This document shows, in pieces, positions 1 through 64,000 of a DNA stretch of 64,000 bases. The stretch is from positions 1,550,001 through 1,614,000 of the forward strand of contig NZ_JAQTHU010000001.1 of NCBI RefSeq assembly GCF_029433255.1. The letters run 5' to 3'. A program made the position numbers and the translations under genes. Source of the DNA: Lactobacillus sp. ESL0791 (GTDB taxonomy: Bacteria; Bacillota; Bacilli; Lactobacillales; Lactobacillaceae). The notes beneath the pieces were generated by a model, which saw nothing but the letters and a program-made list of their open reading frames with translations, did no database searches and was not told the origin of the DNA. Position 1 is the stretch's first letter; each line of letters starts with the position of its first letter.

Positions 1-993
1 AGGCTCAATTAATGCATTAGTATTTTCAATCTTTGGTAGACCTGCACTAAAAATCGTTGGCTGCCCCTTTTCATCCCATTCAATATGCAAAACTCGTGAC
101 CAGCTTGTATAAAGTTCAGCAATATTATCTGGAAGGTTTCCCTTTCGTCGTTCAGAAACATATGCTTTTGCACTTGCAAATTCCCAAACAGGTTTTTGCA
201 AAGCTAGCTTTTGATCTGCTTGATTATATAAAACCAGATTAAGCATTAATGTATCGAAAATACTCTTTCCACTGACCAAAACTGGATTTAACTTATAAAG
301 CCAACCTGGTGAAACAGAAAATTTTTCACTGGCATTAATCTTGGTCTTATCGGTTACCCCTGTATAATTTTGATAGGCAATTAGCCAGCGGACTAACTCA
401 TCAAGCTCTACTTCATTTTTATATTCACCAGATTTTGGTGCAAATAAAGCAGGCGAATTATTACTTTCCGAAATTTGCCTGTTAATCTGCTTAACCGTTA
501 CAACACCCGTTCCTTTGGCTACTGCCTTGTTTGCCGGCACCAAGCTGTCATATTCATCTTTAGTTACTTGATAAAAAGGATGTTTACCAAAAAAATCAAA
601 CCGATCCGAATAATATTCCAGATACTTAATCACCAAATCCGAAAATTGTCCTTTTTGGTATAACTCTTTCCACGTTAATAATGTATCTTCGGCCATATCC
701 TCTTCATCACAGTCTTCATCAAGTTCAGCATCAGATTGAAACTTATCTGTACCACCTGCCAGCCAATCATATAAGTTACCATCTGCATTAAAACGTGAAT
801 AAACCGTTGTTAAAATCGCCAATAATAAACGCATAATTGCTAAATCTTGTACACGCATTTCACCAGCTAATTGCCGATATCGATGTGCATTCTTAAACAA
901 GTCTATTAACGAAACTTTTAGCTCCTGATTAGTGTCAGCATCAATTACTTTGATCCAGGGATCAGTAGTCAAATTAAATTTTCTTTCAATCAT
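1..993 (-). CDS. casA: Cascade large subunit Cse1/CasA (Cas8e), N-terminal part, cut by window edge
   Basis: The minus-strand frame is open from ATG at 991-993 to the left edge, giving 331 visible residues without a stop. It starts MIERKFNLTTDPWIKV and contains YDWLAGGTDKFQ and FFGKHPFYQV, typical of the N-terminal half of Cse1/CasA. In type I-E systems this subunit recognises the PAM and recruits Cas3 to target DNA. The start is fixed by AAAGGAGG just upstream. The ATG lies inside the 3' end of cas3 (8-bp overlap), so the two genes are translationally linked. The rest of the cas operon (cse2, cas7, cas5, cas6e, cas1, cas2) would lie left of the window; that is expectation, not seen. Confidence 0.93.
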   Translation of the reverse strand, partial: MIERKFNLTTDPWIKVIDADTNQELKVSLIDLFKNAHRYRQLAGEMRVQDLAIMRLLLAILTTVYSRFNADGNLYDWLAGGTDKFQSDAELDEDCDEEDMAEDTLLTWKELYQKGQFSDLVIKYLEYYSDRFDFFGKHPFYQVTKDEYDSLVPANKAVAKGTGVVTVKQINRQISESNNSPALFAPKSGEYKNEVELDELVRWLIAYQNYTGVTDKTKINASEKFSVSPGWLYKLNPVLVSGKSIFDTLMLNLVLYNQADQKLALQKPVWEFASAKAYVSERRKGNLPDNIAELYTSWSRVLHIEWDEKGQPTIFSAGLPKIENTNALIEP

Positions 994-3733
994 GATCATC
1001 CTCCTTTGCATAACTTAAACCAAATTCCATAGAATATTGAATACGCCACTTTCCAATCTTTGCCGTAAGCTTATCATTTAAGGGAAGTACTAATACTCCT
1101 TTTAGCCAGATACTATTTTCCCATTTATTGTGATAAGGATTGGTTCTCTTTTCAAGTTCATCAATTATTTGTTCAACTGCTTTAGGAAATGCAGTTAACG
1201 CAGAAGGCAACCTGATTACTTGCTCGGCAATTTCATAATCTGCAACATCTTCTAATTTGCGTCCATCTAATAAAAAATCACCTTCAGCTGTATGCTTAAT
1301 TAACACTACCTCAATCGTTTCTTGAATATCACGAACCGCAGCACTTGCTTTTTGTTCATCTTTATCAACATTCGTCTGGCTACGATCAAGCCAGCCATGA
1401 ATTACTTTCTTTCCTGGTTTATTAATTTGGAACTGTTTAGCTTTACTCTCTTCAGTTTCAATATAATTGATAAAATCGGCTTTAGGAGCCATAATTTCTG
1501 GGACCTCAGAGTCAGTTTCAGAACAATAAACTTTTTGAACAAGATCAGAGATGTCATTAGGCAAATTAATGCTATCCTTTAAGAAATAATCCGTCTTCAT
1601 TAACAAATATTTATGATAAATACTTTGGTTAGCAGCGCCATAATCACCAAATTTGTTAACTCCCATGATAAATAACTGCGGTTTTTGCAACTCTTGGGGC
1701 CGTTTAATTTCATGACGGTGCAGTCGACCTGCACGCTGCAGAATCAAGTCCATCGGCGCAATATCTGTATAAAGAACATCAAAGTCGATATCAAGAGATT
1801 GCTCTAAGACCTGGGTACCAATTACAACCAATTTTTTAGGGCGCATACCACTTTTACCAATTGCTTGTTGCAATCTTTCTTCCTGCTTGGCCCGTTCTGG
1901 CGCAAGAAATGCGGAATGCAATATCATAAAGTCAACCCCCTCTCGTGCCACCAGTTCAGCAAGTTTTTGGGCACGTTTAACCGTATTTACAATTACCCCA
2001 GCAACTCCACCATCACTTATTTTGTTTAAAACATCAGCAATCAATTCTTCATCAGACAAATTTATCCGTTTCACCTGCAATTTTTTCCGTTTTTGGTCGC
2101 TATTGCCTGGAAAGTCAGAGACCTGCTTTAATTTACAGCCATCTAAAATACTCAATAATGGATATGCTTGATTATTTTCCCAATTTGTCGGTGCCTTGAA
2201 AATGTTTTTATATTTGATTCCATATTTTCCTTTTAAATACGCTTTAATTAATGATTCTCTTTTTTCTTTTGGCAGTGTCGCTGACAAAATTACAATGGGA
2301 ACATGATAAGCCCCTAGCCATTTAATGGCCTTATACAGATATTGACTCATGTAAGCATCATAAGCATGGACCTCATCAATTATGACTACTTTTCCGCTAA
2401 GCCCTATATGTTTTAAGAAGAGATGTTTCTGCTTAAGCGCCATTGAAAGCAAATTATCAATTGTTCCAATAGTAAACTTAGTTAAAATTGATTTTTTCCC
2501 AGAAAACCACGAATTAATTGTTACAGCTCCAGTGCTGTCAATATTTTCAGCATCGGGCAATTCTTTATATGCCTCATTAAATTCTGCTTTGCTATGCATC
2601 AACCTAACTGAAAACTTATCCTTTTGCTTGTCAGCTAGTTCTCCTATCCATTCATCAACACGTTTAAACATCGCATTGCTCGTAGCCTGCGTCGGTAATC
2701 CGATAAATACCCCATCTTCTCCGCAAGTATAAGCCAACTGCTCTGCTGCAACTAATGCGATCTCCGTTTTTCCTAACCCCATCGGTGCTTCAACAATGAT
2801 CATCTCTGGTTCAATTGTTTTACCAATTTCTCTGGTCATTACCTTTTGTACTGGACGAGCATTAAAGCCCCAACGTTCTTTGTACGGATCAGTCACTTCA
2901 GATATTTTCTGCGGTTCCCACTCACCGTTTAACGTCCAATTATTCATCGCTTTTTCGAAACGTTTTTGCATATCCAAGTCGTTCCATGACTCATCGATAC
3001 TAATTAATGGAAAAAGTTCTTTTCCATTTTTAGTACGCTCACTTGAAGCTAACCAGTCTGCCATAATAATCAAGCCTTCTAAAAGGACTGCTTCCGGTTG
3101 AGTTATAGTGGGAATTTCAGTAACATTGTGGTAACCTGATGTTGCTAAAGCATAATTAAATAATTCATGTTGCACCTGTACCCAAGGCTCTTTTAAAGCT
3201 TCATCATGATCACTTTGATAATAATTGACTGTATGAATATCTAAATCATCAATTGGAGACCCTGATTCAGGTTTCCCATGGTGCCCACCAATCAAAGCCG
3301 CAACCGTTTCTGGCACTTTGAAATTCAATAAAATTGCTTCACCAGCTTTATTATGAGGCGATGAAGAACGTGAAGCCAATTGCAGTTCGTCTAATTTAGA
3401 AAAGCCATTTCTAATTAGATTTTCAATTAATTGATCATCTAAAGACCTATCTCCAATATATGATTCCTTAGTTTGAAAAGCTGGGGTAGCCTTTCCTATA
3501 TCATGTGCAAATCCTAAAAATTTAATCAATTTATGAATCTCTGTACCAGATTCATCGGATAACCCCTGAGCTAAAAATTCTTGTTGTTCTTGACTTAACC
3601 ATTGATTGTACAGAAAATTGATAACGTTTCGCGTATCAGTTAAATGAGCAACTAATGGTAACCATAATTGTTGGCCGTCTTCAACATTTTTCTTACCCCA
3701 CAAAGTTAAACTTTTGTTAGATAAATTACTCAT
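986..3733 (-). CDS. cas3: CRISPR-associated helicase-nuclease Cas3 (type I-E)
   Basis: Cas3 is the helicase-nuclease that degrades DNA marked by Cascade. The 915-residue protein starts MSNLSNKSLTLWG. It has an N-terminal HD nuclease domain (H30, HD at about residues 77-78 in FAHDIGKATPAF, IGGHHGKPE near 148-155), then SF2 helicase motifs: Walker A APMGLGKT near 316-323, DEVHAYD, SATLP, GTQVLEQSLDID and QRAGRLHRH. Length and order fit a complete type I-E Cas3. The frame is open for 28 more codons upstream, but those codons overlap the predicted transcript start and the guide-RNA match, while AAAAGGAGGC lies 13 bases before the ATG at 3733. I therefore chose 3733. It overlaps casA by 8 bp. Confidence 0.95.
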   Translation of the reverse strand: MSNLSNKSLTLWGKKNVEDGQQLWLPLVAHLTDTRNVINFLYNQWLSQEQQEFLAQGLSDESGTEIHKLIKFLGFAHDIGKATPAFQTKESYIGDRSLDDQLIENLIRNGFSKLDELQLASRSSSPHNKAGEAILLNFKVPETVAALIGGHHGKPESGSPIDDLDIHTVNYYQSDHDEALKEPWVQVQHELFNYALATSGYHNVTEIPTITQPEAVLLEGLIIMADWLASSERTKNGKELFPLISIDESWNDLDMQKRFEKAMNNWTLNGEWEPQKISEVTDPYKERWGFNARPVQKVMTREIGKTIEPEMIIVEAPMGLGKTEIALVAAEQLAYTCGEDGVFIGLPTQATSNAMFKRVDEWIGELADKQKDKFSVRLMHSKAEFNEAYKELPDAENIDSTGAVTINSWFSGKKSILTKFTIGTIDNLLSMALKQKHLFLKHIGLSGKVVIIDEVHAYDAYMSQYLYKAIKWLGAYHVPIVILSATLPKEKRESLIKAYLKGKYGIKYKNIFKAPTNWENNQAYPLLSILDGCKLKQVSDFPGNSDQKRKKLQVKRINLSDEELIADVLNKISDGGVAGVIVNTVKRAQKLAELVAREGVDFMILHSAFLAPERAKQEERLQQAIGKSGMRPKKLVVIGTQVLEQSLDIDFDVLYTDIAPMDLILQRAGRLHRHEIKRPQELQKPQLFIMGVNKFGDYGAANQSIYHKYLLMKTDYFLKDSINLPNDISDLVQKVYCSETDSEVPEIMAPKADFINYIETEESKAKQFQINKPGKKVIHGWLDRSQTNVDKDEQKASAAVRDIQETIEVVLIKHTAEGDFLLDGRKLEDVADYEIAEQVIRLPSALTAFPKAVEQIIDELEKRTNPYHNKWENSIWLKGVLVLPLNDKLTAKIGKWRIQYSMEFGLSYAKEDDHD

Positions 3734-3764
3734 ATCATCTAATTTGCCTCCTTTTTTGTTTTTT

Positions 3765-3779
3765 GCTATTACATTGTTT
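3765..3779 (-). promoter_or_regulatory. Predicted target site of the crRNA-like RNA in the cas3 5' region
   Basis: On the minus strand this site reads AAA-C-AATGTAATAGC. The 11 bases AATGTAATAGC (3765-3775) are identical to positions 2-12 of the spacer at 4170-4190. The single base before them is the position that in type I-E guides corresponds to the PAM-derived last repeat base and does not pair. AAA (3777-3779 complement) occupies the PAM position; AA/AAA PAMs are known for type I-E systems of lactobacilli and streptococci. The site begins about 6 bases after the predicted cas3 transcription start, where bound Cascade would block transcription. Confidence 0.7.
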
Positions 3780-3788
3780 ACAAAAAGT

Positions 3789-3817
3789 ATTATGTAACAC
3801 AACAGACTATTTTGCAA
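3789..3817 (-). promoter_or_regulatory. Predicted cas3 promoter
   Basis: On the minus strand TTGCAA (3812-3817) and CATAAT (3789-3794) are separated by exactly 17 bases, a good sigma-A promoter. Transcription would start near 3782, about 49 bases before the cas3 ATG. The sequence AAGCGCTTGCA across the -35 has some likeness to a catabolite-response (cre) element but departs from the consensus at several positions, so I do not call one. Confidence 0.6.
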
Positions 3818-3909
3818 GCGCTTTTCTTTTAAATAACTTTATTATATTAAAATAAAATAGTAATTTGAAGTAAAACGATTAAGAATTATAAGCATTTTAT
3901 ACAAATTTT

Positions 3910-3940
3910 TTGAATATTTAAATAACTTTAAACTTATAAT
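3910..3940 (+). promoter_or_regulatory. Possible promoter for the small ORF / crRNA-like RNA unit
   Basis: Plus-strand TTGAAT (3910-3915) and a perfect TATAAT (3935-3940) with a rather long 19-base spacer. It would drive the small ORF at 4002 and the crRNA-like unit at 4142 up to the terminator at 4241-4282. A second AT-rich region with two TATGAT boxes (4117-4122 and 4124-4129) could start a shorter RNA a few bases before the first degenerate repeat. Confidence 0.4.
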
Positions 3941-4001
3941 CTAAATCAGCAAATATCTAAACCATTAAAATGTTCACTGTGATAATTACGGTGGGAATCT
4001 T

Positions 4002-4106
4002 ATGACAAAACTTTCTATAAGAAAAGTTATCAGTAAACTTTTTGTACTAATCTATTTACTACAAAAAATGTCTTCCAACATTTTACAAAATAACATGGTA
4101 ATTTAA
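4002..4106 (+). CDS. Small ORF, 34-residue hydrophobic peptide
   Basis: ATG at 4002 is preceded by GGTGGG with a 6-base gap, a plausible ribosome binding site. The peptide begins MTKLSIRKVISKLFVLIYLL, a short basic start followed by a hydrophobic stretch that could be one membrane helix, and ends MVI. It sits 35 bases upstream of, and on the same strand as, the crRNA-like unit. In CreTA modules a small toxin gene lies beside a degenerate crRNA antitoxin, so a toxin role is conceivable, but I see no strong match of the guide to this ORF's own promoter. Coding status is uncertain. Confidence 0.35.
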   Translation: MTKLSIRKVISKLFVLIYLLQKMSSNILQNNMVI

Positions 4107-4135
4107 CTTGTTAGATTATGATTTATGATAAACTT

Positions 4136-4282
4136 GATTACGTATTCCTCATATCAATGAGGGTGATCCAAATGTAATAGCTAAAGGATCGTGTTCCCTA
4201 CTTTTGTGGGGTATTAATTTGTCTAAATGTCAAATGTTTTAAAGCAGATAAAAAGATGATTATTCCTTTATCTGCTTTTTTA
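4136..4282 (+). ncRNA. crRNA-like RNA: degenerate repeat, 21-base spacer, degenerate repeat, terminator
   Basis: Read on the plus strand, 4142-4169 aligns without gaps to the 28-base CRISPR repeat (about 19 of 28 identical). It keeps the whole 3' handle GTGATCC and a perfect new stem CCTCAT/ATGAGG in place of CCCCAC/GTGGGG. After a 21-base spacer (4170-4190), 4191-4218 is a second degenerate repeat (about 17 of 28) that keeps GTGTTCCC and a stem CCCTAC/GTGGGG but has lost the handle. This is the pattern expected if Cas6e processes the RNA into one guide: handle from the first repeat, 3' stem from the second. A terminator follows. The unit runs divergently from cas3 and opposite to the main array. 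The spacer's positions 2-12 match the cas3 5' region. It resembles Cas-regulating (CreR) or CreA-type crRNA-like guides. Confidence 0.8.
4241..4282 (+). terminator. Rho-independent terminator of the crRNA-like RNA
   Basis: AAAGCAGATAAA (4241-4252) pairs with TTTATCTGCTTT (4267-4278), followed by a T run to 4282. It ends plus-strand transcription right after the second degenerate repeat. The left side has only a weak T tract for minus-strand transcription. Confidence 0.75.
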
Positions 4283-4417
4283 TTATCTAAAACTTTTCCA
4301 TAAACAAAAAATTCCTATTACCAAAGGTAATAAGAACTTAGATTTTCTAGATCTTTAATCCACTAATCAATCTATCGTAAACAGCCAAAGCTTGAACCAT
4401 ACCTGACTCAGTATTCC

Positions 4418-6766
4418 GGATTACTCCCACATTTGCGCGGAACACATGATTGAAATGGCGAAGACGAACTCCTCAAAGGGATCACACCCCACACTCGTGG
4501 GGAACACGAACCGAACAACAATTTAATCGCTTGAAGCATAGGATCACCCCCACACTCGTGGGGAACACAAATCAAGCAACCAGGTATAAATCTGTTCCGG
4601 AGGATCACCCCCACACTCGTGGGGAACACAAATCAAGCAACCAGGTATAAATCTGTTCCGGAGGATCACCCCCACACTCGTGGGGAACACAAAAATAATC
4701 CGTTTGAGAACATGTCAAAGGGAGGATCACCCCCACACTCGTGGGGAACACTCATCAGTAAATTCTGTTCCGTGAACAAAAGCGGGATCACCCCCACACT
4801 CGTGGGGAACACGTATTAATATCTGAAATATCTTCCTTAAATGGAGGATCACCCCCACACTCGTGGGGAACACAAAATTGCGCCAATTATAACATCATAA
4901 GAATTAGGATCACCCCCACACTCGTGGGGAACACAAAATTGCGCCAATTATAACATCATAAGGATTAGGATCACCCCCACACTCGTGGGGAACACAACTA
5001 TTTCTATTAACCTCAGAAGTATAATTAAGGATCACCCCCACACTCGTGGGGAACACGGAAATTGGTGTATCAGAACAAGCTATTAGTCAGGATCACCCCC
5101 ACACTCGTGGGGAACACTTATTTGTTCCACACCATTGTCGTCGATGTAAGGGATCACCCCCACACTCGTGGGGAACACGGCACGGGACAGGAGCTTCCGG
5201 CCACGTTGGCAGGATCACCCCCACACTCGTGGGGAACACTTAACTAATTCAGTTCTATGGACGAAAAATAAAAGGATCACCCCCACACTCGTGGGGAACA
5301 CGGTGCCGCAATTACTGCTATGGGAACAAAATCAGGATCACCCCCACACTCGTGGGGAACACGGGATAACCATAATACTCAATTTGAAACATATAGGATC
5401 ACCCCCACACTCGTGGGGAACACATTGTATTAACCCATACGAACTGCCCTTCATTAGGATCACCCCCACACTCGTGGGGAACACATCTAAAAAATGCTGG
5501 ACGGAAAAGAAAGCTAAGGATCACCCCCACACTCGTGGGGAACACCACAGGCAGTTAAAGCTAAGCCTAATAGGGTAAGGATCACCCCCACACTCGTGGG
5601 GAACACTTTTCAAAAACAATTGGCAAAAACGTCGGGGCAGGATCACCCCCACACTCGTGGGGAACACTGGGCGACGTTGTCACCGACATTTTGCCAAGCG
5701 GGATCACCCCCACACTCGTGGGGAACACCAAAATCATGCTAAGTGAAGAATCAGCATTTAAGGATCACCCCCACACTCGTGGGGAACACACTGCAAGAAA
5801 GTATTAAAGGCTGATGAATACGGGATCACCCCCACACTCGTGGGGAACACCTCCTTTATATAATTTATAAGCTTCATAAATAAGGATCACCCCCACACTC
5901 GTGGGGAACACATTGTCAATTATTGCCTGGACACAGATCATGAGGGATCACCCCCACACTCGTGGGGAACACGAATGTAAGTGATATAAGTGAGGCTGTG
6001 ACTAAGGATCACCCCCACACTCGTGGGGAACACATATGCCAACGGTTAAAAGGTGACCACGGTTGAGGATCACCCCCACACTCGTGGGGAACACTGGATT
6101 GTTTTAAAATACCATTTCAGTTAATAGAGGATCACCCCCACACTCGTGGGGAACACTTCAATTTGAAAAGGTGAGCGCTGATTAGCATAGGATCACCCCC
6201 ACACTCGTGGGGAACACAAAAGACAAATATATTCCATTTTTAAAACATCAGGATCACCCCCACACTCGTGGGGAACACGCGCGTCGCGATCAGTTCTTGT
6301 AAGGTTAGCTAGGATCACCCCCACACTCGTGGGGAACACTTAATGCGTTAGGTATAGTAATCCCGGATGAAAGGATCACCCCCACACTCGTGGGGAACAC
6401 TGCTCATCAAGGTCCCTCAAGTCCCGCAGCCTAGGATCACCCCCACACTCGTGGGGAACACCGGGGCCTTTAAATAATGTTGATTGGTCAAAAAGGATCA
6501 CCCCCACACTCGTGGGGAACACAATGTATATATTAATATTAACACAATTAAATTAGGATCACCCCCACACTCGTGGGGAACACGCTTGTGAAGTCACAAA
6601 AATACTGAAAAGTTCAGGATCACCCCCACACTCGTGGGGAACACTGCTTGCTCCTTATCCGTGGATTGCACAAAATAGGATCACCCCCACACTCGTGGGG
6701 AACACTCTATACCCATTGATAATAAACTCATAATAATAGGATCACCCCCACACTCGTGGGGAACAC
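4418..6766 (-). CRISPR. Type I-E CRISPR array, 38 repeats plus one degenerate end repeat
   Basis: There are 38 copies of a 28-base repeat from 4480 to 6766 with mostly 33-base spacers (61-base period), plus a degenerate repeat at 4418-4445. On the plus strand the repeat begins GGATCACCCCC and ends GGGGAACAC; type I-E repeats of lactobacilli are transcribed in the reverse sense (GTGTTCCCC to GTGATCC), so the array runs on the minus strand toward cas3. Decayed repeats at the left end (4418, and 4480 with a small indel) mark the trailer; the leader is to the right. The base just before GGATCAC is almost always A or G, the PAM-adjacent bias seen in type I-E. Two spacers (4569-4601, 4630-4662) are identical and two (4874-4906, 4935-4967) differ by one base. 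Confidence 0.98.
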
Positions 6767-6840
6767 AGTAAAAGAATCCTATTACACCAATATTCCTAAA
6801 TATTAATTTTACCATTTTTCATTACTTTGTATACAAGAGC
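6767..6840 (-). promoter_or_regulatory. CRISPR leader and array promoter
   Basis: An AT-rich stretch next to the last unmutated repeat. On the minus strand TTGTAT (6831-6836) and an extended -10 TGGTAAAAT (6806-6814) are 19 bases apart, giving a start near 6799, about 33 bases before the first repeat. The 8-mer TGTAATAG of the crRNA-like spacer recurs here (6779-6786) but without an AA motif in front. Confidence 0.6.
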
Positions 6841-7015
6841 CTATATTTTAATTTATAAAGCTAAAGAATATAATAATTTATTCAAAATTATTCGACTGTA
6901 GATCGAACTCCATCTATTAAATTAATTGTCAAATGTTAAATTGTTAACTCAAATTTCACACTTAAATTATAAACTCGGCAACAAAATAAAATACAACTGA
7001 ATAAATTTATTTTTC

Positions 7016-7498
7016 TTATTCAATCTTGAAGCGATACAAGCCAAAACTCATCCATTTTAGCAGATGCTTAAAGACCGCAGGATTGAACTTATTGGCTGTT
7101 GTTAAAATCGCATACTCACCACCGTCATCAACAAGATCTTTCTTAGTTCGGTGAAAGCCATTATGCTGGTAAAAGTGCAGGCGGCTGCTGCGCTGCTTGT
7201 AATTCTCGGCTTTGCGCGTCACCGGCTCAATATCCAACACAAGCTGTTTAGCAGAATAATTTTGCTCAAGCACTTTTAATACCCGACTGCCGTAGCCTTG
7301 ACCGCGTTTATCCGGCACAATTGCCAGATAACCTAGATAAACTTCGGTTTTGCCTTCCACTAAAAAATCTAACCCGACAAACTCCGTTTTATCGTAAATT
7401 GCCTGAAGATGGATGTTTCTATGCAAAGTCATTAGGACCAGCTGCAGCAGCGAAAAGCGCTCTGTCTTGGGAAAAGCCGAAAAATACAGACTTTTCAC
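7016..7498 (-). CDS. GNAT-family N-acetyltransferase
   Basis: A 160-residue protein with the acetyl-CoA binding motif A near residues 60-72 (IVPDKRGQGYGSRVLKVLEQ, i.e. the R/Q-x-x-G-x-G/A loop) and a FYQHNGFHRT segment typical of the C-terminal half of GNAT enzymes. It transfers an acetyl group from acetyl-CoA to an unknown amine. The annotated start is GTG without a clear ribosome binding site. The same frame stays open upstream to 7561 and encodes VKWESHDYRQ just before, which looks like genuine family sequence; no ATG/GTG/TTG exists there, so the true start may be mutated. No operon partner: the neighbours are the CRISPR leader and a convergent-looking intergenic gap. Confidence 0.8.
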   Translation of the reverse strand: MKSLYFSAFPKTERFSLLQLVLMTLHRNIHLQAIYDKTEFVGLDFLVEGKTEVYLGYLAIVPDKRGQGYGSRVLKVLEQNYSAKQLVLDIEPVTRKAENYKQRSSRLHFYQHNGFHRTKKDLVDDGGEYAILTTANKFNPAVFKHLLKWMSFGLYRFKIE

Positions 7499-7561
7499 TT
7501 GACGATAATCATGTGACTCCCATTTAACATTTTTAAACTGTAAAATAAATATCCTAGCTTT

Positions 7562-7817
7562 CTATTAATAATTAATCATCCACATATTTTAGTAAGACGA
7601 ATTACATGTTTAACCTCCACTTTAACATAAACATGCAGTCGTTTTTAGCTTATTCAATAAAAAGTAATTCATGTAAGCCTTATCATTATTCTTAATTAGC
7701 AAAATATTGCTACGGATTACTAATTACCGTGCCTTCATCTGGCAAGAGTCCCTCTTCAATTGCCAATACACGGATAATTTATTTTTTAGTTTCTGCATTC
7801 AAATTTTCTTCTGAATT
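7562..7817. other. Intergenic, possible gene remnant
   Basis: No complete gene. On the minus strand a short open stretch around 7700-7780 reads IRVLAIEEGLLPDEG and stops after SNP; it resembles the worn end of a coding region, but I cannot name it. The remainder is AT-rich. Confidence 0.3.
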
Positions 7818-9284
7818 TTACCATACACCAATAACTTTCATCCAGAGAGTCCCGATTACCCCGAAAATAAACAGGTAAATCAGACCCAAAATAAAGTTAT
7901 TCTTCCACCATTCGCCCTGTGTTACATATCCTGTCGTCGCTAAAATTGATGCCGAAGGATTAGCATAATGAGTTGAAGAATTATTAATTACCGTTGTAAA
8001 TGCAAGCAGCATTGCCGCTAAGCCAAGTGGTGCCCCAGTTGCAACCGCAACAGATAAAAATGGCAGATACAGCGCGGTAACATGGGCTGTCCCGCTGGCA
8101 AAGAAGTAATGAGTATAAAACATTACCAGGACAAGAATTGTTAAAACAATACCCCAGCTGATGCCGTGTAAGCCTGCCTGAATTGTTTTTGAAAACCAGC
8201 TAATAAAACCGAAAGAAATTAACTTACCGGCCATAAACACTAGAATGGAGAGCCAAACCAAAATGTTCCAGGCCCCACTCTGGCTAAAGACATCCTGAAC
8301 CGTTAAAACTCCAGTCAAGAGTAACAATGCAACAGCTAAAAACGCTACGAATGTTGCATCTAATTGCGCTACCTTAAAAATACCAGACAGAACCCATAAC
8401 ACAATTGCGAGTGTAAACACTGTAGCCATGATCTTCTCTGGAACACTAATTGCACCCATTTTACTCAAATTGTCCTTGGCCCACTGTTTTGCATTTGGTG
8501 TTTCTTTAATTTCTGGTGGATAAATCTTGTACAAAACCCACGGTACGATAACGGCTGCAAGAAATACCGGCACTACGGCGGCGACAAACCAGCTAACCCA
8601 AGTTATTTGATAACCCTTTTGTGCAGCCATTTGCTGTGCAACCACATTTGCTGCTGCACCCGTCAGAAATAGGGCCGTTGATAAAATATTAGCGTGAAAG
8701 GCCACTATATCAAGGTAAGAACCGATCTTTTTCCGCGAAGGTGTATTAGGTTTGGAATCATAACTTTCTGAAATTGATTCGGTTAAAGGCCAAACCACGC
8801 CGCCCGTACGCGCACTATTTGAAGGAATCAAAGCACCCAAAATTAATTCTAGGCCCGTAAGTGCATAACCAATCCCTAAAGATTTTTTCCCGAAACGTTC
8901 AATCATCCAATACGCAATCCGGTTTCCTAAACCGGTTTTGGTAATTCCGTAAGCCATAATAAAAGCCATCGCAATCAACCAAGCAGCAGAATTACTAAAA
9001 GCACTCAGAATTCCCTTAGTAATTACTCCTGTCTTAAGATTAACAACATCATCTATTGGTGACAACCCCAGCAGAACCATGGCAACCAAACCCAACAATG
9101 TCGTACCGCCGATCGGCAGCGGTTTAGTAATACAGCCAACAATAGTTGCAACAAAAACGGCAAACATTTCCCACGCCTGCGGTGTAAGCCCCGCTGGCCG
9201 CCAAGGGGTTAAACAGTACAACCCAATTCCAATAATCAAGGGCCAAACAAAACCCTTGTAGTTTAATTTTTCTAAAGTCTTCAT
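7818..9284 (-). CDS. DASS-family divalent anion/Na+ symporter (citrate/dicarboxylate type)
   Basis: A 488-residue integral membrane protein with about 12 hydrophobic segments. It has the SNSA-type motif LIPSNSARTGGVVWP near residue 160 and a second hairpin motif TTVINNSSTHYANPSASI near residue 430, both typical of the DASS/CitT family, which imports di- or tricarboxylates such as citrate, malate or succinate. Start chosen at ATG 9284 (MKTLEKLNYKG) because AAAGGGAAA lies just before it; the longer frame adds only eight residues. It is monocistronic here. The transported anion cannot be told from sequence; no citrate lyase genes are nearby. Confidence 0.88.
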   Translation of the reverse strand: MKTLEKLNYKGFVWPLIIGIGLYCLTPWRPAGLTPQAWEMFAVFVATIVGCITKPLPIGGTTLLGLVAMVLLGLSPIDDVVNLKTGVITKGILSAFSNSAAWLIAMAFIMAYGITKTGLGNRIAYWMIERFGKKSLGIGYALTGLELILGALIPSNSARTGGVVWPLTESISESYDSKPNTPSRKKIGSYLDIVAFHANILSTALFLTGAAANVVAQQMAAQKGYQITWVSWFVAAVVPVFLAAVIVPWVLYKIYPPEIKETPNAKQWAKDNLSKMGAISVPEKIMATVFTLAIVLWVLSGIFKVAQLDATFVAFLAVALLLLTGVLTVQDVFSQSGAWNILVWLSILVFMAGKLISFGFISWFSKTIQAGLHGISWGIVLTILVLVMFYTHYFFASGTAHVTALYLPFLSVAVATGAPLGLAAMLLAFTTVINNSSTHYANPSASILATTGYVTQGEWWKNNFILGLIYLFIFGVIGTLWMKVIGVW

Positions 9285-9501
9285 AAATTTCCCTTTTTTA
9301 CAAAACAATACCGCAAAATAATTAAATTTTATTTTTAGGATAGTTTATAATTGTTTTCAGTATTTTATAATAAAATATATCGGATATTATAAAATAGCTT
9401 ACTGCTATTTACAACAATTTATTAAAAAATTATTTTTTGTGTATCGCGATCCTGCATACAATTAAGATTTAATATATACGAAGTCAAAAAAAGGACACCA
9501 T

Positions 9502-9568
9502 AAAAAAGAAGATTCCAGTTCTATCTGATTGTGTCAGAAAAATCACAACAGAAAGGAATCTTCTTTTT
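9502..9568 (-). terminator. Terminator of the beta-glucoside PTS / esterase operon
   Basis: Long inverted repeat: AAAAAGAAGATTCC (ending 9516) pairs with GGAATCTTCTTTTT (9555-9568), with a T run on either strand. It lies about 85 bases past the esterase stop on the minus strand. The rest of 9309-9652 shows no gene. Confidence 0.6.
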
Positions 9569-9652
9569 GTACTCAAACAGCTTGCAAACCAGGATGGCAA
9601 GAAGCCCGTGGACATAGCAAAATTGCAAATAATTTAAATAAAAACTTTGCGC

Positions 9653-10711
9653 CTATAATTGATTAATTTCATCAGCAATTTCCAGGCAAACCTCTTCTGC
9701 CTGTGGGGCAATGCCGATTAAGTCAAAGAAGCCGTGATCACAGCCTAGGTATCGGATTGATTTTATCTCTTTGCCATTTTTCTTGGCATCTCTAATAAAC
9801 TTATCACTGCCGATCTTCAGCAGATCAAACTGACTGGAAATAATTGTCATTTGCGGAATTCGGGTAAAATCTGCAATCTGATCTAAATTAACCAACGGAT
9901 CAGCTGCAGAAATTTTATCCAACAAATAATAATTGATATCCTGCGAATGCTTCATCTTATTTAACCGTGCCAGCACCGCATCCCGATCGACCGCAGCTAT
10001 CTTAAAATTATCCGCTATCTCCAGCTTGCTGATTTGATTGTCAATCACCGGATACAGCTCAATTATCAAATCAATATCGCGGTAATCGTTTTTCACCAAA
10101 CAGGAATTAATCAGATTGCCGCCAGCACTATCACCAATCATCACAATTCGGTCATTTGCCGCACCCAGCTTCCGACAATTGTTTTTAGTCCACTTAAGTA
10201 CATCAAGACAATCATCAACCGGAGCCGGATAAGGATTCTCCGGTGCCAGGCGGTATTCAGGAAAAACGATAATGCCTTTTGTTACCTCGGCAAGATAACG
10301 CATTTCATTTCGATAGAGAGAAATGTTGCCCGCGGTAAAACCGCCGCCATGAACATAAATTATTAATGGTTTATCCGGTATATAATCTTCTGCCTTAAAG
10401 ATAAAGACATCGATGTAATGGTCATCAGTAATTTCAACTAGGGTTTCCTGTTCATCAATTTCTTCATGAGAAATATCATAGTTTACCTTATCCGGCCTAT
10501 TTCTGGTATGGAACAGCGAAAAATCGGAAGAAGGGTTTTTAACTGCTCTTTTCTTAACAATCACTTCTCGTACGCGTGAATCCAGCACATCCCGTTCATC
10601 CGTGTCTGGAACGGGTTTGCAGAGTAACTGAACACCATCTTGCTCAACAACTTCTGTTTGTTCGTGCAGCTTAGACACCAATGAAGCAGCATATTTTTTC
10701 ACAATTATCAC
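9653..10711 (-). CDS. Alpha/beta hydrolase, acetyl-esterase (hormone-sensitive lipase) type
   Basis: A 352-residue protein with the oxyanion-hole motif YVHGGGFTAGN, the nucleophile elbow GDSAGGN, and a late acid/histidine pair in YLGCDHGFFD. These are the marks of the HSL/acetyl-esterase branch of alpha/beta hydrolases, which cleave short-chain esters. It overlaps the last four bases of the PTS gene upstream, so the two are co-translated under the same antitermination control. A likely role is removing acyl groups from the imported glycoside; that is inference. It is notable that no 6-phospho-beta-glucosidase is present in this operon. Confidence 0.85.
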   Translation of the reverse strand: MIIVKKYAASLVSKLHEQTEVVEQDGVQLLCKPVPDTDERDVLDSRVREVIVKKRAVKNPSSDFSLFHTRNRPDKVNYDISHEEIDEQETLVEITDDHYIDVFIFKAEDYIPDKPLIIYVHGGGFTAGNISLYRNEMRYLAEVTKGIIVFPEYRLAPENPYPAPVDDCLDVLKWTKNNCRKLGAANDRIVMIGDSAGGNLINSCLVKNDYRDIDLIIELYPVIDNQISKLEIADNFKIAAVDRDAVLARLNKMKHSQDINYYLLDKISAADPLVNLDQIADFTRIPQMTIISSQFDLLKIGSDKFIRDAKKNGKEIKSIRYLGCDHGFFDLIGIAPQAEEVCLEIADEINQL

Positions 10712-12594
10712 CCTTTCATTGCTATCACGTCTTGACCAACAGATAGTTTATCTGCCTGCGGCATAAAATTAATTGATTGATATTTATCGGTATTGGTAAT
10801 GGCAACAATTGTTGTATCATCGATGTGATTTTCTGCAAATACCTGCTTGTCATATTCTGCAACCAGGTCGCCCTTTTTAACTTCTTGGCCTTCCTTGACA
10901 AAATTGGTAATACCTTTGCCATTCAAGTTAACCGAATCAATCCCAACATGAATTAAAATTTCGGCACCGTCAAAGCTAGTAATGCCAATTGCGTGCTTGG
11001 TCTTGAAGACCATTGTTACCTTACCGTCGCAAGGTGAATAAATTTTCCCATCATCAGAAATGACGCCATATGCCTGACCTAATGTGCCCTCTGAAAACAC
11101 CTTGTCGGCAATGTCTTTCATTGGCACATAAGTACCTTGAGCAACAGCGCCTAGTTCCTCACTTTTAATTTCTGTAGTTTCGTTTTCCGTTTGCTCATTA
11201 TTTTCCTTTTCAGCAAAACTTGAATCATCAAAACCCAAAATCCAGGTCATGATAAAGGAAACAGCAATGGAAATTCCCGCGGTAATACAGGCATTAGTAA
11301 AGTTGGTAACATTATGAGCATTGCCATAGTAAACTGCTAAGGCTGTCAGCGAATAACCGCCGAAAGCATAAGCCTTCAATCCTGTGAAGCCGGCATAAAC
11401 AGCTGCCACCGTTGCCCCGATAATCTTGGCAACAAACGGCTTTTTCATTTTATACTCAATTCCGTAAAGCGAAGGCTCACTGATGCCGCCAAACAAGCCA
11501 GCCAAGGCTGCCGGACCGGCAACATTCTTTAATTTATTTTTCTTCGTCTTCAAAAAGACAGCTAGGGCAACACCACCAGAAGCAACAGTATTGCACAGGA
11601 ACCAAACATTGATGATTTTATCGTAACCAACCTGGGCAATTGACTGTACTGCCAATGGCACCAGGGCAAGGTGCATCCCGCCCATGGAAATTAACGGACC
11701 AACGGCCGTGATAATCGGTACCGCAATCGCACCGGCGTTGTTGGACAGCCATTGAACGCCGACAGAAATCCAGTTACTCAGAACTTGTCCTAGAGGTCCA
11801 GTTACCGTCAACAGAATAACTGCCATAATCAAAACCAAACTCAGCGGCTTCAAAAAGTTCTTCAAAAATTCCGGAATAATCTTATTCAGCCACTTATCCA
11901 GCTTGCTCATGATCCAGACCGATAAAATAATCGGCACAACCGAACTGCTGTAAGTCGTTTTAATAACCGGAATTGCGAACAGTGTCAGTGCCTTGTGTGA
12001 CGCCATCAAGGTCGTCATTTCCGGATGCAGAATCAGGCAGGCCAAAACTACCGCCAAAATTTCATTGGTGCCAAACAGCTTGGCCGACGTAATGGCCAGG
12101 TAAACCGGCAGGAAGTAAAAGACCGCATCCGTCAACGTATTCAAAATTAAATACGTTGAACTTTGGGCCGTAATCACGCCCGTTAACTGCAGCAAGATTT
12201 GAATAACCTTCACGAAACCGGCAACGGAAAGTGCAGGAACAATTGGAGCAAAAATTCTGGCCAGCAGCTCCATAAACTTGCCAATCAATTTAAGCGGGTT
12301 CAGGCTCACCTTTTCCTTAGCGGGTGCTTTCCCGGAGCCAGCCCCAATTTCATTTTTAATCTCGTCACACACCTCTTCAACGTAAGTTCCAATAACCACT
12401 TGGTATTGGTTGGTGCTGTCATCAATGCCGACCACCTCGTCAATATCGTTTAACTTAGAAGAATCAGCTTTACTTTTATCATTCAAATAGATTCTTAACC
12501 TTGTGGAGCAATGATCGATTGAATCAATGTTCTTTGCTCCGCCAACACCCGCAATCACTTCTTGGGCGATCTTGGGAATATCTCTTTTTGCCAT
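10708..12594 (-). CDS. bglP: PTS beta-glucoside transporter, EIIBCA fusion
   Basis: A 628-residue protein in the order EIIB-EIIC-EIIA. The EIIB cysteine is in SIDHCSTRLRIYL (about residue 29); the EIIC part has roughly ten membrane segments and the GGISEPSLYGIEY motif near residue 370; the EIIA part contains the phosphorylated histidine in AEILIHVGIDSVNL. This is the BglP/sucrose/trehalose type arrangement; the neighbouring LicT-type regulator and RAT element favour an aryl- or alkyl-beta-glucoside. It imports and phosphorylates the sugar. Start ATG 12594 follows GGAAAAGG. Expression should depend on antitermination at 12609-12687. Confidence 0.93.
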   Translation of the reverse strand: MAKRDIPKIAQEVIAGVGGAKNIDSIDHCSTRLRIYLNDKSKADSSKLNDIDEVVGIDDSTNQYQVVIGTYVEEVCDEIKNEIGAGSGKAPAKEKVSLNPLKLIGKFMELLARIFAPIVPALSVAGFVKVIQILLQLTGVITAQSSTYLILNTLTDAVFYFLPVYLAITSAKLFGTNEILAVVLACLILHPEMTTLMASHKALTLFAIPVIKTTYSSSVVPIILSVWIMSKLDKWLNKIIPEFLKNFLKPLSLVLIMAVILLTVTGPLGQVLSNWISVGVQWLSNNAGAIAVPIITAVGPLISMGGMHLALVPLAVQSIAQVGYDKIINVWFLCNTVASGGVALAVFLKTKKNKLKNVAGPAALAGLFGGISEPSLYGIEYKMKKPFVAKIIGATVAAVYAGFTGLKAYAFGGYSLTALAVYYGNAHNVTNFTNACITAGISIAVSFIMTWILGFDDSSFAEKENNEQTENETTEIKSEELGAVAQGTYVPMKDIADKVFSEGTLGQAYGVISDDGKIYSPCDGKVTMVFKTKHAIGITSFDGAEILIHVGIDSVNLNGKGITNFVKEGQEVKKGDLVAEYDKQVFAENHIDDTTIVAITNTDKYQSINFMPQADKLSVGQDVIAMKG

Positions 12595-12608
12595 AACCTT
12601 TTCCTTTC

Positions 12609-12658
12609 AAAAAAAGACCAAACAACTATTTTAGAAATACTAAAATAATCGTTTGGTC
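12609..12658 (-). terminator. Conditional terminator upstream of the bglP-type gene
   Basis: On the minus strand GACCAAAC (complement of 12651-12658) pairs with GTTTGGTC (complement of 12616-12623), with an inner stem of CTAAAATA/TATTTTAG type, followed by seven T. Its first bases overlap the end of the RAT element at 12655-12687, so the two structures exclude each other, as in LicT/BglG control. Confidence 0.8.
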
Positions 12659-12687
12659 ATGCCAACATCAATGTGTTGTTACAATCC
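12655..12687 (-). promoter_or_regulatory. RAT (ribonucleic antiterminator) site before the PTS gene
   Basis: The minus strand reads GGATTGTAACAAC, a short loop, then GTTGGCATGACC. This matches the two conserved halves of BglG/LicT RAT elements (GGATTGT.AC and GGCA..ACC). Bound regulator would stabilise it and prevent the overlapping terminator from forming. Confidence 0.75.
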
Positions 12688-12691
12688 AAAT

Positions 12692-13534
12692 TTACTTTTT
12701 TGCGCTTGTATAAATCTTATGAATATGAACTGTTAAATAAACTAACTCGGACTTGGAAATTTTCTTATGATACTTCTTGCTAATAAATTCTTCAATCTTT
12801 TTCGCACACGCAAAACTTTCGGAATAAGCAGTTTTAACATATTCATAAATCTTCGGGTCCACCTGCTCGTCCGTAACTTCAGCAGAGCTTAACAGGCGCT
12901 GCGAAAAGAATTTCAAATGCGTCAAAAACCGTTGGTATTCAAAGCTGTTTTCGTCAATATCTAACAACAATTCATATTTAACAATATTGGAAACTTCCCG
13001 AATTAAGGTAACCGCCTTTTGCGCGCCAACCTGTTTGCTGCCGTCTTCATAGTTCACAATGTGAAAGGTAATAAAACCAGCCTCATCTTCGGGCAATTCA
13101 ATCTTTAAATATTTAGCAATAATTGCCAGCGACTTGAGTCCCACTTGGTATTCTTGCGGATAAAAGCGACGAATATCACCTAACATTAGGTTAGGAAGTT
13201 CAACTCCATCAAGAAACCGTTTGACCGCCATCTTGATATGATCCAAGAGAGCAAAATAAAAATTGCCGTCAAAGGTTTGCTTTAATTCCTTTTGAGCTTC
13301 TTTAACAATTTCATTGCAAATTTCAAAATACTCAGCCCGGGTATTTTTCAACAAAGCATCAAATTCATCGGAGTGAACTGGCTGCTTACTCCAAAAAATT
13401 TGGTCAACTTTATCATCAGGAATCGTTTCTCCGCCTTTTAAGTTAAAACCAATTCCCTTACCGAAAGCAACAACCTGATTTCCATCTTTGAAGGCGATGA
13501 TTACATTATTATTTAGTTTCTTAACAACTTTCAA
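12692..13534 (-). CDS. licT: BglG/LicT-family transcription antiterminator
   Basis: An RNA-binding antiterminator with an N-terminal CAT domain (KVVKKLNNNVIIAF) and two PRD domains with their conserved histidines (ALLDHIKMAV, TFHIVNYE, LTVHIHKI near the C-terminus). It is phosphorylated by the PTS and opens the bgl operon when substrate is present. A longer reading frame begins at 13609, but the family normally starts right at the CAT domain. TTG at 13534 is preceded by AGGTGG with proper spacing, and the upstream codons coincide with a RAT-like element, so I prefer TTG 13534 (about 280 residues). The downstream PTS gene is controlled by the RAT/terminator pair between them. Confidence 0.85.
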   Translation of the reverse strand: MKVVKKLNNNVIIAFKDGNQVVAFGKGIGFNLKGGETIPDDKVDQIFWSKQPVHSDEFDALLKNTRAEYFEICNEIVKEAQKELKQTFDGNFYFALLDHIKMAVKRFLDGVELPNLMLGDIRRFYPQEYQVGLKSLAIIAKYLKIELPEDEAGFITFHIVNYEDGSKQVGAQKAVTLIREVSNIVKYELLLDIDENSFEYQRFLTHLKFFSQRLLSSAEVTDEQVDPKIYEYVKTAYSESFACAKKIEEFISKKYHKKISKSELVYLTVHIHKIYTSAKK

Positions 13535-13571
13535 ATGAAATCCACCTACAGTCTGCTTAACCATTACTACA

Positions 13572-13607
13572 GGGTAATGCTCACGCTTCTTGCGCAATGA
13601 CAATCCC
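13572..13607 (-). promoter_or_regulatory. RAT-like element in the licT leader
   Basis: The minus strand reads GGGATTGTCATTGCG, a loop, then CGTGAGCATTACCC, resembling the RAT found before the PTS gene. A small stem CATTAC/GTAATG overlaps its 3' half. I infer that LicT regulates its own gene. No strong T run is seen, so the partner terminator is less clear than downstream. Confidence 0.45.
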
Positions 13608-13795
13608 ATTACTAACAGCTAGTATGCATATCAGCCTAAGATAATCTTAGCTTAATCGGAAAACGCTGTCAATATTATTTGATACATAAATAGGAAAATT
13701 AAGGCTGATGGAATTTTAAACCGAATAAAAGGTAATGTACTTAAAAAGCATACACTAGATAATTTCACCTTGCGTATGCTTAATAAATCAATTAT

Positions 13796-14869
13796 TTAAC
13801 CAATATTAATATCAATATCTAAATCATGAACCTTTTCTTCTTTTTTCTCTTCTTTCTTAACTTTTGGTTTCAGTATCGATAAAACAATTCCTGTAATACA
13901 TGCACCTATTAACAAGGCACCAATATATAAAATTGGATTACTTGCAACTGGGAATGTAAAGATGCCGCCAGACAAAAGTGGGATAGTAACGCCCCAACTT
14001 AAGATTAGCCCATCAGCAATTCCTGAGCCAAGAACAACGGCTGGTACAACTCGAAGTGGATCTTCAAAAGCGAAAGGTAATGCTCCTTCAGTTACTTGAC
14101 ATAATGACATTAAAATTGCTGCCTTAGCATTTTCTCGATCTGCTTTAGAGTATTTACTTGGTGAAAAAACTAAAACTGAGAGTGCAATTCCCAAAGGCGG
14201 TGCCATAGCTGCAACATTTTTACCAGCGGCTGGGCCCCAGGTGCCTGATGCAGCAAAGGCAGTTACGATCGCAAAAGAAATTTTGTTTACTGGACCACCC
14301 ATATCGAAACCGGTCATACCACCCAGAATAAAGCCTAATAAGAACTTCGATCCCGTACTCATATTCATAAAGAATTTAACGGCAAGGGCCGTAAATGCTG
14401 CAAGAGGCGGACCAATAACAAAGTTAATAACTAAGACTTCAATAATTCCACCAACAAGCGGAATAACGGCAAGAGGAACGATTGATTTTACATTTTTAGG
14501 CAATTTTAAATTGTTAAAAAATATAACTACCATTCCTGCAATAATTCCCGCAATAATACCGCCAATAAAACTTGCATTGACTTGCGTCGAAAGATAGCCG
14601 CCAAGTAATCCTGGTGCAATAGCTGATTTACCAGCAATAGAATAACCGATTCCAGCGGCTAAAACGGCAATCATAATTGCGAAACCGCCATTACCTGCAT
14701 TAAGTAAATAAAAGCCAATGGTACCTTTTACATCTGTCTTTCCGATGATACGCCCAATGGCCGTGCAGAACCCAGACATAATAATTACAGGTATCATATA
14801 CGACAAGCCGCTCAAAAATTCATTTTTCAGAGCTTGACCCGTAAAGATTTTTTTGTAATCGTTAAGCAT
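13796..14869 (-). CDS. PTS fructose-family transporter subunit EIIC
   Basis: A 357-residue protein with about nine membrane segments, GGFAIMIAVLAAGIGYSIAG near residue 55 and the fructose-family EIIC signature GGMTGFDMGGPVNK near residue 190; EEPLR-type sequence appears as FAFEDPLRVVPA. It forms the sugar channel of a PTS. The C-terminal 25 residues are lysine/glutamate-rich. It is the last gene of the operon that contains the EIIB and EIIA genes immediately upstream. The substrate is unknown; the partner enzymes suggest a hexuronate- or gulonate-like sugar acid. Confidence 0.88.
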   Translation of the reverse strand: MLNDYKKIFTGQALKNEFLSGLSYMIPVIIMSGFCTAIGRIIGKTDVKGTIGFYLLNAGNGGFAIMIAVLAAGIGYSIAGKSAIAPGLLGGYLSTQVNASFIGGIIAGIIAGMVVIFFNNLKLPKNVKSIVPLAVIPLVGGIIEVLVINFVIGPPLAAFTALAVKFFMNMSTGSKFLLGFILGGMTGFDMGGPVNKISFAIVTAFAASGTWGPAAGKNVAAMAPPLGIALSVLVFSPSKYSKADRENAKAAILMSLCQVTEGALPFAFEDPLRVVPAVVLGSGIADGLILSWGVTIPLLSGGIFTFPVASNPILYIGALLIGACITGIVLSILKPKVKKEEKKEEKVHDLDIDINIG

Positions 14870-14903
14870 TTGCTTACCTCCTTTATATTAATATTTACGA
14901 TAT

Positions 14904-15221
14904 TCAATTAGTATTTAACTTCTTTTCAATTGTTTCTAGCAGGCTCTTAGGCGTCTGAATGGCTGTATTTGTCGGTACTTTTACAACTGGTTTCCCAGCA
15001 AAACGCTCATTACCAGTTGTAGCAACATCCGCAGCCAAGATAACTACATCCGCATTCTTAATTTGTTCGTCTGTTAATTTATTTTCAACACCCGCCGTTC
15101 CTTGCGTTTCAATATAAGCTGGCTCATAGCCTAATTCTTTTGCAGTTTCAATTAACTTTTCCCGCGCCATATACGTATGCGCAATTCCAACAGTACATGC
15201 TGTTACGCCAACAATCTTCAT
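14904..15221 (-). CDS. PTS fructose-family subunit EIIB
   Basis: A 105-residue cytosolic protein starting MKIVGVTACTVGIAHTYMA. The cysteine at position 9, in the TACTVGIAHTYMA loop, is the phosphorylation site of fructose-type EIIB. It takes phosphate from EIIA and gives it to the sugar carried by EIIC. Only two bases separate it from the EIIA gene upstream, and EIIC follows after about 35 bases. Confidence 0.92.
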   Translation of the reverse strand: MKIVGVTACTVGIAHTYMAREKLIETAKELGYEPAYIETQGTAGVENKLTDEQIKNADVVILAADVATTGNERFAGKPVVKVPTNTAIQTPKSLLETIEKKLNTN

Positions 15222-15223
15222 AA

Positions 15224-15676
15224 TTAAAAACCTCCTGCTTTTTCTAAAATTGATTTAAATTCTTTGACATCATCTGTTTTCAACAATTTTTGCTGTATAT
15301 CTTTATGGGTTAATGCAGCCGATAACTTTGCCAAAATTTTTAAATGATTAATGTTTCGATTTTTGCTTGGCACCACAAGAAGAAAAATTAAATGTATTGG
15401 TTTCCCATCAAGGCTTTCCCATTCAAGATTATTAGCAGTTTTTAAAACCGCAATTGTAGCCTTTTTGGCTGCTTCAGATTCTCCATGTGGAATTGCAATC
15501 CCGTTTTCCATGCCGGTTGCTCCGATTGCTTCCCTATTAAGTACATCTTGAAAAAATAGATCTTTATCACTAACAACGCCATTTTGCTGTAGACTCTTAC
15601 AAAGTGCTTTTAACGCTTCTGTTTTAGTTTTAACTTGAGAGTTAAGATCGATATTCTTTCCAATTAAATCGATCAT
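15224..15676 (-). CDS. PTS fructose-family subunit EIIA
   Basis: A 150-residue EIIA domain of the mannitol/fructose class. The active histidine lies in NGIAIPHGESE (about residue 65), preceded by REAIGATGMENG. It receives phosphate from HPr. It sits between a small membrane-protein gene and the EIIB gene in one operon. Confidence 0.92.
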   Translation of the reverse strand: MIDLIGKNIDLNSQVKTKTEALKALCKSLQQNGVVSDKDLFFQDVLNREAIGATGMENGIAIPHGESEAAKKATIAVLKTANNLEWESLDGKPIHLIFLLVVPSKNRNINHLKILAKLSAALTHKDIQQKLLKTDDVKEFKSILEKAGGF

Positions 15677-15699
15677 TTTATCACCTGCCTTTATTGAAG

Positions 15700-16020
15700 T
15701 TATCCATGCCTTAAGTGATACCTTAATGGATTAGTAAACGAATATCTATTACCGGTAACTAATCGCACTTTCTTATCATTTTTAAAATCTAACAATAGTT
15801 TTGCATTTTGCTTTAAATATAAAAAATACATCAGTAAATAAGTAATAATTATGATTAAAGCAATAACCCAGTGATTAGTAGCTGCAGAAAGAAGACCCAT
15901 AACAAGCAATATTATCCTTATCCAACTAATTATTGGATTCCATTCATAAACAATATCGTGTTTGTCTTTTTTTACAGAATACCAATACCATAATCTATGC
16001 TTGTGGTTTATATCCTCCAA
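15700..16020 (-). CDS. Small membrane protein, unknown function
   Basis: A 106-residue protein with two adjacent hydrophobic segments (about residues 30-70, IIHWVIALIIIITYLLMYF region) and charged ends. It overlaps the end of the dehydrogenase gene upstream by 26 bases and lies before the EIIA gene, so it belongs to the same operon. I do not recognise a family. It may be an accessory of the transporter; this is only suggested by position. Confidence 0.65.
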   Translation of the reverse strand: MEDINHKHRLWYWYSVKKDKHDIVYEWNPIISWIRIILLVMGLLSAATNHWVIALIIIITYLLMYFLYLKQNAKLLLDFKNDKKVRLVTGNRYSFTNPLRYHLRHG

Positions 16021-16885
16021 CCTCTTTTCTCAGCGAATTAATTACACGTGCAGGAAAAGTATCATTTTCTTGGGTATATTGACGCATTAAGAGCCCCATT
16101 TCAATAGTTGGAACTGGAATGTTATATTGTAAACCTGCGCGAATCGCATCAGCAGCGGCTGAACTTGAATGAATAACCGTATCAACATCATCTAAATTAA
16201 TATTTTTAGAAAATGCATCGTACATTAAGTCCATTAGCCACCCGCGAATAACTGCAGATTTACTCCAATTAAATGCCACATCTTTCAAGTTGTAATCAAA
16301 TTCGCTTGCATGCAATAAATTAAAGCCTTCTCCTAATACTTGCAACTCAGTATGTAAAATAGCATTATGAATAACTTTCAAGTAATGTCCCGAGCCTGAT
16401 TTGCCAGTATACAAAAGTCCATTTTCTGCGGCCATATCCTTTAATAAAGGCTCAACAAATTTATAAGCTTCTGGCTCCCCGCCAACCATAAAACTTGCTC
16501 CATGTCTTGCACCATATGTTCCGCCTGAAGTTCCTATATCCAAAAAATAAATGCCATTTTCTTTAAATTCTTTGGCTCTTTGAACCGAAGAAGTATACTC
16601 AGAATTACCCCCATCAATCGCAATATCGTTTGGCGTTAAAACATTTTCTAATTCTTTTAAAACAGAATCTGTGATCTTACCGGCTGGAAGCATTACCCAA
16701 ACCGCTTTTCTAGAAGAAACTTGTTTTAACGAATCAATTGAATCAATAGTTTTAATTCCGTCCTTAACTGCCTTATTCATAGTGGCTGGATTTGTATCAT
16801 AGCCAACAACTTCATGACCATGTTCTATAGCATTTTCTGCCAAACTATAGCCCATTTTACCTAGCCCAATCATATATAACTTCAT
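15995..16885 (-). CDS. 6-phosphogluconate-dehydrogenase-like (decarboxylating) enzyme
   Basis: A 296-residue protein of the short, YqeC-like 6-phosphogluconate dehydrogenase class. The N-terminus has the dinucleotide-binding motif MIGLGKMGYSLAENA, then AIDGGNSEYTSS and FLDIGTSGGTYGARHGASFM around residues 95-130 and the catalytic-lysine helix GHYLKVIHNAI near residue 170. Such enzymes oxidise a phosphorylated hexonate at C3. In this operon it lies between a split regulator and PTS genes, and the first operon genes encode an UlaD-type 3-keto-6-phosphogulonate decarboxylase, so it may make the 3-keto substrate for that enzyme (inference). Start ATG follows AAGGAGGAAAAC. Confidence 0.8.
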   Translation of the reverse strand: MKLYMIGLGKMGYSLAENAIEHGHEVVGYDTNPATMNKAVKDGIKTIDSIDSLKQVSSRKAVWVMLPAGKITDSVLKELENVLTPNDIAIDGGNSEYTSSVQRAKEFKENGIYFLDIGTSGGTYGARHGASFMVGGEPEAYKFVEPLLKDMAAENGLLYTGKSGSGHYLKVIHNAILHTELQVLGEGFNLLHASEFDYNLKDVAFNWSKSAVIRGWLMDLMYDAFSKNINLDDVDTVIHSSSAAADAIRAGLQYNIPVPTIEMGLLMRQYTQENDTFPARVINSLRKEVGGYKPQA

Positions 16886-16908
16886 AGTTTTCCTCCTTAA
16901 TATTTTTT

Positions 16909-17353
16909 CTATTTTCTACATAGAAAGAAATTCATCAGCACTTTTTCTGCATTCATATTACTTTTAGAATTTACCAACTGTTCCATCACAGACTTTTGCT
17001 CTAAAAGCTCATTAAATTCGTGATAAATTTTGTTCATTGAAATATTTTGAATTTCTTGTTGGGTAAAACCCATAAAAAAAACTAAACGCGCAAGGCCGGT
17101 TCCCCAATCTATTCCTTTAGGTGCAATTAATAATGATATCTGCGAACGGTCTATATATTTTGTTTCTGCATGTGGAATAGCTGCCCACTTGTTTTCCAAT
17201 AAAGTAGATGATGTTTTTTCACGTTCAATAGCTGAACCTACCACTCCACTTTTGGCAATATTATTTTTAACAAGGTGATGACCAATTTTATTTAGCGCCG
17301 TGTTACGATTGATCGTATTAAATTCAAATAGAATATTATCTGGAGCAATATAA
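16909..17353 (-). pseudogene. Detached EIIA domain of the split PRD regulator
   Basis: About 148 residues (YYIAPDNILFEFN onward) forming a mannitol/fructose-type EIIA domain; the histidine is in KWAAIPHAETKY. The open frame extends to 17409 only by reading into the end of the IS element. Removing the element 17356-18295 and one TA copy joins this part in frame to the regulator fragment at 18298-19809 (…NTQFMD then YYIAPD…). The piece was therefore the C-terminal domain of that regulator. Whether it is still translated from a start inside the IS end is unknown; no good ribosome binding site is seen. Confidence 0.85.
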
Positions 17354-17374
17354 TAGACTTCTTCGGAAATTGTT

Positions 17375-17740
17375 TTAGAGTTTTGGCAATTCATAATTAC
17401 AAAGCCCACAAATTAAACTTGCTCTTAATTTAAACCTTCTCCGCCGATTGCGATATTTCTCTGCCATTATTTTAAATGTCTTGAACTTAGCATTAATCTG
17501 TTCTACTTTAATCCTGACTTTTGATAATTCATGGTTGAACTCTTTATCTGTCTTGGATAATGGCCGTTTCTTTGATTTCTTAATCGGGGTTGTGCTGTTA
17601 AAGTGTAATTTTTTAATTCCTTGATATCCACTGTCGGCAATTATACAGTGGTTGCCTGTTACTCTCTTACCTAATGAAGTTTGATATAACTTGAAATCAT
17701 GAACTGCTCCTTTGGCAAAAGCAATAGCAATAATTTGCAT
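17375..17740 (-). CDS. IS5-family transposase, second frame (C-terminal part)
   Basis: A 121-residue frame containing ADSGYQGIKKLH and the late FKLRASLICGLCNYEL region, which carry the second Asp and final Glu region of the DDE_Tnp_4 type catalytic core. The frame is open upstream and joins the first frame by a one-base backward shift at the A7 tract 17814-17820 (…KKQKEYYTGKHKKHALKTQ…). Its stop lies inside the right end of the element. Confidence 0.75.
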   Translation of the reverse strand: MQIIAIAFAKGAVHDFKLYQTSLGKRVTGNHCIIADSGYQGIKKLHFNSTTPIKKSKKRPLSKTDKEFNHELSKVRIKVEQINAKFKTFKIMAEKYRNRRRRFKLRASLICGLCNYELPKL

Positions 17741-17757
17741 TGTCTTGGCAGCAATTA

Positions 17758-18213
17758 CTATTTGCGTTTTGAGTGCATGCTTTTTATGTTTACCGGTGTA
17801 GTATTCTTTTTGCTTTTTTTAGGCCTTTGAATTGGGGAGTCGGTCCCGTCAACGATTAGATAATCACTCTCCATATCGCTGCCAACCAGTTGTTTACGAC
17901 CGGGTAAGTTGAACTTACCGCTTTTAATTAAAACTTCTTCAGTATGAGTAATAATGTCATGAACAGTTGATTCTGCTAAGTGAAAGTTGACAGCTAAAGA
18001 CTTCATTGTGATATATTCACGATAGTATTTAAGCATGATTAAGACTTTATCTTCAATTGAAACCTTGCTTTTACGGCCATGATGCGCATGACTGCGGTCA
18101 TAATCTGCTTTAACCAGGTCACACATAACGGAAAAAGTAGCAGGTTTGACACCAACTAACTGTTTAAAATCCTTAGCGGATAAATTTTTAAAGTCTTCTT
18201 GATAGGATAACAT
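17758..18213 (-). CDS. IS5-family transposase, first frame (N-terminal part)
   Basis: A 151-residue frame with the helix-turn-helix region (MKSLAVNFHLAESTVHDII) and the first catalytic aspartate in DYLIVDGTDSPIQRP. It ends shortly after the A7 tract at 17814-17820. Two-frame transposases linked by a -1 shift are known in IS5 relatives, so the element may be functional. The A7 is not in the ideal codon phase for tandem slippage, so simple decay is possible. Confidence 0.75.
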   Translation of the reverse strand: MLSYQEDFKNLSAKDFKQLVGVKPATFSVMCDLVKADYDRSHAHHGRKSKVSIEDKVLIMLKYYREYITMKSLAVNFHLAESTVHDIITHTEEVLIKSGKFNLPGRKQLVGSDMESDYLIVDGTDSPIQRPKKSKKNTTPVNIKSMHSKRK

Positions 18214-18294
18214 TAGGCTTCACACTCCATGAAAGTATTTTATCGCAAAATAAGATAGATTAGCTAGGATAAATTTACTAATTATCGAAGAAGT

Positions 18295-19809
18295 CTAATC
18301 CATAAACTGTGTATTAGCTATCCTTTTTTCTGAAAGAAGAGTTTTAATTTGTTGTTCTAACATAATCTTTTCTTGATCAGAAAAGAATGGTTCCATTGTA
18401 ATCACATGGCGACCTTTAATCTCAATTGGCACAGTACTTATGATTAAATCCTCATTAAGTGAATTTACTTTTTCAAATAATTCTGAAACTGACAGAATGT
18501 TCGTAATCTCTACTAATTCACCAAACGTGTTTGTAATGTGCTGCGACAACAACCGTGCAGTTCCCATTCCTGTACTGTAAACAATAACTATTTTTAATTT
18601 TGTATTATATTCCAGCTTCTTTTTTCGTTCTAAATAAGCCTGAAAATGCAGAGCTAAATAAGCAATTTCATCCTTATCAAATTCCACAAGATAAAAACTG
18701 GCAATATTACGACCGAGATTATATGCTAATTCAAAAGATTGTGGATAGGACCTAATAATCTTTTTAGTATAGGGATTCTTAACTCGCAATCCCAATTTAA
18801 GCCTTCCCATAGATGAACTCAAATGGACCGTTAGATCTTCAATCAATTTTTCATCATAGCTATAAATATTATGCTTCAAGAAATCCGCAATACTTTGGGG
18901 ATTATCATTTGTGGTTAGAGTTTTTTGCGCATCAGTAAATATAATTGAGCCTTGCTTTGCAGCTAAAATATGAATATTTAAATAATCTTCTTCACTTTTT
19001 GGGATAAATATATCAAAAGCTTTTTCAAGTAATTGAACGAGCTTTTTTGTTTCTGGCTCGATCTGTGTCACACTATCATTAGAAGTCTGAAGATATTCTT
19101 TTCCCTTAATTCGTACCGTCGAAATACAAATATGCAGCAGCAATGATTGGTATTGAGATTCAGTAAAACTTATCTTGGTTTCTGCTTGAACTTGATTCAG
19201 AATATACTGTACTTTGATAAGATCATTTTTATCTAACAAATCTGTAAATTCTGTAGGAATATCAATTATTCGCTTATTATTTTGAATGGATTCTTGTGTA
19301 TACTGACTAACAATTGTACTTGCAATGTCCCTTTTTCTGCGCTCATTGCCATTTAAAACGATGCCGTTTTTGGTGCTTTTAAAACTAATATCTTGACCCT
19401 TTAATAGGTCTTTTATTGCTTTAATATCACGATCTAATGTACTTTTGCTAATAAAAAATTTTTCGCAAACTTTTTCCAGATTAATCGGCTTATCATTCAT
19501 TAAAAAATAAAAAAGAATTAAATTGCGCCTTTCATTAGCATCAAAGCTAAGATACTTTTGCTTTTTCCCTAGGCTATTAGTAATTTGTTCTAAGTTGCCA
19601 TCTAAATAAATTCCCTTATTACGTTTCCTAACTATTTGAATGTTTTGCGGTGCAAGCAGGGCAGAAGCTTGATCCAAATACAATTTGACTTTTTTTCTAG
19701 AAACATTTAAAAAGGACATTAAATTAGGGTAGTGAACTGTATTGTGCGTATATAAAAAAGAAATTAAGCGAAGAACATCTGATGTCGAATCCTTTGGTTC
19801 AGCCTCCAT
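18295..19809 (-). CDS. PRD-containing BglG/MtlR-type transcription regulator, truncated by an IS
   Basis: About 504 residues starting MEAEPKDSTSDVLR; ATG 19809 has AGGAGGTGAG before it, better than the longer frame from 19845. Order: N-terminal helix-turn-helix region, a second HTH (KVCEKFFISKSTLDRDIKAIK), PRD1 and PRD2, then a Bgl/MtlR-type EIIB domain (IVIVYSTGMGTARLLSQH). The usual C-terminal EIIA domain is missing: the gene meets a TAG created by the IS end at 18295, and the EIIA domain lies beyond the IS at 16909-17353. Such regulators activate PTS operons according to their phosphorylation. Loss of EIIA may alter rather than abolish its activity. Confidence 0.88.
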   Translation of the reverse strand: MEAEPKDSTSDVLRLISFLYTHNTVHYPNLMSFLNVSRKKVKLYLDQASALLAPQNIQIVRKRNKGIYLDGNLEQITNSLGKKQKYLSFDANERRNLILFYFLMNDKPINLEKVCEKFFISKSTLDRDIKAIKDLLKGQDISFKSTKNGIVLNGNERRKRDIASTIVSQYTQESIQNNKRIIDIPTEFTDLLDKNDLIKVQYILNQVQAETKISFTESQYQSLLLHICISTVRIKGKEYLQTSNDSVTQIEPETKKLVQLLEKAFDIFIPKSEEDYLNIHILAAKQGSIIFTDAQKTLTTNDNPQSIADFLKHNIYSYDEKLIEDLTVHLSSSMGRLKLGLRVKNPYTKKIIRSYPQSFELAYNLGRNIASFYLVEFDKDEIAYLALHFQAYLERKKKLEYNTKLKIVIVYSTGMGTARLLSQHITNTFGELVEITNILSVSELFEKVNSLNEDLIISTVPIEIKGRHVITMEPFFSDQEKIMLEQQIKTLLSEKRIANTQFMD

Positions 19810-19822
19810 ATTCTCACCTCCT

Positions 19823-19884
19823 GACAATTTTATTATAAAATACATTCACAGTTTTAGAACACCATTGTAGGCACTAATATTAAG
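19823..19884 (-). promoter_or_regulatory. 62-bp promoter/operator block, copy upstream of the regulator gene
   Basis: Aligns without gaps to 22352-22413 (about 51 of 62 bases identical). The block reads, on the minus strand, CTTAATATTAGT, CTACAATGGTGTT, then a spacer and a TATAAT box (19832-19837). It probably binds the PRD regulator encoded just downstream. Confidence 0.7.
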
Positions 19885-19949
19885 TTCAAAATAAGGTAAA
19901 ATTATTTATTAATTTATAACTTTGTAAGCAAAATTAAATTATATTTATT

Positions 19950-20645
19950 TTAATTTTGACCATAGTAAGCATTAGGACCATGTTTTCGATAATAATGCTT
20001 ATCAAGCAAATATTGTGGCAGTTCTGAGTTTTGCCGCGTTAATTGCAAAGTATGGTAATCCTCCTCTGCTACTGTTTCTAAAACTTTTGCATTGTAAACT
20101 GCTGTTTCTGGCCGTGGCCCCCATGCAAAAGGACCATGTTGGCTAACCAAAGCAGCTGGTGTTGCCTCATAATCAAGGCCACGCTCTTTAAATGTTCTAA
20201 CTATCGTCTTTCCTGTGTTGCCTTCATAATCTTCCTCAATTTCTTCTTTAGTTAAAGCATCTGCTGCTGGAATATCCGTATAAAAGGTATCTGCATGCGT
20301 AGTATTTAATGATGGAATATCCATTTTAGCGGCTGCAAAGGCCACAGCCCAGGGAGAATGGGTGTGTACAATTCCACCTATTTTGGGAAACTTATTATAT
20401 AAATAAGTATGTGTGGGGGTATCTGATGACGGATTCTTATCTCCCTCCACAATTTCTCCTTGTAAATTAACCACAACCATATCTTTCGGCTTCAGCTCTT
20501 CGTACGGCACTCCTGATGGTTTAATTACATACAGCCCTTGTTCACGATCAATTCCTGAAACATTTCCCCAAGTAAATGTCACTAAATTTAATTTAGGAAG
20601 CATCATATTGGCTTGATAAACTTCTTCCTTTAATTTTTCTAGCAT
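19950..20645 (-). CDS. ulaF: L-ribulose-5-phosphate 4-epimerase (UlaF/AraD family)
   Basis: A 231-residue class II aldolase-fold enzyme. It shows TFTWGNVSGID, KPSGVPYEEL, the zinc-binding HTHSPWAVAFA and the late YYGQN, all typical of AraD/UlaF/SgbE. It converts L-ribulose-5-phosphate to D-xylulose-5-phosphate, which enters the pentose phosphate or phosphoketolase route. It is the third gene of the ulaD-ulaE-ulaF cluster, 12 bases after ulaE. Confidence 0.93.
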   Translation of the reverse strand: MLEKLKEEVYQANMMLPKLNLVTFTWGNVSGIDREQGLYVIKPSGVPYEELKPKDMVVVNLQGEIVEGDKNPSSDTPTHTYLYNKFPKIGGIVHTHSPWAVAFAAAKMDIPSLNTTHADTFYTDIPAADALTKEEIEEDYEGNTGKTIVRTFKERGLDYEATPAALVSQHGPFAWGPRPETAVYNAKVLETVAEEDYHTLQLTRQNSELPQYLLDKHYYRKHGPNAYYGQN

Positions 20646-20657
20646 TATTTATTCCTC

Positions 20658-21539
20658 CTACTTGACCGTTTCTTGTCTAATACCAACTTGAGCAAATATT
20701 TGATCAAAAAATGCCTTCGCAGATTTAACTTCATCAAGTGCATTAACGTCACCGTTATCACCGGACCACATCTCAATCGTAAAGCTGCCGTTATAGTCTA
20801 AGCGAACCAATTCTCGCAGTAATCCTGTAAAATCTACACAGCCTGTGCCAAATTCTACGTTTTTAAACTGTCCTTTAAAATTAGGCGTTACTTTTTTGCT
20901 GTCTTTCAGATGAATGGCACAAATCTTGTCAATATGATTTTCAATTTCTGCTGACACATCATTTTCCGGCCAAGCACTTAAATTGCCTAAATCAGGATAA
21001 GCTTGCAGCCAGGGGCTTTTAGCCAAGTTATGATAATGATTAATCTTTGACAGATTATTAATAAAAGGATCGTCCATTGTTTCAATTGAAAGCATAATGT
21101 TCTTCTTGGCTGCCATATGCACACATTTGATTAGATTCTCAACATAATATTCTCTTGAAGTAACCGATTTCTTTTCATAATAAACATCATAACCTGCCAT
21201 CTGAATATTATGGATGCCTAAGTCAACGCAAAGATCGACCGCCTTTTGCATCATTTCCAATGATTTTTTTCGGATTTCCAGATCAGCTGAACCCAACGGA
21301 AAACGGCGATGACCGGATAACATCAAATTATTTATTCGTGTGTCAGTTTCCCACATTAAATCGCGAAAACTTTTTCTTTGTTCTCGTGTCCAATCTAAAC
21401 GTGCTAATCGTTTATCACTTTCATCAATTGAAAATTCTAAGAAATTGAAACCTAGGTCATGTACTAATTGAAATTCTTCTTTCCATGATAAATTTTGCGG
21501 TAACGCTTTTTCATAAATACCTAACGAATTTATTGTCAT
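20658..21539 (-). CDS. ulaE: L-ribulose/L-xylulose-5-phosphate 3-epimerase (UlaE/SgbU family)
   Basis: A 293-residue TIM-barrel enzyme of the AP-endonuclease-2 fold. It shows FNFLEFSIDESDKRLARLDW near residue 30, NIQMAGYDVYYEK, LSIETMDDPF, CAIHLKDSKKVTP and GSFTIEMWSGDN; the E, D, H and E residues in these motifs bind the metal. It interconverts L-xylulose-5-phosphate and L-ribulose-5-phosphate between the UlaD and UlaF steps. Confidence 0.92.
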   Translation of the reverse strand: MTINSLGIYEKALPQNLSWKEEFQLVHDLGFNFLEFSIDESDKRLARLDWTREQRKSFRDLMWETDTRINNLMLSGHRRFPLGSADLEIRKKSLEMMQKAVDLCVDLGIHNIQMAGYDVYYEKKSVTSREYYVENLIKCVHMAAKKNIMLSIETMDDPFINNLSKINHYHNLAKSPWLQAYPDLGNLSAWPENDVSAEIENHIDKICAIHLKDSKKVTPNFKGQFKNVEFGTGCVDFTGLLRELVRLDYNGSFTIEMWSGDNGDVNALDEVKSAKAFFDQIFAQVGIRQETVK

Positions 21540-21612
21540 CTTTATTCCCTAATCAATTAAAAATAAAAGGATAAAAATGAACATAATTCATTAGTACCCT
21601 TTTGATTACAAA

Positions 21613-22251
21613 TTAAGCCCAAATCCTATTAATTTCATCCTTAAATTGTTTGGCAACGGCGCGAGGGTCTTCGGCTCCCCTAATTGCTCGTCCAGCAATA
21701 AAAGTATAAACAGGAACGCCCTTAAATAACTTAAGAATTTCGGGATGAACGCCACCAGTAACGGAAACTTTAAAGCCCATTTGAATTAAATTTTTAACAT
21801 TTTCAACGTCTTTTTCAGACCACTTTTGACCTGCAAATTTAGCATCACGACTTTGGTGATAAACAACTTGATGAATTCCATGATCAAGCCATTCTTGCAT
21901 TCTATCTTTATCATCCCAACCCTCATAAAGCTCTACTTGAACTTCTATTTCCTTTTGAGCGTTACTCATTGTAGGTACCGTTGCAGCATTAATACAAGTC
22001 ATCCAATCTGCACCAGCATCTTTACAGGATTTGCCAAATTTTGTCCCAGCATCTGCACATTTCACGTCTGCTAAAACTATCTTATCTGGAGCCATAGCGC
22101 GTAAATCTCTGACAGCATTTAGGCCATCACGGCAAATAAGAATAGTGCCAGTCTCTACAACATCAATCAGATCCTTAACTTTATTTAAAACACTAATAGC
22201 TTCTGCAGTACTATCGCTATCTAATGCAATTTGCAATTTTGGAACTACCAT
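21613..22251 (-). CDS. ulaD: 3-keto-L-gulonate-6-phosphate decarboxylase (UlaD family)
   Basis: A 212-residue orotidine-decarboxylase-superfamily barrel. The catalytic DxKxxD motif appears as LADVKCADAG; VYHQSRDAKFAGQKW, VSVTGG and FIAGRAIRG bind the phosphate. It removes CO2 from 3-keto-L-gulonate-6-phosphate to give L-xylulose-5-phosphate. Hexulose-6-phosphate synthases are close relatives, but the neighbouring UlaE and UlaF genes favour UlaD. It is the first gene after the upstream 62-bp promoter block. No UlaG lactonase or ascorbate-type PTS is present, so ascorbate itself is an unlikely substrate. Confidence 0.9.
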   Translation of the reverse strand: MVVPKLQIALDSDSTAEAISVLNKVKDLIDVVETGTILICRDGLNAVRDLRAMAPDKIVLADVKCADAGTKFGKSCKDAGADWMTCINAATVPTMSNAQKEIEVQVELYEGWDDKDRMQEWLDHGIHQVVYHQSRDAKFAGQKWSEKDVENVKNLIQMGFKVSVTGGVHPEILKLFKGVPVYTFIAGRAIRGAEDPRAVAKQFKDEINRIWA

Positions 22252-22351
22252 ATTTATCTCCTTTGTTTTTAAACTATAAAACTAGTTGAAATGTCTGAAA
22301 TCTTATTTTTAGCTTTATCAGTTATAGTTAAAATTTCATACTCTCAGCTCC

Positions 22352-22413
22352 GACATCTTTAGTTTATAATGCATTTACAGGTTTAAAACACCATTGTAGA
22401 GACTAATATTAAG
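22352..22413 (-). promoter_or_regulatory. 62-bp promoter/operator block, copy upstream of ulaD
   Basis: Second copy of the block at 19823-19884, with TATAAA as the -10-like box and the strictly kept stretches CTTAATATTAGT and CTACAATGGTGTT. Located about 100 bases before the ulaD start. Confidence 0.7.
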
Positions 22414-22465
22414 CCCGAACACTAGCTTCTCACATCAGGTGCTAGTTATTTTCAATATTAAGTGC

Positions 22466-22506
22466 ATAAAAATAAGACCGATAAAGACTTAAAATCTTCT
22501 TCGGTC
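22466..22506 (-). terminator. Hairpin with T-rich tail, minus strand
   Basis: GACCGA (22476-22481) pairs with TCGGTC (22501-22506) with additional inner pairing; on the minus strand it is followed by TTATTTTTAT. A second imperfect hairpin (ACTAGC/GCTAGT around 22420-22447) lies beside it. No gene ends just upstream on this strand, so it may belong to a lost gene. Confidence 0.45.
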
Positions 22507-22666
22507 CTACTATCAAAGTTAGGTTTCGCTTTTGAAATAAAGAATCTTTCAAAATTCCACATTTCAGTTTAAACGAACTTACACTTACCTTTTACCCATC
22601 TAATTTTACCAGTCAAATAATGTATAATAACCTTTAAAAAGTTCATTATTTCAGTTGAGGTTCATC

Positions 22667-23428
22667 ATGATAACTATTTCCAATGATCACATTTACCATC
22701 AATTTATGCAATCATGCAGCAATGCTCAATCCAGCATTCAGCTTGTTTCACCGTATTTAAAAGAAAATATTTTCCGTGAAATCGGTCAGGTGAAATCTAA
22801 GAAAACCAGCATTGAATTGGTGACCAGCATGACGGTTCATAACGCTATTGCAGGCGCGACAGACTTACAAGCAATTAAATACTGCCTAAAGATGAATGGA
22901 ATAACATACAATCGCACCAATCTTCATGCCAAAATGTATCTCTTTGATCAAAAATTCGGAATTGTAACTTCTGCTAATCTCACAAATGGCGGTCTTCATC
23001 ATAACTACGAAGCAAGTGTCTTATTTGATGAGCCAAATTTGATAAGGCAACTTGACCAAGTAATTACGACTCTAAAAGCAGATGAACTGACAGGTTTAGT
23101 AACCATAGAAAATCTTGAGCAAACAGATTTACTAGCTAACAAAATCAAGGCTAAATATAATGCTGCAAAGGCAAAACAAAAAACACTAGGTACGGATCTG
23201 CTCCGGCAATTGACTGGTTGGAATGCACTAGTGTTTCAAATTATTAATGAAAAAATTACTAAAGATGAGTTTACCTTGCAAGAAGTTTATAACTACAAGT
23301 CTTCACTCAAACAAATCTATCCTGATAATCATAATGTTGAAGCCAAAATTAGACAAACTTTGCAAAACTTGAGAGATATCGGATTAATTGAATTTGTAAG
23401 TAAAGGAAAGTATAAGAAGGGATATTAA
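22667..23428 (+). CDS. PLD-like (HKD) nuclease-family protein
   Basis: A 253-residue protein. The phospholipase-D-like motif is near residues 86-110 (LHAKMYLFDQKFGIVTSANL, H-x-K then S/N), present once, so two chains would be needed for an active site. The C-terminal third (ITKDEFTLQEVYNYK…LRDIGLIEFVSKGKYKKGY) resembles the winged helix found at the end of restriction endonucleases. Start at ATG 22667 with GAGG upstream rather than the TTG at 22655; TATAAT occurs at 22623-22628. It is probably a nuclease of restriction or defence type at the edge of the defence island. Confidence 0.75.
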   Translation: MITISNDHIYHQFMQSCSNAQSSIQLVSPYLKENIFREIGQVKSKKTSIELVTSMTVHNAIAGATDLQAIKYCLKMNGITYNRTNLHAKMYLFDQKFGIVTSANLTNGGLHHNYEASVLFDEPNLIRQLDQVITTLKADELTGLVTIENLEQTDLLANKIKAKYNAAKAKQKTLGTDLLRQLTGWNALVFQIINEKITKDEFTLQEVYNYKSSLKQIYPDNHNVEAKIRQTLQNLRDIGLIEFVSKGKYKKGY

Positions 23429-23464
23429 TTAAGTAGTGAGCTGTAGCCCCAAAATTAGAATAAA

Positions 23465-24820
23465 TTATTTAATTATATAACTCACTTGATCGGTCATACC
23501 ACATACTTCAGTGACCTTAGTCATAATTGCCAAAATATCATTTGCGGAATAGTTTGTTTCAATTTGCATCCCATTTTTTAGCCCAGATAAATGGCGTGAG
23601 CTTGAAAAGAGCTTCTTATTTAAAACCGGATCGTTTTTTACAGATATGATATTGCTACTATCCATATCCCACAAAGCATTAAGCAAACTAATCAAGGCAC
23701 CTTTCCATGTCTTAACTGCTTGCTTTGTATCGCCCACTACCATTACTCTCGGTTTTGTTCCGGTAGCGCTGACCTCATCAGCAATACTGTACTCACCTGC
23801 AATTTCCCTAGTATTCTGCTTATCAAAATCAGGTTTAGGAAAAATCTTAATAAGTTCGTCATTCAGTTCTTTAGACCGTGCTGTGATTGCATTAGCATCC
23901 CATTCAGAAAAATTACGAGCAACGTCTCGTGTCAAAGTAATATTTGAATTTTTATAATAAGCTTTCTTTTTCGCAAAAACTTGATTGCTTAGCTCTTGAT
24001 TATATTTGGTTAAAGTTAAATTACCTAGGGTACCACCCAAACGTTCATTAACGATATCTGCATTTTTCACTTGCAAACGCCAATCTGCCGTCAAATGCTG
24101 CGGCATAATGTGCTCAACCTGAGCATCTTCAAAATCAATGGTTTCCTTAGTCCGCTTTTCTTCCAGTGAAACCAGCGCAAGCTTTGTCAGATTATTACGC
24201 AATTTATATAAATTCGTCTTTTGAAGGCTTTCCCTAAATAGACGATCACGCGGAAAAGTCCCGCTTAAAAGTTGATACTCTTTTGCAATGCTATTTCCTG
24301 CTGTTGAGCACAATGCAGCAATAATCCTGTTTAAACCATTTGTCGGTCTTTGACAAATTTTAAGGCGGAATAAATAATTTTCCAAAACCTTGACTTGATT
24401 AATAACCTCCTCGCTGGACAATTGCTGACTTGCTAATAAGTCCAATAGTTTTAGTAAATAAGGCTAGATAACCCTGCTATCCATCACATTAATGTGCAGC
24501 AGAAGCCTGTTCAGCTTTTTAGAACTTGTTGCAGCATGCAAAAGTTGATTGTAGAACATTGCAAACTTGTTCAAATCGGTTAAAGCCGCGGCTGGATTTA
24601 ATTTACTATGATAATAAAAATTTTTGTATGTGTCATACACCCGATTTTGATTAACGACTTGATGCAATTTCATAATAAGGTAATGACGTAAAAATTCCGT
24701 AAATATTTTGGTTGAGAAAAATGCTTCAATCTTCAACCAGTATTCCTGGTAAAGCCGCTTTTGTTCATTAGGGTTTAATCCCATCAATAAAAAATTACGC
24801 ACTAAATCAGAGGCGGACAA
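23465..24820 (-). pseudogene. GmrSD/DUF262-DUF1524-type gene, 5' end lost and interrupted by a stop
   Basis: The remaining frame starts LSASDLVRNFLLMGL and LYQEYWLKIEAFF, typical of the end of a DUF262 (GmrS-like) domain. It runs into a single in-frame TAG at 24464-24466, then continues in the same frame through the helical middle to a DUF1524 HNH nuclease domain (QVEHIMPQHL, GNLTLTKYNQELSNQVF). Intact members are restriction enzymes against modified phage DNA. The N-terminal ParB/Srx-like part is missing because the gene stops abruptly at the ISL3 fragment at 24821. Both defects suggest loss of function. Confidence 0.88.
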
Positions 24821-25093
24821 ATGAAGACTACGATTAAAACCTTCAAACGCAATCAGACGGCCGTTCTGAATGCCGCAAGCTCTAATTATGCCAATGGCTG
24901 TGTTGAGGGAACTAACCGCAAGATTAAGCAGATAAAGCGGACTGCATATGGCTATCGAAACTTTGATAATCTGGTAACCAAAATTATGCTGGAATCAAAA
25001 AATAGTGTGCTAAAAGAAAACACTTTAAGCAAGATTGCTTAAAGCATTTAAAACTAAATATAATTTTTCATCAACAGCACTTGACGGAGAGCC
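24821..25093 (+). mobile_element. Remnant of an ISL3-family IS: 3' end of transposase and right inverted repeat
   Basis: The plus-strand frame 24821-25042 encodes the last 73 residues of an ISL3 transposase (NGCVEGTNRKIKQIKRTAYG, a highly kept end motif). It is followed by a right end TTGACGGAGAGCC (25081-25093), the ISL3/IS1165-type terminal repeat in inverse. The front of the IS is missing and its break point coincides with the break in the GmrSD gene, so one deletion removed both. Confidence 0.88.
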
Positions 25094-25131
25094 ATTCTTA
25101 TTTTGATTATTAAAAGAGTTTGTTATTAAAA

Positions 25132-26058
25132 TTATTGTAAAATAATATTTTCTTTTTCTAACGTATCTTTTAATTTATTTTTCCAATTGTTTGAATGAAT
25201 AATCCTTTTCTCTTCTAAATGACCTTCTAATATTTCCTTTTTTGTCAGCTTTGAAACCTCTTTCCATACTTTATTAAAAATATAAGTTGCATTACCATAC
25301 ATTACAGAATCAAATACATAAATCTTTTCTTTTTTGAATTCAAATACTAAATATCCAGTATACCCTCCCAACCCTTGATAAATTGTATCAGGCTTAAATC
25401 TTTTTATATATTCAAATCTCTCATTTATTTTCTTACTTTCGCTTTTAGAAACAAGTTTGTGACTTTTTCCCTTAACTGTCACTTCCCAAATCCTTTCTCC
25501 CTTTGGAAGGATCTTCCAACTAACTGTTTCTTTAATCGGTTCTATTTTTTGAGATTCTTGATTAATTACAAAAGTTTCAACTTCAGCAAATATTTCGAGA
25601 AATAAATTAATTGCAAATTTTATATCGTCATACTCCTTTTTATTATTTATAAATTTTTTATCAATAATGAAAAGTTTTATGTTTTTTTCGCTAATATACC
25701 TAAATTTTAAATTTTTTGGTTTTTTAAATATTCTAGGATATCTTTTATATGGATCTTCGCTTATCCCCGAATGCCAGTTTCCACCCCAGTCTTTTAAAGT
25801 CCATTCATGTGCTCTATAAGCTATTTCCTTTGGCTTACTTTTATCAGGTACAAATTCTCCAATAGTATTTCGCTGAGAAATTTTACCTATATATGGTTTA
25901 GGAATAAACAATTTATTATCATTTAGTGAATCAAATTGACTAAAAATTATATTCGATACTCTTGAGTTTAATCTAACACCTAAAATAAATTTAGAATCTT
26001 GATTCATATCAGATAAATAATTTTCAACTTTTCTTATATGTTTTTTTATTATCTTCAT
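25132..26058 (-). CDS. Hypothetical protein, 308 residues
   Basis: No family recognised. Start ATG 26058 has AAGGAGGCTGGCG before it. The protein is basic and very AT-rich in codon use (many K, N, I), more so than the metabolic genes, suggesting recent transfer. No membrane segment or signal peptide. It sits alone between the ISL3 remnant and the GIY-YIG gene, with its own upstream region, within the defence island; a defence role is possible by location only. Confidence 0.65.
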   Translation of the reverse strand: MKIIKKHIRKVENYLSDMNQDSKFILGVRLNSRVSNIIFSQFDSLNDNKLFIPKPYIGKISQRNTIGEFVPDKSKPKEIAYRAHEWTLKDWGGNWHSGISEDPYKRYPRIFKKPKNLKFRYISEKNIKLFIIDKKFINNKKEYDDIKFAINLFLEIFAEVETFVINQESQKIEPIKETVSWKILPKGERIWEVTVKGKSHKLVSKSESKKINERFEYIKRFKPDTIYQGLGGYTGYLVFEFKKEKIYVFDSVMYGNATYIFNKVWKEVSKLTKKEILEGHLEEKRIIHSNNWKNKLKDTLEKENIILQ

Positions 26059-26166
26059 CGCCAGCCTCCTTATCTGAACTTTTTTGCTTAATTTATTATA
26101 AATATATGTGTTTTAATGTGCATTGTGTTCAATTAACAATTATAAAGTGTTATCAGGTGATTTTAT

Positions 26167-26199
26167 CGAACGTTCGTATTTACAGTATAGCACTTATAC
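26167..26199 (-). promoter_or_regulatory. Two palindromes upstream of the 308-residue gene
   Basis: CGAACGTTCG (26167-26176) and GTATA-N5-TATAC (26185-26199) lie about 110-140 bases before the start of the 308-residue protein. They look like operator sites, though the regulator is unknown. The first is not a standard Gram-positive LexA box, which needs four bases between GAAC and GTTC. Confidence 0.3.
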
Positions 26200-26250
26200 T
26201 AACAATATTCAATTTTGAAAATTATAAATTCAGAATTTTCTTTTCAGTTA

Positions 26251-27447
26251 TCAATCTGCTATTCTTAACTTAGAAATTATTTGATTAACTACGTCTTCAA
26301 TAGTTATAAGATCGATCACAAACCATTCTCTTGGTTGAATCATTTTTCCATTTGGTGCGGGAATTTCAACATTTAAACGATATTCACTAAGAGCATGATG
26401 AATCGCAGTTTCTAGAGATTCAGGATTAAGATTGACAATTTTTATCTCCTCCACAATTTTTACTGGAGCATAAAGGTATGTTGATTCATTTTCAGCATTA
26501 GCAATTCGCTTTTGTACCGATCCACTTGTAAATCCTACTTTATAAAGAGAATGATTTGCTTGAATTTGTTTAACAACAGCATTATTACTTTTCGATTCTA
26601 AAATGTAAACATAACCTGTAACATGATCATCCGAAGTAAACTTAAAAGTGTCATCAGGTTCAGTTATTACTTTACCGTGACGTCCATAAAGAGAAGCCAT
26701 CAATCCATTTCGTAAAGGAAAGTTTTCAGTTCCGTTATCGTATATTACATGAAGTCGAGCATTTGTTCGCCTATTACTTTTATTATGTTCTTCAAATTCA
26801 TCTCCAATAGATTCTATATAGAGAAGTTGACCGTTCAATACATAAAAACCATGTTCAACTAATTCATTATTTCTAAAAGGCAACAATTGCCTTTTACCAG
26901 AAGAAATATCAGCTTGCAATTGCTTAAATAATTGTTTAAATTTAGAAAATTCTTCCATTGTTTTTCGTTGAGAAATTCTATCTGGTTCATTTTCTCGTTC
27001 ACGTTTTACTTCATTCAATTTTTTAGTATCAAATAGTTTTTGATTGCCTGAACTCCGACTATCAGAAAATAATACAGAATCATCATTAAGAATCTCATCT
27101 AAACTGTTAAATGTTTGCTTTTCTTTTTTTATTTGAGTACGAACATTTTGAGAAGAATTATTTTTTAACAACCCCTGCTTGTCATAAGGCTTCAAGAATG
27201 CAATACGTTCCTCATCTCCACGAATTCCGGCCAATCGACTTGCCAACTTTCGTTCATTCAACCTTGATACATCTTTTGTTTTTTCAGGTTCCCTGTTATA
27301 TTTAGCAACCCAATCTTCAAGCTCTATAAAATCCTCAATTTTTGGATCATAAGTAACTTCTTCTTTTTTAGGCTTAGATAAAACTAATTTATCAAAATCT
27401 GAATCATTAAATATATCATCCAATGAACGAAGCAAATTTTTAGTCAT
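26251..27447 (-). CDS. GIY-YIG (T5orf172-like) nuclease-domain protein
   Basis: A 398-residue protein. The C-terminal ~130 residues form a T5orf172/GIY-YIG-like domain: GYVYILESKS, LYKVGFTSGSVQKRIANAE and a late ETAIHHALSEYRL, where Y, Y, R and E/H correspond to the nuclease core. The N-terminal two-thirds is charged with repeated segments (SLDEILND, SLDDIFND at both ends of a linker) and no known domain. It is the last gene of a four-gene operon and overlaps the helicase by 8 bp. It is the likely DNA-cutting component of the system. Confidence 0.82.
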   Translation of the reverse strand: MTKNLLRSLDDIFNDSDFDKLVLSKPKKEEVTYDPKIEDFIELEDWVAKYNREPEKTKDVSRLNERKLASRLAGIRGDEERIAFLKPYDKQGLLKNNSSQNVRTQIKKEKQTFNSLDEILNDDSVLFSDSRSSGNQKLFDTKKLNEVKRERENEPDRISQRKTMEEFSKFKQLFKQLQADISSGKRQLLPFRNNELVEHGFYVLNGQLLYIESIGDEFEEHNKSNRRTNARLHVIYDNGTENFPLRNGLMASLYGRHGKVITEPDDTFKFTSDDHVTGYVYILESKSNNAVVKQIQANHSLYKVGFTSGSVQKRIANAENESTYLYAPVKIVEEIKIVNLNPESLETAIHHALSEYRLNVEIPAPNGKMIQPREWFVIDLITIEDVVNQIISKLRIAD

Positions 27448-29389
27448 TTTGTATCCTTCTTGCCTTCAAATCTGCTAATTTTGCTAACGCATATGCCATT
27501 CTGACCTCTAAATCATCTTTTGAATTTTTATCAGGCTTTCGATTATTTTTGGCAACAAATTCTTTTGCTTTATTATATAAGTAAACTAATTCATCATTAT
27601 CAAAATCATATTTATGAGCATCAATTGAGCGTTCAATAACACGTAATGTTTCCGAATCAATATTTTGAGACATTACATCATAAGCACGCTGAAACGGATT
27701 AATCTTATCTATTAAGTTAATGTCCAAATCATCAACATTAATAAATTTGTCCGCCATTCGCAGAAATTGATTAGTGTTACCTTGACTATCTTGAGTCTGA
27801 TCCACTTTAGCATGACGTAAGACAGTGTCTGCTACGACATGCTGACGAACTTCATCCACCTCTTCGTTAGATAAATCTGGATAACGCTTCATAATGACTT
27901 TAGGAATAAGAACCTTGTTCATTGTTTCAGCAGAAGTATTTACTGCAATTCCTTCTTTTACCTTATCATCCTGCAGAACTGCAGCTTTTAAATCAGGCAT
28001 ATCATTTTCAATAATACTTACAACACGTGGTGTCGATGGTTCTTTAAAGCCACCAATAATAATATCTGCACCATTTTCAGCTTTTTGGTGAGGATGCTTA
28101 CGTCTCTTCAAATGAATTTCTGGTGCCAAAACTTGCTCCATTAATAAGGAAGCTGTAATTGCTTTAAGAATCTGATTAACTGCATACTGAACATCACTAT
28201 TTTTAGCATCAGGCTGCTCAATCATATTAGTAAATTGTGCATGAGTCTTATTCGAACTATCACGCGTAACTCTTCCAATAATTTGAACAATTTCAGTTAA
28301 CGACCGGCGATAACCAATTGTGAGAGCTTGCTCAGCCCAGGGCCAATCAAAACCCTCTTTTGCTAAATTAAGAGCAATAATAATATCTAAGTCATCTGGT
28401 CTACTCAAAGTTCTCAGATACTCTTGAACTTTGTCACGACCATCTTCATTAACTAAATCTGCTACTTTTAAAATTTTGCCTGTCGTCTTAGCCTTTACCG
28501 TATAAATACCAGTATTTTCATCCCGATTAATTATTATTCCTATCGCATCAATAATTTCGTCAACTTCATCATACTTATCTTTAGTTGATTCACCAGAATT
28601 AACACTAGGAATATGAATTATTGTCTTTTTAGTTGTATCCAATGCTTCATCTAATGCATCTAAATATATTCCTTGATAAAACTTATAATCAATGCCAAAT
28701 GACTTTAAATATTTATAGCCATCGAGTTGCTCATAATATGTATAATTAATCTTATCAAATTCTTGCTCATCTTCTGGAGAGAGAATCGGAGCTGAGTCTC
28801 CTCTAAAATAGGAACCTGTCATGGCCAAAATATGAGCAGAAGAATTATGCATAATATTCTTTAACGCATTGCCTAAAACCGAACTATCTTCTGAAGAAAC
28901 ATGGTGAAATTCATCAATAGCAATTAAAGTATTATCGAATTTATGATCATCCGCTATTTTTTCATAAGCAAAACGTAAAGTTGCATGTGTACAAATCAAA
29001 ATTTTGCTGTTATCAGAACTTAGAAATTTAATTAATTTTTTAACTTTACCAGCATCCCCACCAGGTAAGGTTAAATCATACTCAGAATCAACTTTCCAAT
29101 CTTCATAAAATCCTTGAGCAGTAAGATTAGTATCTTTAAAAGATCGACCAATTGAACGTTCTGGTACAGCAACTATCACTTTTTTTATTCCTTGATTAGC
29201 CAGTTTATCTAATGCAACAAACATCAAAGCACGGGATTTACCAGAAGCAGGTGGTGCCTTAACCAAAATATACTTTGAATTTCGGTGTTGATACACACGA
29301 GCCTGCATTTCACGCATACCTAATTCATCAGTACTGGTACTTTTGCCAGTTTGATGATAATTTATTGAAACTACATCTTTATTTTTCAT
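27440..29389 (-). CDS. SF2 DEAD/DEAH-type helicase (restriction-system type)
   Basis: A 649-residue protein with Walker A APPASGKSRAL near residue 47, Walker B IAIDEFHHVSS (DEFH) near residue 155, motif III MTGSYFRGD, motif V region NLAKEGFDWPWAEQA and motif VI EIVQIIGRVTRDS. These define an SF2 helicase or translocase related to those in type I/III restriction systems. The C-terminal 200 residues have no recognised domain; its last ~35 residues (FVAKNNRKPDKNSKDDLEVRMAYALAKL region) resemble the N-terminal segment of the GIY-YIG protein (WVAKYNREPEKTKDVSRLNE). Start ATG 29389, 10 bases after the preceding gene. Confidence 0.88.
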   Translation of the reverse strand: MKNKDVVSINYHQTGKSTSTDELGMREMQARVYQHRNSKYILVKAPPASGKSRALMFVALDKLANQGIKKVIVAVPERSIGRSFKDTNLTAQGFYEDWKVDSEYDLTLPGGDAGKVKKLIKFLSSDNSKILICTHATLRFAYEKIADDHKFDNTLIAIDEFHHVSSEDSSVLGNALKNIMHNSSAHILAMTGSYFRGDSAPILSPEDEQEFDKINYTYYEQLDGYKYLKSFGIDYKFYQGIYLDALDEALDTTKKTIIHIPSVNSGESTKDKYDEVDEIIDAIGIIINRDENTGIYTVKAKTTGKILKVADLVNEDGRDKVQEYLRTLSRPDDLDIIIALNLAKEGFDWPWAEQALTIGYRRSLTEIVQIIGRVTRDSSNKTHAQFTNMIEQPDAKNSDVQYAVNQILKAITASLLMEQVLAPEIHLKRRKHPHQKAENGADIIIGGFKEPSTPRVVSIIENDMPDLKAAVLQDDKVKEGIAVNTSAETMNKVLIPKVIMKRYPDLSNEEVDEVRQHVVADTVLRHAKVDQTQDSQGNTNQFLRMADKFINVDDLDINLIDKINPFQRAYDVMSQNIDSETLRVIERSIDAHKYDFDNDELVYLYNKAKEFVAKNNRKPDKNSKDDLEVRMAYALAKLADLKARRIQND

Positions 29390-29399
29390 GACTTATATC

Positions 29400-30125
29400 C
29401 TATTTTTTATCACAATCAATTAAGAATTTTAAAATTGTATAACTTAGATTCATAATAAATCGATTTTCGGATCCATCTAAATTATCTATAGCTTTACTAT
29501 TATTAATATGTTTTACATTATGATTTTGAATTTTACTATAAATATCCAAACTACGAATCAACAAATTTCTGATTTCAATATCGCAATTATGTTCTTTTAG
29601 CCAATTTCCTAAATTATTAGTTTGATTTTCCAATGATTTGTCATTTTTCACAAGATACTTAATTAATAATTCAATTGTCAATCTAGCCGAATCTAGAGCT
29701 TCTCTATTATTACCATTATCAAATAATGAATAACATTTAGACCAAACTTCTTGAATATCTTTAGGATAATCCAGTAATAATTGAGACATTTTAAAACGAG
29801 ACGATTTTTCATCATAATTTTCATCAAGCTGATTGATTTTTTGAAGAAGAACTGCGTCAGACTTTACTTCAGTACAACTTCTCACCCCAAGTAAAAAATC
29901 TACAATTTGACTACTATACATTGAAGTTAAATTATCTGATAAAATTTCTAATTTATTTTCATACGAATCCTCCGTAGAATACCTAATCCAAATTGGAAGA
30001 TTATCTAACCCATAATCATTTGCAAACAATTTCAGTAAACTAATAATTCGATTTGCCGAAAGAGTATTAGCCAACCTATCTTGAATCTCATCAACTAAAG
30101 CAAAATCAAAATTTTCATTTTCCAT
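29400..30125 (-). CDS. HEPN-like / Abi-C-like protein
   Basis: A 241-residue, mostly helical protein. The second half (ALDSARLTIELLIKYLV, then IRNLLIRSLDIYSKIQNHNVKH) resembles the helical C-terminal domain of abortive-infection proteins, related to HEPN. A clear R-x4-6-H RNase motif is not certain (QNHNVKH is the candidate region). It lies between the methylase and helicase genes, with short gaps on both sides, so it is part of that operon. Confidence 0.6.
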   Translation of the reverse strand: MENENFDFALVDEIQDRLANTLSANRIISLLKLFANDYGLDNLPIWIRYSTEDSYENKLEILSDNLTSMYSSQIVDFLLGVRSCTEVKSDAVLLQKINQLDENYDEKSSRFKMSQLLLDYPKDIQEVWSKCYSLFDNGNNREALDSARLTIELLIKYLVKNDKSLENQTNNLGNWLKEHNCDIEIRNLLIRSLDIYSKIQNHNVKHINNSKAIDNLDGSENRFIMNLSYTILKFLIDCDKK

Positions 30126-30143
30126 TCCAGTTTCTCCCGAAAA

Positions 30144-32804
30144 TTATTTTTTAGCTACTTTTTCTTGATACATTTTAAGTAATAAACTTAATCGTTCATT
30201 ATCATCTTTAAAGTCATGATCACTGTATGCTCTATCTACAATCTGATCTAATTCTTGATGTGCTTTCAGTAGCCTAGCATTCATAGGTTTAGGATTTTTA
30301 GCAGCTAGTGGTGAACCATATAAATCAGCTAATGTTCCACCTTCTTCTTCTCGAATATCCAAAATTTCATAAACTTTATCTTTTATTTCATTTTTTCTTC
30401 TAGTAGAAATATTTGGTACAGGAAAAGTATTATAAACTAAGGTTGCTGAATACCTGTAACTTGTTCCTAACCTACCACAAACAGCTTTCATCCAAGTCAT
30501 ATGCATTCTAGATTCTAAAAGTCCAAAAAGCCAAAAAGATCCTTCATATATACAATAATTTCCATTTGAAGATACTACATTTTCGCCAACTATAATCATC
30601 GGAACGTAATATCTATTTTCAGAAGAAACAGCTGGAAGCAAAATTGTAAAATCACTTTTTTTCCACCTTACTTCTCCAAAAAGTTCTGGATGAGCTGAAA
30701 GTAATCTAGTTGCTTTTTTCTTACTTTTCAAGCGAAAGTTTTTAACTAAATCCATTTTATCAGTAATATATTTAATTTTTTCAAAGCCATTATCTTTGTT
30801 ATATAGCCATAAGCAATACCTTTTCCCTCCTCTAATTAATTCAGCTGAGCTCAAAAATATTTTTACATATTTTTTTACTTCAAAACTTACATTCTTAAAT
30901 TCACTTTCACTTAATATCAAAAATCCACCATCTGTCGGCTTAGATCCTAAAAGCATTTCTGGTAAAGTATCACTTTTAAATTTCTTCTTTATAAAAATAT
31001 TTTCAGAGTTTGTAAGATATGGTGAAATATTTTGAACTAATAATTTTTTATCTTGATTATAAATAAATTTATTTTCCACGACGTGTGCATTGTCTACACC
31101 TATAATTGCAACAATTACTGCTGCATTGTTTCTTGCATTATTATTCCAACGAAATGCATTGTCAGCGAAAAATATTTTTTCTTTATATCGCAACATTATT
31201 GGCCACAAAAGAGATACTTGTGCACCCTGACAAATTGAATTAGTAGTAACAAATGCAAATTTGCTATTATTATAGTTAATATATTTAAATGCTTTTATAA
31301 ACCAACCACATACATAATCCATAGAGCTCATTCCCTTACAATTGTTTGTGGCTATGTTAAGATCCTTTTTCTGCTCCTTGCTTTGAATGCTTGATCCTAA
31401 ATATGGCGGATTTCCAAACAAGTACACCTCATCATCAGTTTTATGCGGCAATATTTTATTCCAATCCAATCTAAGTGCATTGCCACAAACAATTGCACCA
31501 GCATGTTGCAAAGGTAGTGTAGGACGAACTGCATCTTTAATTTCTTCATGTAACTTCACATTCATCTGATGTTCAGCTATCCATAATGATAGTCGAGTTA
31601 CATCACAGGCAAAATCGTCAATTTCAATTCCATAAAATTGATCTAAAGTAACCGAAGGAATGTACATTGTAGAAATTCCCATATTATTTAATTCTTTAAT
31701 AATATCAATTTCTAATTGTCGCAATTCTTTATAAGTAATAATTAGGAAATTGCCAGAACCACATGCAGGATCCATAAACTTGATATGACCTATTCTGTCA
31801 TATAGCTCTTGCAATTTTTGTTCATCACCCTTTGCTTCTTCAAATGATTTTCTTAAATCGTCAAGAAACAGTGGTTTTATAACTTTCATAATATTAGGAA
31901 CAGAGGTATAGTGCATTCCTAAATGACTTCTATTATCCTCACTTGCTACTGCTTGAATCATTGAACCAAGAATATCAGGGTTAATCTGATCCCATTCAAG
32001 TAGTTCTCCAGCATCAACAATTAACTTACGAGACTTCCTAGTGAATGTTAACGATTCATGGCTTGCTTTAAATAAATCACCATCAACATATGGAAAGTCA
32101 TTTAACCAACTTGGTATCTCTTTTGAACGCCTTGATTTTGGATAATTTAATACACTAAATAATTGATTAACAAAATCATCAAGATCACTACCATCATCTT
32201 TAGTTAACTCTTTAATTCGATTAGTAAACAAATTCTTAGGAAAAATATTTGTATCTTCAGCAAATAGACAAAATAATAGTCTAATTAAAAATAAGTCTAA
32301 TCCTTCTTTAGTGGCTTTAGGATTATCTTTCACAATCACATCATATAATTTTGCAAATCGTTCTGCTGCCCGAATATCAGCAGGATTTTCCTTATCAAAG
32401 TCAGCTTTTTCAATACCATTCCAAGCCAAAAAAAATTCAAATTTTTGTGGTAACTGCTTAAATGGTATATCTAATGTATCCTTTGTTTTAGTATCACAAG
32501 CCAATAAATGCTCAAAATTAGTTACAATAATATATCTTGGTTTAGAACCCAATTGATCAACTTTATCCTTAATATTTGTATAAGCTTGCATTAAGTCGTC
32601 ATCAATAGATATTACCTTGTAATACAACTTATTTTTTAAATAAACTTCTCCTTGATCTTTGGCTAAGTTATTAATTCCCTTACGAAGCTTAGTAACTGTT
32701 GCCTTAGGAATATCGTAAATTCCTAAAAAATCATAGATAAAGTTAGCATGATCATTCTTACCTATGATTTCTGCAAGTTTGTCTTCTATTTCAGTTATTG
32801 CCAT
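30144..32804 (-). CDS. Adenine-specific DNA methyltransferase, MmeI/type IIG-like
   Basis: An 886-residue class I SAM-dependent methyltransferase. Motif I is FMDPACGSGNFLIITY near residue 340; motif IV is LFGNPPYLGSS near residue 460 (N6-adenine type NPPY); the C-terminal region with YRYSATLVYNTFPVP fits the target-recognition part of MmeI-like enzymes. The N-terminus (about 330 residues) is helical and of MmeI_N type but I see no PD-(D/E)xK nuclease motif. It probably methylates host DNA so that the operon's helicase and GIY-YIG protein cut only foreign DNA. First gene of the four-gene operon. Confidence 0.88.
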   Translation of the reverse strand: MAITEIEDKLAEIIGKNDHANFIYDFLGIYDIPKATVTKLRKGINNLAKDQGEVYLKNKLYYKVISIDDDLMQAYTNIKDKVDQLGSKPRYIIVTNFEHLLACDTKTKDTLDIPFKQLPQKFEFFLAWNGIEKADFDKENPADIRAAERFAKLYDVIVKDNPKATKEGLDLFLIRLLFCLFAEDTNIFPKNLFTNRIKELTKDDGSDLDDFVNQLFSVLNYPKSRRSKEIPSWLNDFPYVDGDLFKASHESLTFTRKSRKLIVDAGELLEWDQINPDILGSMIQAVASEDNRSHLGMHYTSVPNIMKVIKPLFLDDLRKSFEEAKGDEQKLQELYDRIGHIKFMDPACGSGNFLIITYKELRQLEIDIIKELNNMGISTMYIPSVTLDQFYGIEIDDFACDVTRLSLWIAEHQMNVKLHEEIKDAVRPTLPLQHAGAIVCGNALRLDWNKILPHKTDDEVYLFGNPPYLGSSIQSKEQKKDLNIATNNCKGMSSMDYVCGWFIKAFKYINYNNSKFAFVTTNSICQGAQVSLLWPIMLRYKEKIFFADNAFRWNNNARNNAAVIVAIIGVDNAHVVENKFIYNQDKKLLVQNISPYLTNSENIFIKKKFKSDTLPEMLLGSKPTDGGFLILSESEFKNVSFEVKKYVKIFLSSAELIRGGKRYCLWLYNKDNGFEKIKYITDKMDLVKNFRLKSKKKATRLLSAHPELFGEVRWKKSDFTILLPAVSSENRYYVPMIIVGENVVSSNGNYCIYEGSFWLFGLLESRMHMTWMKAVCGRLGTSYRYSATLVYNTFPVPNISTRRKNEIKDKVYEILDIREEEGGTLADLYGSPLAAKNPKPMNARLLKAHQELDQIVDRAYSDHDFKDDNERLSLLLKMYQEKVAKK

Positions 32805-32881
32805 TATCAGCCACCACTTCTGTATAAAATATTATATCTGTTACATTTAATATTAGTAACAATTTGTATAAGGCATTACTT

Positions 32882-33819
32882 CTAAAAATTTTCTATTTTT
32901 TCTATCTGTTTAACCTCTATTCTTTTCATTTTTTTCTTTTTTCCTATAGGAACAAATATTTCTTTTAACATTGCATTGCCAAGGAGACCTACTTTAATTA
33001 AACGTAACCCAGAAACACCATTTCTATTAAGTGCAAAATTAATACCAAGTTTGGAAGCACTTGATCGATACATCCATCCTTTATACTCTATAACTTTTTT
33101 AGGTTTTTCTGATTTTACTACATGCAATTCAAAGAACGCTCTAGCAACAGCCAATGTCAATTTATATATATTATTATTATCCTTTAAGTCTGGTATATAA
33201 AAAGTTTCTTCTACCATTCTTTTAACACTATTATAAAAATAATCATTCTCATGTTTTTTTGCATTGAAAATTCCCATTGTATCAATTTTTTTCCAGTATA
33301 TGGATCTTCATTAACAAAAATAGACTTTAATAAGATATCTTTTTTTACTTGAAACTTTGCCATGTAAACTAATTGATCATTAATTAAATTTGCCTCATCA
33401 TAGGCAGTCTTTGGATTTGCCGACAAATATAACATTGGTGCATCTGGAGAATTTAATCTACCATATGATCTATTATTTTTACTCCATTTTTTTGAACGGA
33501 TAGAAAATAAATTAGTTGTGATTTCTTTATCCACAGGAAACGAAACCAATCGATATAAAAAAGAGCCTTTTTTTAAAGTATACGCTAAAGTTAAACATGG
33601 TCTTGTTTGTATTCGCATATTTAATCCGTTACTAGATTGAAATGGAGTATTTGTAATTTCAGCCAATTTTTCTACTTCATTTTTTAATTCATCAACAGAA
33701 GTTTCACATGTTACTTTATTTTTAAGTTTATCAAATTTTTTTATATTTTCATTAAATAAGTTTTTATCTTGAGTAATTTCTAATTTCCCACCTTTAAATA
33801 GTTTTAAATTTTCATTCAT
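32882..33819 (-). pseudogene. RES-domain (NAD-consuming toxin-like) gene, frame broken at an A7 tract
   Basis: The first frame (33211-33819, 202 residues) carries the RES domain start: SYGRLNSPDAPMLYLSANP and AYDEANL, with the R and E of the name. It breaks after EDPYTGKK. The second frame (32882-33277) continues with NAKKHENDYFY and GWMYRSSASKLGINFAL, which holds the S. The breakpoint is A AAA AAA TTG (T7 within 33284-33292 on the plus strand); one more A, or a -1 slip, joins the two into a protein of about 312 residues. RES proteins act as NAD+-degrading toxins. It follows abiH directly (one-base overlap), without a visible Xre antitoxin. Confidence 0.75.
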
Positions 33820-35201
33820 TAAAAGCCTCCAAAATTTATATTCAAATTTGTACTAGGTAACACTTCTAAACGATTTTCTAAAATCATTTTGTTAACAATA
33901 TTTTCTCCATGGGCGTCACCAAGTGATTGACCATAATTATTAAGTAAATTTACAACAGCATTTATACAATTATGTTTACTTTCAATATTATTCTCGTCAC
34001 GCTTAGCGTGATAATATACTTGTAACTTAGTATTTGAATCATACAAATTGTTCTCGTCAAAAATGGTTTCAAAATAAGAATAATCTGCCTTCCCAAGTGA
34101 ATGTCCATAAACTGTAATCACATCAGTTTTATTGTAACCATAACCAGCATCGTTATTGATGCTATTTACATCATTATCTATTAATCGATATGCTTTAGTA
34201 AACATAATTCTTAAATCATTATCAATCTTGTCATTAAGAATGTCATGATTATCTATTCCAAAAATTGGTGCACTAACTTTATCAAAAGGTGCTTTAAGCT
34301 TATTAATTTCTTTATATTGTGCTACTCCATGAATATTACGCCAAGAATTCATTTTAAAATTATTCTTATATTTATTTTTAAAATAGCACAACGTATAATT
34401 AAAAGATAAAACATCAACCGATAAATTTGGGGGAATTGTATCATCACTTCCTGTCTTTAGTATGGCTGCAACCAAATCTTTTGCACACTCTTTATAATTA
34501 TAAATACCAATTTTTTTATCATCAACACAAGATTTAATAAACTCTGCAAATATATCTTCGAATTCATACAAACTATTAAGCAATGCATTAGCAATATCCT
34601 CTTTACTTTTAGAAGGAGCAACTACCATCAGCTTAACATATTGAATAAATGTATCTTTACTTTTAATTGAAGGCGCTCTTAAGGCATTAAGTGCATCATC
34701 TTCGTTAAAATACTTATCTATATGACTTATCGTTTTTTCCTTTTTACTATATTTCAAGTTAGACTTAAAGTCAGTTACCAATGCAATAGAAACAATGTTA
34801 TAAATTATATTTTCAATATCCGTCCATTGTACTAATTGATCATCAGCTATATAAAATCTTGCAAGTAAAAATAGACAATCCCAGATTGTGATTTTTTGGA
34901 AAGAAAACCAATCTAATAATTTTTTCTGAATATCTACTGATTCATTTAATTGATTCATTTTCTCTAATGAGTCTACTTTTTGCTCAATTAAAAATAAAAA
35001 TTCATCTTCAAAGAATTCAAGCCAATTATCTTCGTTTGCCTTTTTAAATTGTAAAACTTTACGCTTTAACCAAACAAATTCAGACTCGCCAGTCATTACT
35101 TTAAACAATCCTTTAAAACGCCAATCAAAGAAATCACTATAACTACTTTTTAATCCACACGCCAAGTCAAAGCCATTGCCAATTATTAAAACTTGTTTCA
35201 T
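33819..35201 (-). CDS. abiH: AbiH-family abortive phage infection protein
   Basis: A 460-residue protein starting MKQVLIIGNGFDLACGLKS, the Rossmann-like signature (IGNGFDlahgl) of the AbiH family first known from lactococcal phage resistance. It also carries VDVLSFNYT, NIHGVAQ, GIDNHD and VYGHSLGKADYSYFETIF, all seen in AbiH proteins. GAGGTAATGC precedes the start. It overlaps the RES gene by one base and lies 27 bases after a frameshifted unknown gene, so the three form an operon. Its mechanism is unknown; in the family it aborts phage growth. Confidence 0.92.
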   Translation of the reverse strand: MKQVLIIGNGFDLACGLKSSYSDFFDWRFKGLFKVMTGESEFVWLKRKVLQFKKANEDNWLEFFEDEFLFLIEQKVDSLEKMNQLNESVDIQKKLLDWFSFQKITIWDCLFLLARFYIADDQLVQWTDIENIIYNIVSIALVTDFKSNLKYSKKEKTISHIDKYFNEDDALNALRAPSIKSKDTFIQYVKLMVVAPSKSKEDIANALLNSLYEFEDIFAEFIKSCVDDKKIGIYNYKECAKDLVAAILKTGSDDTIPPNLSVDVLSFNYTLCYFKNKYKNNFKMNSWRNIHGVAQYKEINKLKAPFDKVSAPIFGIDNHDILNDKIDNDLRIMFTKAYRLIDNDVNSINNDAGYGYNKTDVITVYGHSLGKADYSYFETIFDENNLYDSNTKLQVYYHAKRDENNIESKHNCINAVVNLLNNYGQSLGDAHGENIVNKMILENRLEVLPSTNLNINFGGF

Positions 35202-35228
35202 GCATTACCTCAATTTTCATTTAAAAGC

Positions 35229-36676
35229 TTACTCTTCATCTAAATTCCTAACAATATGCTTTGTCTCATCTACCGGCAGAGGCACGTCGTCAGTAAAATA
35301 AACGCCAATTTTGACGACTTCACCACGCAAGTGATGATTGTCATCCCCAACAGGCACAATTACTTGGTCGCCAAGACTAACCTTGTTACCATCCGAAATG
35401 TAATAATAACTGCGACCGCCACGCTCAAGTTTAACACTACAGTAAACATAACTATCAGTATCTGCCAGTTCATACTCAAAGTCATCTGGTTCAAGTATCT
35501 GCCCCTTACTATGAAGCGTAATAAAATGAAGCAGCTTGCTCGCAAAATCAGGATAATCATCAGGTAAGCCATCAAAATCAAAGTGCCCCGCAAATTCCAA
35601 AGAAGGAGCTTCATCATAAGTTATCGTCAATTCATAATTGATCTCTCCCTCAGATTCTTCTTCTCCTTCGCACAATAACTCTGCAGAATCCAAGCTATCC
35701 AAAAAATTAGCAACACTAGTTTTTAAAACATAACTTTGCTTGATTTCATTGCCATTCGGTAAAAACTGATTATAAGAAAAAGTCTTAGTTGCGCGATCAA
35801 TTAACAATTTTTCTCTGCAAGTACCCAAAATATCAGTTTTCCAATAGTTAAATCTGATCTGCATTATTTTTTCTGGTTGCGGGCATGTGTTAAAGACATA
35901 AAGATATGACATTTGCACGGTTGCCCGCACCATTTCTGACAAATCAGCGTTATTAACCTGATAACTTGGTTTCAACGATCCTTTAAAATAATAAGTTGTA
36001 TCTCGTCTGTACCAAGCATTTCTAGCCGCCAATAGCCAGTATCTGTTACATCTTTTACCGTGTATTGGTTAAAAAAATAATTGCTAACTACCTTTAGCAA
36101 ATTCTGCGCTTTATCAGCTGCAATTTTTTCAGATTTGCTACGACCCTTTTCATAATCAATTGCCGAACGATGATAGTTATAACCCGTAAATGTCACATTG
36201 CCATTTTCATCAATCATTAACTGCTGCTCTATTTCGTCTCCCTCGTTAGGCCGCATCCCAAAAGAAATAAGATTGGTAGTTAAACGCATCTGTTTGATCC
36301 CTTGTGGAAAAGCATTCGGTTTTTTTTTAGTTAGGTCAGCTAATCTGCCAAGTGCCAAAACAAACCAAATTCTGTTTTCTATTTTTAAAATTGCTGCTTC
36401 ATCTGTACTGCTCTTAAAATAATGCCATCTAGCAAAAATCGCTGAACCCAGCAATTGAATATCAGATACTTTTTCAATTATTTTTGCAAGTTCAAGGTAA
36501 TCACTGTCTGCAAAACCATATTTGGTAAAAAATTCAGCATTGTCCATCCGAAAACCCAGCATGTCACATTCATCATAAAAGTTATCACTGAGGAACAATT
36601 TAAATTGATTAGTGTTTACCCGAAACTTCTCAAGCCAACTTTTAGCAAAAACATAGACATTCTCCAAATAATTCAT
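35229..36676 (-). pseudogene. Unknown protein gene upstream of abiH, broken by a one-base frameshift
   Basis: Two frames overlap at 35972-36032: the first (35972-36676) ends GYWRLEMLGTDEIQ then drifts; the second (35229-36032) becomes meaningful at TYYFKGSLKPSYQ. Adding one base at about 36002 would give one protein of about 480 residues. I do not recognise its N-terminal family. The C-terminal 70 residues (YYYISDGNKVSLGDQVIVPVG, VVKIGVYFTDDVPLP) look like a small beta-barrel domain of the kind seen at the start of PriA-like proteins. Whether the break is real or a read error cannot be told. Confidence 0.65.
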
Positions 36677-36812
36677 TTTTCACCTCTATTTTATTGCTTC
36701 ATAAGGTAATCTAATTAAGAATATTATAGTACAATTCATTAAAAAATTTCTGCGTAGTAGTAAATAAATGTAGTGTCCAACCATACACCTAGTACCTCAA
36801 AAAAATCAAAAT

Positions 36813-36852
36813 CGTTCATAATTGTTCAAATTCGTTCAAAATCATTCATAAT
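36813..36852. repeat. Four tandem 10-bp repeats (consensus YRTTCAWAWT)
   Basis: Units CGTTCATAAT, TGTTCAAATT, CGTTCAAAAT, CATTCATAAT lie end to end. A 10-bp period puts each TTCA on the same helix face, as in binding arrays for a protein. Located upstream of the frameshifted gene of the abiH operon. Confidence 0.6.
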
Positions 36853-36870
36853 TAAAGTATTTAATCATGC

Positions 36871-36917
36871 AAAAAGTGCTCCTAACTGTTAGTTTTATAC
36901 CTAACATTATGGAGCAC
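36871..36917 (-). terminator. Rho-independent terminator
   Basis: GTGCTCC (36876-36882) pairs with GGAGCAC (36911-36917), with inner CTAAC/GTTAG pairing; on the minus strand it is followed by TTTTT. It ends transcription from the DUF6933-type gene. Confidence 0.65.
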
Positions 36918-37236
36918 CTTATTTCGTTATGATTTTTCCTAATTACATTATCCGTATTTATTGTAAGCCCAACCGTTTTGCAGAAAAACTATTCTCAAAC
37001 TTAGTCGTCTCATCTTAATTTCACGGCATGAAGATAAATCATATTTTTTCTTATTCAACTGTTTGCCAGCTAGCATACCGCGTTCTTCTATTTTAGCAGA
37101 CCCTTATTAACTTGAATTTTTTACATTTCAGAAAGTTTTCCATATTCATTTTTCGCAGCCTTAAACCATAATAATTTATCTGAAGCTATCGCTATTCCCA
37201 TTCATCGAGAATTTACTGAAGCCTTCGCAGAATTTT

Positions 37237-37815
37237 TTACTTACCAAATCTTGCCAGCACAATTTTCCTAAAGCGCTCACCTGGATAATGATAATCAGTT
37301 TTACCATTAACCTTCATCCGAATTATCCACTCAAAATTTACTCTTTTATTAATTTCAACTGTATGCAGAACACCATCTCTGAGATAGTCATAGAAAGCAT
37401 AACCATCATCAGCATAGTCCAGCTGCGTATGGTTAAGAGTCGCAATTATGCTGCGATTCTTGAGTCGATCAAAACAAAGAATTGGACTTGCCGCAAACAT
37501 TTTATTTAGTGCTGCAATCATCTGGGCATCATCCTTATAAAGTTCAAGCAAATATGTCTTAATATACTCGCCTAATTCTTCCATGTCATCCATTTTGATA
37601 TCGAATAAAAATAACGTGAACTTGCTGGCAAAGTTTACTAATTGCAGGCACTTCTTGCGCTCAAAGTAAAAAAGCTTGGCACCCCATTCAAGTAATTCAT
37701 CACCAGCTTCCGCTTTAATTACAGCTTGTGCTAGTTCGTTCACTGGTGGTCTGAGCTTTGCAGGTTCCTTTATTTTATAACGATCAAAAGTTTGTTTAGT
37801 AGCATAAATAATCAT
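37237..37815 (-). CDS. DUF6933-type hypothetical protein
   Basis: About 192 residues starting MIIYATKQTFDRYKIK; ATG 37815 has GGGGAAAG before it, better than the longer frame from 37827. The start, the middle WGAKLFYFERKKCLQLVNFASKFTLFLFD and the end match a small family of unknown function common in Firmicutes, which I recall as DUF6933. No membrane segments. It is monocistronic. Confidence 0.75.
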   Translation of the reverse strand: MIIYATKQTFDRYKIKEPAKLRPPVNELAQAVIKAEAGDELLEWGAKLFYFERKKCLQLVNFASKFTLFLFDIKMDDMEELGEYIKTYLLELYKDDAQMIAALNKMFAASPILCFDRLKNRSIIATLNHTQLDYADDGYAFYDYLRDGVLHTVEINKRVNFEWIIRMKVNGKTDYHYPGERFRKIVLARFGK

Positions 37816-37960
37816 ATCTTTCCCCAACTAAATAATTTTTATCTTTTCCAGCAACTTTGCAAATGCTAATTACCTTTTCATTTTACAGGAAACCATTGTA
37901 AACATGTCACCCAATACTTATTATTACAAGCAATTCAGAAAATAAATGGCTAAAAAATAA

Positions 37961-37999
37961 AATGCCGGTGAAAAACGAGCTTTTCACCGACATTTTTAT
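37961..37999 (-). terminator. Terminator of the amidohydrolase gene
   Basis: ATGCCGGTGAAAA pairs with TTTTCACCGACAT across a short loop, with T runs on both sides, 14 bases past the amidohydrolase stop on the minus strand. Confidence 0.8.
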
Positions 38000-38012
38000 C
38001 CTAAATTAAGAA

Positions 38013-39194
38013 CTAATATGCTCTCTTACCCTTCTTATAAACAGCCTTGTCTTCCTGGGCAACCGCCTTGATATCTTCAAGCGGGTTGCCATCTAAGACT
38101 AGGAAGTCAGCATACTTGCCAGCTTTGAGTGTGCCGTACTCATCGTCAATCTTCATCAACTTTGCGGAGTTAACACTGGTCTGCAGGGCCTCAAAATTAG
38201 TAAAGCCATCCTCAACCATTAAGCGCAGTTCAACTGGCGTCTTGTCAAAGCCGTTGAAAGTGGTGCCGGCATCGGTACCCAAAGAAATTTTGACACCGCG
38301 GTCCTTGGCATGTGCGATATTTTTCTTTAAATCCGCCAATGCCTTCTTGGCCTTCTTCATTTCCCAGTCGGGCGCAATCTCTTGAGCATATTCAGGAAAA
38401 GCCCAGGCGGCAATGATCGTTGGCGTCAGGTAAGTGCCATGTTCAAGCATTAAATCAATCGCTTCATCATTGACATAGTAACCGTGTTCGATCGAATCAA
38501 CACCGGCATGCAGCGCGTTCATAATCCCGGCAATTCCTTCGGCGTGCGCTGCCACAATCAGGCCTTTGTTGTGAGCTTCTTCAACCGCCACGCGAATCTC
38601 ATCAACCGTCAACTGCGGATCGTCCATCGAATCACGCTGGGTCATGATGCCGCCAGTGGTCATAAGCTTAACGGCCTTGACACCACGGGCCATCCCCTGC
38701 CGAACCGCCTTGCGCATTTCATCCGGTGAATCAACAATATAACCAAAATTAGGGATATCACCATGACCGCCGGACATTGAATATGGGCGTCCGGATGGCA
38801 TTACTTCGGGTACTTTAGTGATTTTACCTTTATTGATCATCTTGGCAATCGTCAGGTCAATGTCAAAAGTCGACCCGCATTCACGCACATAGGTCACACC
38901 CGACTTGAGCATCGTGTGCAGATTTTGCACGGAATTGATTGACGTTTCAACCACGTCAAAATCCGTTACGCCCCGCGGATCGGTTGGATCCATCACCATG
39001 TGGTCATGACAGTTGATCAAGCCCGGCATCACATACTTGCCCTGCAAATCAATCCAATTATCGCCTTGTGGCGCCTTGCCAGTGCCGATAGCGGTAATCT
39101 TGCCGCTTTCATCATCTACTTCCAGCCAAGCATTCTCCTGAATCTGGTTAATTTCGCCATCATATAAATTGCAATTTTGATATATCGTTTTCAT
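38013..39194 (-). CDS. Amidohydrolase-superfamily metal-dependent hydrolase
   Basis: A 393-residue enzyme of the imidazolonepropionase/prolidase-like amidohydrolase branch. Metal ligands are visible in order: LINCHDHMVM (HxH, about residue 62), the carboxylated-lysine region VKLMTTGGI, VAAHAEG, SIEHGYY and SLGTDAGTTF. It likely cleaves an amide such as an acyl-dipeptide or aryl-amide bond. Start has AAAGGAGAAATTT. It precedes an amino-acid permease and a glutamine-amidotransferase-like hydrolase on the same strand but is the last in that direction, so the three may share a nitrogen-scavenging role. Confidence 0.85.
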   Translation of the reverse strand: MKTIYQNCNLYDGEINQIQENAWLEVDDESGKITAIGTGKAPQGDNWIDLQGKYVMPGLINCHDHMVMDPTDPRGVTDFDVVETSINSVQNLHTMLKSGVTYVRECGSTFDIDLTIAKMINKGKITKVPEVMPSGRPYSMSGGHGDIPNFGYIVDSPDEMRKAVRQGMARGVKAVKLMTTGGIMTQRDSMDDPQLTVDEIRVAVEEAHNKGLIVAAHAEGIAGIMNALHAGVDSIEHGYYVNDEAIDLMLEHGTYLTPTIIAAWAFPEYAQEIAPDWEMKKAKKALADLKKNIAHAKDRGVKISLGTDAGTTFNGFDKTPVELRLMVEDGFTNFEALQTSVNSAKLMKIDDEYGTLKAGKYADFLVLDGNPLEDIKAVAQEDKAVYKKGKRAY

Positions 39195-39297
39195 AAATTT
39201 CTCCTTTATTAACCACTTATATTTTATGCCGTTTTATTGCCGAGAACAATCAAAAAAAGCTCTGCTTTCCAGTAAATAAGCAAAACTTCTCAAGCTC

Positions 39298-40575
39298 TTA
39301 TGCATTCTTTTTCTTTCTTCTTGTTAACGGGTAAAACGGTGCTGCAATGACAAACGCACCTAAGCCCCAAATCAGATTCGAGATACTGATCTGACACAGC
39401 AGCCATACTGAAACGACTAGGGCCAGGATCGGAACCAGTGGCCCAAAGGGAATCCTGAACTTGCCCGCCTGCCGCTTCTTGGTGCGGCGAAAAATCAGAA
39501 CCGCAATACAAGTTGGAATGTACTGCGCAAAACGCGACACAGCACTAATTTGCGCTAGTGAAGAAAAGTTGCCGGAATAGGCCAAAAGTAAAGCAATGGT
39601 GGTTGAAACAATTATCGCCATATACGGCGCATCATGCTTATTGGTTTTTGCAAAAATCCGCGGCATCATCCCATTTTCAGCCAGAGCAACACATGAACGC
39701 GGTGTGATAAATGAAGAACCAATGCAGATACCGCCGGTTGACAGCAGCATCCCCGCCGAAATAATTACGTTGCCGACATTGCCGCTGATTTTCACGGCCG
39801 TGTCCTTGAGCGGGACAGCCGAGCCCATCAGCCGCATCCCCAAGACACCGATGCTGACAACGTTGACCAGAATGTAAATCACAGCTACCACCGTCAGGAT
39901 TAAAACCAGTGCCCGCGGTAGATTCTTTTCCGCATTTTTCATTTCGCCGGCTGCTACAACCAGGCTTTCAAAGCCGGTAAAAATATAGAACATGGTGATC
40001 GCAGTTGCCGCAAAGTTATGGCTGGTCATCAGGCTGGGAATAAAAAATGGCTGAAAATTAGCTGGCTTAATAAAGAAGAGGCCAACAACAATAATAAAAA
40101 TAATTGGGAGCAACTTGCCCACGGTAATTGTATTATTCACAATCGACGTTACCTTCACCCCGCAAACATTCATGATAATCAGCAGCACTGCGATGACCGT
40201 GACGATCACATTTTTCGCGAAAGTTGACGCTAGTGCGGGAAAAATACCGCCAATCGCCGTCGCAAACGCAACATAAATGGTCGCCTCCGCAATAATTCGG
40301 ATCGCCCACGAAATCATGCCGACTTCATAGCCGACAAAATCACCAAAGGCATCTTTAGCGTACAAATATGCGCCACCGGTTTTATCAAAAAAGCTGGCAC
40401 ACTCCGCAAAACATAAGGCAATGGTAAACGCCAAAACTGCATCAAAGACCAAGACCAGAATGCTGGCCGGACCAAACAGCGTCATTCCCTGTCCCGGTAG
40501 CAAAAAGATTCCGGAACCAATAATGCCGTTAATGCCTAAAAGAACAATACTCCAAAAACCCAGTTTATTTTTCAT
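39298..40575 (-). CDS. APC-family amino acid permease
   Basis: A 425-residue membrane protein with about 12 hydrophobic segments. It starts MKNKLGFWSIVLLGINGIIGSGIFLLPG, the substrate-binding GIIGSGIF motif of the APC superfamily, and has the ETSGAYLY-like FFDKTGGAYLYAK segment. It imports an amino acid or amine. It is directly behind the GATase1-like hydrolase gene (stop and start adjacent), which points to uptake and breakdown of a gamma-glutamyl or related compound. Confidence 0.9.
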   Translation of the reverse strand: MKNKLGFWSIVLLGINGIIGSGIFLLPGQGMTLFGPASILVLVFDAVLAFTIALCFAECASFFDKTGGAYLYAKDAFGDFVGYEVGMISWAIRIIAEATIYVAFATAIGGIFPALASTFAKNVIVTVIAVLLIIMNVCGVKVTSIVNNTITVGKLLPIIFIIVVGLFFIKPANFQPFFIPSLMTSHNFAATAITMFYIFTGFESLVVAAGEMKNAEKNLPRALVLILTVVAVIYILVNVVSIGVLGMRLMGSAVPLKDTAVKISGNVGNVIISAGMLLSTGGICIGSSFITPRSCVALAENGMMPRIFAKTNKHDAPYMAIIVSTTIALLLAYSGNFSSLAQISAVSRFAQYIPTCIAVLIFRRTKKRQAGKFRIPFGPLVPILALVVSVWLLCQISISNLIWGLGAFVIAAPFYPLTRRKKKNA

Positions 40576-41307
40576 CTACTTACGCTCCTTCTGCGCCGCC
40601 GCTTTGGCAAAAAAATTAACAAATAATTGCTCTTGGTCCGCATGGTGCTGCCACAGATTTTCCGGATGCCATTGCACCGCCACAATCAGGCCGTCATCAC
40701 TCTCAATGCCCTCAATCACACCATCCGGTGCTGTGGCCGTCACGTGCAAGCCAGTGCCAACTTTTTTCACTGCCTCATGATGCCGCGAATTAACCAAACT
40801 CTGTTTGCCCAAGGCTTGATAAAGAAAACTGCCTGGCTGCAAGTTAACGTGGTGCGTCGGCAGAAAGCCCTGCGACTTTTGCGCGTGCTGAATCAGCTTG
40901 TCGCTTTTATACTGTGACGCCAAATCCTGATAAAGCGTGCCGCCAAGTGCAACGTTGATAATCTGGATTCCGCGGCAAATTCCCATCAGCGGTTTGCGCT
41001 GAGCAAGTGTCTCCTTAATCAACGCAATTTCAAAAAGATCCCGCTGGTAGTAAGTATTGCCAATATTTTCCAGCGGTTCTTCACCATACAAATACGGTGC
41101 AATATCCGGCCCACCGGGAATAATCACCCCGTCAACACTTTTTACAAGCTCTTTAGCCATTTCTTCCGGCGCAACCGGCAGCAGCAGCGGAACAATGTCA
41201 TGCTTTTGCAAGACATCAATCAGCTGCTTAGGAAAATAATTAGCCAACCGTAAGTTAATCACCTCAGTCGGCACCAAATTAATATCTGCCGTAATTCCAA
41301 TTTTCAT
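40576..41307 (-). CDS. Class I glutamine amidotransferase-like gamma-glutamyl hydrolase (PuuD/peptidase C26 type)
   Basis: About 243 residues starting MKIGITADINLVP. The nucleophile cysteine is in LMGICRGIQIINVALGG and the catalytic HxE in VAVQWHPENLW. This is the peptidase C26 family, which hydrolyses gamma-glutamyl bonds, for example gamma-glutamyl-GABA. Start set at ATG 41307; the longer TTG frame adds six residues only. First gene of an operon with the APC permease. Confidence 0.88.
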   Translation of the reverse strand: MKIGITADINLVPTEVINLRLANYFPKQLIDVLQKHDIVPLLLPVAPEEMAKELVKSVDGVIIPGGPDIAPYLYGEEPLENIGNTYYQRDLFEIALIKETLAQRKPLMGICRGIQIINVALGGTLYQDLASQYKSDKLIQHAQKSQGFLPTHHVNLQPGSFLYQALGKQSLVNSRHHEAVKKVGTGLHVTATAPDGVIEGIESDDGLIVAVQWHPENLWQHHADQEQLFVNFFAKAAAQKERK

Positions 41308-41868
41308 TACTACCACTCTTTTCAATATTAGTTTTTAATTAAAATTAATAGTAAATATTATATATTTTCTTAATTCTATCTGCAACCATAAATTTCAACG
41401 AAAAAAATACCAGCATAGATCAATTACGATCTAGTTGGTACATGAAAAAAAACTATTTTGCTTACTATTTCTTTTCCAGTTCTTTCGTAAAAAATTGCCG
41501 CACCTTATCATTAAACTTCAGACCTGCAACCACAAATTTTGTATCTAGGGAAATTTTGGAACATTTTAGTGTCCTGCTAAAAGTGCTTTCCCGCTTAACG
41601 TTGATTTTCTTGGACATCATTCCGGAAAAATATGCCCACAAGTAGAAAATGCAGTTCAGCCTTAGTACCGACAGTGAACAACCCGAATTTTTTACACAAA
41701 GCTGTCGGTTTTATAACAATAGGTTGCTTCAAACTCAACTAAATTTCGGGGTATTTTCATTTTTAGTGCCTCAATTTCTTTTATTCCGACTTAATTTTTT
41801 CAACAAAAATACTACTTTAAATTATCATAATCCAAAGTAGTAAAAATAAAAATTTTCAGTTAAATTTT
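41308..41868. other. Intergenic region with a hairpin and a doubtful small ORF
   Basis: A hairpin ACCGACAG (41667-41674) / CTGTCGGT (41702-41709) is followed by TTTTAT on the plus strand and may be a terminator. Apart from the small ORF at 41465-41620 I see no gene. Confidence 0.4.
41465..41620 (-). CDS. Possible small ORF, 51 residues
   Basis: The minus-strand frame starts MMSKKINVKRESTF and ends RQFFTKELEKK. It is basic, has no recognised family, and only CCGGA stands before the ATG. GC content is higher than the flanks, which hints at coding or at a remnant of a longer gene. Confidence 0.3.
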   Translation of the reverse strand: MMSKKINVKRESTFSRTLKCSKISLDTKFVVAGLKFNDKVRQFFTKELEKK

Positions 41869-45426
<3,558 letters not shown>

Positions 45427-45887
45427 TTATTAATTCCTTTGACGTCAAATCGGTAGAATCAATTGATTCTCCTATATTCTATGCAATTACTCATTTAACC
45501 ACAATTGCTTTCAAGTAAATTGGTAAGCGGTACCAAACTTACTTACAAAAAATCATTTTTTTGAAAAAACGTTCCAATCATTAAAAATTTGCAGAACTAC
45601 AAAAAGTAACAATCACAAAGTTAATAACTGCTATTTTATAAATAATTATTTCCCTTTTAACATATCTTTTTAAAATTTATATATCTCAAAAAGGATAACC
45701 CTAATTTTCTTTGTCTACATAAAGCCTATTCATCCTGCAATAAATTTTTATAACTAAAGGCTGCGATTGATACAGCCCCATTATTCATTACCAATTAAAA
45801 ATTTTCTCTAAAAGATTTTTTAATCATAAACTGCTATACTTATTATATAAATTACTAACTTGTTTTAAATAAAGGAGGATCTTCAGA

Positions 45888-47075
45888 TTGAAAACTTTAA
45901 CCGATAACGTCACATTTCGGCATGGTGCCACAATCAAAACCAGGATTGTTCAGTCACCCATGCTGACCAACAGCGGCCTAAACGAGAAAGTGACCCAGGA
46001 TACACTTGACTATTACGGGGCACACTCGCAATCAGCCGGCATGATAATCACAGAATATACTAATGTCAGTCCAAATGGCGGTCCGTCGCGATCATGGGCG
46101 CCGGATCGCGAACAGTTGGCAGTTTATAATGATGATTTTAAACCTGGACTAACTAAACTTGCCAAAGTTTTGAAAAAAGACGGCAACAAGGCCATCCTGC
46201 AACTGGTTCATTCCGGACGCGAAGCCGAATATCGCCACACACTCGGCGGCCGGGTTGACGTGCCCTCACAGATGAAATTTTCCTGGATTGATTATCCCCT
46301 GCACGAACTGACCGAAGATGAGGTTTGGCAAGTTGTCAAAGACTTCGGCAGCGCCACTAAACGGGCAATTGACTGCGGCTTTGACGGTGTTGAAATTCAT
46401 GGCGCCAACCATTACTTGATCCAACAATTTTTCTCGGCTTTTTCCAATAAGCGGACAGATTATTGGGGCGGCAGCTTTGAAAAAAGGATGAATTTCCCGC
46501 TAGAAGTAGCAAAAGAAGTCTTCCGCGTCGTTAACAAATATGCGCCAAAGGACTTTATTATCGGTTACCGCATCAGTCCCGAGGAAACTGACGACAAAAA
46601 TAATATTGGCTATACTTGGCACGAGTCTCAGCAGCTATTAAAAAAACTCACCGAAAATTTTGAGTTTGATTATATTAATTTATCGACAATGGATTACAAG
46701 GGCGGACCGGAAGATGTTGCGAAAAATTACGCCCAGCTACTGGGCGAGGCTATTCAGGCTCCAACTTTAGAATTAATTTCCGGCGACATTCATACGGTTG
46801 CCAAAATGAAGGACGCACTTAATTATGTTGATCTTGTCGGCCTAGGGCGGGCTACTCTGGCAGATCCGCAGATTGCTTACAAGCTGGCTAATAATTTGGA
46901 AGACCAGATCCACCTGCAATTTGATGAAGCCTCTGTTAAAAAGAGCCATCTGACGCCCGGGATTATTGCGGTCGTGGCCAACACGCCGTACTTTGGCATC
47001 CCTGGGCTTGATTATCTTCAGTCCCTTTCCACCACCAAATTAAGCGACGCGGTCACCCATGACGGTGCAAAATAA
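45888..47075 (+). CDS. Old-yellow-enzyme-type NADH:flavin oxidoreductase, copy 1
   Basis: A 395-residue FMN-dependent TIM barrel. IVQSPMLTNSG at the start, GGPSRSWAPDREQL, ILQLVHSGREAEY, GFDGVEIHGANHYLIQQFFS with the HxxN pair that binds substrate, NKRTDYWGGSFEKRM and VDLVGLGRATLADPQ are all typical. Start is TTG with AAAGGAGG before it. A close paralogue lies at 56427. It reduces activated double bonds; the natural substrate is unknown. Confidence 0.92.
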   Translation: MKTLTDNVTFRHGATIKTRIVQSPMLTNSGLNEKVTQDTLDYYGAHSQSAGMIITEYTNVSPNGGPSRSWAPDREQLAVYNDDFKPGLTKLAKVLKKDGNKAILQLVHSGREAEYRHTLGGRVDVPSQMKFSWIDYPLHELTEDEVWQVVKDFGSATKRAIDCGFDGVEIHGANHYLIQQFFSAFSNKRTDYWGGSFEKRMNFPLEVAKEVFRVVNKYAPKDFIIGYRISPEETDDKNNIGYTWHESQQLLKKLTENFEFDYINLSTMDYKGGPEDVAKNYAQLLGEAIQAPTLELISGDIHTVAKMKDALNYVDLVGLGRATLADPQIAYKLANNLEDQIHLQFDEASVKKSHLTPGIIAVVANTPYFGIPGLDYLQSLSTTKLSDAVTHDGAK

Positions 47076-47093
47076 TTTTTAAAATCACAAAAA

Positions 47094-47140
47094 ATACTCC
47101 TAGCGTTTAGTCATCAGACTAACACTTAGGAGCATTTTTT
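47094..47140 (+). terminator. Terminator after oxidoreductase copy 1
   Basis: TACTCCTA pairs with TTAGGAGCA across a stem with GTTTAGTC/GACTAAC, followed by TTTTTT. Twenty bases past the stop; the relB-like gene beyond ends just after it. Confidence 0.8.
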
Positions 47141-47161
47141 CTTTACTTATCAGATTTTAAA

Positions 47162-47434
47162 TTAAGTGGGATCTTTCTCATTTGCATCTTTGCGCAAGCG
47201 TGCGAAATAACTGCTGATATTTTCACCATCATGGAGCTTCAAAGCATTCTTGTATACTTGCCGCGTTTTCTCATCAAATTGATCCTCGGTCATTGCAATT
47301 TCAAATGGAAATTTTCCGGTAGTCACAAAACGCGTCAAAAAGATTCCCACGGCAGCTTCCGTTGTCATTCCGACTTCGCCAAACATTCTATCTGCGTCTT
47401 TTTTTAATTGATCATCAATTTGTACTGTTGCCAT
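47162..47434 (-). CDS. RelB/DinJ-family antitoxin, without adjacent toxin
   Basis: A 90-residue protein starting MATVQIDDQLKKDADRMF, with TTEAAVGIFLTRFVTTGKFPFEI, the RelB/DinJ ribbon-helix-helix DNA-binding pattern. AGGAGTGAGAAC lies before the ATG. Normally such a gene is followed by a YafQ/RelE toxin; here an intergenic terminator and a convergent oxidoreductase follow, so it is an orphan. A decayed copy is at 55845-56030. Confidence 0.88.
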   Translation of the reverse strand: MATVQIDDQLKKDADRMFGEVGMTTEAAVGIFLTRFVTTGKFPFEIAMTEDQFDEKTRQVYKNALKLHDGENISSYFARLRKDANEKDPT

Positions 47435-47895
47435 GTTCTCACTCCTTAAATTAATTTATATACATCAGCTAAAATTACACCACTAAGCTCTCATTATTCC
47501 ACATTTTAATTGTACATAAATTTTCTTACTAATATTAGGAAAACTGCCAAATTCAAGTTTGACAGCATATTTCATCTACTCGACCAACGTTTACGTAAAT
47601 CGCTAATACTAGAAACTGTTTCACTTGTATCAGCCTAATTCTTAAACCTTAGCAACAAGCATCGCCTTTTCTACTTCATAATGTTATCACTACCTCTCCC
47701 ATAATATTAATTGTCTTACATAATCTTTAAGTTAGTTTATCACATTATAAAGATAATCCATATTTATAAGACTATTCTCATCTTTTCATCAATACTGTGA
47801 GTGTCTCTATATGTCCAATAATGATTAGATAAAGAGTTCCCAAAAATAGGTTCTTTGAAAATTGTGCGCAAACGATACAACCTAATCACTATTTA
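47435..47895. repeat. AT-rich flank of relB, with a segment copied at 56145-56205
   Basis: No gene seen. The segment around 47735-47787 (TTTATCACATTATAAAGATA…) closely resembles 56150-56202 (TTTATCATATTATAAAAATA…), continuing into TTTATAAGAC in both. Together with relB and its remnant this gives direct repeats on the two sides of the DUF1998 operon. Confidence 0.6.
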
Positions 47896-49713
47896 TCAAA
47901 CCTTAAGAAATTTAATCTCGTCCAAAAGCGCCTGCAGTATTTTTTTAGCATAGCCTCTGCGCAGTCTGCTATGATAATTTTGGTTATAATAATTTCTCAA
48001 GCAATTATAGCAAGATGTATTTTCATCACAACAATTCTGAGAAACCTTTGCTAATGCTGCTCTTAAAGACTTAAGTATCGACTCCTTATTTAACAGTCTC
48101 TTAGCATGTCCAGCACCACCCGGCACATTATCATAGATCAGTATATCATAGCTTCCCAACTTCAAATTCATCTCCAGAATACCATCAATATCTGTACGCT
48201 CAATCTCCATGGCATTGCTAATACCTTCAAGAAAAGCATACATAAATGACAATGCCTGGGAATAACTTTCACTAGACTTCATTTGAAGCATTGGAACTGT
48301 AACCCGCGCCACATCTGTTTGGAAGCTATGACCTATCCTCAATTCTTCTAATTCCTCATTCTGACAATCATATTGCCTAAAGTTTTTATGCTTAACAGAT
48401 CTATTAGGTGCTAATACATTGCCTTTTGCTATATTACTATATCCACAAACCGAACACATATAAAAACTAGAGCGGTTCAACACGAGCAATTCGTCGTCAG
48501 TACTGGTCTCAACTATTAATCTCTTGCCTATTTCTGCATGCTCCTGATCAATCTTTCCCCCACCGAGATATGAAACTTCTCCTGAATACGATCTTTTAGG
48601 CTTCATTCTTGAGCTTTCTTTCGTTATACCTGTTTTAAAACCGTTTACAGGTTCAATGTAATATTCCATTGCTTTCGTAGTGACAGATTCGCCACAATAC
48701 TTACAAATTTTTGTATCTCCTCCGCTCAAATAGATATTGACCTTTTTACAGTTAGGACACATACAAAAATAGTGTTTAGCAAATTTAGAAGCTATAGGTA
48801 AAGAAATATACTTTGAAGTGTATTTCTTTCCATCCACAATAACTTCTGAATCTGGTGCATACTCACTAAGTGCTATCTTCAGATCTCTACTAAGATCGTA
48901 TCTGTTATCAGGTATCCCCTTGTTATAAATTTGCAGTTCCACAAGATCAACCGGAAAGCCATACTTAGGAATGACACAATATTTGGATAACGAATCTATT
49001 ACTCTTGCCTTGTGAAGTTTTTTTATCTGGTTGGTATAATAATCAGCATCAGAATACTTTTCTTCCTTTAAAGCTTCAGTCTTAGCATCCTCGAACTCCT
49101 TGTTCATCTGCCGCAATTCTTCAACAAAGTGCATTAACTTTTCGTCGCTGTCGCCCATTTCATCAAACCATTTCAAATTATGATATTCAGAGTAAATATT
49201 CTCTGGAAGAACTCTGTCATCAATATAATGATTCAAATCAGTAGGTTTACTTAAAATATAATCTTTAAATGCTGTTATTCCATCACCGAACACTAAGCCA
49301 TCAACCGTCTTAAAATAAGCCGGATTCTTTCTAAAAAAGAATCCTAAGCAACAAGCCATAAGGTGACGAACAATGATCTTTTTATTGAGAACATTAAAAT
49401 ACGGAGGATTAATCACTCCTGAGATCATTTTCTCTGGAGTCATAAAATATGTATAATCATGTGAGCCGGTTCCACAATATGTAAGAACATATGCAGAGCT
49501 ATCACTTCTTCGTCCTGCTCGTCCTGCTCTTTGAGTATAGTTAGCCGGTGTCGGTGGCACATTTCTCATAAAGACTGTCTCAAGATCACCAATATCTATT
49601 CCCATTTCAAAAGTTGTCGAGCAACTCAAAATGTTTATCTTTTTGTTCTTAAAATCTTGCTGATACCGTTTCGCTGTTTTCCGATCAAGCTGAGCTGTAT
49701 GCTCCTTAATCAC
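47896..49713 (-). CDS. DUF1998 helicase, C-terminal part (Druantia DruE-like)
   Basis: 605 residues holding the second helicase domain (INILSCSTTFEMGIDIGDL, TPANYTQRAGRAGRR with motif VI), two zinc-ribbon cysteine sets (CPNCKKVN…CKYCGES; CSVCGYS) and a C-terminal DUF1998 domain (LIYDNVPGGAGHAKRLL, CCDENTSCYNCLRNYYNQN). The start codon is GTG inside the last codons of the upstream gene. In frame before it, IESIVIKEHTAQL reads as normal helicase sequence back to the A7 tract at 49726-49732. So it is the C-terminal half of one helicase whose frame changes there. Confidence 0.85.
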   Translation of the reverse strand: MIKEHTAQLDRKTAKRYQQDFKNKKINILSCSTTFEMGIDIGDLETVFMRNVPPTPANYTQRAGRAGRRSDSSAYVLTYCGTGSHDYTYFMTPEKMISGVINPPYFNVLNKKIIVRHLMACCLGFFFRKNPAYFKTVDGLVFGDGITAFKDYILSKPTDLNHYIDDRVLPENIYSEYHNLKWFDEMGDSDEKLMHFVEELRQMNKEFEDAKTEALKEEKYSDADYYTNQIKKLHKARVIDSLSKYCVIPKYGFPVDLVELQIYNKGIPDNRYDLSRDLKIALSEYAPDSEVIVDGKKYTSKYISLPIASKFAKHYFCMCPNCKKVNIYLSGGDTKICKYCGESVTTKAMEYYIEPVNGFKTGITKESSRMKPKRSYSGEVSYLGGGKIDQEHAEIGKRLIVETSTDDELLVLNRSSFYMCSVCGYSNIAKGNVLAPNRSVKHKNFRQYDCQNEELEELRIGHSFQTDVARVTVPMLQMKSSESYSQALSFMYAFLEGISNAMEIERTDIDGILEMNLKLGSYDILIYDNVPGGAGHAKRLLNKESILKSLRAALAKVSQNCCDENTSCYNCLRNYYNQNYHSRLRRGYAKKILQALLDEIKFLKV

Positions 49714-52577
49714 GATACTCTCAATTTTTTTGTCTTATATTGATTTCTGTAATAGTTATGCGCAAGGACAACGTCCGGATCAACTTTTTTCAATGTTCCA
49801 TTGCATTTATCTTGTACACAAGCATTATGCACATTGTATGGTGTCAACCGGCCACATTTTGAACAACGATAATATTTATTATTCATGTAATTTTTGATTA
49901 CATAGCTGCTTGCATCAATTTGATAAGCATTTTTTGTAGGATCTCTTTTCAGAATACCACCTTCAATAGCAAGGTTATTGAAAACAACATCCAGAAGTTC
50001 CTTTGCTTCATTTTCGTCACACTTGCAGACCTTCTGAACATATCTAACAACCATGTTTTTTCCTTTGACAGGTAAAAAGCTCCTAATTCCATTGATTGCT
50101 TTTGCACAATTAAACATGACATAGTTATCAAATCTTCTGAAATCTAGATATTCAAGTTTTTCATCCGGAGTCAGTGTAGACTTAACATATTTAATTGCTG
50201 GCGTTACCTTGAAAATATCAAAAACAACGTGCATCAACGTTTCAAGATCTGCTTTAGTCAGACCGTACTTTCCAAATTCCGTTTTAACGTCAGCTTCGTC
50301 TATTTGATTCATAATTTCAGAAAGATCCAGATCAAAATAGTATAGTCCCAAACCTTCTCCATCATATGAACCGTCAACCTTTAATAGATCCACTAATAGG
50401 GTGATCCATGCATTCTTATGCGCAGTTAAACCGTTCTGAAATAAATTTCTGTTTTTTATCAGAGCAGTCAGATATGAAGCAAGTTCATCAACAGTAATTG
50501 AACGATATTTCTGGTCTTCGATAATTTTCCAGATAAGACGCTTTCTTAACATCCTAACATGATTTGAGTTGAAGAAAACAGCTGCAAAGCTTGCTTGCTG
50601 ACGGCTGTCAGAGAATGCAAGAAACTGTTTAACCTTCTCCTCAGACTCTTTTATAGGCCGCTTTTTATCGCCTAACTTTAAAGATAATTTTCCTGTGTGT
50701 TGCGGAGTATATACTCCTTCGTCAATTGCTTCATAAAGGGTTTGCGCTATTAATGCAGTACCTTCATCTTTCCCTAAATTCAGGCTTTTTACTACGCCAC
50801 TATGGCTTTTATGACCACAGTATGGGCACTGATTTATGTTATTAAAAGTCTCTAATTCATCGCCTTTATTACTCTGAACTACTTTGAACACTATTCGTTT
50901 ATAAGCGTTTCCACACTCACATTTCCTGGCATTTAAGTTTGCTGCATGATAGATTGCCCCACACCTAGCACACAAGAAATATTCTTCAAGTGAATTTTTT
51001 TCTACCTCGTCTTCGTTTATAGTGTTTTTCATAAGAAAATAGTCAACTCTTATAAATTCATTATTTCCATAATTCTCATAAATATCTACTTCTTTATTTT
51101 GAAATAAATAGTCCAACTGATCATTTAAATTATGTTGTATTTTTCCAATAATATATGGTGCATTACAAAAGCGGCAGTTTCCAACTTCAAATGCTTTTAG
51201 CTTTCCTATATTATTAGTTTTAGTTAAGCTAAGTTGTTGAGGCACTCCAAGTGTAACAAAAGCTCCTGACAAAGGCCTTACAAAAGAATGATATTTTAAA
51301 TCAAAAATTCCAGTGCCATCTTTCTTTGCAAGATTTATCAAATCAATAAGAGCGATCAGTTGTTTGTCCGATAGATCAGAAATGTTTTCTAAAATATCTG
51401 AAAAATTTTTTGCTTCTTTCTTTAACAGATTATAAATTTTATGAACATGTACATCATGGCAAAGAAGCTGATAAAGTAATTCTGATACATTTCTCCCTGA
51501 TTTGATGTCATATCTACCACACACTTCTTTAACTAACGTATAATTATTGCTGTTCTTCTTAAGCTTTATGTAGTCTGCCCCATCAACTGATATGTTACTA
51601 TCCTGAGTCAAAGGAACTCTCTTTGAGAAAATAATGTCTCTCTTGTCAAAGTGGGTCGAAGTCAAATTTCTGGCGAAATCTACAATATCCTGCTCTGATT
51701 TTCCCTGCTTGCCCAAAGTAGCACTAGTTATTATAAACCTTGGCTTTTTTTCCGCTAATGCGGTGAATCTTCTCATTAGCATTGATAATTCAATTCCCAG
51801 AGAACCATAATACGTATGAGCTTCATCAAGCACCACATACTTCCAATTACGAAGTCTTTCTGGTGAAAAAATTTCATAGTCATTGGGTCGAATCAAAAGG
51901 TACTCTAGCATCGAATAGTTAGTAAATAATAAGTGTGGTGGGTGTTGTCGAATTTCTTCTCTGGAGACTAATTCATTTTTTGGTATGGAGACGCTAGTTT
52001 CTTTATTATATTTTTCTCTGTAATTTTGCGGAACTGTTTCTTTTGTATCTCCGGTAAAGAACCCAAAAGTTATATCTGGACAGTTACGAAGAATTTTACG
52101 AACACGATCAATTTGATCATTTACAAGAGCATTCATTGGATAAAGGAAAACAGCTCTGACTCCAACTTCGTTATTACCACCCTCTACATCGTTCATCAAA
52201 TCGTTCAATATCGGATACAGAAAACACTCCGTTTTTCCCGACCCGGTACCTGTAGTTACAATTGCGCTGTGTCCCGCCCCAATTCTCCTAATTGCTTCTT
52301 CCTGATGAGAATAAAGTGGCCTCTCAAAGTTAACATCATCAAGTTTAGCAAACGATTTACAAACTATGCCCTCTTTAATAAGTGATTTGACGCTCTTTCC
52401 CCTCTGAAACGGGAGAGTTAACGCAACATAAGGCCCCTTAAACAAGGTTTCTTTTTTAAGTTCGTTCTCAAACAAAGTTTGCAATTCACCATTTCCAAAC
52501 TGAAAGGTGGACCTCAAATATTCTTTGTATCGCGCATTAATATATTTCGAACGTTCAATCGGATTTAATTTTGTCAT
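49710..52577 (-). CDS. DUF1998-type DEAD/DEAH helicase, N-terminal part (Druantia DruE-like)
   Basis: 955 residues. RPLYSHQEEAIRRIG (Q-like motif), VTTGTGSGKTECFLYPIL (Walker A), FLYPMNALVNDQIDRVR, LFTNYSMLEYLLIRP, VVLDEAHTYYGSLGIE (DEAH) and ITSATLGKQG form the first helicase domain. Several cysteine pairs (CRFCNAPY, CARCGAIYH…CECG, CPYCGHKS, CSKCGRLT) are inserted. It ends KTKKLRVS just after the slippery A AAA AAA TTG. One extra A, or a -1 slip, would fuse it with the next gene into about 1560 residues, a normal size for this family. It overlaps its upstream partner by four bases. Confidence 0.88.
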   Translation of the reverse strand: MTKLNPIERSKYINARYKEYLRSTFQFGNGELQTLFENELKKETLFKGPYVALTLPFQRGKSVKSLIKEGIVCKSFAKLDDVNFERPLYSHQEEAIRRIGAGHSAIVTTGTGSGKTECFLYPILNDLMNDVEGGNNEVGVRAVFLYPMNALVNDQIDRVRKILRNCPDITFGFFTGDTKETVPQNYREKYNKETSVSIPKNELVSREEIRQHPPHLLFTNYSMLEYLLIRPNDYEIFSPERLRNWKYVVLDEAHTYYGSLGIELSMLMRRFTALAEKKPRFIITSATLGKQGKSEQDIVDFARNLTSTHFDKRDIIFSKRVPLTQDSNISVDGADYIKLKKNSNNYTLVKEVCGRYDIKSGRNVSELLYQLLCHDVHVHKIYNLLKKEAKNFSDILENISDLSDKQLIALIDLINLAKKDGTGIFDLKYHSFVRPLSGAFVTLGVPQQLSLTKTNNIGKLKAFEVGNCRFCNAPYIIGKIQHNLNDQLDYLFQNKEVDIYENYGNNEFIRVDYFLMKNTINEDEVEKNSLEEYFLCARCGAIYHAANLNARKCECGNAYKRIVFKVVQSNKGDELETFNNINQCPYCGHKSHSGVVKSLNLGKDEGTALIAQTLYEAIDEGVYTPQHTGKLSLKLGDKKRPIKESEEKVKQFLAFSDSRQQASFAAVFFNSNHVRMLRKRLIWKIIEDQKYRSITVDELASYLTALIKNRNLFQNGLTAHKNAWITLLVDLLKVDGSYDGEGLGLYYFDLDLSEIMNQIDEADVKTEFGKYGLTKADLETLMHVVFDIFKVTPAIKYVKSTLTPDEKLEYLDFRRFDNYVMFNCAKAINGIRSFLPVKGKNMVVRYVQKVCKCDENEAKELLDVVFNNLAIEGGILKRDPTKNAYQIDASSYVIKNYMNNKYYRCSKCGRLTPYNVHNACVQDKCNGTLKKVDPDVVLAHNYYRNQYKTKKLRVS

Positions 52578-55537
52578 AAAGATTTCCTTCCATTTATGTC
52601 TATAAAATATGAATAAATATCTATTGCTTTATTATCATCTAAGGTATTCATTATCCCGTGATGCTTAAAATCTAAAAGGAGCCCATCTCCAGCTTTTGTT
52701 ATTGCCAGTTCAAGTTCATTATTAACAATATTTCCACATATTTCAATTTCAACCGGATTAACGTTTGCTAACCTAAAAGGCCGAGCCCCTGCTTTTATAA
52801 TAATATCTCCTTTAAAGATGTCATTAGATACTCTATCCGTAAAATAAATATACACTCTATTAAAATATTGCATTTTTCTCAAAAATTCTCCGCGAACTCT
52901 TTGATCGTACAAAACTTCCTTGATTTTAAAATATCTACCTACAAAATCATCAAGCGCATAAAATATTGACGTTTGCTTCATAAGCTCTCTCGCCTTTTTT
53001 ATAACCAATCCTTTAGATTTCTCATAAAAGAAAAACTGATACTTGATGAAAGATTCAAGACCTCTCACTTTAAAGCAAGCGCCGGATTTTATCTGACTGC
53101 TGCTATAAACCAACTTCCCATTCTCATTCATAATTTCAAAAATCACATTGCCTTTTCCAAAATATTGAGGTCTTACAGACAAAATTTTGCTAACTGGATC
53201 AAAGTAAATTTCTGTAGTTCCTTTATCAATTACACAGCGGTTATAACAATATATACCTTTTTTAATTAGTCCATTCTTCGAAAAGAGCAAGATCACAAAA
53301 TCATTTGCCTCTTTAAACGACTGCAAAAATCCAATAGACACTTCTATATGATTTTTGCAGTCGTTAATCGGAACATCTTCCTGTAACAGTTGGCCTGAAC
53401 TAGAACAAACGTCCAACCTATCATAATCAAAAGCGCACGTTTCGAGCACTGAATCCTGATCAATATCTCCAATCCATAAATTATCTCTATATGATTTCCA
53501 TCCGTTTCCCTGAAGCCGATACATCTCTAAATTTAGCGAAAGGTAATATATATATTCTTCATTATTTAATTGAATTCTTAACCAGTCCTCAGAATAAGAC
53601 TCAATATTAATATTACTATGTACAGTACCAGAACGTAATGATGAGTTGATTATCAGTTCATAATTAAAATCATCTATTTTTGACACTTTACTGTTATAAG
53701 AAGGATCATATCCAAACTGAAAAGTAGCTATCTTAGTTCGCTTTCCTTTATACCACTCATATACAGAAATAAAATATATACCTGGATTATCAATATTTAA
53801 ATCAACAACATATTTCCAAGCTGCATGCCTCTCAGACTTAGTATAATTAAAATCAGAAAGTTTATATAAATAACTGTTAATATCAAACTCATATTTTTCC
53901 GTATCATTTACACTCTCAAAAACAAGAAATTTCACTTCCAAAAATACAGGTATCAGCTCATCATTTTCAGGCTTTTTAAGATATTGATGCTGTAATTCAT
54001 TTCCAAATATCCCTGGCCTCATAAGGGAAGAAAAGCTAAATATATCTCCGCTCAAAAAAAGGGTGTCATCATAATCTACAGTTAACGATGAAAGAATAAA
54101 TGTATTTGATTTAAAAAATACAGTTCCTCTATTATCTGCCCCAGACGTGCATAAAATTGCAGTCCCCTTATAATCTGTATTATTCGATATTTCATTTCCA
54201 GCATTATCAAATACTAGATAATCGCGATATAACTTTCTTCTACTATCGTATATGATTTCGTCTCCAGCAATAAGCAAATACTGTAATTTGCCTAGAGGAT
54301 CAAGTAAATTTATTTTATTGAGTGAAACCTGATAGCCTCCAATAATTTCTTTGATACAAGGCTGATCATTAGTGTATAGAACATGCTTCCCATTTTTGAG
54401 AATAATTTTTATATCGTAGTAGTTATATTGGGATTTTACACGATGAATAGGTGGTACCAGATAAAGTTTATTTTGGTATAGTTTAAATTTAGGTTCCCAT
54501 CTTGAGCGAAATTCTGATGAAACAATTCGGTGACTTTTTCCTTCAGAAGCATCCCGAAACGTCTTTTCCCAAGATTCAAAACCTATCTTTAAATAAGGAT
54601 TAAATATTTTTATTTTCTTATTCCATACCCGTTTATCAATAAGTTTGACAATGATTATGCTGAGTCCGATAACGACATCAGAATAGTTTTCATTTATTAT
54701 TAACTGCTTTGTTGTTTTAATCAACTTATAACTTTTTTTGGTAACATTTACCTTTATATCATCTCCCTCGGAAAGCATTACGTCACGAAGGCCTTCATAA
54801 ACAAATCTAAATTCCTTTGAAAGATTCTCTGGAAGATCATATTCAAAATTTAATTTATATATATCGTAAATAAAATCAAAAAATGCAGGAAGGTAATACA
54901 CAGGCACAATTGCATTCGAAAGTACAACATTTATTATTCTTGATTTGCCTTGTCTGTTTTCCTTTTTCGTACGATACTCACTTAATATAGACCTTATAGT
55001 ACCTTCAATCTTTTGCTCCGAATATCTAACGTATAAACTTTTATAGGTTATTCGCACGTTTTCGTAAAAATTACCATTATATTGCAGCATTCCAATTAGA
55101 CATAGTGATATGAATACTATTTCTGGATTCATCAGAAAGCCGGTATATGATTGCAGAGCTAAATTTAATTGTTGCTTTGCTTCATGATGGATTACGTTTA
55201 TCGCATTTTCGTTATCCAAAATATCTATCAAGTCAAGGCCAATGTTTTGATGATGTTTAACTTTGTCTCTTAAATATTCTATTTTTACTTTTAGCTGTGC
55301 ACCTTGAATTATATTCTTTAATAAGCTCAGTAAGTGACCTTGTTCTTTTTCTGTAACTGTACCATCCTTAAGGATACTTTTTACTTTGTCTAGAATTTCT
55401 TCACCGTGTTCACGTCTACGAATAATATCTCCATTTTCTTTAACCCACCGACAAAGTTCATGAATTTTCTCTTCATTAGCAACATCGTCAAAGTTTATAT
55501 CTTCTATTAATCCCAGCAGCTCATAAATATTTTGCAT
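52574..55537 (-). CDS. Large protein of unknown function, helicase partner (Druantia DruH-like candidate)
   Basis: 987 residues with no domain I recognise. The first ~90 residues are helical and charged (HGEEILDKVKSILKDGTV, TEKEQGHLLSLLKNI); the middle and end are rich in beta-strand-like sequence with many Y, N and D. No membrane helices. It is first in an operon with a DUF1998 helicase (ATGA overlap). Druantia type III consists of just such a pair: one large unknown protein (DruH) and a DUF1998 helicase (DruE). The family assignment rests on that layout, not on a motif. Confidence 0.6.
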   Translation of the reverse strand: MQNIYELLGLIEDINFDDVANEEKIHELCRWVKENGDIIRRREHGEEILDKVKSILKDGTVTEKEQGHLLSLLKNIIQGAQLKVKIEYLRDKVKHHQNIGLDLIDILDNENAINVIHHEAKQQLNLALQSYTGFLMNPEIVFISLCLIGMLQYNGNFYENVRITYKSLYVRYSEQKIEGTIRSILSEYRTKKENRQGKSRIINVVLSNAIVPVYYLPAFFDFIYDIYKLNFEYDLPENLSKEFRFVYEGLRDVMLSEGDDIKVNVTKKSYKLIKTTKQLIINENYSDVVIGLSIIIVKLIDKRVWNKKIKIFNPYLKIGFESWEKTFRDASEGKSHRIVSSEFRSRWEPKFKLYQNKLYLVPPIHRVKSQYNYYDIKIILKNGKHVLYTNDQPCIKEIIGGYQVSLNKINLLDPLGKLQYLLIAGDEIIYDSRRKLYRDYLVFDNAGNEISNNTDYKGTAILCTSGADNRGTVFFKSNTFILSSLTVDYDDTLFLSGDIFSFSSLMRPGIFGNELQHQYLKKPENDELIPVFLEVKFLVFESVNDTEKYEFDINSYLYKLSDFNYTKSERHAAWKYVVDLNIDNPGIYFISVYEWYKGKRTKIATFQFGYDPSYNSKVSKIDDFNYELIINSSLRSGTVHSNINIESYSEDWLRIQLNNEEYIYYLSLNLEMYRLQGNGWKSYRDNLWIGDIDQDSVLETCAFDYDRLDVCSSSGQLLQEDVPINDCKNHIEVSIGFLQSFKEANDFVILLFSKNGLIKKGIYCYNRCVIDKGTTEIYFDPVSKILSVRPQYFGKGNVIFEIMNENGKLVYSSSQIKSGACFKVRGLESFIKYQFFFYEKSKGLVIKKARELMKQTSIFYALDDFVGRYFKIKEVLYDQRVRGEFLRKMQYFNRVYIYFTDRVSNDIFKGDIIIKAGARPFRLANVNPVEIEICGNIVNNELELAITKAGDGLLLDFKHHGIMNTLDDNKAIDIYSYFIDINGRKSL

Positions 55538-55844
55538 GATGACACCCCCTCTTGTATTAAACTTCTTCAGTAATTACCTAAAATCAAGTTTCTTATAACC
55601 AACGAATCTTAATATAAACATGTTTAACTTTCGAAAAAGTTTATTATTGACCTTGCTCAAATAAATCCTGCATATTACACCATACCTTTTATTTCCCTTG
55701 CTTGACACGAGAATTAGTAAGCTTTTCCACATCACTTAAAATTATCCAAGAATGTCCAAACTCCGTTGTACTTTCGATTTTTTTCTAACATAAGCAAGCA
55801 AAATAACTATGTATATTATTATATTAAATGATTTAAAATATTTT

Positions 55845-56030
55845 TGTATAGCTGCCGCGTTTTTTCATCAAACTGATCCTAGACTATTACAGTTTCAAAT
55901 GGAAATTTTTCCATAATCACAAAACGCGTTAAAAAGATTTTCATGACAACAACCCATCATTCCAACTTCGCCAAACATTTATCTAGAATTTTTTCCAAGC
56001 AAACTCTTCAATTTTTGCCTAGCTGTTCTT
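55845..56030 (-). pseudogene. Decayed copy of the RelB-like antitoxin gene
   Basis: Aligns along its length with 47250-47420: shared stretches include GCCGCGTTTT, TTTCAAATGGAAATTTT, TCACAAAACGCGT and ACTTCGCCAAACAT. Several indels and stops destroy the frame. Same orientation as the intact copy. Confidence 0.85.
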
Positions 56031-56377
56031 CGAATATGAAACATATGTAATCATCTTTATTCAACCTTTCATTGATTCTTTTTTGATAAAAAATTTCTCT
56101 AACATCATCAAGCGACTTCATAACATTACTTATCTTTCATAAAATTTTAATTTATTTTATCATATTATAAAAATAATTCATCTTTATAAGACAATCCTCA
56201 ATCAAATAATCAATAATAATTTTATCTTAATTATTAAATTTGTAATCCATTGAGCATTAACAAGCAAAATTAAAATTATTGTCTCACAGACTATTATAAA
56301 GCTTGTTTTATTTGTTTACTTAAACTCAACAGTGCGTTGATTTTTGCGAAATTCCCATATGCTTGTGAAATGATATA

Positions 56378-56410
56378 CTTGTAAACGTAAACAAAATTAA
56401 TTTTTACAAG
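56378..56410 (+). promoter_or_regulatory. Inverted repeat before oxidoreductase copy 2
   Basis: CTTGTAAA (56378-56385) and TTTACAAG (56403-56410) form a perfect 8-bp inverted repeat beside a TATACT box (56374-56379). It ends about 16 bases before the ATG. It may be an operator, for instance of the convergent LysR regulator, or an mRNA hairpin. Confidence 0.4.
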
Positions 56411-56426
56411 CGAGAGGAGTTTTATT

Positions 56427-57611
56427 ATGAAGAAGTTAACAGATAACATCACATTGCGCCATGGCGCACAAATTAAGACAAGAATTGTTCAATCACCAAT
56501 GCTCACTAACAGCGGCTTAGATGAGAAAGCAACGCAGGACACAGTTGATTATTACGGAGCACGTTCACAGTCAGCCGGAATGGTGATTGTAGAATATACC
56601 AGCGTTAGTCCGAACGGCGGGCCATCACGGTCGTGGGCTCCTGATCGTGAGCAATTAGCAATCTACAACGATGATTTTAAACCAGGCTTAACCAAAGTGG
56701 CAACTGCATTGAAAAAAGACGGCAACAAAGCCATTTTACAGATAGTACATTCGGGACGTGAAGCAGCATACCGCGACACTCTCGGCGGCAGAGTTGAGGT
56801 GCCATCACAAATGAACTTCCCGTGGATTGACTACCCGCTTCACGAACTAACAGAAGATGAAGTTTGGCAAATCGTTAAGGACTTTGGTACTGCTACTAAA
56901 CGGGCAATTGACTGCGGGTTTGACGGTGTGGAAATTCATGGCGCCAACCACTACCTAATCCAACAATTTTTCTCTGCCTTTTCCAATAAGCGGACCGATT
57001 ACTGGGGTGGCAGCTTGGAAAAACGGATGAACTTTGCCTTGGAAATCTCTAAAGAAGTTTTCAAAGTCGTTAAAGAGGCCGCACCTAAAGACTTCATCAT
57101 CGGTTACCGGATTAGCCCAGAAGAAATTCACGGTGACAATATCGGTTATACTTGGCACGAATCACAGCAATTGCTCAAGAAGTTAACGGAAGACTTTGAA
57201 TTTGACTACATTAACATTTCAACCAACAATTACAAGGCTACACCAAAGGATTCTAACCAAAATTATGCCCAGTTGTTAAGCAAAGTAATCCAAGCACCAA
57301 CATTAGAGTTGATTTCCGGTGACATTCATACCGTCGAAAAGATGAATGATGCACTTAATTACGTTGACCTTGTTGGCTTAGGCCGGGCCACCCTGATTGA
57401 TCCCCGGATCGCCTACAAAATTTTAAACAATCAGGCCAAAGATATTCACCTTAAATTTGATGAAGAATCCGTCAAGGAAGGACACCTAACACCAGGACTG
57501 GTTGAATTACTGGCAAACACACCGTATTTTGATATGCCAGGAATTGATTACCTCAAGTCTTTATCAAACGTTAAATTAGACGACGTTGTTACCCACGATG
57601 GTACAAAATAA
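56427..57611 (+). CDS. Old-yellow-enzyme-type NADH:flavin oxidoreductase, copy 2
   Basis: A 394-residue paralogue of the protein at 45888; the two share nearly the same motifs (IVQSPMLTNSGL, GGPSRSWAPDREQLA, VEIHGANHYLIQQFFSAFSN, VDLVGLGRATL). Start ATG with GCGAGAGGAG before it, against TTG in copy 1. The convergent LysR gene next door is a likely regulator. The two genes differ in many synonymous positions, so the duplication is old. Confidence 0.92.
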   Translation: MKKLTDNITLRHGAQIKTRIVQSPMLTNSGLDEKATQDTVDYYGARSQSAGMVIVEYTSVSPNGGPSRSWAPDREQLAIYNDDFKPGLTKVATALKKDGNKAILQIVHSGREAAYRDTLGGRVEVPSQMNFPWIDYPLHELTEDEVWQIVKDFGTATKRAIDCGFDGVEIHGANHYLIQQFFSAFSNKRTDYWGGSLEKRMNFALEISKEVFKVVKEAAPKDFIIGYRISPEEIHGDNIGYTWHESQQLLKKLTEDFEFDYINISTNNYKATPKDSNQNYAQLLSKVIQAPTLELISGDIHTVEKMNDALNYVDLVGLGRATLIDPRIAYKILNNQAKDIHLKFDEESVKEGHLTPGLVELLANTPYFDMPGIDYLKSLSNVKLDDVVTHDGTK

Positions 57612-57638
57612 TATTTACTAATGTCCAAGTCCACTATG

Positions 57639-57670
57639 AAAAAGGGGATGCTTTTCAGCATCCCCTTTTT
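57639..57670. terminator. Bidirectional terminator between oxidoreductase copy 2 and the LysR gene
   Basis: AAAAAGGGGATGC (57639-57651) and GCATCCCCTTTTT (57658-57670) pair perfectly around a small loop. The last codons of the LysR gene form one arm, and its TGA lies in the loop. Confidence 0.92.
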
Positions 57671-58569
57671 ATTGTGTCATCAATCGCTCTAAGCAATTCG
57701 GTCGTCTTGTCAGACCTCATATGATTAGGGTTAGTTAACCAGCCCAAAACAAAGTGATCATCAAGCAAATGACCAATATCAATCCTTACCAATTTTTTAA
57801 AAGCATCATGACTGGCAAACTTATCCTGAACCAAGCGGCCAAACGAAACAGTGTGCAGATTCATAATTGCCTCTTTCATCGCCCACGGATCATCTACCCT
57901 CAGAACAAGGTTCAAGGGGCCAGTTAAAAACTGCAGCCTCTCAAAAAACATGTCATGGAAATGATCATTGAACAGACTAAATTTTTGCTGTTTGAGATCG
58001 GCTAAAGTAACTTTTCTTTTAAGCTGTGCCAGTGGATTTTCGGGAGAACAAAGCAACATCAATTTACTAGTGCAAACAGTTTTAAAAGTTAGGTTTGCAA
58101 ACTCCTTATCATTAATATCATTGGTGGCAACAAAGCCCGCATCAATTTCCTGATTGCGTACCCGCTGAACAATCGATTCAAATTCATGACAGCTGATATC
58201 CAATTCTGTATCCTGATAATCCTGCTTATAATTTGCTAAAAACACATCAATAAACGGCTTGAGCATCGTATTCATGTAATAAAGGGTGATTTTTGGGTGA
58301 TGCCCAGGGTTGGCCAGCACCGCAGCCGTAGTCTCAAGCTTATTTTTATAGCGGAGAATATCTGATATTGACGATAATAACTGCCGGCCGTCAGGTGTAA
58401 GTTTAGTTCCCCTGCTTGTTCGCTCAAAGATCTTAACGCCCAGCTCTTTTTCCAAATTATCGAGTGCAAGGCTCAGGCCCGACTTGCTGATATGCAGATT
58501 ATCGGCCGCTTCCTGCAGAGAACTATAATGTGATAAAACTTCAGTATAAAGTAATTGCTCAAAATTCAT
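57655..58569 (-). CDS. LysR-family transcription regulator
   Basis: 304 residues. N-terminal winged helix (LQEAADNLHISKSGLSLALDNLEKELG then VKIFERTSRGTKLT), followed by the substrate-binding domain (VRNQEIDAGFVATND, KLMLLCSPENPLAQL). It probably controls the convergent oxidoreductase. No ribosome binding site stands out; TAATT precedes ATG 58569. Confidence 0.9.
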   Translation of the reverse strand: MNFEQLLYTEVLSHYSSLQEAADNLHISKSGLSLALDNLEKELGVKIFERTSRGTKLTPDGRQLLSSISDILRYKNKLETTAAVLANPGHHPKITLYYMNTMLKPFIDVFLANYKQDYQDTELDISCHEFESIVQRVRNQEIDAGFVATNDINDKEFANLTFKTVCTSKLMLLCSPENPLAQLKRKVTLADLKQQKFSLFNDHFHDMFFERLQFLTGPLNLVLRVDDPWAMKEAIMNLHTVSFGRLVQDKFASHDAFKKLVRIDIGHLLDDHFVLGWLTNPNHMRSDKTTELLRAIDDTIKRGC

Positions 58570-59124
58570 AATTACGCCGCTTACTAGTCCAGGCTAATGT
58601 TTTTCCACTGCTATTTTATAACTTTTAGATTTTCTAGTAAATTTGAAAATTAAAAAATACTTTTTGCACGTATAACTAGTTCATTAAGAATATTCTGAGA
58701 TACATGTCCAATAATTTTGCCATGTCGCGCTTTAAAATCATATCTACCCGCTTCATGACCAGCATGTAATTCAGCATCAATATATATTAAATCGTATTAG
58801 CGCAAAATTACCATTCAACTTTTTCTTTTCCAACTGCTTTATCATTCGCATAATTACCAACATCTGCTAGTTCGGATTGAAAGTCAATTTTATCATACTC
58901 ACCATTTAACCACGGATTATCAAGTCCTTGTGTTAACATAAAAATCACCCCTTAATATTTATAAGTATATAATGATAGGTGATTTTTTAAAAGGGAAAAT
59001 CTTGATTAATATATAGACTTAGCTTATCTAAAAATTCACTGTTTGGACTATTTAAAACTAATCTCAAGTAAAAAAGTATACTCTTCACCCAACAGATGCA
59101 GGTAAAAAGCACACTTTCAACTTT
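58570..59124. other. Intergenic region with two short coding remnants
   Basis: Between the LysR gene and the IS4-like element. Contains the small ORF 58808-58939 and a startless stretch at 58650-58796 that reads IDAELHAGHEAGRYDFKARH and ends KSIF. Both are on the minus strand and may be pieces of one lost gene. Confidence 0.45.
58808..58939 (-). CDS. Small ORF, 43 residues
   Basis: Starts MLTQGLDNPWLNGEYDKIDF and ends GKEKVEW. GGGGTGA lies five bases before the ATG, a good ribosome binding site. Acidic, no family recognised. The closing stop is followed by another open stretch in a different frame, so it may be the front of a broken gene. Confidence 0.45.
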   Translation of the reverse strand: MLTQGLDNPWLNGEYDKIDFQSELADVGNYANDKAVGKEKVEW

Positions 59125-60686
59125 TATAACTGAAACTTGAAAGCAATAAAACTAGTCAAATTCCTTGTGGGCTCTGACTTTTTTAATGCCCACTTGTGTT
59201 TTATTTGGTTCATGCCAAATATTTTTGAATGAAGCTAGGTAATAGCTTAATAAATTTGCTTATTATTTGGTCTACCTCTTCTGTAATTTGCTCCTTGACT
59301 TCTTCCAATGCCGATAACAGGTAGACCAATGCTTTTTCGAAAGCTAAATCTGGCAACGCGTCATTCATTAAGTAGAACAAATCTCCAATTGTTCGCTCAT
59401 CAACTGCTTGTCTTTCCTGCCAAGCTAGCAGCTCATAAGTTAAGGCAGTGATGGCAAAATAGCCACTTTGCCCGTCATAGTTTTGGATCTGTGATTTATC
59501 TAAAGCCAGATACTGCTTGGTTGCTTTAAAGAAAGTCTCTATCTGCCATCTACGGCCATAAAGCTGAATAATCTCTTTTGGCTGCAACTGGTATCTTGTA
59601 GTGGCCAAAACCAAGTATTTTCTCTTATTACCGCGCTTAGTAACGTATACTAATCTGAGCGGAAAGCTATTTCCTTGATATTCAGCTTCTACCACGCAGC
59701 TATAAAGGTAATCGTTTTTTAACTTCATCTTCGATGCCGTCAATCTTTCGTACAGACTTTTTACATCATAGAGCCGGCCACGATACCGATAATATACTTT
59801 TTTGCTTAATTTAAGCATAGATACGCTGTTCAATCCTAGCTGTTTTAACCGCCAGAACATTTTGGGTGATGCAAACCAACTGTCAAACAGCACATAGTTC
59901 GCTGGAATGCCTTCGTTTAAAGCTTGTTTGATTAATTCAACTGTAACATCATTCATCTGTCTTTGAGCCTGATTTCTTCTTCTGCCTGCAATGGAACGTT
60001 TATCAGTAGTAATGGCTTTACTGCCAATCATGTTTTGTCTGTTCTTAGTTGACATTAAAGCAAAATTTGCTGGCAAAAAAGTATTGCCATCGCTCCAGCC
60101 AACAGTTAGGCCACGGTAACCATTAACATATTCATGCTCATTATGATCATAAACTCTAGCAAGCAATTCCGTTTTCTTAGAATAGGAGCGTGACATCAAA
60201 GTATCATCAACGATCAAGGCTAATCTTCTACGCTTATCAATTGCGGGTTTGAGCGCAGTAATCAAATTGACAGTAGCTAAGCAAAGCAGTTTTTGCCAGT
60301 TGATGCGACCATCATTGAGAACATTTCTGCCAGTTTTAGAATAAATTCTGCAGGTTGATCGAAACGATACAGAGACTTTCTGGCAAAGCGTGATTGGATC
60401 ATCCAATTAATCACCATGAGCAGGCTAACTAAGGGATGACGTTTAAAGTTAACTTTCTTGCTCAGATCAGCTAGACCAATTAGTTTAGCAAAAGCAGAAA
60501 TTAAAGAACAAGTATCCTTTTCTTGATTGATTTGCAATATACTTTTCATAGCGTGAGATCTCCTTTAACTTTGATTTTGACACTTAAAGTATAACGCAGG
60601 GAGGTCTTGCGTTTTTATTTTTGTACTAAAAAAGCTAGAAATCACGCCCTTTTTGCGTAATTTCTAGCTTTCAAGTTTCAGTTTTA
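59125..60686 (-). mobile_element. IS4-family-like insertion sequence
   Basis: Perfect inverted repeats AACTGAAACTTGAAAGC (59128-59144) and its complement (60667-60683) bracket a transposase on the minus strand. A strong hairpin (GCTAGAAAT…ATTTCTAGC, about 60639-60670) stands at the right end, as often seen to block outside transcription. The exact ends and target duplication are not resolved. Confidence 0.82.
59210..60549 (-). pseudogene. IS4-family transposase, frame broken by one base
   Basis: First frame (60277-60549) gives the N-terminus, MKSILQINQEKDTC to YRFDQPAEF. The second (59210-60406) carries on from SKTGRNVLNDGRINWQKLL. Near 60340 one T is missing (ATTCT instead of ATTTCT). The DDE core is present: VDDTLMSRSYSKKTELL, LFDSWFASPKMFW and YGRRWQIETFFKATKQYL. 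Without the missing base the transposase would have about 440 residues, so the copy is likely inactive unless the gap is a read error. Confidence 0.85.
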
Positions 60687-60702
60687 TAAGATTTAACGCT
60701 TG

Positions 60703-62052
60703 TTAATTTTCTTTTGTTAACACCGTGACCGCCTCAACGTGCGGGGTTTGCGGGAACATATCCACCGGATCAATGCGGTCAAAGTCATAACCGTGCTTTT
60801 GGAAATCCTGCAGATCACGCACAAGCGTTGCCGGATTACAGGAAATGTACACGATCTTCTTGGGACCTGTCGTTACAGCCGCATCAATAAATTCCGGGGT
60901 TAACCCTTTTCTTGGTGGATCAACAAAGATGACATCGGTTTTCATACCCTCACTGGCCCAACGCGGCATCACCTTTTCGGCCTTACCGGTTACATATTTG
61001 GCGTTAGAAATCCCGTTGAGTTCAGCGTTGGCGTTGGCATCCTTGACCGCATCCCCCACAACTTCAATCCCGCGCACACTCTTCACATGCCGGGCAACGC
61101 TTAAACCAATTGTCCCGATCCCGGAGTAGGCATCAACAACCACATCACTTGGTTTTAGATCCGCATTTTTGATTGCCAAGTCATACAGACGCGGAGTCTG
61201 CAGCGAATTAATCTGGAAGAAACTTTCAGGTGAGATCCGAAACTTAACATCACCAATCTTGTCAACAATCTGCGGATTACCAAAGATCAGATAATCGGTT
61301 TTACCCAAAATTACATTGGTCTTTTTTGGATTGTGGTTCAAAACCAGACTGTCCACCTTGTCAATCTTCTTAATGTCATCGGCAACGGCTGGCAACTGGT
61401 CAAAGTCCTTGTGCAAACAAACCAAAATCACCATAATTTCGCCGCTGTCTTTACTACGGCGAACATCCAGGTAGCGCACCTCACCCTGATTATGAATTTC
61501 ATCATAGGCAGGAACATGGTGCGCACGCAGAATATCGCGGACGGCAACCAAAACCCGATCAATTTCCGGATCAGTGGTAAAGAAATTAGTGAGCGGCACC
61601 AAATCATGGGAATGCCGTCTGAAAAAGCCAATCTCCAGTTGACCATCAACTTCCCGCACCGGCACTTGCGCCTTATTGCGGTAGCCTGTTTCTTCCGGAC
61701 TAGCCAAGGTTTGCCCAACTTCCTTATCTTCAAGATGAGCCTTTTTAAGCAGATTCACCACCTGATTGCGTTTAAATTCAAGCTGCTTATCATATTTAAT
61801 GTGCGCAAGCGAAGCCAGGCCCGTCTGTACCCACTGGTTGAGCTTGATATCCACCCGATCCGGGCTTTCTTTCTTGATCTCTTCAATCTTAGCGAAGGCA
61901 AAGCTCTTCTTAACCTTCAAGATTTTTGCACTGACAATTTCGCCAGGCAGAGCATTATTAACAAAAACCGTCATGCCTTCGTGATGGGCAACGCCCATCG
62001 CTTCATAAGACAAGTCGGTAATTTCTAAATCGATAATTTGATTCTTTTCCAT
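60703..62052 (-). CDS. rlmD: 23S rRNA (uracil-5-)-methyltransferase RlmD/RumA family
   Basis: A 449-residue enzyme: N-terminal TRAM domain (DLSYEAMGVAHHEGMTVFV, LPGE), RFRISPESFFQIN, VVDAYSGIGTIGLSVA (SAM site), VIFVDPPRKGL and the catalytic cysteine in VYISCNPATLVRDL, the RumA/TrmA signature. It puts a methyl group on uridine 1939 and/or related positions of 23S rRNA. No iron-sulfur cysteine cluster is seen at the front, as is common in Gram-positive members. AAAAAAGGACG precedes the start. A housekeeping gene that marks the end of the accessory region. Confidence 0.92.
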   Translation of the reverse strand: MEKNQIIDLEITDLSYEAMGVAHHEGMTVFVNNALPGEIVSAKILKVKKSFAFAKIEEIKKESPDRVDIKLNQWVQTGLASLAHIKYDKQLEFKRNQVVNLLKKAHLEDKEVGQTLASPEETGYRNKAQVPVREVDGQLEIGFFRRHSHDLVPLTNFFTTDPEIDRVLVAVRDILRAHHVPAYDEIHNQGEVRYLDVRRSKDSGEIMVILVCLHKDFDQLPAVADDIKKIDKVDSLVLNHNPKKTNVILGKTDYLIFGNPQIVDKIGDVKFRISPESFFQINSLQTPRLYDLAIKNADLKPSDVVVDAYSGIGTIGLSVARHVKSVRGIEVVGDAVKDANANAELNGISNAKYVTGKAEKVMPRWASEGMKTDVIFVDPPRKGLTPEFIDAAVTTGPKKIVYISCNPATLVRDLQDFQKHGYDFDRIDPVDMFPQTPHVEAVTVLTKEN

Positions 62053-62102
62053 TTTTCGTCCTTTTTTACAAACACTAATTAACTATTCTATTTTACAGGA
62101 AA

Positions 62103-64000
62103 TTACGGGAAAAAGTAATTGCTATTCATCTTGTCTTTTTGATCAGTTTCTATAAGCAAGTTTAGTTTATCAATTAATTCATTTAAATTAAACATACCTA
62201 TCTTGCCTAAGCTATTATTCTCACGCATAAATTCTTTAATTTTCTCGCATAGATTTGTTATGTTCTTTTCTTTATAGGGATATATTTTTTTATAGTTATT
62301 ATTGACAAAATGATTATATATATACTGTGTAAACTTTTCAGATCTAGGATGAGCAGTTAAAACATATTTTTGTAATAGACCAGAATCCAAAAGGGTTTCA
62401 AAAAAATCAATTCCTGTATTCACTCCAGACAATTCTTCTGTTCTTCTATAATTACCTTCAAAAATGCTAGTTAAAAATTCTAATTTCCTTTTTCTATTTG
62501 CTTTTTCATCAAACTTATTAAATATTTCATCAATTTTTTTCTGTATATCAACTGAAATAAGCCCAATGTCTTTCTTCATCTCCCATTTTTCCTGATAATC
62601 ATCTAATATTTCAAAATTTTTACAATTTTTCGTTATTATCCATTCTATTTCTTGTAATATTTTAGATTGATAATCTTCATGTATCATTAGCAGATTAATT
62701 TTTTCAAAATAATCAAAATTGTCGTACACATTAATTAATTGATCAAACGACATTTTATGTTCATCTATATTTTTTAAAACCTTAATTTGCAAATTTTCAA
62801 ATTCATCATCATCAATATCTCTAAAATAATTTGTTTTATCTACCAAAACCTGGCTTGCTTTGATGTCACTCTTGAATAATTTGTACCAATCATCTATAAA
62901 AGCCACACTATCAAAAGTAAGATCAAAAATAATATGATTTATTTGTTCATCATAAAAAATATAATCATCAAAGCATGCCCTATTGATACAATGATATTTT
63001 TTTACTATATATTTTGCAAGATGATCATTATTCTTTGTATTAGTAGATGAATTTTTCCAGATACCTTTATTTAAAGTAAATCGAATAAAATTTCTGGTAT
63101 TCATCAATGGCCTTAATTCTTGCAGATTTTCCTTAGTTAATCTTCCTTCTCTATGTTCTATTGCTATGACAAATATATTTAAAAACGCGGATCTTTCAAT
63201 ATTTACTTTATCATCACTTGACTCTTTATGATTTTCAAAATATTCTCGTAGTTCTTGATCAACAATCTCAAAAGTAGAGAATATAAACTTAAGTGTTCGT
63301 AAATTTAAAGTAGAGGTTTTAAATTGTATCAATAATACTTTCCCAATCCAATCAGAATTAGCTCTAACAAATTGATTATCGCTTTTATCTAGAAAACTAT
63401 CTTTTATAGTAGAAAAGTCAATACTAAAAGGTATAACTCTACTGACTATCTTTTCACTTATCTTATTAAAATCATTTTTTACATTTTGAATTTTTGAAAC
63501 ATTACCTACCAAAATCACCCGACATTTTAAATCTTCAATTAAATCTGTTAAGATGTAACCTAAAAAATCTACTAATTTAATTTCTTCACTTATTCTTTCA
63601 ATATCATCTATGACAACAACTATTTTCCCCGCTCTTTCTTCAATTCGTTTTCGCATAAAAGTAGAGCCTATATCTGCGAGCAATTTATTACCAATATCAA
63701 ATAAATCACCATGATTTCCAGCCATAGCTTTTAATTCTTTTCTTATCGGTTTTAGTACTTTTTTTAGTTCCTTACCAATTTTATTACCCATATTAAAACA
63801 AGACATATATATTTTGTCAGTAATATCTTTTTTCAAACTATCTAATGAGTCATAGCCAAAAATAGAAAGATATATTGGTATCTTATCCTTAAAAATTCTA
63901 GATTCTTCCTTATTATCAATCTCATGTTTTAAAAAATAAGTTTTTCCAGTACCCCATTCTCCATTAAGTAGAATAGCAAAATCATCATTACCATTGACAT
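62103..64000 (-). CDS. KAP-family P-loop NTPase, N-terminus beyond the window
   Basis: The frame is open to the right edge (about 632 visible residues). Walker A is NGEWGTGKTYFLK within about 20 residues of the edge; Walker B is IVVVIDDIERI near the middle of the NTPase domain, with ILVGNVSKI after it. Walker A plus this DDIER motif mark the KAP family, whose members include the phage-exclusion protein PifA. The long helical C-terminal part has no recognised domain. A TTG at 63836 could be mistaken for a start but the P-loop lies upstream of it. AT-rich codon use unlike rlmD suggests transfer; a defence role is likely but not shown. Confidence 0.85.
   Translation of the reverse strand, partial: VNGNDDFAILLNGEWGTGKTYFLKHEIDNKEESRIFKDKIPIYLSIFGYDSLDSLKKDITDKIYMSCFNMGNKIGKELKKVLKPIRKELKAMAGNHGDLFDIGNKLLADIGSTFMRKRIEERAGKIVVVIDDIERISEEIKLVDFLGYILTDLIEDLKCRVILVGNVSKIQNVKNDFNKISEKIVSRVIPFSIDFSTIKDSFLDKSDNQFVRANSDWIGKVLLIQFKTSTLNLRTLKFIFSTFEIVDQELREYFENHKESSDDKVNIERSAFLNIFVIAIEHREGRLTKENLQELRPLMNTRNFIRFTLNKGIWKNSSTNTKNNDHLAKYIVKKYHCINRACFDDYIFYDEQINHIIFDLTFDSVAFIDDWYKLFKSDIKASQVLVDKTNYFRDIDDDEFENLQIKVLKNIDEHKMSFDQLINVYDNFDYFEKINLLMIHEDYQSKILQEIEWIITKNCKNFEILDDYQEKWEMKKDIGLISVDIQKKIDEIFNKFDEKANRKRKLEFLTSIFEGNYRRTEELSGVNTGIDFFETLLDSGLLQKYVLTAHPRSEKFTQYIYNHFVNNNYKKIYPYKEKNITNLCEKIKEFMRENNSLGKIGMFNLNELIDKLNLLIETDQKDKMNSNYFFP

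Follow-up and report, generated by a model that had tools for sequence, protein, structure and literature searches.

The window, the whole 64,000-nt stretch of DNA that was analysed, carries the start of a type I-E CRISPR-Cas locus, with cas3 and a minus-strand CRISPR array separated by a two-repeat unit on the plus strand. The main components of the locus are the following:

986..3733, minus strand: cas3, which opens the I-E cas operon; the other cas genes lie left of the window
4418..6766, minus strand: main CRISPR array of 39 repeats, 37 of them exact and 2, at the far end, degenerate
L099 3416-4359, minus strand: a second CRISPR array of the genome, with 16 like repeats, located downstream of cas2

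According to Pfam matches the operon is complete (Cas3, Cse1, Cse2, CT1975, Cas5, PF08798, Cas1 and Cas2), where we take CT1975 to be Cas7 and PF08798 to be Cas6e, and its Cas2 bears an exonuclease domain. The unit and the cas operon sit together on a 2.38-Mb contig of a 2.43-Mb genome, and the cas3 genes nearest to that of the window in genus and family searches were those of L. bombicola and Lactobacillus sp. ESL0246. Two pairs of adjacent duplicate spacers were observed in the main array (window positions 4569-4662 and 4874-4967), one pair being identical and the other 1 base apart. The spacers of the window array gave no match in 50,697 phage records, and the single Rfam match, which was sub-threshold and irrelevant, fell inside the array. 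The base after the exact repeat is T in 32 and C in 5 of the 37 copies in the window, and T or C in 217/226 cases for arrays lying within 88 cas3 upstream regions of relatives. As T or C follows every exact repeat in the window, the repeat can be read as 29 nt with a PAM-derived last base, which gives a handle of 8 bases and suggests AAY as the PAM; this assignment relies on the first base after the repeat, because no phage protospacer matched the window array.

Between cas3 and the array we distinguished the following elements of the unit:

4124..4129, plus strand: candidate -10 box of a promoter belonging to the unit, TATGAT (5/6), 12 nt ahead of psiR1
4142..4169, plus strand: first degenerate repeat (psiR1), 19/28 to the array repeat, with a compensated 6-bp stem and intact handle
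4171..4190, plus strand: 20-nt guide, AATGTAATAGCTAAAGGATC, whose positions 1-11 and 13-15 match the target
4191..4218, plus strand: second degenerate repeat (psiR2), 17/28 to the array repeat, stem kept, handle lost
4163..4211, plus strand: predicted mature RNA of 49 nt, with an 8-nt 5′ handle GTGATCCA, the 20-nt guide and a 21-nt 3′ hairpin
4241..4281, plus strand: intrinsic terminator of the unit, from fold and sequence

A preliminary description had seen at 4136-4282 two degenerate repeats around a 21-base spacer, opposite in sense to the array and to cas3, and this arrangement was confirmed by a repeat-match scan of the window that left out array starts 4400-6780. The scan returned 4142 as the best repeat match outside the array on both strands; the 17/28 score of 4191 was tied with those of two unrelated sites (18880, plus strand; 40299, minus strand), so that psiR2 is distinctive solely by its place and stem. 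The other details of the description held as well: psiR1 keeps the handle GTGATCC in 7/7 bases, psiR2 in 0/7 and retains only the stem, and the psiR1 stem contains two pairs that are compensated relative to the array repeat. Over the first 21 bases, psiR1 agrees with the array repeat at 12/21 and psiR2 at 17/21 positions. Canonical I-E crRNAs are 61 nt long, and the position at which Cas6e cuts them would place the ends of the RNA from the window unit 49 nt apart. The terminator proposed for the end of the unit was present in the fold as a hairpin at 4241-4281, though a simple terminator scan did not list it. No plus-strand site passed a two-hexamer promoter scan of the region, which is AT-rich. 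The fold of the unit had a z of -3.7, and 0/200 shuffles were equally stable. Within 4163-4190, GGATC of the guide tail is complementary to GATCC of the handle, and their pairing would leave the seed in a loop; similar folds were noted in several other units.

The guide is directed at the region in front of cas3, where the relevant elements are:

3756..3775, minus strand: target on the cas3 coding strand, AATGTAATAGCAAAAAACAA, with the seed at 3765-3775
3776..3778, minus strand: PAM AAC (AAY, as deduced from the array)
3789..3817, minus strand: candidate cas3 promoter TTGCAA-17-CATAAT, from the two-hexamer scan, with counterparts in relatives

The sequence AATGTAATAGC recurs at 3765-3775 on the cas3 coding strand, which is its sole 11-base match in the window besides itself. 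This match had been described as spacer positions 2-12 following AAA-N; the match stands, and the frame and PAM were corrected to guide positions 1-11 and AAC. In the corrected frame the guide starts at 4171 and matches at positions 1-11, mismatches at 12 and matches again at 13-15, giving 14 base pairs of 20. The pattern AAYAATGTNATAGC, which combines the AAY PAM with the seed and leaves position 6 open, has a single occurrence in the 2.43-Mb genome, at the cas3 site, vs. 0 occurrences of the reversed control pattern. The cas3 start follows 43 nt downstream of the target, and the cas3 ribosome site is located between them.

To follow the unit in relatives we used the 88 cas3 upstream regions (9 of them shorter than 1.5 kb) obtained from searches of 75 genus and 397 family genomes. 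A cas3 match of any length was found in 26/75 genus and 97/397 family genomes, many of the latter being merely helicase-like fragments; neither partial hits nor a distant full-length match (G097) entered the 88 regions. Units were present in 22/88 regions, 13/22 from the genus and 9/66 others (L002, L005-L009, L011, L014, L017-L019, L021, L022, L038, L066, L067, L074, L077, L090, L091, L095 and L096). This set is the output of a finder, with L011 and L014 added by eye and L096 taken from the finder plus a stricter automatic version. The latter, run on 112 merged regions, returned 33 rows that include alternative registers and some array ends, lost L005-L007 and detected no unit in the outside-family loci L182, L183, L185-L187, L189 and L191-L199. 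Named counterparts include those from Lactobacillus equicursoris (L022), Lactobacillus agrestimuris (L014), Lentilactobacillus rapi (L038), Lentilactobacillus parabuchneri (L067), Limosilactobacillus fastidiosus (L077), Lactiplantibacillus modestisalitolerans (L091) and Lactiplantibacillus plajomi (L096). The two regions with the closest cas3 (L003 and L004, 76%) had no unit within 1.5 kb. The spacer of L017 is common to L018 and L019, and that of L005 equals that of L006. The 19 distinct units fell into two classes of spacer size, 13 having 19-23 nt and 6 having 33-36 nt, with none between once three pairs with 25-31-nt spacers (L006 -1041, L044 -447, L066 -400) were treated as array ends. 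A short-unit pattern searched genus-wide gave 20 matches in 17/75 genomes vs. 9 for the reversed control; 5 were known units, 2 possible ones (G009, G051) and 13 lacked repeat letters by eye within the matched stretches. The additional short-spaced repeat pairs in L102 (G009) and L112 (G051) are remote from the cas3 start. A single-protein scan of genome contigs matched 15 stretches, 0 of which were confirmed, and the alignment query for relatives retained 80 named loci of 236 relatives.

One check suggested in the preliminary description was whether, in relatives retaining the unit, spacer and cas3 site change together. The outcome was positive: different spacers are accompanied by correspondingly different sites with an AAY PAM. 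For this we scored two sets of 22 rows. The AAY seed test (seed, positions 1-5 and 7-11) used the unit regions minus L006 plus L052, and the core-score test (positions 1-17 without 6 and 12, PAM AAN) had L006 in, L096 out and L052 in; L052, judged an array end, was thus present in both. Mismatches at 6, 12 and 18 had been forgiven in an earlier site search but not in the AAY seed test. The best AAY site upstream of cas3 scored 10/10 in 14/22 rows, 9/10 in 6 (L005, L007, L008, L009, L074, L014), 8/10 in 1 (L095) and 6/10 in 1 (L052). It lay at most 150 nt upstream of the cas3 match start, always on the cas3 coding strand, in 16/22 rows, at -203 in L066 and at -177, on the opposite strand, in L014. 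With 2000 shuffles for each row, the probability of reaching the observed score was 0.0005 for the window (score 10) and did not exceed 0.0015 in any of the 14 rows with a perfect seed; rows at 9/10 had values of 0.012-0.082, L095 had 0.065 and L052 had 0.885. In the AT-rich L005, L007 and L008 the single-unit values are weak (0.08, 0.02 and 0.08). The core score was 13 for the window and at least 10 in 20/22 rows. Scores of at least 10 were reached by 0.7% of swapped spacers (n = 454), 0.9% of shuffles (n = 880) and 0.3% of array spacers (n = 290), and the highest value among shuffles was 12.5.

The AAY seed test yielded no convincing cas3 site for L009, L077 and L095. The L077 guide (cas3 -944) finds its full seed, 10/10 with PAM AAT, immediately upstream of the first repeat of its own unit, and no other position in the 1.5 kb scores above 7/10; this guide is possibly self-limiting, matching its own promoter. 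In L009 (cas3 -680 and -523) a 34-nt spacer is found together with a partial site before a small hydrophobic ORF (~33 aa, by eye), possibly a CreA-like arrangement. Among the four genomes searched, the L009 seed had no perfect AAY site in its own genome G050 and one each, not relevant, in G004 and G182. The L095 seed, searched in G182, had two sites there.

Cascade leaves guide positions 6 and 12 unpaired. The 18 distinct spacers that score 9 or more in the seed match 6 times at position 6 and 8 times at position 12, vs. 16, 12 and 13 times at positions 13, 14 and 15. Thus 14/36 cells match at 6/12 vs. 41/54 at 13-15, none of these positions having played a part in site choice (Fisher P = 0.0008, somewhat optimistic, as close relatives entered separately). 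This pattern suggests readout by a machinery that passes over every sixth base. The earlier proposal of a crRNA-like guide aimed at the cas3 5′ region is therefore supported both by the guide/site co-variation and by mismatches at the positions that Cascade skips.

Conservation was also seen in the RNA features of the units. Stem covariation gave 20 double-change cells for psiR1 (20 sequences; 0/500 shuffles) and 8 for psiR2 (19 sequences, 18 distinct, without the irregular L011, whose spacer length is uncertain; 0/500 shuffles), while for psiR1 the number of pairs with a double change (29/500 shuffles) and of further pair types (181/500) was not exceptional. A TATAAT-like box of at least 5/6, ending 4-16 nt before the unit, was present in 14/21 cases and perfect in 8, vs. 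11.8% and 1.0%, respectively, at random positions of the same regions, a null that may be low since these positions include arrays and genes; close relatives were counted separately. In a subset of units including that of the window, the tail that is unpaired with DNA is predicted to fold back on handle or seed. Such foldback reached a tail-shuffle p of at most 0.1 in 8/19 units vs. 25/150 array spacers (of 226 available; Fisher P = 0.014, Mann-Whitney P = 0.07). We regard the spacer size classes and the foldback tails as leads.

The window target site lies 10 nt past the predicted TTGCAA-17-CATAAT box. Promoter predictions are weak in AT-rich DNA: the scan of the window region gave 4 sites, the candidate cas3 promoter among them, vs. 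a shuffle mean of 5.0. Two stronger predicted sites lie further upstream, and if these are used, Cascade would act as a roadblock. TTGCAA-17-TATATT is found before cas3 in L005, L007 and L008, 1-6 nt ahead of their sites; sites overlap predicted promoter boxes in L011, L017-L019 and L096, and the top-scoring box is away from the site in L021, L038, L074, L090 and L091. At 3812-3823 (minus strand), AAGCGCTTGCAA overlaps the candidate cas3 -35 box, and similar letters precede cas3 in L005, L007 and L008; it resembles a catabolite operator (CcpA, LacI-family). At 3730-3738 (minus strand), a two-codon frame ATG-ATA-TGA with the ribosome site AAAGGAGG overlaps the cas3 start and brings to mind AUG-AUA minigenes and the AUA-based CreT.

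CreRs, Cas-regulating crRNA-like RNAs, were reportedly described by Liu et al. in Cell Host Microbe in 2023. Published accounts of CreRs of types I-B, I-E and V-A describe repression of cas genes through partial promoter complementarity (PMC13131331), relieved by crRNA abundance or anti-CRISPR proteins (PMC12737573). The window unit agrees with such RNAs in that its guide stands between CRISPR-repeat-like sequences at a CRISPR locus, is partially complementary to the predicted promoter region of the cognate cas genes next to a PAM (seed 10/10, AAC) and, judged from sequence, has the stems and handle expected for Cas6 processing. We consider it, with a probability of about 0.92, to be a CreR, a two-repeat minimal CRISPR with one guide that would repress cas3 and probably the operon, and the most likely purpose of the guide is to keep the cas genes low. 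Its anatomy, unique target and co-variation in relatives are read directly from the DNA; transcription, processing, binding, repression and derepression we infer.

In the proposed mechanism, the unit would be transcribed from its own promoter and Cas6e would cut the transcript at both degenerate repeats. The short guide would then load into Cascade and bring the complex to PAM AAC and the 11-nt seed just past the likely cas3 promoter. With 14 base pairs of the 20-nt guide, binding would be expected and cleavage by Cas3 probably not, so the outcome would be a transcriptional block on cas3 and, probably, on the rest of the operon. As Cascade is a product of the operon and common to the array crRNAs, this would form a negative feedback loop, which would relax once Cascade becomes scarce or occupied; repression of cas3, and its release as phage crRNAs consume Cascade, are suggested by analogy with CreR work covered in reviews. 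The shortness of the guide may likewise prevent cleavage here, although the limited pairing is the stronger reason. In Haloarcula I-B, spacers cut to 24 bp repress without interference (PMC10989794), and a paper on E. coli I-E reports smaller complexes with shortened crRNAs and itself notes no evidence of gene repression (PMC10551041).

Other explanations appear far less probable. The unit could be a CreA-type antitoxin whose guide mainly represses a toxin, RNA or peptide, to which cas3 is merely adjacent; CreA RNAs have the same anatomy, with a 20-nt guide in an I-F case (PMC10097628), and the ATG-ATA-TGA frame has a good ribosome site. Yet the target is followed by the cas3 ribosome site and by no visible toxin gene, ATGATATGA near the cas3 match start is confined to the window and absent from the other 87 of the 88 regions, and the best sites keep close to cas3 in most rows, all of which makes this explanation very improbable. 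Slightly less credit still is due to a decaying remnant of an inverted array, functionless and with an 11-base match by chance. It would account for degenerate repeats in AT-rich DNA, the more so as such repeats occur also at the far end of the array, but it leaves unexplained the intact handle and compensated stem, the upstream promoter box, a PAM and seed match that is unique in the genome, and relatives that show the same design with other guide/site pairs and the position-6/12 pattern.

We find it hardest to credit that the RNA acts on cas3 mRNA or, like Racr, is a decoy keeping Cas6e or Cascade occupied. Guide and cas3 mRNA are of the same sense at the site and so cannot pair; and while a repeat-like RNA could conceivably compete with array crRNAs for Cas6e or Cascade, a decoy needs neither PAM, seed match nor second repeat, yet all are kept.

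If the window unit is a CreR, type I-E systems of lactobacilli may restrain their cas genes by means of a self-encoded guide, a point of relevance to their activity in strains employed for editing or phage resistance. As an evolutionary read-out, the natural guide/site series shows which positions count when a guide represses without cleaving, and it opens the crRNA-competition model to tests in several species. Positions 1-5 and 7-11 are kept and 6 and 12 are free, in agreement with archaeal mutational work: H. hubeiense CreA can do without bases 6 and 12 but requires 1-5 and 7-11 (PMC8501985), while an I-F CreA is described as departing from a simple seed rule (PMC10097628). That Lactobacillaceae CreRs are weak competitors by design, of two sizes, the short one ~12 nt less, and some with foldback tails, is an unlikely idea. 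Two Cascade segments of six bases each would account for the ~12 nt, and an effector that is smaller and loads poorly would be sharply sensitive to competing array crRNAs.

The novelty implied for the guide class was too high, as CreR is an already described class; new are this member, its antisense placement and the family-wide series of guide/site pairs. Among the papers listed in our literature search, with long result lists cut at 20 and the 2023 CreR survey covered through reviews, none dealt with a Lactobacillus CreR. Natural guides for cas autorepression are known also from type II systems, where tracr-L works with the Cas9/tracrRNA machinery; the window unit uses Cascade and a two-repeat unit and lies beside Cas3 and the I-E gene set, so it is not a tracr-L. 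It shares repeat mimicry with Racr RNA anti-CRISPRs, but these are described as solitary repeats in viral genomes (PMC10651486), whereas the window has two repeats and a guide with a target, beside the cas operon on the 2.38-Mb contig. More is shared with CreA: two degenerate repeats with the first more diverged than the second (PMC9458426), the 1-5/7-11 seed in two archaeal cases and the short guide in the I-F case (PMC8501985, PMC9458426, PMC10097628). However, CreA targets a toxin promoter and the window guide the cas3 leader, with the target directly preceding cas3 and just a two-codon frame, no toxin gene, in view; we do not assign it to CreTA. With CreR the unit shares the features given for the class, namely a crRNA-like RNA at a CRISPR locus, a partial match to the cas promoter and generally no toxin (PMC13131331, PMC12737573), and its own particulars are those of a Lactobacillus I-E member placed antisense to cas3, with a 20-nt guide.
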